The position numbers and the translations under genes are program-made. DNA of 32,941 bases from Anaerolineae bacterium (GTDB lineage Bacteria > Chloroflexota > Anaerolineae > Aggregatilineales > UBA3940), in assembly GCA_016927375.1 (NCBI GenBank), contig JAFGMS010000021.1, forward strand, positions 1-32,941. The letters are read 5' to 3'. A model generated the notes under the pieces. The model had not been told where the DNA came from and made no database searches. It saw only the letters and a list, made by a program, of their open reading frames with translations. Position 1 is the stretch's first letter. Every line of letters starts with the position of its first letter. This document shows positions 1-32,941 of the stretch, one piece after another.

Positions 1-17
1 ACCGGCATACCCATGAC

Positions 18-45
18 AACGGCTCTTGTTCCCATGGGCCGTTTT
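18..45 (+). terminator. Possible terminator of an upstream gene
   Basis: AACGGC (18-23) and GCCGTT (38-43) form a 6-bp stem with a 14-nt loop, followed by TTTT. This could end a gene lying before the window; rpmA often precedes obgE. The stem is short and the loop long, so the call is weak. Confidence 0.3.
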
Positions 46-129
46 CGCCAACCAGGTGTGTTGCAACTACAATCGAACAGTGTCCTTACAACTTATATCC
101 TGCAGTAGCCATAACGGGGTTTACTTCCC

Positions 130-148
130 AGGAAAAACTGGTTTTCCT
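130..148. repeat. Palindrome in the obgE leader
   Basis: AGGAAAA (130-136) and TTTTCCT (142-148) form a perfect 7-bp inverted repeat around ACTGG, about 40 bp before the obgE start and followed by more T residues. It could be an operator, an attenuator hairpin or chance. The rest of 1-186 holds no gene I can support; the 160-aa track ORF there is a shadow of obgE. Confidence 0.35.
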
Positions 149-186
149 TTGCTCTTTCCGGGGCGGCGCGGTATGCTTGGCGAGCT

Positions 187-1443
187 ATGTTTCTGGACGA
201 AGCTAAGATCTATGTTAAGGGTGGTGATGGCGGCGCTGGTATCGTCGCTTTTCGGCGCGAGAAATATGTTCCTCTCGGCGGCCCTGCCGGTGGGGATGGC
301 GGCAAAGGCGGCGCTGTGGTGGTTGTTGCCAATCCGCGGTTGCATACACTGTCCTACTTTGAGCGCAAGAAGCATTTCAAAGCTGACCGTGGAAAGAACG
401 GCGGCAACTTCAACCGGACCGGGGCCTCGGCAGACGATCTGGTCATTGAAGTTCCGCCTGGCACTATCGTCAGAGATGCAGAAAGCGACTTGCCGCTGGC
501 CGATTTGACCCAGCCCGACCAGCGTGTTGTAGTTGCCTATGGCGGGCGAGGTGGGCGCGGCAATGCTCGCTTTAAATCCTCTACCAATCAGGCTCCTCGC
601 GTTGCAGAAAAAGGCGAGCCGGGAGAGGAGCGCTGGCTCAAGCTGGAACTGAAGCTGATCGCTGATGTCGGAATCATCGGCGTTCCCAATGCCGGGAAAT
701 CTACCCTTCTTTCAGTTGTCAGTGCAGCCAAGCCGAAGATCGCTGACTATCCATTTACTACTCTGACACCTAACCTGGGAGTGGCTGTTGTTGACGACCG
801 GGAAACCATCCTGGCAGACATCCCCGGTCTGGTAGAAGGTGCCCATGCCGGTGTTGGGCTGGGACACAGCTTCCTCCGGCATGTTCAACGAACACGCCTC
901 TTAATCCACCTGCTCGATGGGGGTGGCGAGGATCCCGTTGGTGATTTCGTCCAGATAAACAGCGAGCTGGCTCTATTTGATCCGGATTTGCAATCCAGAG
1001 CCCAGATCGTCGTGCTCAGCAAGATGGATCTTCCCCAGGCTCAGGAGCACTGGCAGACACTAGCCGCCAGGCTCCCGCAGAAAGATTATCCTGTCGTTGC
1101 TATCTCAGCCGCAACCCATCAAGGGGTTGATGAGTTGATGTATCTAGTACTCAATACACTGGATATATTACCTGCTCCTGCTCCGGTTACCGAGGTTCCT
1201 GTCTTCAGGCTGGATGAAGACGAGGAGACCTTTCAAATTGTGCGGGAGAATGAGGCCTTTCGTGTTGTTGGCAAGCGTATTGAGCGGGCTGCGGCGATGA
1301 CTTATTGGGAGTACGATGAAGCAATAGCGCGGTTTCATCGCATCCTAACGGCATTGGGGATTGCCGATGCCCTGCGCGAGGCGGGCGTTTCTGAGGGAGA
1401 TACCGTCTTGATCGGTGCGTATGAATTGGAATGGGTCGACTGA
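187..1443 (+). CDS. obgE: GTPase Obg/CgtA, ribosome assembly
   Basis: Obg is a slow-cycling GTPase that helps assemble the 50S subunit and links ribosome state to stress and growth. The 418-aa protein shows all three domains. The Gly-rich Obg fold covers residues 1-158 and begins with the typical MFLDEAKIYVKGGDGG. The G domain has GVPNAGKS (165-172), switch I YPFTTLTPN, DIPGLVEGA (211-219), SKMD (278-281, with Ser for the usual Asn, which is accepted) and SAAT (307-310). An OCT domain ends the protein (about 335-418). The start is fixed by the family N terminus; the ribosome binding site is weak (GGCGAG). Its stop overlaps the nadD start by one base, so the two are probably translationally coupled. 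Confidence 0.97.
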   Translation: MFLDEAKIYVKGGDGGAGIVAFRREKYVPLGGPAGGDGGKGGAVVVVANPRLHTLSYFERKKHFKADRGKNGGNFNRTGASADDLVIEVPPGTIVRDAESDLPLADLTQPDQRVVVAYGGRGGRGNARFKSSTNQAPRVAEKGEPGEERWLKLELKLIADVGIIGVPNAGKSTLLSVVSAAKPKIADYPFTTLTPNLGVAVVDDRETILADIPGLVEGAHAGVGLGHSFLRHVQRTRLLIHLLDGGGEDPVGDFVQINSELALFDPDLQSRAQIVVLSKMDLPQAQEHWQTLAARLPQKDYPVVAISAATHQGVDELMYLVLNTLDILPAPAPVTEVPVFRLDEDEETFQIVRENEAFRVVGKRIERAAAMTYWEYDEAIARFHRILTALGIADALREAGVSEGDTVLIGAYELEWVD

Positions 1444-2048
1444 TGCGCCTGGGGGTTCTGGGCGGTACCTTCGATCCGCCGCACTATGCACATCTGATCA
1501 TGGGCGAGTATGCGCGTGAGCAGCTTGAATTGGATCGTGTTTTGTGGGTTGTGGCGGCCGATCCACCACATAAGCAGCACGAGATTGTGTCCCCCGTTGA
1601 GCATCGTTTGCACATGGTGGAGATGGTGCTGGCCGATAACCTGGCCTTTGAGCTTTCGCGGGTGGATGTCGAGCGCCCTGGCCCGCATTACACCGTCGAT
1701 ATGTTGTTCCTGCTCAGTGCTCAATATCCTGACAGTGAGCTGTTCTTTCTGCTGGGGGGCGACTCTCTATGTAAGCTGCCGGACTGGCATGAACCTGCCC
1801 GGTTGGTTCAGCAGGCCAGGCTGGTTGTTATGGAGAGACCTGGTGTTGTGTGTGATATGACGAAAATGGCCTCACAGATTCCGGGGCTAAGCGATCGCGT
1901 CATCGTCGAGGATGCCCCTCTGATCGATATCTCAGCCTCCGATATTCGGGCCAGGGTGGCAAACAGGCAAACGATTCGTTATTTACTCCCAGCCGATGTT
2001 GAAACGTATATCCACGAGCAAGGGCTCTACCGGACCCTATCAGGATGA
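1443..2048 (+). CDS. nadD: Nicotinate-nucleotide adenylyltransferase
   Basis: NadD transfers AMP from ATP to nicotinate mononucleotide, giving deamido-NAD in NAD synthesis. The nucleotidyltransferase signature GGTFDPPHYAHL is at the N terminus, GGDSLCKLPDWHEP lies mid-protein and the C-terminal ISASDIR matches the family ISxSxIR motif. About 201 aa is normal length. The ORF track starts at 1431 (MGRLM), but the ATG at 1443 overlaps the obgE stop as TGATG and yields the standard MRLGVLGGTF start, so I prefer it. The obgE-nadD pair is common in bacteria, often followed by rsfS; here a binding protein follows instead. Confidence 0.95.
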   Translation: MRLGVLGGTFDPPHYAHLIMGEYAREQLELDRVLWVVAADPPHKQHEIVSPVEHRLHMVEMVLADNLAFELSRVDVERPGPHYTVDMLFLLSAQYPDSELFFLLGGDSLCKLPDWHEPARLVQQARLVVMERPGVVCDMTKMASQIPGLSDRVIVEDAPLIDISASDIRARVANRQTIRYLLPADVETYIHEQGLYRTLSG

Positions 2049-2052
2049 TCGT

Positions 2053-3786
2053 ATGTTGAGACGCACTTCGCTTATTTCATGCATGGTGGTCACCATACTG
2101 GCGGGCTTGCAGGTGGCATGTACGAGAGAACCGCAGGGCACACCGACGCCAACCATCGTTCCGACGCGCAGTGTGACCAGCGTGCCGGTCGTGCATGGAA
2201 ACCCTGACGAGACGCCCCTTCCGCAGCCGGTCGCTGCTTCAGCCCTGGAGGACATCCGGCAAGCGGGCGAGCTTCGGGTTGGGATACTTTATAACTATTC
2301 TCCCTTCTGCTTTCTGGCTGATAATGGTGAGGTTCATGGCTATGAGGTGGCGCTGGTACGCCGCATCGCTGAGGAGTGGGGCGTCGAGGTGACCTTTGTG
2401 CAGGTCACCCGGCAGACTCGGCTGCCGATGCTGTACAGCGGCGAAGTAGATATGCTGGCAGCCGCCATGCCGCACCGGTGGGAGTTGGAGCAGTTTGTCG
2501 AGTTCTCCAATACGATCTTTCGAAGCGGCTATGTTGTTTTGATCTCTGCTGGTAGTGATATCGAAAGTATTGCAGGTATCGGCGGTGGTGCTGTGGCTGC
2601 TGTTGGTCCTGAAGCGCAAAGTGTGCTGATGGATTATGCGGCCCAGATTGGCATAGTCCCCTCGGTCCGGATTTCAGATACGGTCAATGATGCTGTCTCG
2701 GCGTTCAAGAATGGTGAAGTCAGTGCTATTACGGGACGTCGGGAAGATCTGATGTTGGCTGCAACCTCCCTTTCCAATGTTGAGATACTTGATGAGTTTG
2801 TCGTTGTCGAGCCCTATGCCTTTGCTGTGAGACGCGGCGATACCCCCCTGCGCGATCTGATCAATTTGACCCTTTTGGCAATCGCCGGAGGGGGTGATAT
2901 CGGTACTATTTTCTCTTCCAGCTTTTATGGTTATTCGGCCGATCTATTCCCGGTTTATCCTGGCGAGCCGGCTTATACTTTCGAGACCTTCCCGACCGAC
3001 TTGCCGGCCACAGAGTCTGTGGTTGAGCGTATCAGACGAGGCGAGCCTTTGAGAGTGGCCGGTCTGGCACTGGAAGCCCAACCGGGGCGCTTCGATGCTC
3101 AACCGATTGTCGATGGGTACAACCGTGCCATCATCAACGAGATGGCTCGCCGTTGGAATGCACCTGTCAGTGAGCTTCCTCAAAGTGCAGGTCGGGCGGG
3201 CATCGATCTGGTAGAGAGTGGTCAGGCCGATCTGGTGGTAGGTGTGCAGCCCGATCTTTCCCTGATCGGCCAGGTTGCCTTGAGCCAGGCTTATTACCAG
3301 CGGAGCCTGCGGCTGATCCACATGCAGAATGTAACGGTATTGGGCATTTACGATCTGGAGGCCAAAGAGTCGGTCGTCGTCGAGCCGCTGGCGCTGAGCG
3401 AGGATCTGATCAGAGATAATAACGATTTTCCCCGGGTGACACAGGCTGCTTCAGTTGAGGAGGCATTCAAGGCTCTGACTGCCGGCAGTGTCTATGCGGT
3501 AGTCGGTGATGAATTCAGCATGATGCTCATGATACAGACGGATGATCGTATCGAGGTGATCGGGGAGCGCTATCGACCCACCGACTATGCAATGGCTATG
3601 CCTTCCTATGATACCGAGTTGCAAGCGTTGGTGGACTTCACTCTACAAAACATGAAGCTGGATGGCACGCTGGATCGTCTACGTGAGCAGTACTTCAATC
3701 CGTATATGCCTGCCGATGATCCGCTTGAGCCTCTTGAGTTCGAAATCTGGCCGGGAGATGGGAGCTATCTTGGAGTAGGGGGGTAA
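2053..3786 (+). CDS. Lipoprotein with two tandem family-3 solute-binding domains
   Basis: Family-3 binding proteins capture amino acids or similar small ligands for ABC importers or sensor proteins. The preferred ATG at 2053 has AGGA 7 bp upstream and gives a 577-aa protein with a lipoprotein signal: hydrophobic stretch then LQVAC (Cys23), though Gln at -3 is unusual. A Thr/Pro-rich linker follows. Domain 1 (about 52-300) starts LEDIRQAGELRVGILYNYSPF and contains GYEVALVRRIAEEW. Domain 2 (about 320-575) has a diverged start, GEPLRVAGLALEAQPGRF, with YNRAIINEMARRW. No permease or ATPase gene is adjacent, so the protein may feed a distant transporter or act as a sensor. It sits 4 bp after nadD and is probably co-transcribed with it. 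The ligand cannot be told. Confidence 0.85.
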   Translation: MLRRTSLISCMVVTILAGLQVACTREPQGTPTPTIVPTRSVTSVPVVHGNPDETPLPQPVAASALEDIRQAGELRVGILYNYSPFCFLADNGEVHGYEVALVRRIAEEWGVEVTFVQVTRQTRLPMLYSGEVDMLAAAMPHRWELEQFVEFSNTIFRSGYVVLISAGSDIESIAGIGGGAVAAVGPEAQSVLMDYAAQIGIVPSVRISDTVNDAVSAFKNGEVSAITGRREDLMLAATSLSNVEILDEFVVVEPYAFAVRRGDTPLRDLINLTLLAIAGGGDIGTIFSSSFYGYSADLFPVYPGEPAYTFETFPTDLPATESVVERIRRGEPLRVAGLALEAQPGRFDAQPIVDGYNRAIINEMARRWNAPVSELPQSAGRAGIDLVESGQADLVVGVQPDLSLIGQVALSQAYYQRSLRLIHMQNVTVLGIYDLEAKESVVVEPLALSEDLIRDNNDFPRVTQAASVEEAFKALTAGSVYAVVGDEFSMMLMIQTDDRIEVIGERYRPTDYAMAMPSYDTELQALVDFTLQNMKLDGTLDRLREQYFNPYMPADDPLEPLEFEIWPGDGSYLGVGG

Positions 3787-3797
3787 GATGCGCTAAA

Positions 3798-3869
3798 GCT
3801 GGACCTCCTCGTGATGCAGCTGGACCTTGTCGTGACGCAGCTGGACCTTGCCGTGACACGGCTGGACCT
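3798..3869. repeat. 21-bp tandem repeat, 3.4 copies
   Basis: Units begin at 3798, 3819 and 3840 with consensus GCTGGACCTTGTCGTGACGCA, and a 9-bp partial copy ends at 3869. The repeat lies between two convergent genes. Its length is a multiple of three, so one reverse frame (within the 66-aa track ORF) reads as a 7-residue repeat, but nothing else supports that ORF. It is probably a minisatellite-type intergenic repeat. Confidence 0.85.
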
Positions 3870-3951
3870 GAGTGGGGGTGATGTCGATTGCTCAAGTTTT
3901 CAATTGGCGGCTATTGGAGGATAGAGCCTGCTGCCTGGATATCACGTTGCA

Positions 3952-6501
3952 TCAGGCAGTTGTGAAATAGAGCGTCACAATCTCGGCCGGCTTTACCTGA
4001 AGGCGAAACTGCCCATGCGCATCCGGTTTGATCCTCTTTCCGATTGGCGTTTCATCAAGCCGTGTGCGATGTGCCTGGGTGGCCTGGATGCCCAGATTCA
4101 GTGAGACCTTCTCGACTTTGTTGCTGATGCTGTACCCTCTTACCACCAACCCTTCTCCTGTCAACGCAACTTTGACCGTTGTCAATACAAAAGCAGGGTT
4201 GTCCACCGTCACCAGGCTGTGTTCCGGCGGCAGAACACCGGGATGTCTGGTTGTGAGCAGCGCTCTCAGAGGTGTCTGAAAGGCCCAGGCCTGCTGCCAG
4301 GCGGGCAGGGCGTCCTGCCCATGGGGGATGAGGCTGTAGCTGAAATGATAGTTGCCTCGGCATTGAGCATCGGGGGTCTGGGTGGCAGGTGAGTTGTCGA
4401 GTTGCAGCCAGCCTACGCTGCGCAGCAGCGTCAGCGCAATCTCCACACCTTCATCCGTTATCAAGGCGGCGGCTTCAGCCAGCCCCTGGTTGGCGATAGT
4501 GAGCCCCGTGTCTGTGCCCAAAACGGTTACAAAAGCACGTTGTGGGTAGTCGCCAGGGACAGGACGGCTCACGATCTCATAGTGCCCATCAAACAGTACC
4601 TCTGAAGTTCTGATACCGGTTGGGAAGTGCACTCTAAGGCGATGATCCAGAGCGTTGTTGGAAATATGAACTTCCACATCTAAGCGAGGCACGCCAGGGA
4701 CTACCCTCAGAGTAGTTGTTATCGGGATAGGAACAAACTGGGCTGCTAAAGGCAGCCGGGCATCGCGCTGCGGGGTGAGCATCTGCGGCAGCCGGTATAT
4801 CTGAAGGTAGCTCATCTCCTGCTGCGTATTGCTGATGCGCCGCTCAACGTAAATAGGCGTATTGGTGGCAATATCGATCAGCGTGTCTCTCCGTGGCGGG
4901 CAATAGGCAGCTGCGTCACCACAATCTCCCCCATCGACGTAGCGGTTTAGTCCGGAGAATGTCCTACCTGTCAGCTTATCAAAGATGGTAAACGTCCCGT
5001 CTGAGGGTTCTACTGAGACACTCAGGTACTCATTCTTGATGGCTGGTATATCGTCAATCCGCATTTCTTCGGGAGACCCGGCAGCTGGTTGAAGACTGTA
5101 AGTTCGAAAACCGTATGCCGGGACATCCCGGACGAGGAATCTGGCATGATGGAATTGCGAGGTCTGGATTTCCTCGGCGCAGTCAATGTACTCGGTGGGC
5201 TGAGGGGTTCCTGTGCTGTCGACAATCTGGAAACGCCCATCTGCCAGGCTGGTAGGGATTTCAAACGTGGCAATACCGGTATGGGATTGTCCGGTTCCGT
5301 TAAAGACAATGACAAGGTGTTCGCTGTCTTCTACCGGAATACTGCTGGTGTCGATTTGGCTTGTCAGATACTGCAAGTTCTGTCCGGCGATCTCCGCTCC
5401 AACCTGTTCGGCTTGCTCAAAGCGAACCTGCATCTCGCGGTGAACCTGATCGATAGCATGACCCGAGATGGATAGATAGGCATGGTTGGGGAGGAGAAGC
5501 CGCCAGGCGTGTGTGACCAGCTCGTTGGGCTTCTGGAGCCATCTGTTATCCTGCATTGTATCTGCGTGGCCAATCAGGCTGGCCCAGGCACTGAAAGGCT
5601 CAGCCCAGTGCTCCAGGAGGTTTTCGATAGCATGATTGTGTTGTTTGATCCATATCCGCGTGCTGAATGTGCCTGCAGAAAACGACGCCGGGAGTATCTC
5701 ACCCTCGATGACCGGGAGATCGTTTGAGAGCTTCGAGATTGCTGCCAGGTAGCCAGGTAAATCGCCATGAACGACCTCGGCGCCACGTATCTGTCCTTGG
5801 ATGCTGACTATCAGCTCGGCTATATGCTCCGGAGCTTCTTGATATCTGCTGTCGGATAATATAGCCAATACCTGTGCCGCATTGCGCTTTTTGAGCCGGT
5901 TCTTGGCTCTCGTGAGGATTTTTGAGAATGCTTTGCTGTCTCCAGACAGCGATAGCAGATCAGATTCTTCAAGTAGGCATACCAGCAGAACCTTGTTGCC
6001 GTTCGGGGCAAACCACCACTGCTTAAGAGGGGTATCCGACTGAGTATCATCAATGACAGATGCGATCTCCAGACCAAAGCCGGCCAGGATCTGGGGCATT
6101 TGCCCGATGTGGGCCGTTATGTTCGACACGTGTCCAATGTCAATCTGCCCACCCAGATGTCTGGTTGTTTCTGAGCCCAAGAGAAGGTTGCGTATGAGAG
6201 CCTCTGGACTGCTCAGAAACTCGTTGGGCAGAATATACCAGGGACCGATGTGGAGCCGTCCCCCCTGGATGAGTTCGGCAATCATATCCCGGTATTCAGG
6301 CCGGACTTCCAGATAATCTTCGACGAGAATGCTCTGGCCGTCTAAGACGAAACTATCGAACGCGTTCTGAGTAGCAAGAGCGGATAGGACGCAGTCCAGA
6401 AACTGCACCAGGCCCAGACGCAACTCCTGGAACGTGCGTAATCCCTCTCTGTGCCACAGTGTATGTGAAATAACATGGAGCCTGAGACTCGATTTTCCCA
6501 T
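3952..6501 (-). CDS. GH38 alpha-mannosidase-like protein, probable pseudoenzyme
   Basis: This 849-aa protein follows the bacterial GH38 alpha-mannosidase layout over its full length: N-terminal barrel, FVLDGQSILVEDYLEVRPE (51-69), AHIGQMPQILAGFG, GTFSTRIWIKQHNHAIENLL (278-295), a helical segment with HAWRLLLPN and VHREMQVRFEQ, then beta domains. The residues that bind zinc and do catalysis are changed. The usual HTHWDRE is HTLWHRE (13-19). The nucleophile segment PDxFGHIxQ is SNITAHIGQ (about 126-134), with Asn for Asp. LPDEF is LPNEF (91-95). The late His-Asp pair is Tyr-Leu (342-343). The frame is intact, so it looks selected as a folded, non-catalytic protein, perhaps a sugar-binding or regulatory one. 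It is the last gene of a probable three-gene operon, 11 bp after the zinc-ribbon gene. Confidence 0.8.
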   Translation of the reverse strand: MGKSSLRLHVISHTLWHREGLRTFQELRLGLVQFLDCVLSALATQNAFDSFVLDGQSILVEDYLEVRPEYRDMIAELIQGGRLHIGPWYILPNEFLSSPEALIRNLLLGSETTRHLGGQIDIGHVSNITAHIGQMPQILAGFGLEIASVIDDTQSDTPLKQWWFAPNGNKVLLVCLLEESDLLSLSGDSKAFSKILTRAKNRLKKRNAAQVLAILSDSRYQEAPEHIAELIVSIQGQIRGAEVVHGDLPGYLAAISKLSNDLPVIEGEILPASFSAGTFSTRIWIKQHNHAIENLLEHWAEPFSAWASLIGHADTMQDNRWLQKPNELVTHAWRLLLPNHAYLSISGHAIDQVHREMQVRFEQAEQVGAEIAGQNLQYLTSQIDTSSIPVEDSEHLVIVFNGTGQSHTGIATFEIPTSLADGRFQIVDSTGTPQPTEYIDCAEEIQTSQFHHARFLVRDVPAYGFRTYSLQPAAGSPEEMRIDDIPAIKNEYLSVSVEPSDGTFTIFDKLTGRTFSGLNRYVDGGDCGDAAAYCPPRRDTLIDIATNTPIYVERRISNTQQEMSYLQIYRLPQMLTPQRDARLPLAAQFVPIPITTTLRVVPGVPRLDVEVHISNNALDHRLRVHFPTGIRTSEVLFDGHYEIVSRPVPGDYPQRAFVTVLGTDTGLTIANQGLAEAAALITDEGVEIALTLLRSVGWLQLDNSPATQTPDAQCRGNYHFSYSLIPHGQDALPAWQQAWAFQTPLRALLTTRHPGVLPPEHSLVTVDNPAFVLTTVKVALTGEGLVVRGYSISNKVEKVSLNLGIQATQAHRTRLDETPIGKRIKPDAHGQFRLQVKPAEIVTLYFTTA

Positions 6502-6512
6502 CGGCCAGTATT

Positions 6513-6752
6513 TTATGCCTCTTGGTCTGGGGGTGTAGATTCTGTTTTCGACTCAGGCTCAGCCGGTTCTGTTGCAGCGCGTGGAAGCGCTTGTTTGAGT
6601 TGTTTGCGAGTGACCTTGTTGATACGCCTGCACTTTGGACATTCAATGGCGTAGTAGTTTTCGTCAGGGGCTAGCGAATCGAGGGCGGCCTTGACATCTT
6701 TCGACCCCAGCGACCAACTCCAGTGACACTTGAAACAGGTGATCTTTACCAT
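6513..6752 (-). CDS. Small zinc-ribbon protein
   Basis: A 79-aa protein with two CxxC knuckles, CFKC (6-9) and CPKC (38-41), spaced as in a zinc ribbon. A Lys/Arg-rich stretch follows and then a Glu/Pro/Ser-rich tail that is probably disordered. I do not recognise a named family. It lies between the transporter gene (54-bp gap) and the GH38-like gene (11-bp gap) on the same strand, so co-transcription is likely. It could bind nucleic acid or a partner protein; no function is assigned. Confidence 0.75.
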   Translation of the reverse strand: MVKITCFKCHWSWSLGSKDVKAALDSLAPDENYYAIECPKCRRINKVTRKQLKQALPRAATEPAEPESKTESTPPDQEA

Positions 6753-6806
6753 GTTTTTTGACCTCTTGTTGAGATTATGTGATGTAGATTTTTCCAGAAG
6801 CCTGGG

Positions 6807-7706
6807 TCATTGTCTGTTTACTTGTTGTTCAGCTAATGATGCTGACGCGATTCCTGCTAAGGTGAATGCTCCTCCCAGAATCTGAAGAGGAGAACCGGGT
6901 AACTCTTCCAGCAATAGAGCAGCGAGTATTGTTGAGCCAATTGGCTCGCCCAGAATAGTGATGCTCACAAGTGTTGCTGAAAGGTAGCGAACTGCGTAGT
7001 TGGCGGAGCCATGCCCGATGAGTTGTGGCACTATTCCAAGGGTGAGCATACAGATTGTGGCTGCTAACGAGTAACCTGCCAGTGGCAGACGGTTAACTAC
7101 TACCCACACTAGCAACAACAAGGCTGCTGTGCCATAGACCAGCCACAAGTATGAAATCAGCCGTACACTGGTACGCAGTCTCCGGCCAACGATAAGGTAT
7201 CCAGATCCGAACATAGCCCCCAACAGTGCCAGACCGTTACCTTCGAGAGTCTGTATCTGTGTGCTTTTCAAACCTGATAGTCCTATGATGCTTGCCCCGA
7301 TCATGGCAACGACGAGGCTGAGCCACATCAGTCTGGGAATACGCTCGCCCAGGAAAAGTGGTGAGGCTAGACCGATCCACAGGGGCGTTGTTGTTACCAG
7401 GACGACTGAATTCATGACTGATGTATAGGTCAAAGACGTGATCCAGGCTGCAAAGTGAAGTCCCAGCAGCACACCACTCATCAGGATCAGGACAATAGTC
7501 TGCCTATCCAGTTTAGCATACTCTCGCCAACCACGCTGCTGGATCATGGAAAAGCTTAAAATGCCTGTGGCTGTTGCAAGTCGATACGCTGCGATGACCA
7601 ACGACGGGACTCCTTCATTTTGGGCCCAACGAACGAGAATGGAGGCGGAGGACATTGCCAGTACTCCACTGGTCAAGATCAGGCTAAGTTTGATATGTTG
7701 GTTCAC
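6807..7706 (-). CDS. EamA/DMT-family transporter
   Basis: A 299-aa, strongly hydrophobic protein with about ten membrane helices arranged as two EamA repeats, the layout of drug/metabolite transporters. These usually export amino acids, nucleosides or other metabolites. Features include SILVRWAQNEGVPSLVIAAYR near the N terminus, typical of EamA helix 1-2, and SATLVSITILGEPIGSTILAALLLEE in the second repeat, where the Glu-Pro is characteristic. The start is GTG at 7706, supported by AGGA 5 bp upstream. It heads a probable operon with the zinc-ribbon and GH38-like genes. The substrate cannot be predicted. Confidence 0.88.
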   Translation of the reverse strand: MNQHIKLSLILTSGVLAMSSASILVRWAQNEGVPSLVIAAYRLATATGILSFSMIQQRGWREYAKLDRQTIVLILMSGVLLGLHFAAWITSLTYTSVMNSVVLVTTTPLWIGLASPLFLGERIPRLMWLSLVVAMIGASIIGLSGLKSTQIQTLEGNGLALLGAMFGSGYLIVGRRLRTSVRLISYLWLVYGTAALLLLVWVVVNRLPLAGYSLAATICMLTLGIVPQLIGHGSANYAVRYLSATLVSITILGEPIGSTILAALLLEELPGSPLQILGGAFTLAGIASASLAEQQVNRQ

Positions 7707-7751
7707 CGGATCCTGTCTTTTTAGTCACTTAGTCATGAAGTGAGAGATCAT

Positions 7752-7780
7752 TTGACTTGGTCTGTCGGCATAGCTACAAT
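7752..7780 (+). promoter_or_regulatory. Sigma70-type promoter for sodA
   Basis: TTGACT (7752-7757), a 17-bp spacer, then TACAAT (7775-7780). This is a near-consensus housekeeping promoter and predicts a start near 7787, about 104 nt before the sodA ATG. Confidence 0.6.
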
Positions 7781-7808
7781 CACTTTACCCCGTCACAATG
7801 TGAAAACC

Positions 7809-7837
7809 ATCTTAGCACCGCCGGGACTGGCGGTCAA
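7809..7837 (-). promoter_or_regulatory. Sigma70-type promoter for the transporter operon
   Basis: Read on the minus strand: TTGACC, 17-bp spacer, TAAGAT, giving a start near 7802. The spacer carries an inverted repeat ACCGCC (7817-7822) / GGCGGT (7829-7834) that could be an operator. It lies to the right of the sodA promoter, so the two divergent transcripts would cross. Confidence 0.45.
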
Positions 7838-7890
7838 AGTTGCCTGCCAGACTTTATCATAGCTCAATAGTCACCAGGAGGGATTTCGAG

Positions 7891-8508
7891 ATGGGAAAAC
7901 ATGAATTACCACCCCTACCTTATGCTTATGATGCGCTGGAACCACACATTGATGAGCAGACTATGCGTATTCATCATGATAAGCACCATCAGGGGTATGT
8001 CAATAACCTGAATGTTGCTTTGGAAAGCCACCCTGATTTGCAGGCCAAGAGTGTGGAAGACCTGCTAAAGGATCTGGCTAGCGTTCCTGATGCAGTGCGT
8101 ACCGCGGTGAGGAATCACGGTGGTGGGCATCTCAATCATATGATTTTCTGGAAAAACATGGGGCCAGGTGGTCCGGGCGAGCCCAAGGGCAAGCTTAGCG
8201 AGGCCGTCGATACCGCGTTCGGATCGTTCAACAACTTCAAAGAGGAGTTCTCGAAGGCTGCGAAGGGGCATTTCGGGAGTGGCTGGGCCTGGCTATGTCT
8301 TGACAGCGTAGGAAAGCTGGTAGTGCGCAGCACAGCCAATCAGGATACCCCGCTCTCGGAGGGTATGGTGCCGCTTTTAGCACTCGATGTGTGGGAGCAT
8401 GCCTACTATTTGAAGTACCAAAATCGACGCGCTGACTTCGTTGATGCCTGGTGGAATGTCGTCAATTGGGATGATGTAGCATCCCGCTTCGAGGCTGCTG
8501 CAAAGTAG
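7891..8508 (+). CDS. sodA: Superoxide dismutase, Mn-type by residues
   Basis: Converts superoxide to hydrogen peroxide and oxygen. The 205-aa protein has the four expected metal ligands: His28 (IHHDKHH), His83 ([10 protein letters not shown]), and Asp166 and His170 in the signature DVWEHAYY. The outer-sphere Gln lies late in the chain (Gln151, TANQD) and the early region reads GGGH, the pattern of Mn enzymes rather than Fe enzymes; cambialistic use is possible. The track starts at 7840, but ATG 7891 has GGAGGG 8 bp upstream and gives the family-standard start [18 protein letters not shown]. No signal peptide, so cytoplasmic. A ferredoxin gene follows after 34 bp, probably in the same transcript. 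Confidence 0.96.
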
Positions 8509-8542
8509 AGGTCCCCGCTAACCTTTTTGGGAGGGTTTTACA

Positions 8543-8893
8543 ATGCCTCACGTAATTACGAGTCTGTGTCTTCGCGATGGTGCCTGTGTGGAGGTCTGCC
8601 CTGTTGATTGCATTGTGGGTGGACAGCCGGAGTCGGAATGGCCCTGGTTCTATATCGATCCTGATACGTGCATCGACTGCGGTGCCTGTGTTCCTGAATG
8701 TCCCTATGATGCTATCTTCGTCGACAACGAAGTACCCTCTAGCTACACTATGCAGGCTGGCCAGGCCAGGGTCGATCATGAGACAAAGAAGCGTGTGACT
8801 GCGCAGGGAGGTGAGGTTGTTGATCTGACGCAGGATGTTCCATACAATGCCAGTTTCTTTCAGGATGGGCCTGGTTATTCTGCCAGGGGGTAG
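8543..8893 (+). CDS. Ferredoxin with two Fe-S motifs
   Basis: A 116-aa electron carrier. The second cluster motif is a complete CxxCxxCxxxCP (Cys43, 46, 49, 53), typical of a [4Fe-4S] cluster. The first has Cys9, 15, 19 and 23 (CLRDGACVEVCPVDC), with five residues after the first Cys instead of two; this resembles seven-iron ferredoxins, so it may hold a [3Fe-4S] or an atypical [4Fe-4S] cluster. The C-terminal half is acidic and of no recognised function. The start has a strong GGGAGGG ribosome binding site. It follows sodA and ends just before a strong terminator, so the pair forms a two-gene unit; no redox partner is encoded nearby. Confidence 0.9.
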   Translation: MPHVITSLCLRDGACVEVCPVDCIVGGQPESEWPWFYIDPDTCIDCGACVPECPYDAIFVDNEVPSSYTMQAGQARVDHETKKRVTAQGGEVVDLTQDVPYNASFFQDGPGYSARG

Positions 8894-8919
8894 AGGATCA
8901 CCTTGCGCGTAAGGTTATT

Positions 8920-8948
8920 GGAGCAGCCTGTATCGGGCTGCTCCTTTT
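8920..8948 (+). terminator. Rho-independent terminator of sodA-ferredoxin
   Basis: Perfect 9-bp stem GGAGCAGCC (8920-8928) / GGCTGCTCC (8936-8944) with a 7-nt loop, followed by TTTT, 27 bp after the ferredoxin stop. Confidence 0.85.
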
Positions 8949-8996
8949 GATCCCAATAAGCGTCCTGGCCAGACGTCTTGCCAATCAGGATTAAAT

Positions 8997-9403
8997 ATGG
9001 CGAAGAAAGAATCGAGGCTGTCATCTTATCATTTTGCTCTAGTCGTCGAGCTTGTGTGTTCCGGTATGCCTCTGGAAGTGTGCGGTTTCCCGGGTGGGGT
9101 AGGGGGAACAGTCACAGAGGTGCTTCCGGTGCCGAATGTTACATCTGATCCCACCATCACGTTTTTGATGGAGCCACAAGTTTAGTGGAATGCCATACGC
9201 ATCCTAAATGAGAATGGTAAGGAGATCGTAGCAATCTATCATTCTCATCTGCCAGATGCCTGTGGGGAGTTGTCGCCTGTGGATGTAGCCGATTGTACTA
9301 TCCAAGGGTGCTTAACATGGAGGGCATTTCCGGGAAGTTTGGTGAAATTGCTGTTTTCGAGCCTTTTATGTTGACGGGGGGCGGGTATCTGAGGTATCAA
9401 TAG
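8997..9403 (+). pseudogene. Decayed JAMM/M67-type metallopeptidase gene
   Basis: From ATG 8997 the frame reads like a bacterial JAMM (Mov34/PAD-1, M67) domain: MPLEVCGFPGG, EVLPVPNVTSDPTITFLMEP, then an in-frame TAG, then NAIRILNENGKEIVAIYHSH and ELSPVDVADC. HSH...SxxD is the JAMM zinc signature, but it has eight rather than seven residues between the second His and Ser. The TAG at 9183-9185 is one base from CAG. After the JAMM motif the frame breaks; the tail continues in another frame (KFGEIAVFEPFML...) and stops at 9403. JAMM enzymes cleave isopeptide bonds, ubiquitin-like tails or sulfur-carrier fusions. The only annotated piece would be the 62-aa ORF at 8997-9185. Confidence 0.65.
9371..9400 (+). 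promoter_or_regulatory. Possible promoter for the PlsY-like gene
   Basis: TTGACG (9371-9376), 18-bp spacer, TATCAA (9395-9400), inside the end of the pseudogene and 45 bp before the start codon. The match is moderate. Confidence 0.3.
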
Positions 9404-9444
9404 TCGTTGAATCACAAAATCTAGGTGATAAGAGGGGGATCGTA

Positions 9445-10077
9445 GTGCTCAATTACGTTATTGCTGTGATAGGTGCTTATTTGCTGGGGGCAACCCCGGT
9501 AGGTCTGGTTGTAGTCTGGTTCATCAGCCGGAAGGATATTCGCACGTTTGGCAGTGGGCGTACCGGAGGCACCAATGCCATGCGTGCTGCCGGGCCTGCT
9601 GCCGGTGTACTGACTGGTGTAGGAGATGCCGTTAAAGGGCTGCTGGCAGTGACTATAGCTCGTCTTCTTGTACCCGATGATAGTGTTATGGAAGCGCTTT
9701 GTGCTGTTATGGCTGTTGTGGGGCACAACTGGTCCATCTATCTTGGTTTCAGGGGTGGAGCAGGCACTGGCCCGAATATCGGGGCAGCTGTCGCACTGTG
9801 GCCTATCTCCGGAGTGGTGTTGGTGCCGCTTGTCCCGCTTGGCTTGGTTGTGACAGGATATGCGTCAGTTACATCAACCCTGATATCGCTTGCGATTCTC
9901 GTGATCTTCGTTCTGCGAGCGATATTTGCGCACCAGCCCCTGACATATGTTGGCTATGCGACTGCGACTCTCATTCTTGTGGCGATCTCTTTGATACCAA
10001 ATTATCGACGTTTGATTGCCGGCACTGAGCGGATGGTGGGACCTCGCGCCAGGATGTCTCAGCAAGCAAGCAAGTGA
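9445..10077 (+). CDS. PlsY-like glycerol-3-phosphate acyltransferase
   Basis: PlsY is a membrane enzyme that acylates glycerol-3-phosphate from acyl-phosphate, the first step of phospholipid synthesis. The 210-aa protein has five or more membrane helices and the PlsY motifs in order: GATPVG (15-20), GSGRTGGTNAMR (36-47, for GSGNxGATNxxR), DAVKG (61-65), and GHNWSIYLGFRGGAGTGPN (93-111, for GHxxxxFxxFKGGKGVAT). The GGKG lysine is Ala and VAT is TGP, so activity may differ from housekeeping PlsY; it may be a paralogue. GTG start with AGAGGGGG about 7 bp upstream. It converges on the binding-protein gene on the other strand. Confidence 0.8.
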   Translation: MLNYVIAVIGAYLLGATPVGLVVVWFISRKDIRTFGSGRTGGTNAMRAAGPAAGVLTGVGDAVKGLLAVTIARLLVPDDSVMEALCAVMAVVGHNWSIYLGFRGGAGTGPNIGAAVALWPISGVVLVPLVPLGLVVTGYASVTSTLISLAILVIFVLRAIFAHQPLTYVGYATATLILVAISLIPNYRRLIAGTERMVGPRARMSQQASK

Positions 10078-10146
10078 GTGTTTTATCTTGGAATCGCCGA
10101 GATTGGGGTAAGGAAGCAGGAAACCGATACTGGCCCTCACTTGCTG

Positions 10147-10163
10147 TCTGGCCGGTGGCCAGA
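10147..10163. terminator. Hairpin between convergent genes
   Basis: TCTGGCC (10147-10153), loop GGT, GGCCAGA (10157-10163): a perfect 7-bp stem in the 109-bp gap between two convergent genes. There is no clear T tract on either strand, so it is at best a weak or factor-aided terminator. Confidence 0.35.
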
Positions 10164-10186
10164 AATTCGATATAGAGGTCGAGTCG

Positions 10187-11392
10187 TTATGGGATATACA
10201 CAACCACCCATTTGGACATCTGCACCTGGCTGACCGCCAGGCTTGCTGCACCACAGTTTCCCCAGGTAGTACATGTCAACTCGCCGGTTAGGCCTGGGTA
10301 CCCTGCAATATCATAAATTGCCTCCTGAAGCACTCGACGACCAATAAGTAGATTCCCCTGTCTATCAACTGAGGCCACTTTGTCAAGGGCTGCAATCAAG
10401 ATGCTGGTAGCGTCGTAGGCATAGGCGTAGACTGCACTGGGAGGTGCTTCTCCATATCGGTTCTTATAGGCAGTGGTGGCTTCTTTGTAGGCCGCAGATG
10501 TGAAATGCGGTCCTATGGTATATACACCCCCAGCCTTGTCTTGTGCAGACTCTATGAACCAATCACCCCAATAGTGCCTTCCGCCCAGTACGGGAATATA
10601 GGCCAGATTTGAAAAATCCCTTTTCCGGATCACAAAGTTCGCTGCTTCTGCTGCCATGAGCGGCGCGTAGATCAACTCAATATCGGCTGCGTTAATCCTC
10701 TCTAGGGCTGATAGGATATCTGGCTCTTCTGGCAGGATTGTTACATGGGTTCCAATCCTGCCACCCATGCTTGCGAATTGGGTGGTAAAGGCTGCTGCCA
10801 CATCTGTGGTATCCAGACTGCCATCATCAATGACAGCGACGCGTCTTGCTCCCAGTACCTCGTAAGCATATTGGGCAGCAAGATATCCTTCGGCGGTATC
10901 GGGGGGGATAGTGCGTAGGAAGGCCCCATGGTGTAAGACAGAATCACTCAGGTCGCTGGCCCCACATCCCGGTGAGATGGCTGTATAGTGTGCTTCATCA
11001 AAGATTGGCACGGCTCCTTGACAGGCACTTGAACAATCCGGCCCGATCACGGCAGCGATTTTGGTATCACTGATCAACTCTGTGGCGGCAGCCTCTCCCC
11101 CGCTTGCTGAACATTCAGTATCTGTCTTGACGGTTTCGAATGAGAAACCCGCCACATCCTGATGCTGCTGGATGGCAAGCTCGATGCCGCGTGCCATCTC
11201 CAGGCCTTCAGCCGCATCAATACTGGATAGGGCTACACCTATACTTATCTTCTTACCCGGGTTGATCACAAGCACACCCCAGGGATCATCTGTATTGGAG
11301 CTGCCTGTGGTTCGATTCCTCCCACAGCCTACAATGAGCAATGCTGTGATGACGAACAGTAACAGGAGTTTATTCCACCTATTCATATTCAC
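10187..11392 (-). CDS. Branched-chain amino acid-type substrate-binding lipoprotein
   Basis: A 401-aa periplasmic-binding-protein fold of the LivJ/Peripla_BP_6 type, which binds amino acids, amides or other small ligands for a LIV-type ABC importer. An N-terminal lipoprotein signal ends in LIVGC (Cys23). Family features include ISIGVALSSIDAAEGLEMARGIELAIQ, AAVIGPDCSSACQGAVPIFDEA, a VAVIDDGSLDTTDVAAAFTTQF segment between the lobes, and AYAYDATSILIAALDKV. The start is GTG 11392, with GGAGG 5 bp upstream; ATG 11386 is the alternative. No permease or ATPase genes lie nearby, so it is an orphan binding protein here. It is divergent from the prepilin peptidase gene. Confidence 0.88.
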   Translation of the reverse strand: MNMNRWNKLLLLFVITALLIVGCGRNRTTGSSNTDDPWGVLVINPGKKISIGVALSSIDAAEGLEMARGIELAIQQHQDVAGFSFETVKTDTECSASGGEAAATELISDTKIAAVIGPDCSSACQGAVPIFDEAHYTAISPGCGASDLSDSVLHHGAFLRTIPPDTAEGYLAAQYAYEVLGARRVAVIDDGSLDTTDVAAAFTTQFASMGGRIGTHVTILPEEPDILSALERINAADIELIYAPLMAAEAANFVIRKRDFSNLAYIPVLGGRHYWGDWFIESAQDKAGGVYTIGPHFTSAAYKEATTAYKNRYGEAPPSAVYAYAYDATSILIAALDKVASVDRQGNLLIGRRVLQEAIYDIAGYPGLTGELTCTTWGNCGAASLAVSQVQMSKWVVVYIP

Positions 11393-11435
11393 TCAACCCT
11401 CCAGGGGGTAAGGATACCACACCCTTTTGCTTGGA

Positions 11436-11464
11436 AGTGTAGCATGGTCGCTATAGCGAGGCAA
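11436..11464 (-). promoter_or_regulatory. Promoter of the binding-protein gene, with palindromic spacer
   Basis: Minus strand: TTGCCT, 17-bp spacer, TACACT. The spacer contains the perfect 10-bp palindrome CGCTATAGCG (11449-11458), a possible operator. It overlaps the -35 region of the divergent promoter at its right edge. Confidence 0.4.
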
Positions 11465-11489
11465 CATTCCTGGCGGTATGTGCTATAAT
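11461..11489 (+). promoter_or_regulatory. Promoter of the prepilin peptidase gene
   Basis: A consensus TATAAT (11484-11489) lies 45 bp before the ATG. The -35 at 17-bp spacing (GCAACA, 11461-11466) is weak. Confidence 0.45.
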
Positions 11490-11533
11490 GCATCTCAGCT
11501 TAGGATATCTATCCCATAGAACAGGATCGAAAC

Positions 11534-12373
11534 ATGGTACTTGGATATGTGTTGACGATTGTTGGGGGGATTGTTTTTGGTGGTATTGTCAACTGGCTGG
11601 CCGATCAGCTGCCGTTTCTGGGCGGCTTAGATGATGATGAAGAGCAGGAAACTGCTGGCCATGCAGCCACTGCAAAGCCGCAAGGGCTAACTGTTCCAAG
11701 GTGCCTCAAGTGTGGCGCACGCCGGCATATACTGAGCTTCCTGGGACTCACGGCATGGTGTCTTGGCAAACGTCGCTGTGAAAATTGCGAAAGCCGGCTG
11801 CCATTTCGCCACCTTGCTGTCGAGGTTGTTCTGGCGGCTGCCTACTGCTTGCTATGGATGCGTGAGGGAATGATACCTCTGTTTTGGATCTTGTCCTTTT
11901 ACCTGACCCTTTTCGTACTCATTGCTGTGATAGATATCGAGCATCGATTGGTGCTCAACATTGTGGTGTTTCCGGCCTTTGTTATTGTTTTGATCGAGGT
12001 TATGTTGAGTGGTCGGATAGGAATGAATGTCGCATTGATGGGGTATGCGGTAGGGCAAATCGTTGTCTTGGGCTTCTTCCTGCTGGGGGGGGTATACCTG
12101 TGGATTGTCAACACAGCGCGCCAGCAGCCCGTGACTGAGGTTGCTTTTGGTTTTGGGGATGTCACTCTGGCAACCTTGTGCGGTTTGATTGTCGGTTTTC
12201 CTGATGTCTTTCAGATGCTGGTGTTGATGATTCTTTTTGGTGGGCTGATTGCGTTCTTATACATTCTCTATCGTGTGATCATCGCTCGAGATTATCACCC
12301 TCATATTCCGATAGCCTATGGGCCGGCCATCCTGCTGAGCGCCGCGGTTATGCTGCTCTGGGGAGGCCTATAG
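11534..12373 (+). CDS. Prepilin peptidase (A24, PilD-like)
   Basis: PilD-type enzymes remove the leader peptide of type IV pilins and pseudopilins and often N-methylate the new N terminus. The 279-aa membrane protein has the N-terminal Cys-rich methyltransferase segment with CLKC (57-60) and CENC (82-85), then PFRHLAVEVVLA. The two catalytic aspartates of the A24 family are visible: Asp134 in AVIDIEHR and Asp209 in FGFGDVTLA. A Gly/Asp/Glu-rich insert (about 30-50) is an extra. Length is normal. No pilin or secretion genes are in the window, so the substrate genes must be elsewhere. It converges on mnmA with only 28 bp between the stops. Confidence 0.92.
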   Translation: MVLGYVLTIVGGIVFGGIVNWLADQLPFLGGLDDDEEQETAGHAATAKPQGLTVPRCLKCGARRHILSFLGLTAWCLGKRRCENCESRLPFRHLAVEVVLAAAYCLLWMREGMIPLFWILSFYLTLFVLIAVIDIEHRLVLNIVVFPAFVIVLIEVMLSGRIGMNVALMGYAVGQIVVLGFFLLGGVYLWIVNTARQQPVTEVAFGFGDVTLATLCGLIVGFPDVFQMLVLMILFGGLIAFLYILYRVIIARDYHPHIPIAYGPAILLSAAVMLLWGGL

Positions 12374-12401
12374 GTTCCTGGTAGAGTGTGCTGAGCCGCT
12401 G

Positions 12402-13490
12402 TCAGGATATCAGAGTTATAGTCCCGCATCCCAGCACGCGGTCATCCTCATAGAGTACAGCCCCCTGCCCGGGTGCGATGTCGGGCAGGGCTTCGTCGAG
12501 TACGATATCGACCGTATCAGCAGTGCCTGTTGGTGTCACCTGGGCTCTTACAAAGGGGGCGGTATATCTGGTTTTTACATCAACGTGGATTTGCCTGGCA
12601 GGTGCCTGACCACTGACCCAGTTCATGTTGGTGGCCTGGAAGCGGGTGTTGCCTAGTTCTGTTTGCGTGCCGACAACGAGCGTGTTTCTAGCCGTATCCT
12701 TCTTAATCACATAAAGTGGCTCTGAATAGCTGATCCCTACGCCTTTTCGCTGGCCAATCGTATAGTTTGGCAGTCCGGTGTGCTGGCCAAGTATCACTCT
12801 TGATCTTGTTACGATAGGGCCAGGCTCGAATGACTGTGCCGCATGATCGTGTAAGAAGCGACGGTAGTCTCCGTCAGCAACAAAACATAGATCCTGGCTG
12901 TCTTCTTTACCGGCAACTGGTAGCCCATATTGCTGGGCGAGCTGCCTGACCTCCAATTTGGTAAGATGTCCGATGGGGAGCAGCACCCGGCTGAGATGCT
13001 CTTGTCCCAAGACGCTCAATACATAGCTTTGATCCTTAGAGGAATCTGCTCCTTTGCGCAGCTCGAAAGTGCCATTGGCTGCCTGGGTGATGCATGCATA
13101 GTGTCCGGTTGCCAGATAGGTTGCGCCTCGCTTCGTTGCTTCGTCCAAAAGGTAGTCGAAGCGAAAGTATCTGTTGCAGGTCAGGCAGGGGTTAGGCGTA
13201 ATCCCATGACTGTAACCCTCGATGAAGCTGTCTACGACCTGTTGTTTGAAGGCCTCTCGTGCATCGACGACCTGAAAGGGAATCCTGAGCTTGCGAGCCA
13301 CAAAATGCGCATCGAGCATCTGATCTCGGGTGCAGCAACGATTGTCGCGCTTGGCTGCCTGTCCTGGCTCAGCCCACAGACGCAGCATGATGCCGAGGAC
13401 TTCATAGCCTTGTTCTACCAGCAGAGCAGCGCTGACAGAGCTGTCTACACCTCCACTCATTGCGACAATGACACACTTGTCTTTTGACAT
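12402..13490 (-). CDS. mnmA: tRNA-specific 2-thiouridylase
   Basis: MnmA makes the 2-thio group of U34 in tRNAs for Lys, Glu and Gln, using ATP to activate the base and sulfur relayed from a cysteine desulfurase. The 362-aa protein shows the PP-loop AMSGGVDSS (10-18), the catalytic Cys102 in GITPNPCLTCN and the partner Cys202 in EDSQDLCFV, the same spacing as in characterised bacterial MnmA. DYxxGQRKG is present as NYTIGQRKGVG. The central and C-terminal beta domains are complete. Start ATG 13490 has no clear ribosome binding site. Divergent from eno, with its own likely promoter. Confidence 0.96.
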   Translation of the reverse strand: MSKDKCVIVAMSGGVDSSVSAALLVEQGYEVLGIMLRLWAEPGQAAKRDNRCCTRDQMLDAHFVARKLRIPFQVVDAREAFKQQVVDSFIEGYSHGITPNPCLTCNRYFRFDYLLDEATKRGATYLATGHYACITQAANGTFELRKGADSSKDQSYVLSVLGQEHLSRVLLPIGHLTKLEVRQLAQQYGLPVAGKEDSQDLCFVADGDYRRFLHDHAAQSFEPGPIVTRSRVILGQHTGLPNYTIGQRKGVGISYSEPLYVIKKDTARNTLVVGTQTELGNTRFQATNMNWVSGQAPARQIHVDVKTRYTAPFVRAQVTPTGTADTVDIVLDEALPDIAPGQGAVLYEDDRVLGCGTITLIS

Positions 13491-13550
13491 ACTCTAAAGT
13501 CTCGCTATCCCGGCGAAATACTATACCAACCCGATCATATTTGTGACGGG

Positions 13551-13580
13551 ATTCTAACTTGTCGGCAAAGGGTGTGTCAA
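13551..13580 (-). promoter_or_regulatory. Promoter of mnmA
   Basis: Minus strand: perfect TTGACA, 18-bp spacer, TAGAAT, placing the transcript start about 55 nt before the mnmA ATG. Confidence 0.55.
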
Positions 13581-13643
13581 CGACCTGATTGAGGTATATA
13601 ACTGCTTCACGGATGAGATCGACTGCAATGTCTACGAAAATGA

Positions 13644-15020
<1,377 letters not shown>

Positions 15021-15115
15021 GAATAACGAGGGGGTCACCAGTATTCTGTGTCTCCCTCTATCATGTTCTTCTGTCACCCAAGCGGAGTGGCAAGGCCTAC
15101 CTACAGGTGATAGAA

Positions 15116-15199
15116 AAAAGATCGAGATCTTTTCTCAAAAACTTCTCGATCTTTTTCCGAAAACATCTCGATGTCTTGTCAAAAACATCGAGATGTTTT
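15116..15199. repeat. Four 18-bp palindromes at exact 22-bp spacing
   Basis: Units lie at 15116-15133, 15138-15155, 15160-15177 and 15182-15199. The ideal unit is AAAA[C/G]ATC-[GA or TC]-GAT[C/G]TTTT, and 4-bp spacers (ctca, tccg, gtca) separate them, so centres are exactly 22 bp apart. Units 1 and 4 are perfect palindromes around GA; unit 3 has one arm mismatch and unit 2 has two. The centre reads GA, TC, TC, GA, so units 1/2 and 3/4 also pair with each other as longer hairpins. The block is AT-rich compared with its surroundings. It could be a protein-binding array or a hairpin-rich 3' end for eno. Confidence 0.85.
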
Positions 15200-15201
15200 T
15201 T
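15160..15201 (+). terminator. Likely eno terminator
   Basis: AAAACATCTCGATGT (15160-15174) and ACATCGAGATGTTTT (15185-15199) form a perfect 15-bp stem with a 10-nt loop; six T residues (15196-15201) end it. It is formed by palindrome units 3 and 4 and lies about 140 bp after the eno stop. Confidence 0.6.
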
Positions 15202-15252
15202 CAATCCTTTGCCCAAGAATACAGAGTGAAATGTGCTGGGGCCTGAAGACAA

Positions 15253-15277
15253 GAGCAGGGCAAAAGCTGTCCTGCTC
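15253..15277 (-). terminator. Terminator for the membrane zinc-ribbon gene
   Basis: GAGCAGG (15253-15259) / CCTGCTC (15271-15277) form a 7-bp stem; on the minus strand TTGTCTT follows. It is nested in a longer inverted repeat, ACAGAGTGAAAT (15221-15232) / ATTTCACCCTGT (15292-15303), with one mismatch. Placed 60 bp beyond the stop of the minus-strand gene. Confidence 0.5.
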
Positions 15278-15336
15278 CTGGAACGCGCATCATTTCACCC
15301 TGTGCTGAGACTGGGCCAAGCAGTCACCGGTTTTGA

Positions 15337-15876
15337 CTATATTTCATCATCCTCTGCAGAATCTGACTGATAGGTGCTTGAATAACCCATAGCTGCAGCA
15401 GAACGTCGGCTTTGTTGGGATTGTTCAACTTGAGGAGTCTCGCAATATGGGCAGATGGTCCATGGCAAGTCCAGGAGCTTGCCGCAGCTTGGACAGTTCT
15501 TCTTGAGCTTTGTATGGCAGTAGGGGCACAATCGCCAATCATCTTTTGTGGGATGGCCACAGCCGGCACAGACCTGTTTATTCTCTATTTCTTGTAAGAG
15601 TGCTTCTTCTTCAAGTGCCCTCTCATATTGTTCGGCCAGGGTCTCTTGAGGGCGTAGAATCAGGTATACGAGAAGCCCGGGCACGCTAAGGACGGCCACA
15701 AGCAATGCAACCATGGCCTGGGCAAAGGTGTCTCTGGAACGGGATCTCATATCGCGGTATGCCCAAATGATCATGGAGATCCACAAAGTGGTGAGAATCG
15801 CCGCCAGAATGGCGACCACTGTAACGATGACCCCGCTAAGCTGTTGAAAATCAACATTCAAGTTGAAAGGTAGCAA
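15337..15876 (-). CDS. Membrane protein with C-terminal double zinc ribbon
   Basis: About 179 aa with two hydrophobic membrane segments (VIVTVVAILAAILTTLWISMIIW and ALLVAVLSVPGLLVYLIL), an acidic helix rich in Glu (EQYERALEEEALLQEIENK), then two zinc-ribbon units: CAGC...CPYC and CPSC...CPYC. The tail is Ser/Asp-rich. The soluble part is probably cytoplasmic. The track start is ATG 15903, but a strong GGGAGG lies just inside that frame and 6 bp before TTG 15876, so I prefer the TTG; this shortens the protein by nine residues. No named family is recognised. It is divergent from the kinase gene. Confidence 0.75.
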   Translation of the reverse strand: MLPFNLNVDFQQLSGVIVTVVAILAAILTTLWISMIIWAYRDMRSRSRDTFAQAMVALLVAVLSVPGLLVYLILRPQETLAEQYERALEEEALLQEIENKQVCAGCGHPTKDDWRLCPYCHTKLKKNCPSCGKLLDLPWTICPYCETPQVEQSQQSRRSAAAMGYSSTYQSDSAEDDEI

Positions 15877-15927
15877 GCTGGACCTCCCTCTGATTTGCTG
15901 CATATGATATTCGAGTTGGCGGAGGGG

Positions 15928-15956
15928 ATTATACAGTGGGCCTTGACACTGAGCAA
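15928..15956 (-). promoter_or_regulatory. Promoter of the membrane zinc-ribbon gene
   Basis: Minus strand: TTGCTC, 17-bp spacer, consensus TATAAT; start near 15921, 45 nt before the preferred TTG start. Confidence 0.55.
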
Positions 15957-15965
15957 CCGGTCGAC

Positions 15966-15994
15966 TTGGAGTCTAGGTATAGATGTGCTATAAC
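15966..15994 (+). promoter_or_regulatory. Possible promoter of the kinase gene
   Basis: TTGGAG (15966-15971), 17-bp spacer, TATAAC (15989-15994); start near 16001, about 30 nt before the ATG. It lies back to back with the divergent promoter. Confidence 0.4.
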
Positions 15995-16030
15995 CGAAGT
16001 GATGTTGTAGAGAGTATTGGAGAGTATCGA

Positions 16031-18043
16031 ATGGATGAGACGGACGCGCTTATTGGTTCTTCTCTTGGCAAGTACCATGTCGTTGAGATGTTGGGCAAGG
16101 GAGGGATGGCAACGGTTTACAAAGCTACTCACGTGGCCATCAACCGTACTGTTGCGATCAAGGTACTTCCGAGAGCGATGCTGCATGATGACACCTTTAT
16201 GCAGCGTTTCCAGCGTGAAGCTGAAGTCATTGCGAAGTTAGAGCATTTCCATATATTGCCCATCTATGATTATGGGGAATATGATGGGATGCCCTATATC
16301 GTGATGCGCTTTCTTGAGGGAGGCTCACTCCAAGAGCTCATCCGGGAGGGACCACTTTCGTGGGGGCAAATCGTAGGTGTTGTCTCGCAGGTGGCCGGTG
16401 CACTGGATTATGCTCACTCTCGGAGTGTGATTCATCGTGATATCAAGCCCAGCAATGTCATGCTGGATGATCAGGGCAATGCCTATCTGACCGATTTTGG
16501 GATCGCTAAGATGACTGAAGGCACCTCTCAGTTGACAGGTAGCGGCATTGTCGGCACGCCCGCCTATATGGCTCCCGAGCAATCGAACCCCGGACCGTCG
16601 ACCCCGGCTGTGGACATCTATGCCTTGGGCGTGACTGTTTTCGAGATGATCACCGGGCAGGTGCCCTTTGTTGCCGATACACCGATCGCCCAGATACTGA
16701 TGCATATTCAGAATCCTGTGCCGTCACTGCGTGATTATAATCCCGATATTCCCGACGAAGTAGACGAAGTTCTTCATCATGCTATGGAGAAGAAGCCGGA
16801 GGATCGCTATCACACAGCCGGAGAGCTGGCACAAGGGCTCGAGGCTGCCGTCAAGGCTGCCGGTGGCTGGAGCTGGTCATCCAAGACGGTAGTCCATTCT
16901 GTCCAGACCTTGCAGGCGGCAGTGTCGCCGAGAGCTGATGCGGCTACGGGCGAGGTGTCAGCCGGTGTAGGTGTGGCTTCTGTGAAACCGGCGCGCTCCA
17001 AATCCTTTCTCTCGAATCGGGCCTTGCTGTGGGCTGGGGTGGGGGGGGTTGGAATAGTGCTTGTAGTGGCAGCCATCGTGGTAGTGAGCCTTTTGGGAAG
17101 AGGTCTTGGTGGTCCTGACGTAGTGGCAGATCAAACAGCGACGGCTGACCAGGTCGCAATAGCTGACATTCCGGAGACTCTACCTGCCGCTGCGGCCACC
17201 GACATGGTGGAACCTACCTCTGATGTGATTGCTGTGACCGATAGTCAGGTGACAACGCCTCCGGAGCTCCCTACAACGACTCTTGTCCCAACTGATTTCC
17301 CGACTACGACGACATTACGCGGGGTTCCCATGATGTTGATCCCTGCCGGTTCGTCTATCATGGGCAGCGATACCGGCTACCCGCGTGAGCGTCCTGCTCA
17401 TGAAATCTATCTGGATGCTTATTACATCGATACAACAGAGGTCACCAATCTGTACTATATCGCCTGTGTTGATGAGGGTGCTTGTAAAGAGCCGCTGGAC
17501 GATAATTCGGTCAGCATTTACCGTTACTATGGAACGGAGCCCTATCACGACTATCCGGTTATCAACATTTCCTGGTATCAGGCTTATGATTACTGTCAGT
17601 GGCGGGGAGGCCATCTGCCCACTGAAGCTCAGTGGGAGAAAGCGGCTGGTTGGGACGAGGCCAATAACAAGCACCGGCTGTTTCCCTGGGACTCGGAATT
17701 GAAGAATAGCAGTTACCTGAATTTCGGCAGCGAGATAGGTGATCCTGTTGCAGTAGGTACCTACACAAAGGGGATGAGTGCCTACGGGTTGTATGAGATG
17801 GCAGGCAATGTGGCAGAGTGGGTTAATGACTGGTATCAAGATAATTTTTACGAGCTGTCTCCCAGGGAGAACCCGGTTGGCCCTGCTGAGGGGCAGTATA
17901 AAATCACACGGGGTGGCAGTTACGATGATCCTGGGGCACAGTTGACGACTACCTTCCGGCAGGCCGTTGGCCCGGCTACTACTGCTGATACGATAGGCTT
18001 CCGCTGTGCGTGGACACCAGCGGGAGATCCGACTGCTGAATAA
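16031..18043 (+). CDS. Receptor-like Ser/Thr kinase with SUMF1-like outer domain
   Basis: A 670-aa one-pass membrane kinase. The cytoplasmic Hanks-type kinase domain (about 13-275) has the P-loop GKGGMATV (22-29), VAIK with Lys44, HRDIKPSN (135-142), DFG (155-157) and APE (181-183), so it should be active. A linker leads to the membrane helix (331-356), then a Thr/Pro-rich stalk and a formylglycine-generating-enzyme-like (SUMF1/C-lectin-like) domain (about 430-665): MMLIPAGSSIMGSD, HLPTEAQWEKAAG, YEMAGNVAEWVNDWY, RGGSYDD, GFRCA. The cysteines that catalyse formylglycine formation are not at the expected RGGSY position, so it is probably a ligand- or glycan-binding sensor. ATG 16031 has GGAGAG 6 bp upstream. 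The following two genes encode wall/sugar-active-looking proteins. Confidence 0.92.
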   Translation: MDETDALIGSSLGKYHVVEMLGKGGMATVYKATHVAINRTVAIKVLPRAMLHDDTFMQRFQREAEVIAKLEHFHILPIYDYGEYDGMPYIVMRFLEGGSLQELIREGPLSWGQIVGVVSQVAGALDYAHSRSVIHRDIKPSNVMLDDQGNAYLTDFGIAKMTEGTSQLTGSGIVGTPAYMAPEQSNPGPSTPAVDIYALGVTVFEMITGQVPFVADTPIAQILMHIQNPVPSLRDYNPDIPDEVDEVLHHAMEKKPEDRYHTAGELAQGLEAAVKAAGGWSWSSKTVVHSVQTLQAAVSPRADAATGEVSAGVGVASVKPARSKSFLSNRALLWAGVGGVGIVLVVAAIVVVSLLGRGLGGPDVVADQTATADQVAIADIPETLPAAAATDMVEPTSDVIAVTDSQVTTPPELPTTTLVPTDFPTTTTLRGVPMMLIPAGSSIMGSDTGYPRERPAHEIYLDAYYIDTTEVTNLYYIACVDEGACKEPLDDNSVSIYRYYGTEPYHDYPVINISWYQAYDYCQWRGGHLPTEAQWEKAAGWDEANNKHRLFPWDSELKNSSYLNFGSEIGDPVAVGTYTKGMSAYGLYEMAGNVAEWVNDWYQDNFYELSPRENPVGPAEGQYKITRGGSYDDPGAQLTTTFRQAVGPATTADTIGFRCAWTPAGDPTAE

Positions 18044-18084
18044 GCGAGTAAACTCTTATCTTGTAGGCCAGCGGAGAGAGCGCA

Positions 18085-19740
18085 ATGCTTCGAAACTCGA
18101 ACTATCATATCCTGTTACTACCGCGTCAGAATTATTGGGCGTGGGTTGATGCTGTGCGCGAGTATGTGGCGCATTTTGGCGCTTCAGTTACGCCCTCTCC
18201 GGAGAATGCTCTCCAATTTCACAATCCCGAGCAAGTGATCAGTGTAATTGTTGCTGTGGGTGGTTATCCTCAATATGGCAATGTGATCCATTGGCTAAAA
18301 GGCCAGTCGCCTGATGTGGTGTTGGATGTGTTGAGAGTCGACGGTCCCGATCATCTTCAGGGGATCATGGCTGAGCGGATTGCAAGTGGGCTTCAATTTG
18401 GTGAGACTCTGACTGAACAGCAACCCAATTCTGCTTTTTGCCTTTTGTGGCCTACGGACTATCGGACTGTAACCCAGGGATTTGGTGAGAATCCTGGCCT
18501 CTACCGGCGCTGGAATTTACCGGGGCATGAGGGAGTAGATTTTAGAGCTCCCACCAACAGCAATGTATATGCCTGTGCGGATGGCGAGGTGTATCTCGTT
18601 CATGATGGAAGTGAGAATCATCCTTATGGGATTCATGTTCGTATTCTGCATCAGGGCGGTTATCGGACTGTCTATGCACACCTCAATCAGGCCCTTGTGC
18701 ACACGGGCCAGGTTGTCGATGCGGGTGAGCTGATCGGTCTGGCAGATAGCACGGGTAATTCGGTGGGGCATCATCTCCATCTGACACTGAAAAAGGATGG
18801 TGCAACCGCTGCCGGTCTGACTCCTTATCCTTATGATATCATCGACCCCACGCCGTTCCTTCTTCCGGTTACCAGCTCTTACCCGTTAGAGACTTTACCA
18901 GACATGTGGGACTATCCAAACTGTCTGGTAGGTCTTATGGGACGTATGGGCGGCCCGATGGAGGGGCCTGACTGGGAAGTAGTTCGAACGGCTCGTATCG
19001 AAGCACTCGCACTGACAACCTCGGCTGTGCCGGCCGATGTGGAGCAAGCATATGTCATAGAGCCATCTATGTTCATCATGATGTATCTTACATCCGATTT
19101 TCAAAGCCGAGTGTTGAGACCAGCAGATTTCGTCCACTCGGTTGCTCATGGCGCGAAGTGTATGTATGAGTGTGGTGTTCGCTACTTCGAAATTCATAAC
19201 GAGCCCAATCTGATGCCTGAAGGCTATGGCGTGAACTGGCAAGATGGACATGAGTTTGGAGAGTGGTTTTTGCAGGTCGTTGGAATGCTGCAGGCAGAAC
19301 TCCCGGATGCCAGGTTCGGATGGCCTGGCCTTTCGCCAGGGCCCACAGTTGAAGGGATGCGGCTGGATCATCGCATATTCATGGATAGCGCTCAAGATGC
19401 GATAAGACAAGCTGACTGGATTGGCTGTCACTGTCATTGGCAGGATGAGGCAGGGATGCTGTCAGAGTCTGGCGGATTGGGATACAAGACTTATCGCAAA
19501 ATGTGGCCGGATAAGTTGTTGTTGATCACTGAGTGCGGCAACACTGTCAGAGATGTTGATGGAGAAACTAAGGGGAACCAATATCTCAAGTACTATTCAC
19601 ATCTGCGGACGCAGTCCGGGGTTGGTGCGGCTTTTGCTGCTGTAGCATCAGCTTCTGCAAATTATCCGCATGAAGTCTGGCGCTCTGAGGATGGGCGTCT
19701 CTTACCTATCGCGAGCATTGTCGGCGCAAGATCATTTTAG
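18085..19740 (+). CDS. M23 peptidase fused to a clan-GH-A-like domain
   Basis: A 551-aa protein of three parts. An N-terminal module (about 7-100) starts YHILLLPRQNYWAWVDAVREY and resembles the C-terminal part of the next gene. The middle is an M23 (LytM-type) zinc endopeptidase with HEGVD (His148, Asp152), YAHL (His199) and HLHL (His230, His232), all needed residues present; such enzymes cut peptidoglycan cross-bridges. The C-terminal part (about 280-540) looks like a TIM-barrel glycosidase: HNEP (Glu373) and ITECGN (Glu483) match the acid/base and nucleophile strands of clan GH-A. No signal peptide is visible, which is odd for wall enzymes. ATG 18085 has GGAGAG 6 bp upstream; 41 bp after the kinase gene, so probably co-transcribed. 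Confidence 0.82.
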   Translation: MLRNSNYHILLLPRQNYWAWVDAVREYVAHFGASVTPSPENALQFHNPEQVISVIVAVGGYPQYGNVIHWLKGQSPDVVLDVLRVDGPDHLQGIMAERIASGLQFGETLTEQQPNSAFCLLWPTDYRTVTQGFGENPGLYRRWNLPGHEGVDFRAPTNSNVYACADGEVYLVHDGSENHPYGIHVRILHQGGYRTVYAHLNQALVHTGQVVDAGELIGLADSTGNSVGHHLHLTLKKDGATAAGLTPYPYDIIDPTPFLLPVTSSYPLETLPDMWDYPNCLVGLMGRMGGPMEGPDWEVVRTARIEALALTTSAVPADVEQAYVIEPSMFIMMYLTSDFQSRVLRPADFVHSVAHGAKCMYECGVRYFEIHNEPNLMPEGYGVNWQDGHEFGEWFLQVVGMLQAELPDARFGWPGLSPGPTVEGMRLDHRIFMDSAQDAIRQADWIGCHCHWQDEAGMLSESGGLGYKTYRKMWPDKLLLITECGNTVRDVDGETKGNQYLKYYSHLRTQSGVGAAFAAVASASANYPHEVWRSEDGRLLPIASIVGARSF

Positions 19741-19870
19741 TGCAGTTGAGTGTGAATAGGCTGACAGGAAGGATGCCTATTGAAACTCAGCGGCTTAGGT
19801 GTTTCGCAGTGTAGTAACAAATATGAGCCATTTGCGCTGCGAACCACAGGCGATTCCCTGGGTGGTTACT

Positions 19871-21106
19871 ATGACAAATCTACTTGAAAATCCAAGCTTT
19901 GAGGGAGAATATCAGCCTTGGCAAGGCCAAACGGATGTAATGGTGGCAGCAGGATGGCTGCCTTTTTGGATCCCACAAAATGCGGGTGATGAAGCCTGGA
20001 GGAACAGGCAGCCTGTCTATTGGGCAGGCCTGGGGATAGCGAATCCTCGCTTTGTGCGTGCCGGGCAAACAGCTCAAGTTTGCTCCAGCCCCTGGGGAAC
20101 GCATATCGCCGGGCTCATGCAGACGGTTTCCGTCAAGCCGGGCCAGCGTTTGCGATTCAAGGTCTATGGGTATGCCTGGAGTACGGATGCTGACACGCTG
20201 GGTACCAGTACCGATCCCGGAAATGTTCGTATGAAGGTAGGGATTGATCCTGCGGGCGGCAAAACGCCGTTTGGATCTACTGTTGTATGGTCGGTTGAAC
20301 GTGCTGTTTATGATTATTATGATGTTGGGTTTACAGTTGAGGCAACAGCTAAACACCCGAGTGTGACCGTCTTCTTATTGAGCGCTCCGGAATGGCCAAG
20401 GAAGCACAATGATGTGTATTGGGATGATGCTTCGCTGGAGGTTCTTCAGGGAGCAGCCGAGCTGGTCGACGAGATGGAAGGTGATGGGGCTGTGCTGCTG
20501 CTTGCCAGTGACACGCATCGGGTTGGGGTGCCCGTTGTGGTTCGTGTGAAGTGCCCACACATGCTGCAGGATATTCATCTCCAGGTGAGTGGTCCTGCGG
20601 GTGGAGTTAGCCTACGTCAATGCGGTGTTTCTTCGACTGAGCGCGAACATGTTTGGCGATGGGAATTCGATCCTGTTGTCGAAGGTCCATATACTGCTAC
20701 AGTGAATTCAGACGAGATGGAAGCAATCACAGCGACTATTTTGATCGAGGGTGATATTGCTGCTGAGATGTTGGTTTCCCAGGGTATCCCAAGCGTGCGC
20801 GGAAAGCCACGGGCTCAGTATGAACGCATCTATATCCTGATGCCTCCAGGGGCCAGCAGAGAGTGGCTGGACGCCATCTTCGACAGCGGCGTGCTTTCTG
20901 ATAAGGGATGGACTCTGGGGTTCAATCGGGACGATGCAGGGATTGGCGATCTGGACAAACGCACGGTGATTGTCATCAATCCGTCGGCCTGGCCGGAGCC
21001 CATTGAGGCGTGGTTTGCTCTTTGGTACCCGGGGGTGAGCGTTCAGCCTGTGTCGGCAGTTTCGCCTGATGATCTTCGGGTTGCCTTGCGCGCATATGCA
21101 ACCTGA
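19871..21106 (+). CDS. Carbohydrate-binding-like protein sharing a module with its neighbour
   Basis: About 411 aa. The first half (NLLENPSFEGEYQPWQG, then VSVKPGQRLRFKVYGYAWS and VYWDDASLEVL) has the pattern of a galactose-binding-like jelly-roll carbohydrate-binding module. A beta-rich middle domain follows. The last ~95 residues (from YERIYILMPPGASREWLDAIF) resemble residues 7-100 of the preceding M23 fusion. The track starts at 19799, but ATG 19871 places the typical MTNLLENPSFE at the N terminus; GGTGG lies 5 bp upstream. No signal peptide is seen with either start. It probably belongs to the kinase/M23 transcript and may act with the M23 protein. Function not established. Confidence 0.65.
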   Translation: MTNLLENPSFEGEYQPWQGQTDVMVAAGWLPFWIPQNAGDEAWRNRQPVYWAGLGIANPRFVRAGQTAQVCSSPWGTHIAGLMQTVSVKPGQRLRFKVYGYAWSTDADTLGTSTDPGNVRMKVGIDPAGGKTPFGSTVVWSVERAVYDYYDVGFTVEATAKHPSVTVFLLSAPEWPRKHNDVYWDDASLEVLQGAAELVDEMEGDGAVLLLASDTHRVGVPVVVRVKCPHMLQDIHLQVSGPAGGVSLRQCGVSSTEREHVWRWEFDPVVEGPYTATVNSDEMEAITATILIEGDIAAEMLVSQGIPSVRGKPRAQYERIYILMPPGASREWLDAIFDSGVLSDKGWTLGFNRDDAGIGDLDKRTVIVINPSAWPEPIEAWFALWYPGVSVQPVSAVSPDDLRVALRAYAT

Positions 21107-21134
21107 AACGGTTGTTAGATGCTCGAAGCTTTTG

Positions 21135-22418
21135 TCATTTCATGGCTGCTTCATCTGGTGGGGGAGTGGACTGTATCCCTAGAAGGTTGATCTCAGATAC
21201 ATAGACTTTATAGGCATGCCCTGATGCGTAGAAATACACTTCGTTGATGCGGAAAGGCTGCTGATCGGCGGGTAGTAGGGTTCTCAGATTCTCGGAATAG
21301 GTGTACCAGCTCTTCAAAGCGATCCGCTCATGTTCCTGGCGGCAGGAGTTGCAGAGGAGAGGATAACCTTGGTCGTTGTCGTGGCGGGCGTAGAACCCGT
21401 GAAAGAACCGCTGCTCTGTACCGTTGATGTCGGTGTAAGAGATACGAATCATAAGAGCACATTCACTGCCTTCTACTCCGCATACCCCCAGGGATTGCTC
21501 ATCTACATAGAAGGTTGCACGCAACTCTAGGGAATCGAATGGATTAACATTGGCATCCATCTTCTGGAGCAAACCGGTTTCTCCGTGTCCGAGTTCCAGA
21601 TCTGGCCAATTGCTCTGCGAGCGATCCAATGCCACCGCGGGGCGACTATCGAAGGTGACGTTGCGTATAAAGGCAGTCGGTTCCCCATCGCTTTGAAAGA
21701 TCCAATCCTGCTTATAGCTCCGCTTGAACGTGCTGTTGGTCACCAACGGCTGTTCGTCAGGTAAGGTCTCAATCTCATGATTGGCCGAGTTGACTACGAC
21801 ACGGTTATCATCTGATAATGTCAATTCCTCCTCTGTGCCTTTTTTGATGACAGTAGCTTGTCCTGAGCGTACCATCAGGCGTGTATGTTGGTTGGTGGTC
21901 TCAATGGTATACAGCCCGCTCTCAGATGTGCACATGATAGCATGTGGGGAGTTTGCTTCGATCTGGACTGCTCTCTGGTTGTCTCGCAGGATCGATACCT
22001 CATTTCGTCCGGGATTGCTGGTGAACCGGATGCGGTAGGGCGCGGCGTTCAGACCGAAGCGCGGGGCTGAGGCCCGGGTCAGTATGATCTCACTGTCTCG
22101 GAATATGACTATGGAGGCTACGGGCTGCCCACTGCGGGGATCGCTAAGTGTGAGGATGGCCTGCGATTTCTCATCAGTCTGGATGATGGTTCCTTTTTCG
22201 AGATTGGGCCGCTCATTGGTAACAGCAATGGCTTCGTGTGTGTTTGGCAGGATGATCCTAACTGTCCCTCGTGCTACTTTCAGGTTGGCTCCCATTTTGA
22301 TGGTGGATTGGAAGACATACCACTGTACGAGATAAATGCTGCTGCCACATAGTAGCAGAAACACTATAAAGAAACTCACTAGAATACGCCAGGCTCGGCG
22401 TTCGGCATCAACTTGCAT
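21135..22418 (-). CDS. FecR-like single-pass membrane protein
   Basis: A 427-aa protein with an 11-residue N-terminal tail, one membrane helix (about 12-32, ILVSFFIVFLLLCGSSIYLVQWY) and a large outer part. Residues about 45-220 read as a FecR-type beta domain: repeated blocks such as GTIIQTDEKSQAILTLSD, EVSILRDNQRAVQIEANS and TRLMVRSGQATVIKKGTEEELTL. The C-terminal part (about 240-415) looks like a beta-sandwich with two short Cys pairs (CGVEGSEC, CNSC). FecR proteins often regulate sigma factors, but no sigma factor is here. Last gene of the minus-strand block, 18 bp after the acylphosphatase. Confidence 0.7.
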   Translation of the reverse strand: MQVDAERRAWRILVSFFIVFLLLCGSSIYLVQWYVFQSTIKMGANLKVARGTVRIILPNTHEAIAVTNERPNLEKGTIIQTDEKSQAILTLSDPRSGQPVASIVIFRDSEIILTRASAPRFGLNAAPYRIRFTSNPGRNEVSILRDNQRAVQIEANSPHAIMCTSESGLYTIETTNQHTRLMVRSGQATVIKKGTEEELTLSDDNRVVVNSANHEIETLPDEQPLVTNSTFKRSYKQDWIFQSDGEPTAFIRNVTFDSRPAVALDRSQSNWPDLELGHGETGLLQKMDANVNPFDSLELRATFYVDEQSLGVCGVEGSECALMIRISYTDINGTEQRFFHGFYARHDNDQGYPLLCNSCRQEHERIALKSWYTYSENLRTLLPADQQPFRINEVYFYASGHAYKVYVSEINLLGIQSTPPPDEAAMK

Positions 22419-22436
22419 GATTATCTGGTATTGCGC

Positions 22437-22742
22437 TCAGGATAAAAAGTACCGTACTTGAAAATCTTCAAACTTACCGGTTGCCTCTTCCCAAGTTACA
22501 TCGACATGGGTAACAGAGGCTGATGGAGAGCCAATGTGCAAGAAGTCCAAGAACTCTTTCAAAGCATTTTCGTCGCCTTCTGCAACGGCCTCAACTGTCC
22601 CGCTGAAAGTGTTTCGAACCCATCCTTTTAGGCTAAGGGAAAACGCTTTTTCAAGGGTATAAGCTCTGAAATTAACGCCCTGCACCCTGCCATGGACAAC
22701 AGTATGCAGACGCCGTAATGGAGGGCTTTTTGCTTCTGTCAT
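22437..22742 (-). CDS. acyP: Acylphosphatase
   Basis: A 101-aa enzyme that hydrolyses acyl-phosphates such as 1,3-bisphosphoglycerate or carbamoyl phosphate. The active-site loop is HGRVQGVNFRAYT, with the catalytic Arg26, and the catalytic Asn44 sits in GWVRNTFSGTVEAVAEG. About ten extra residues precede the core. The start codon overlaps the stop of the peptidase gene as ATGA, implying translational coupling. The link to a peptidase is not functionally obvious. Confidence 0.93.
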   Translation of the reverse strand: MTEAKSPPLRRLHTVVHGRVQGVNFRAYTLEKAFSLSLKGWVRNTFSGTVEAVAEGDENALKEFLDFLHIGSPSASVTHVDVTWEEATGKFEDFQVRYFLS

Positions 22743-24061
22743 GGTCGGTTCTCATCCATTCCTGTTCCCGATGACCGATCAGGTAGGGATGATAGAGCTA
22801 CATCTGTGTCGAAAGGCGATTTCTCTCCAACTTGTTGTGGCTGTGGTGAAACAAAAAGGAACGCCAGAATAAGGCTAATGGCCCATGCCAAGACCCAGGG
22901 GGCCAGTGATGTCTCCTGGTAAGTGGTACTGATTGCGCTGCCTAAGTCGGCATGCCATTGTGTCTCCAAAGTTGTGAGCGAGATTCCCAACGCGCGTTCG
23001 ACTGCGCCACTGCAAGAAAGACCATCTGCATAAGCAGTCATCAAGGCCTGGATCTGTGAAGCGCCGTATCGCTTTGCTATGTACTGGACTACACTTTCAC
23101 TCTGGGCATATGCAAGGGTGATGTCGTGGGGCGGGAGATGGCTGAAACTGCTAACACATAATGTCTCCAATGATAGCAAAACGCCTTCATGCACTGCCTC
23201 ACTCAGAACATCCCGGAATGTGGGATCGATCTCTGGCGCGCTTGACAGAGCCAGCCCTTCACTAAACCAACCAGGCACGTTGGATGCGGCTTCACCAGCA
23301 ATATCGTTGATGACCAGGTGCGTGATCTCGTGTGGAAGATCACGCTGCATGTTTGGTAGCATCTCTGCTCCTGGTGAGGCTGCAATCAAGATAATGTGCT
23401 GATCAGGTATCACATAGGCAGCTACCCAGTCTTGTACACGCTGTTGGTGCAGTCTTAAGCTGGCGGCCAGCTGGGCCAACTCTGGATAGATGTATATGGA
23501 TATGTCGTTTTGGCTCGTTAGCCCCAAGGCCTGGCTCTGCTGGGCCAGTGCATTGGAGGCAATTCTAAGAGCAGCGATGGCCACGACTTCGTCACGGCCA
23601 TCGGTATTGATGGTGATGCGGCCCTCACTGACGCGTTTCCATTTCCAGGGAACACGAGTGTCTTCATAAAGTGTCATCTGTTCATCAGAGCGGTACTGGT
23701 TGCCGTTCTCGTCCTGAAAGTTCCAAAAGGAGACTACCTGGGCGAATGGTGGTAGCTGGAGTTCATCGACTGTCACTGTGTGTGAAGCCAGGACTGTTGT
23801 GCCAGGGAAGAGCGACACAGCCTCGATATAGACATCGTCTCGATTTGCTACATGCACGGTCAGGTAGGCATTTTCGAGTGTTGCGGGAACTGTAACTTGT
23901 ACCTCAAAAGTGAGGCTATCACCATAGACCACACTTGTGGACTGTTCTGCTTGAATGCTGATGGATGTCTGGACGAGCACGCGCTCCGGTGCAGGTCTTG
24001 CGAGTAAAACCAAAAGCAAGATCGGCCAGAGATGTTTGACGTTACCACTTATTGCAATCAT
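22739..24061 (-). CDS. Membrane-anchored MA-type metallopeptidase
   Basis: A 440-aa protein with an N-terminal signal or anchor (about 10-20), a beta-rich region (35-145), and a gluzincin-type peptidase domain (about 150-375). The zinc motif is HEITH (244-248), and the third ligand is probably Glu268 in GWFSEGLAL, the spacing seen in the Peptidase_MA-like group. A C-terminal membrane helix (about 387-407) then a short polar tail suggest a membrane-tethered outer enzyme. Its stop overlaps the acylphosphatase start by four bases. Substrate unknown. Confidence 0.82.
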   Translation of the reverse strand: MIAISGNVKHLWPILLLVLLARPAPERVLVQTSISIQAEQSTSVVYGDSLTFEVQVTVPATLENAYLTVHVANRDDVYIEAVSLFPGTTVLASHTVTVDELQLPPFAQVVSFWNFQDENGNQYRSDEQMTLYEDTRVPWKWKRVSEGRITINTDGRDEVVAIAALRIASNALAQQSQALGLTSQNDISIYIYPELAQLAASLRLHQQRVQDWVAAYVIPDQHIILIAASPGAEMLPNMQRDLPHEITHLVINDIAGEAASNVPGWFSEGLALSSAPEIDPTFRDVLSEAVHEGVLLSLETLCVSSFSHLPPHDITLAYAQSESVVQYIAKRYGASQIQALMTAYADGLSCSGAVERALGISLTTLETQWHADLGSAISTTYQETSLAPWVLAWAISLILAFLFVSPQPQQVGEKSPFDTDVALSSLPDRSSGTGMDENRP

Positions 24062-24134
24062 GTGGATGTGATATCTCCACTTCCCTAGACAGGGAACCTG
24101 CTGGCGAAGTCTTGCATCGTCCTATGATAACCTA

Positions 24135-25139
24135 TTATGTGGTATCTTGCTCGGTGTAGAAATCCTCGAGCTCCTCGAATTCGTGTTCTGCCTCGCTATC
24201 TAAGGGTACAACCAGCCCAAAGTTTCCCAATGAGAGTGCGGTCATATTTATTGCGTCTTCTATGGCTTCGGCCAGATATTCGTCGGTTTCGCTGTCGGCC
24301 AGGTCAAACAGTGCGCTCTGAGCATCATCTCCACCGATCTCACCCAGCGACCATATAGCAATCTCCTTGATCTCGCGATCTTGGGAGTGCGCAAAGCGGA
24401 TAAGCTGGGGGATGGCCTCTCTGAGACCGACTTCGCCAGCCGCACGGGCGGCTTCAAAGCGGAGTTCTGGTTCTTCGCTGCTCAGTGCATCGCGTATATG
24501 AGAGATCCATTGAGAATCACTGTTACGACCCATTGCAAACAGAGCGCTGGCCTGCATTTTGATGTCGGTATGCTCGGCTGCGGACTCAATGAGAGGCATG
24601 ACTTCCTTTCGGCTTGAATAAGAGATACTTTCAATCGCCCGACGTCGCACCTCTAGTTCTTCATTCTCCCGGTGACATATCTGCAGCAGTGCTTCTTCTG
24701 CCTCTTTGGCAACAGCTTGCTCCAATTCTTCGAGCTCACCAAGGAGGACAAAACGTCCCAGTGCCGTGGCTGCGGATGCTCTTACCTTGACGTCTGGGTC
24801 GCTCTGGAGTAGGGCGGTGAACCTTCGCATGACACCGGGATGGTCATTTTCCCAGAGTGCTTCTATAGCATGCCGGCGCACCTGAGCGTCATCATCTGTC
24901 AGAGCAAAAAGTGCGACCTCCGAGAAGTCTACATCGAAGTTGGTCTCACTGGTCTCTACAAGCCGCGACATAAGGAGCCGCTTTCTTGCGATTGGTACTG
25001 TCGGCCAGACGGCCCGGAACGCGTCTAGCTCAGCAGGCGCAGGCTCCGACAGCCAGTAGATCAAGGCAGCTCTTAGGGGAGCTTCGGTATCCAGGAGACT
25101 GACCAGGAGCGGCTCAAATGAATCATCGCAGCTGGTCAT
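24135..25139 (-). CDS. HEAT-repeat protein
   Basis: A 334-aa, acidic protein made of about eight HEAT-like helical repeats, with units such as DDDAQVRRHAIEALWEN, DPDVKVRASAATALGRF and EPELRFEAARAAGEVG. These folds serve as protein-binding scaffolds or, in the PBS-lyase-like subgroup, as chromophore handlers; nothing here suggests phycobiliproteins. The C-terminal tail is very acidic. No signal peptide, so cytoplasmic. Its ATG overlaps the stop of the site-2 protease gene (ATGA), suggesting coupled synthesis and perhaps a joint role. Confidence 0.85.
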   Translation of the reverse strand: MTSCDDSFEPLLVSLLDTEAPLRAALIYWLSEPAPAELDAFRAVWPTVPIARKRLLMSRLVETSETNFDVDFSEVALFALTDDDAQVRRHAIEALWENDHPGVMRRFTALLQSDPDVKVRASAATALGRFVLLGELEELEQAVAKEAEEALLQICHRENEELEVRRRAIESISYSSRKEVMPLIESAAEHTDIKMQASALFAMGRNSDSQWISHIRDALSSEEPELRFEAARAAGEVGLREAIPQLIRFAHSQDREIKEIAIWSLGEIGGDDAQSALFDLADSETDEYLAEAIEDAINMTALSLGNFGLVVPLDSEAEHEFEELEDFYTEQDTT

Positions 25140-26212
25140 GGAAGTATTAACGGATCAACTATATCTAGATACACAAGAACGAGCATGGCGACCAAAAGAA
25201 CTGCGAAACCAATAAAATGGACGATTGTCTCGCGTTGAGGATCAACACGGCGTCCCCGGATGCCTTCGAATAGCACAAACGCGATGCGCCCCCCGTCGAC
25301 TGCCGGGAGCGGCAGTAAGTTGGTGAAGGCAAGCGCTATGCTGATGTTGGCGGCTAACTCAAGGATTGGCCACGCAGCATGTTGGTCGATGGAGCTATCG
25401 AGTGCCTGACCGCCAATCTGGCTGATTCCGACGACGCTGACAGGGCGCAGTAATCGTGGTGATATCAACCCTTCTCTTACCCAGTTGATGGCTCTGGGAA
25501 TCATCAAGAAAAAGTTGACAAACTCTTCACCGGATCGCCGGACAGCTTCAAAGAAGCCGTAACGCTTAATTTCTAAACCAACCGGCTCAACCACTATGCC
25601 GGTTGGTCCCTGGTTTTCAGGCCAAGTTGTCCGTGGCGTGATCTCCAGCTCGAAAATGGACGAACCTCGTTCCACGGTTAAAGTGATCGGTTGCCCTATG
25701 TGGCTTGTGATATAACTGCTTAGATCTGGGTATTGCCGTATTTTTCGACCATCTGTTTGGAGGATGATGTCTCCGTCTTCCAGGCCGGCGCTCTCAGCAG
25801 GTGTGTCTGGCTCGACTTTTACTATACGTGCTCCGGGCATGATCTCCTGGGTACCGGTCATGAACATGATCATGAGCAGGATAAACGCGACAATGATATT
25901 TGCTCCAGGACCTGCGGCGAGAACGGCGAAGCGTACTCGTTTCGATGCGGCAGCCAAGCCTCCTTGAACCGATGGATCGTTCTCGCCGGCTGGGCGGTTG
26001 AATCCTCCCAGCGGCAGCCAGTTCAGGGTGAACTTGGTTCCTCCTTGCTCGAAGAGCGTAATTGCACGAGGGGGCAGCCCAATCCCGAATTCTTCAACTG
26101 TGACGCCTCCCCAGCGTGCTGCCAGGAAGTGCCCCAGCTCGTGAAAGAAGATCAGGGGGCCAAGGACAACAAAAAATGCTGCTATCGCTAAACCGGTATT
26201 CATGGAGATCAT
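25136..26212 (-). CDS. rseP: Site-2 protease, RseP/M50B family with PDZ domain
   Basis: An intramembrane zinc protease of about 358 aa. HELGH (24-28) in the first membrane helix is the zinc motif; NLLPLPAVDGGR near the C terminus supplies the third ligand, Asp. A single PDZ domain lies between (about 125-200, with PDTPAESAGLEDGDIIL). RseP-type enzymes cut membrane-bound anti-sigma factors and leftover signal peptides. The gene is 92 bp after the decarboxylase gene and overlaps the HEAT-repeat gene. In many bacteria rseP lies near dxr and isoprenoid genes; here it follows mevalonate genes instead. The start could also be ATG 26203. Confidence 0.93.
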   Translation of the reverse strand: MISMNTGLAIAAFFVVLGPLIFFHELGHFLAARWGGVTVEEFGIGLPPRAITLFEQGGTKFTLNWLPLGGFNRPAGENDPSVQGGLAAASKRVRFAVLAAGPGANIIVAFILLMIMFMTGTQEIMPGARIVKVEPDTPAESAGLEDGDIILQTDGRKIRQYPDLSSYITSHIGQPITLTVERGSSIFELEITPRTTWPENQGPTGIVVEPVGLEIKRYGFFEAVRRSGEEFVNFFLMIPRAINWVREGLISPRLLRPVSVVGISQIGGQALDSSIDQHAAWPILELAANISIALAFTNLLPLPAVDGGRIAFVLFEGIRGRRVDPQRETIVHFIGFAVLLVAMLVLVYLDIVDPLILP

Positions 26213-26304
26213 CGATTCTTATTACCTGATACCTTTGTAACTTTCGTGGATCATTCATTGACGTCGTGATTATACCTGCGTATTGGTACTGTGATCAAAA
26301 TACG

Positions 26305-27297
26305 CTATGGGATGAGATGCTCATTGATAATCTGTGCAGGCCCTCCAACCGTGGTCGGCAGGATATCTTGTATACCTTCCAGCTCATTGAGCAACCCGAC
26401 TAGCTTGTCCTTCCAGCCGGTTGTGCTGATCACATGAACATTAGGACCGGCATCGATGGTGAATGCTGCGGGTATGCCGCCGGCGCGCCAGCTCTGGACA
26501 GCTTGCATGACGCGGATAGTAGCGGGCAGCCAGTAGAGCAGGGGAGGACTGGACGTCATTAGGATGGAATGCATCATCAGCGTGTCTTCCTCGATGATAG
26601 CGGCCAGGGGCTCGAAATCCTTCTGAAGAATGGCCGCGCGGCACAGGTCCAAGCGGCGAGGCGTATCGGCTATACGTGCAGCCTGGAGGGGCGAGGTATC
26701 GGCCAGTTGGTGCCCATCGGTTGAGCCGACGGCTTTGTGCTCTTTGTTCACGATGGTGACCAGATCGATCAGATCCCAGTGGCCGGCCGGTGCGATACTG
26801 GCTGCATATGAAGTTTGATGGTCAACCCCGGCATACCATTCCGTGTAGCCACCGGGCACCGAGCGGCAAGCCGAGCCGGAACCGAGGCGGGCCAATGCAG
26901 ACAGGCCGGCTTCGTCCGGATGGACATCGAGGGCGCTGCATGCCGCCGCCGTGAGCGCGGCAAAGGCTGATGCCGAAGAAGCAATGCCTGTGCCGGTGGG
27001 GAAATTGTTTTGTGAGATGACCAGGGCTCGTAGATCGACGTTTGCCAGATGGCGGACGTGATCGAGGTGGCGGCTGACGCGCCTGGTTTGCTCAACCGTT
27101 TGCTGTTCTCCATTTAGCATTAAGCGATCTTCAAGTATCTCGTCACCAAACATCACCGTCGTGATGGTTTCCAGCCCGGCCAGATTCATCGAGATAGAGC
27201 CGTTGACCGGCAGTCGCAGGTCGTTGTTTTTGTTTCCCCAATACTTGATGAAGGCAATATTCGGGTGAGCGCGAGCTGTCGCTTTCTTAGTCAACAT
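26305..27297 (-). CDS. Mevalonate-phosphate (or -diphosphate) decarboxylase
   Basis: GHMP-family decarboxylase, about 330 aa from ATG 27297. It matches the diphosphomevalonate decarboxylase family throughout: NIAFIKYWGN (13-22), NNFPTGTGIASSASAFAAL, GSGSACRSVPGGYTEW and TIDAGPN with the catalytic Asp. Asn22 replaces the Lys of KYWGK that touches substrate phosphates in the yeast enzyme. With isopentenyl phosphate kinase next door and no phosphomevalonate kinase, it more likely decarboxylates mevalonate-5-phosphate to isopentenyl phosphate, as shown for a Roseiflexus homologue. A track start at TTG 27345 would add 16 residues and sits on a palindrome; I prefer the ATG. Confidence 0.85.
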   Translation of the reverse strand: MLTKKATARAHPNIAFIKYWGNKNNDLRLPVNGSISMNLAGLETITTVMFGDEILEDRLMLNGEQQTVEQTRRVSRHLDHVRHLANVDLRALVISQNNFPTGTGIASSASAFAALTAAACSALDVHPDEAGLSALARLGSGSACRSVPGGYTEWYAGVDHQTSYAASIAPAGHWDLIDLVTIVNKEHKAVGSTDGHQLADTSPLQAARIADTPRRLDLCRAAILQKDFEPLAAIIEEDTLMMHSILMTSSPPLLYWLPATIRVMQAVQSWRAGGIPAAFTIDAGPNVHVISTTGWKDKLVGLLNELEGIQDILPTTVGGPAQIINEHLIP

Positions 27298-27343
27298 TTG
27301 ATAGAGCAATCGTATCTTCTCAATAATCCAGGGGATGTCCGCC

Positions 27344-27410
27344 AAACCTCCCGGAGGTTAGCAGACTGGCGCCTCAGAGAGAGTGACCACACTGAAACCT
27401 CCCGGAGGGT
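27344..27410. repeat. REP-like palindrome pair AAACCTCCCGGAGG
   Basis: AAACCTCCCGGAGG occurs at 27344-27357 and 27395-27408, 51 bp apart. The first copy lies in a perfect 15-bp inverted repeat, AACCTCC-C-GGAGGTT (27345-27359). Both lie in the 222-bp gap between the IPK and decarboxylase genes, where I see no gene. They look like dispersed REP-type elements and could form hairpins in the operon mRNA. Confidence 0.75.
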
Positions 27411-27519
27411 GATGCTCGGGCTCTCCTCATTTTTGAGAAGATATGAGCAATCCCTTTTGCAACTAATTTTAGCGGTTTCGACCATGCCGTGCGCAGTCTT
27501 TTTCTCTAACCTCAATTCG

Positions 27520-28308
27520 TCAGGCCGAAAGACGAGTCCCAAAAGGGATGTTCTCCTCTGTCAGGGCCCGGAACACGTTGCCCGGCTGCCGGCCGGAGAA
27601 AATATGTACTTTGAGGCCGCGGATTGTCTCACAGAGCGATAGCATCGAAGAGACTTTGGATGCCATACCACCGGTGACGTCGACCTGGTCCGAGCCACAC
27701 AAGGTATTCTGGAGATCAGCGAGGGTAGGGGGGGTAATTGATGGGATTACCTGTTTGTTGGCGTCGAGCACGCCCTCATAGTCTCCAGCAATCAGGATAC
27801 GGTCCGGTGTGAGTTTTTCGGCCAGGTAGGCGAAGATCTCCTCGGTGCTGATGATCGTTCCGCCCAGGGCATCGTCGATGGCTACATCACCATAGACAAT
27901 CGGAACCAAACCGGCCGTCAGCGTGTGCTGGAGAGGAATGAGCGACATTTGGGTGATTTGACTTTTGTGACAGATGGCAGACGCCGAGGGCTGGATGCGC
28001 AGTACCGGTACGCCTGCTTCGTGTAGGCTCTCAACGAGCAGGTGATTGAGCCGCGAAGCAACGTAGGCTACTCGGGCAAATCCTTGCCAGGCCTCTTTGC
28101 CCTGAACACCTGTCCTCGTTCCGTATTGTCTGGCAGCCGTGTGACCAAAGCTCCCGCTCCCATGCCCAACGATGAGAGAGAGGTCGCGGCTTATCTGCAA
28201 GGCTGAGGCAATCTCGGCAGACAGCCGGGTGATCTCGTCGGTGCGGGCCTTCTCTACTCCTGACTTGTCGGTAATGAGCGAGCCGCCTAATTTCAAAAAG
28301 GTCAGCAT
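27520..28308 (-). CDS. Isopentenyl phosphate kinase
   Basis: An amino-acid-kinase-fold enzyme of 262 aa that phosphorylates isopentenyl phosphate to IPP with ATP. FLKLGGSLITDK (4-15) is the N-terminal nucleotide motif; GHGSGSFGH (48-56) carries the catalytic His56 that marks IPK within the family; GDVAIDDALGGTIISTEE and DVTGGMASK follow as in archaeal IPKs. Best known in archaea, plants and some Chloroflexota. It starts 12 bp after the mevalonate kinase stop, with AAGG upstream. Its presence in place of phosphomevalonate kinase decides the pathway assignment. Confidence 0.93.
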   Translation of the reverse strand: MLTFLKLGGSLITDKSGVEKARTDEITRLSAEIASALQISRDLSLIVGHGSGSFGHTAARQYGTRTGVQGKEAWQGFARVAYVASRLNHLLVESLHEAGVPVLRIQPSASAICHKSQITQMSLIPLQHTLTAGLVPIVYGDVAIDDALGGTIISTEEIFAYLAEKLTPDRILIAGDYEGVLDANKQVIPSITPPTLADLQNTLCGSDQVDVTGGMASKVSSMLSLCETIRGLKVHIFSGRQPGNVFRALTEENIPFGTRLSA

Positions 28309-28320
28309 ATGTTTTTCGCC

Positions 28321-29250
28321 TTATTGGACGATGGTGTGGATGGTTCGGATGGCGCCGGTTTGCTTTAGGGCTTTTTCGATTGGCCCGGCGGACTCTGGAG
28401 CTACCAGTGCGATCATGTTGCCGCCAAGTCCGCCGCCGGACAGTTTGGCGCCTTGTGCCCCCGCCTTCTCTGCTGCATCGATGAGCCTTTCCAGCGCGTT
28501 GCACGAGACACCGATCTGCCCCAGCAGCGATTGGTTGCGAGTCATGAGAGGCCCGAGCCGGCCTAAATTCCCCTCTTCAATGGCTTGCCGTGCCTGCTCG
28601 GCAATCTGCCCGATCTCGGCAAACAGAGCATCGTACTTCTCTCGATCCCTCTCCCAACGCTCTCTCACGCCGCCCACGGCGACGTGGGTTGGGCTGGTGA
28701 CACCTGTGTCAGCGATGATCATGTGAAAAGCTCGCCCAACCCGGAGGGGTTCAGGAGGCGTGCCGCGCACGAAATAAACGGGCCGGCCGTAGCAGACAAC
28801 CGTATTATCTATGCCGCTGGGAGTGCCGTGGTGCAGCTTCTCGATCTCGTATACCAGGGTGGATAGCTCAGCTTGATTGAGTGGGCTGCCCAGGTAGCCT
28901 GAGAGCGCCCTGGCCAGGGCGGCGGAAACAGCCGCTCCACTGCCTAATCCTGCCGCAATGGGGATGGTCGATTGGATGGTGATGAGCGCGTCGGGTTCTG
29001 GCTTCTGGAGCTTTTCCAAAACCAGTCGGGCGGTCACTGCCAGCGCGTGAGTGGCTGCCTCAGCTATTGAAAGTCGCAGGTTAAGGTTGCTGGCCTCGAT
29101 GACCAGGCCGCTTCCAGATGCGCTATCGGCTACCGATGCTTTTGCCTGAACTTTGTGAACAGGTGCTGCCAATGCCGGCTGGCCATATACAACAGCGTGT
29201 TCGCCAAAAAGGATAATCTTGCCGGGCGCTGAGGCTGTGTGAGAGGTCAT
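28321..29250 (-). CDS. mvk: Mevalonate kinase
   Basis: A GHMP kinase of about 309 aa that phosphorylates mevalonate to mevalonate-5-phosphate. SAPGKIILFGEHAVVYGQPA is the family N terminus, AAGLGSGAAVSAALAR is the ATP loop, HHGTPSGIDN carries the catalytic Asp, and KLSGGGLGGNMIAL is GHMP motif 3. The track begins at a TTG (29295), but ATG 29250 (MTSHTASAPGK) gives the usual length. It lies between the UbiA-family gene (217-bp gap) and IPK (12-bp gap). No HMG-CoA synthase or reductase is in the window. Confidence 0.94.
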   Translation of the reverse strand: MTSHTASAPGKIILFGEHAVVYGQPALAAPVHKVQAKASVADSASGSGLVIEASNLNLRLSIAEAATHALAVTARLVLEKLQKPEPDALITIQSTIPIAAGLGSGAAVSAALARALSGYLGSPLNQAELSTLVYEIEKLHHGTPSGIDNTVVCYGRPVYFVRGTPPEPLRVGRAFHMIIADTGVTSPTHVAVGGVRERWERDREKYDALFAEIGQIAEQARQAIEEGNLGRLGPLMTRNQSLLGQIGVSCNALERLIDAAEKAGAQGAKLSGGGLGGNMIALVAPESAGPIEKALKQTGAIRTIHTIVQ

Positions 29251-29280
29251 TTTGCAGCTAATCAGCCTATCTAAAACACT

Positions 29281-29420
29281 GGGCGAAGCGAGCAAGCCTG
29301 CAAGTCGGCAAGTTTGCAGGTGAGCAGGAAGTCAAGTGGATGGATTTGTGGCGGTCGATGATCGTCCGGCGGCCCTGCAATGGCTATGAATTGATCACTG
29401 AGCACTGAGAGAGGAGAACC
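29281..29420. repeat. Low-complexity spacer between mvk and the UbiA-family gene
   Basis: The gap holds imperfect short repeats, including GCCTGCAAGTCGGCAAGTTTGC and CACTGAGCACTGAG, typical of decayed simple-sequence DNA. No gene or clear promoter is seen; 29250-29467 as a whole is 217 bp without coding signal. Confidence 0.5.
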
Positions 29421-29467
29421 CATATCATCACTATTCGGTAATTCAGCCAAATGCCAGAGTGGCACTA

Positions 29468-30346
29468 TCATTTCAAGACGTACAGGATGATGACAACAGC
29501 GATTCCCCACAGGCCCACCGCTGCCTGGAGAGGATGGTCGCGGAGGATGACCTCGTCAGGTGCACCACCTTCGCCTTTAACGTGGATCAAATAGAGATAG
29601 CGGAAGATGCCGTAGAGAACGAAGGGGATGGTGAGCATCATTGTATGATTGAGCGGTAGTCCTTCTGCGCTGAACGTGTATAGAGAGTAGGTCAGGATGG
29701 TTGTGGCGCTTACGATCACGATCATCTCGTCCAGCAGGACTATGCTGTATTGGTCGAGGATGGCTCGGTGATTGTTGGCGCCGCCTTGCAGTAGTACCAG
29801 CTCGTGGCGCCGCTTGCCGAAGCCCAGGAAGAGCGCCAGCGTTGTGGTGAAGATATACAGCCAGGGCGAGAAGCGCACGACGTCGACCAGCACAACGCCA
29901 CAGGCGACTCGCAGAACGTAGCCCGCCGCAACGACCATGACATCTATGATGACTAGGTGCTTGAGGTAGAATGAGTAACCCAGATTAAGTAACAGATAAC
30001 CAACGAGAACAAATCCATACAAAGGCTTTAGCAGAAAAGCCAGTGGAATCGTGAGCAGAGATAGCGCAACGGTTGCAATGATGGCTGTTGACCTGGAAAG
30101 CTGCCCGGAGGGTAGGGGGCGTAACCGCTTGGTGGGATGTGCCTTGTCGGCCTCGATGTCGGCAATGTCGTTGATCAGGTAAACGATGCTGCTTGCCAGG
30201 CACAACAGCCCGAACCCGGCCAGTGTGGCAAGCAGGTAAGGGATATCGTCCAATTTGCGGTCGAAGATCAGCGGAACAAAAACAAAACCGTTCTTGGTCC
30301 ACTGCTTGAGGCGCATGGTGCGCGCCAAGCCAAGTAGTTGTGACAT
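29468..30346 (-). CDS. UbiA-family prenyltransferase, DPPR-synthase-like
   Basis: About 292 aa with eight or nine membrane helices. The Asp-rich motif NDIADIEADKAHPTKRLRPLPSG and the second-loop segment YSFYLKHLVIIDVMVVAAGYVLR resemble decaprenyl-phosphate phosphoribosyltransferase, which moves 5-phosphoribosyl from PRPP to a polyprenyl phosphate for arabinose donor synthesis in mycobacteria. Other UbiA substrates cannot be excluded. The track start is TTG 30367; ATG 30346 has AGGA 10 bp upstream and avoids the palindrome. First gene of the minus-strand isoprenoid cluster, so it may use products of the pathway encoded behind it. Confidence 0.82.
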   Translation of the reverse strand: MSQLLGLARTMRLKQWTKNGFVFVPLIFDRKLDDIPYLLATLAGFGLLCLASSIVYLINDIADIEADKAHPTKRLRPLPSGQLSRSTAIIATVALSLLTIPLAFLLKPLYGFVLVGYLLLNLGYSFYLKHLVIIDVMVVAAGYVLRVACGVVLVDVVRFSPWLYIFTTTLALFLGFGKRRHELVLLQGGANNHRAILDQYSIVLLDEMIVIVSATTILTYSLYTFSAEGLPLNHTMMLTIPFVLYGIFRYLYLIHVKGEGGAPDEVILRDHPLQAAVGLWGIAVVIILYVLK

Positions 30347-30360
30347 GAGATGTTTTCCTG

Positions 30361-30376
30361 TGGTCAAATTTGACCA
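30361..30376. promoter_or_regulatory. Operator-like 16-bp perfect palindrome
   Basis: TGGTCAAATTTGACCA is a perfect 16-bp palindrome just downstream of the minus-strand -10 box (30379-30384), so it would cover the transcription start of the isoprenoid cluster. This position is typical of a repressor site. Confidence 0.6.
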
Positions 30377-30378
30377 TT

Positions 30379-30409
30379 ATTATAGCCCTTGCCGGTTGAT
30401 TTGACACAA
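30379..30409 (-). promoter_or_regulatory. Promoter of the UbiA/mevalonate cluster
   Basis: Minus strand: consensus TATAAT (30379-30384). The best -35 is TTGTGT at 19-bp spacing, a weak match, which would suit regulated expression. Predicted start near 30372, about 26 nt before ATG 30346. Confidence 0.45.
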
Positions 30410-30499
30410 GCAGATAGTATATTGATAAGCCATTGAAACAAGTATGGGAGGAATGGCAGCTATCATGGTGGCTGGCTCTGGACATGGTGGAGAGCTGTG

Positions 30500-30527
30500 T
30501 TGGTGGTATTGAACACTGCGTTATAAT
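30500..30527 (+). promoter_or_regulatory. Promoter of tlyA
   Basis: TTGGTG (30500-30505), 16-bp spacer, consensus TATAAT (30522-30527); transcript start near 30534, about 78 nt before the tlyA ATG. The rest of 30377-30611 holds no gene that I can support. Confidence 0.5.
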
Positions 30528-30611
30528 CGAAACCGGGGTTTGCGAGGCTGAATACCGGAGCTGGCTGTGATGGGGTGAGGTGTATCCGGGGGCTCCAGAA
30601 AGCAGAGCGGG

Positions 30612-31409
30612 ATGAAACACAAAAAGGTGCGTCTGGATGTCCTGTTGTTTGATCGTGGTCTCGTCGAATCTCGCGAGCTGGGCCGCCGGTTGATCATGGC
30701 CGGTGAGGTGCTGGTTGATGATCATCCAATGACCAAACCGGGTGTGAGTGTCCGCTCAGACGTCGCTATTCGAGTAAAGCAGAAGCCGCGCTTTGTCAGC
30801 CGAGGTGGGGACAAGCTGGTGGCTGCTTTGGAGCAGTTCGAAATCACGCTTGTGGGTTGGGTGTGTGCCGATGTTGGCGCCTCCACAGGCGGCTTCACCG
30901 ACTGCCTGCTTCAGGCAGGGGCCGACAGGGTCTACGCTATCGATGTTGGTTATGGACAGCTCGCCTGGACGCTCCGCGGAGATGCGCGAGTGGTGGTGAT
31001 GGAACGCACCAATGCTCGCTATCTCGAAAGCCTGCCTGAGCAGGTTGACTTTGCGTGCATCGATGCCTCGTTTATATCGCTTGGGCTCCTGCTGCCGGTT
31101 GTCCGGAACTGGCTTACTCCACATGGGCAGGTTGTGGCGCTGGTCAAGCCCCAATTCGAGGCCGGCAGGGATAAGGTCGGCAAAGGCGGCGTGGTGCGTG
31201 ACCCTGCTATCCATAGCGAGGTTCTATTGAACATCGCCGAAACTGCCCGGCAGCAAGATTTCGTCGTGTTGGGGGTTATACATTCGCCTCTGCGCGGGCC
31301 GTCGGGCAATATCGAGTTCCTGATGTGGCTAGGTGTTTCATCATCTGCGCCCAGCAAGACCGAACTGTGGATAGAGGAGGCGGTTCGCACTGCTCATGAA
31401 GAGCCGTAA
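30612..31409 (+). CDS. tlyA: TlyA-family rRNA 2'-O-methyltransferase
   Basis: A 265-aa protein with an N-terminal S4 RNA-binding domain (about 5-65, RLDVLLFDRGLVESRELGRR) and an FtsJ-like SAM domain: DVGASTGGFTDCLLQAGA, YAIDVGYGQLAWTLR, DASFISLGLLLP, LVKPQFEAGRDKVGKGGVV and GPSGNIEF. TlyA methylates ribose 2'-OH of cytidines in 23S rRNA and, in the long type, 16S rRNA, where loss gives capreomycin resistance in mycobacteria. Length is close to the mycobacterial long type. Older annotations call it hemolysin A, which is misleading. Divergent from the prenyltransferase gene. Confidence 0.94.
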   Translation: MKHKKVRLDVLLFDRGLVESRELGRRLIMAGEVLVDDHPMTKPGVSVRSDVAIRVKQKPRFVSRGGDKLVAALEQFEITLVGWVCADVGASTGGFTDCLLQAGADRVYAIDVGYGQLAWTLRGDARVVVMERTNARYLESLPEQVDFACIDASFISLGLLLPVVRNWLTPHGQVVALVKPQFEAGRDKVGKGGVVRDPAIHSEVLLNIAETARQQDFVVLGVIHSPLRGPSGNIEFLMWLGVSSSAPSKTELWIEEAVRTAHEEP

Positions 31410-31435
31410 CCGGTGACACCGACGGGATCTGTCAA

Positions 31436-32218
31436 TCATTGGGCTGAGTATATCGAGAGCCACGTGAAAAGGACCGACATGGGTTCTCCTGTGGTCTCTG
31501 CATAAGGGCCAAAATCCCCTGCTGGCGAACTGCTCACGTCGACCCTGGCGATCTGCTTTTTGTCGACATACAGGGTCAGCTTATTGTTGATTGCACGGAC
31601 GCTCAGGGTATGTTCTCCTGAAGATGGTGTGATCTCTTCCTGCAGTGTACCTTCCGCCAGCATTGTCACCGATAATGGGCCGACGCGCTCCAGCAGGGAG
31701 TACCGGCCGCTGCACCAGATTACGAAGAAGCGAAATGATGTGTCACTTTTGTAGTGAAAGACCATGCCGTAGGCGCCACTTCCTTCCGGGCACTGAATAG
31801 GATTGGCCGTGACCTCGGCAAAGAAGTCAGACTGCCGGGCGCGCGTGGTGTAGGCGTAGAGAGCCCATGGCTGGCTGATATCGATCTGGTAACCGTCCGA
31901 CTTTGGTGTCCCGGAAGCCTTGTCTCCTTCCATGGCCACCCAGCCCTGCCGGAAGCGTGTTTCGTAAAGCAGCGCACCGTGGCTTGGGGGCTGCTCTACG
32001 GTGGCTTCCTCAAGTGGCGCGGCGGTCGTTGGCGGGGGTGAGGGTATCGCGGTGTGAGTGGCTGTTGGGTGCTCGGTGGATGTCTCTGTTTCTGGGTGTG
32101 TTGGTGGTGGGACGGTCGTGGGAGGGGAGGTTGCCGTCTCAGCCGTCTTTGCGGCTGGCATATTGCAGGCCAATGTGAGCAACACCAGGGCGATCAAGAT
32201 ACTGGTATGATATTTCAT
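31436..32218 (-). CDS. Lipoprotein with LamG/DUF1080-like domain
   Basis: A 260-aa lipoprotein: signal peptide ending LLTLAC (Cys18), a long Thr/Pro/Ser-rich disordered stretch (about 20-80), then a beta-sandwich-like domain (about 83-258) with ALLYETRFRQGW, YGMVFHYKSDTSFRFFVIW and HTLSVRAINNKLTLYVDKKQIARV. That pattern is seen in concanavalin-like (LamG or 3-keto-disaccharide hydrolase-type) domains, which often bind glycans. The start has GGGGAG 7 bp upstream. It converges with tlyA, 26 bp apart. Ligand and function unknown. Confidence 0.75.
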   Translation of the reverse strand: MKYHTSILIALVLLTLACNMPAAKTAETATSPPTTVPPPTHPETETSTEHPTATHTAIPSPPPTTAAPLEEATVEQPPSHGALLYETRFRQGWVAMEGDKASGTPKSDGYQIDISQPWALYAYTTRARQSDFFAEVTANPIQCPEGSGAYGMVFHYKSDTSFRFFVIWCSGRYSLLERVGPLSVTMLAEGTLQEEITPSSGEHTLSVRAINNKLTLYVDKKQIARVDVSSSPAGDFGPYAETTGEPMSVLFTWLSIYSAQ

Positions 32219-32941
32219 GGGTGGCTCCCCGGCAGATCAAAGTAGCAAGTTGTGCATACAGTCAATGATATACAGTAACTGCTCAGCTCTCAGTTATTGG
32301 CTTTTAGCTGTTAGCTTTTGACTGTGAACTGTAAACTAAAACTCATCACCCAAGTGATTTGATGTTTAATCGCCCAGCACTCACAACTGTCAGCACATCA
32401 CGCCACGCAGCTGAGTAGTTATGATATACAGTACTGATCGCTGCGATGTTTGTCAACCGGCTGGGGAATAGGCGCTTACAGCACCAACATCGACAAAATG
32501 TTGTTGATCTCTGACAACATCTGATATGAACTGCTCCGCAGGAGCCCCATCTTCTGGGCTCAGTCCCGGACGATGCGTAGTACCTTACAAGTGAAATTCT
32601 AGCTTTTTCGGCAAGAATTTTGGATTTCCTATTTGGTTCCGGCTTGTCTGGGTTAGGAATTGCCTTTTGCGAATAACAGTCGCTTGTGCACGAGTGCATT
32701 CCCGCCTTCGCGGGAATGACAGGCAGCCCGGCAGCGTGGAACAAGATAGGTGACGATTGGATAATTGCCTGGTCGTTGCAACAATCTGTTTTTCAATCGT
32801 CAATCATCAGACGACCTTTGGTCGTACAACCAATCATCAATAACTCGAAATGCACCCCATACAAACTCTGACGATGTGCTATCCGGGGAGGCGTCTAAGC
32901 GTCGTCCAAGCATCCTCCTTCCATCTTCCTTCCATCCTCCT
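32219..32941. other. Non-coding tail of short repeats and palindromes
   Basis: No gene is supportable in these 723 bp; the track ORFs lack family features. It contains a 13-bp direct repeat ATGATATACAGTA (32265-32277 and 32421-32433), a low-complexity TTAGCTGTTAGCTTTTGACTG run near 32300-32335, competing hairpins CAACAT / ATGTTGT / ACAACAT (32485-32520), GAGCCC/GGGCTC (32542-32561), ACGACC-TTT-GGTCGT (32811-32825), and CCTTCCATC-type repeats that run off the end of the window. Confidence 0.6.
32698..32717. repeat. REP-type hairpin ATTCCCGC-CTTC-GCGGGAAT
   Basis: A perfect 8-bp stem with CTTC loop, continuing into GACAGG. It matches the widespread repeat whose reverse-strand translation reads VIPAKAG, visible in the 132-aa track ORF, which is therefore spurious. 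Confidence 0.8.

Follow-up and report, generated by a model that had tools for sequence, protein, structure and literature searches.

Gene organization of the mevalonate locus

The window analyzed here is a stretch of 32,941 nucleotides from an Anaerolineae genome. Four consecutive genes on its minus strand encode, in this order, a UbiA-family enzyme, mevalonate kinase (MVK), isopentenyl phosphate kinase (IPK), and a decarboxylase; next comes the gene of an RseP-like protease. The features are listed below from high to low coordinates.

30612..31409, plus strand: TlyA-family rRNA methyltransferase, divergent upstream gene, locus marker in relatives (TIGR00478 above cut-off; synteny)
29468..30346, minus strand: UbiA-family membrane enzyme (ATG at 30346; reading frame opens with TTG at 30367; NF008977, PF01040, synteny)
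28321..29250, minus strand: MVK (start taken as ATG at 29250; reading frame opens with TTG at 29295; TIGR00549, motif, tree)
27520..28308, minus strand: IPK (NF040647; best PDB match; 11 invariant residues)
28143-28141: codon of the catalytic His56 of IPK
26305..27297, minus strand: predicted mevalonate-5-phosphate decarboxylase (MPD type; start taken as ATG at 27297; reading frame opens with TTG at 27345)
27232..27234, minus strand: codon AAC, Asn at the position of Lys21 in diphosphomevalonate decarboxylase (MDD) (Asn22 from the ATG, Asn38 from the TTG)
26710..26712, minus strand: codon CAC, His at the other site altered in the 6n0z variant (His to Met)
26452..26454, minus strand: codon GAT, catalytic Asp of the decarboxylase (DAGPN motif)
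25136..26212, minus strand: RseP-like M50 protease, downstream gene, locus marker in relatives (TIGR00054 above cut-off; synteny)

Six genomes of the window's family retained the order UbiA-MVK-IPK-MPD-RseP-HEAT over the extent of their contigs; in one of the six, the locus is split over two contigs, and in others it ends at a contig edge. This conservation argues that the arrangement is not due to chance, and the genes are presumably co-transcribed. The gap between the IPK and decarboxylase genes contains two near-palindromic CCTCCGGGAGG repeats at 27347-27357 and 27398-27408, 51 bases apart, which are possibly regulatory.

The first-pass annotation had described MVK, IPK, and a decarboxylase sitting together without phosphomevalonate kinase (PMK) in the cluster, and both the gene positions and family matches above curated cut-offs agreed with this description. 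The MVK scored 260.9 bits against TIGR00549 (cut-off, 163.05) and contained the catalytic Glu motif EIEKLHHGTPSGIDN (also given as EKLHHGTPSGIDN). The IPK scored 189.6 bits against NF040647 (cut-off, 120), with Methanocaldococcus jannaschii IPK as its best PDB match. Its catalytic residue is the final His of GHGSGSFGH, which is His56 in the window enzyme and His60 in M. jannaschii. This His had been pointed out previously and was found together with the ten other invariant residues listed in PMC3857490 (11/11). The membrane enzyme, previously annotated as a polyprenyl-using UbiA protein at the head of the cluster, was matched best by decaprenyl-phosphate phosphoribosyltransferase models (262.7 bits against NF008977; cut-off, 234), and synteny identified it as a conserved neighbor of MVK-IPK. 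That it heads an operon and uses a polyprenyl substrate appears plausible from this placement.

The decarboxylase is of the Anaerolinea thermophila type

The decarboxylase scored 259.6 bits against TIGR01240 (cut-off, 171.35), a model that carries the name of the diphosphate enzyme, diphosphomevalonate decarboxylase. Its best PDB match was the Anaerolinea thermophila MPD (6n0x, 382 bits; 6n0x/6n0y, Thomas et al. 2019, ACS Chem Biol), with 54% identity over nearly the full length. In the tree, the window enzyme fell in the same branch as the A. thermophila enzyme, apart from the MDDs, with support of 97/96. The window Asn aligned with Lys21 of Staphylococcus epidermidis MDD, and its earlier numbering as Asn22, in place of the KYWGK lysine, is correct if translation begins at the in-frame ATG (27297); counted from the TTG (27345), it is Asn38. 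The two Chloroflexota enzymes have in common this Asn, Arg27, and His212; in the window, MVK, IPK, and MPD are in addition adjacent. PDB entry 6n0z is a double variant of the A. thermophila enzyme, in which Lys replaces the Asn and Met the His. Both substitutions were presumably made to alter specificity, as the title of the 2019 paper suggests, and the window enzyme is wild type at both positions.

Roseiflexus castenholzii had been cited earlier as the precedent for this locus. Its MPD-IPK route does share the pathway logic of the window (MVK, MPD, IPK, and no PMK), but its active-site pattern differs, and the appropriate experimental precedent is the MPD of A. thermophila (6n0x). The phosphate-binding residues of the R. 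castenholzii enzyme are Tyr, Leu77, Arg83, Ala201, Ser203, and Thr255 (Dellas et al. 2013, PMC3857490), whereas the corresponding positions in the window are Tyr, Asn, Arg, Ser, Ser, and Ser, which departs from the Roseiflexus-type pattern (Leu, Arg, Ala, Ser, Thr; Table 4 of Dellas et al.). That pattern instead matched the KYHGL-type sequence L024, from a group approximately 31% identical. The haloarchaeal MPD-IPK pathway has the same reaction order and kinds of enzymes, but the window protein scored only 200.3 bits against the haloarchaeal MPD model NF040704, below its cut-off of 475. With the classical MVK-PMK-MDD pathway of Staphylococcus aureus and S. epidermidis, the window shares MVK and a homologous decarboxylase (41% identity to S. 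aureus); it differs in that no PMK was found in the window genome, Lys21 is replaced by Asn, and IPK is present.

Pathway gene content of the genome

The assembly around the window comprises 5.04 Mb in 547 contigs and is 87% complete. Whole-genome searches, which the first-pass annotation had proposed for PMK, HMG-CoA reductase, and MEP-pathway genes, returned one decarboxylase, one IPK above the cut-off, one MVK, and an HMG-CoA reductase (G000:C230). Neither DXR nor IspH was found in this 87%-complete genome, with both searches working in nine control genomes. A PMK elsewhere in the genome, which would have counted against the proposed route, was likewise not found within the limits set by 87% completeness: apart from the MVK itself (261 bits), no kinase of the MVK/PMK type scored above 72 bits. 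Since the assembly is incomplete, these absences are provisional. However, the congener (G151, 91% complete) had the same gene set, and the agreement across relatives makes it unlikely that the absences are accidental.

The MPD-IPK route, in which the monophosphate is decarboxylated first and the second phosphate is added last, is very probably the one used by this organism. Gene content, the A. thermophila-type residues, and the mutual exclusion with a PMK-like kinase described below all agree with this reading, which was also that of the first-pass annotation. MVK would form mevalonate-5-phosphate; the decarboxylase would phosphorylate its 3-hydroxyl and then decarboxylate it to isopentenyl phosphate; and a further phosphorylation, by IPK, would yield isopentenyl diphosphate (IPP). 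With Asn in place of MDD Lys21 and His at position 212, contact to a second phosphate would be lost and the monophosphate favored. IPP may then feed polyprenyl synthesis, with the neighboring UbiA enzyme as a plausible consumer. Substrate preference, flux, and the role of UbiA in this scheme are predicted from the genes and residues described above.

Under the classical pathway, the decarboxylase would instead use mevalonate-5-diphosphate made by a PMK encoded in the 13% of the genome missing from the assembly, with IPK only recycling isopentenyl phosphate, as it does in plants. The window decarboxylase indeed retains MDD Ser139, Ser141, and Ser192 and passes the diphosphomevalonate decarboxylase model, and the genome is incomplete. 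Even so, a PMK-like kinase was absent from the window genome, its congener, and the other Asn-type genomes of the order, and those genomes that do have a second kinase show an Arg- or Lys-type decarboxylase and lack IPK. The classical pathway is therefore considered highly improbable here. The MPD-IPK route is already known in Chloroflexota. The window thus adds one more well-supported example, from a lineage whose key enzyme is mislabeled by standard models.

Co-variation of the active-site residue, IPK, and a second kinase

Forty relatives of the same order were searched for the decarboxylase, IPK, TIGR01220, and TIGR00549, and each readable decarboxylase was scored for its residue at the Asn position. 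No decarboxylase was matched in four incomplete relatives (G155, G178, G179, and G183), and only decarboxylase pieces lacking a readable residue were obtained from G169 and G184. All 23 Asn-type genomes had IPK, in one case (G158) as a fragment adjoining the decarboxylase where the contig ends, and none had a second kinase. Twelve genomes with a readable decarboxylase had no IPK (G156, G160, G163, G165, G167, G171, G173, G176, G181, G186, G188, and G190). The residue in these was Arg in 10 and Lys in 2, and all 12, alone among the genomes with a readable decarboxylase, had a second strong MVK-family kinase (157 to 203 bits). The order thereby offers a natural experiment in which the type of pathway, the set of kinases, and one active-site residue vary in concert.

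Because the genomes are related, the counts of 12 and 0 versus 0 and 23 overstate the evidence, and the raw Fisher P value of 1e-9 was rejected as evidence for the same reason. On the MVK tree, there were three independent contrasts on well-supported branches and four on the best tree. All were in the expected direction, but three to four concordant contrasts are too few for significance.

A bifunctional decarboxylase could serve either route, with the residue at the Asn position (residue 38 from the TTG) only tuning preference and the co-variation mostly reflecting shared ancestry of the gene sets. An archaeal-genome paper that cites Thomas 2019 (PMC11052028) ascribes both activities to the Chloroflexota enzyme, so that specificity may be relaxed. 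The placement of the Arg/Lys and Asn types in separate branches, as well as the small number of contrasts, would also fit shared ancestry. Against this, the Lys21 position was the only column of the alignment at which all 40 Asn-type sequences had one and the same letter and none of the 12 Arg/Lys sequences had that letter, and Lys recurred in each of three newly found decarboxylases beside a second kinase (see below). On balance, bifunctionality with a tuning residue appears unlikely.

In a wider sample of the phylum, genomes whose residue here is Asn, Val, Gln, or Leu also had IPK, as did four Anaerolineaceae with Leu/Met. A third active-site type is represented by L052, L053, L059, and L090, from an Anaerolineaceae branch that includes Brevefilum: its two specificity positions are occupied by Leu and Met, and IPK is still present. 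One exception, L032 from genome G199, had an Asn-type decarboxylase, with neither IPK nor a TIGR01220 match found, possibly owing to incompleteness. In G162, the sole decarboxylase found (L140:1504-2553) retains the Asn, with Glu replacing the catalytic Asp and GSGS changed to GEGA; IPK and MVK are located on a contig other than that of the decarboxylase.

The second kinase is a candidate PMK

In the tree, the second kinase formed a branch of its own with support of 100/99, and the primary MVKs of the same genomes grouped with their own families. The MVK catalytic Glu motif is replaced in it by forms such as AVLDVQGGIGSGFDVAAATYGG, and a profile alignment with Methanosarcina mazei MVK placed a hydrophobic residue where the Glu would be. 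It scored higher than the window MVK against two PMK models, with 60 to 103 versus 32.5 bits for TIGR01220 and 53 to 76 versus 35 bits for NF040957, and still scored best as an MVK. A PMK assignment directly from TIGR01220 was rejected, as the cut-off was passed in no genome and the MVK score was higher. The kinase is considered a PMK candidate because it lacks the MVK catalytic Glu, usually lies beside the decarboxylase, and replaces IPK; from its sequence and context, it is probably a PMK. The paper that defined the MPD-IPK route described Chloroflexi as being without an obvious PMK. An MVK-related PMK now appears to be present in some Anaerolineae.

A class-wide search of 396 genomes for the second kinase yielded four new carriers (G282, G452, G390, and G518). 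The first three each had a decarboxylase adjoining the kinase, with Lys at the Asn position in 3/3; in G518, no decarboxylase was found near the kinase.

Proposed exchange of the pathway ending as a two-gene unit

The genome G156 is a member of the window's family (assembly 75% complete, 4% contamination), and its primary MVK grouped with that family in the tree. At its locus (L230), the genes for TlyA, UbiA, and MVK are followed by approximately 230 bases and then by RseP and HEAT, and no trace of IPK or MPD was detected in the MVK-RseP gap (L230 4700-4930). On another contig (L155), the same genome encodes the second kinase and a Lys-type decarboxylase side by side. The absence of IPK at this locus is therefore not an assembly gap, and IPK and MPD are missing jointly. 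This deletion, together with the prospective 3/3 result, is better evidence than the order-wide counts.

The genome G163 combines the second kinase and a Lys-type decarboxylase with an apparently decayed copy of an Asn-branch decarboxylase (L158:2853-3851), whose catalytic Asp is changed to Ala. Other active-site residues are also lost in this homologue, which is decayed or repurposed.

In the decarboxylase tree, the Lys types of families f1, f56, f60, and f90 formed a single branch, separate from the Asn types of f1 and f56, which suggests horizontal transfer of the kinase-decarboxylase pair. The deeper forks of this tree are not settled, and G452 lies on a long branch of its own. The KYHGL-type sequences were left out of the final tree, as their very long branch changed position. 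A simple Asn-to-Lys reversal within the Asn branch was not supported; the Arg and Lys types branch outside it.

A fairly likely reading of these data is that Anaerolineae exchange the endings of the mevalonate pathway as two-gene units. One unit would consist of IPK and the Asn-type decarboxylase, and the other of an MVK-derived PMK and a Lys- or Arg-type decarboxylase. The second unit would have spread between families by horizontal transfer; the resident IPK and decarboxylase genes would then have been deleted from their locus or have decayed, and MDD position 21 would act as a natural specificity switch. No earlier description of the paired exchange of a PMK-like kinase and a Lys/Arg decarboxylase was found in the literature searched, the coverage of which was partial, and its novelty is thus likely but not established. 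Pairs of close relatives make the proposed specificity switch, and how each route is gained and lost, directly testable; the comparison also provides enzyme parts for isoprenoid engineering.

Two other genes of the window were recorded. A lipoprotein-like protein without a Pfam match is encoded at 31436-32218 on the minus strand and lies beside tlyA in several genomes of the family. At 15983-18043 on the plus strand, a protein kinase domain is fused to a sulfatase-modifying-factor-like domain (PF00069 and PF03781).
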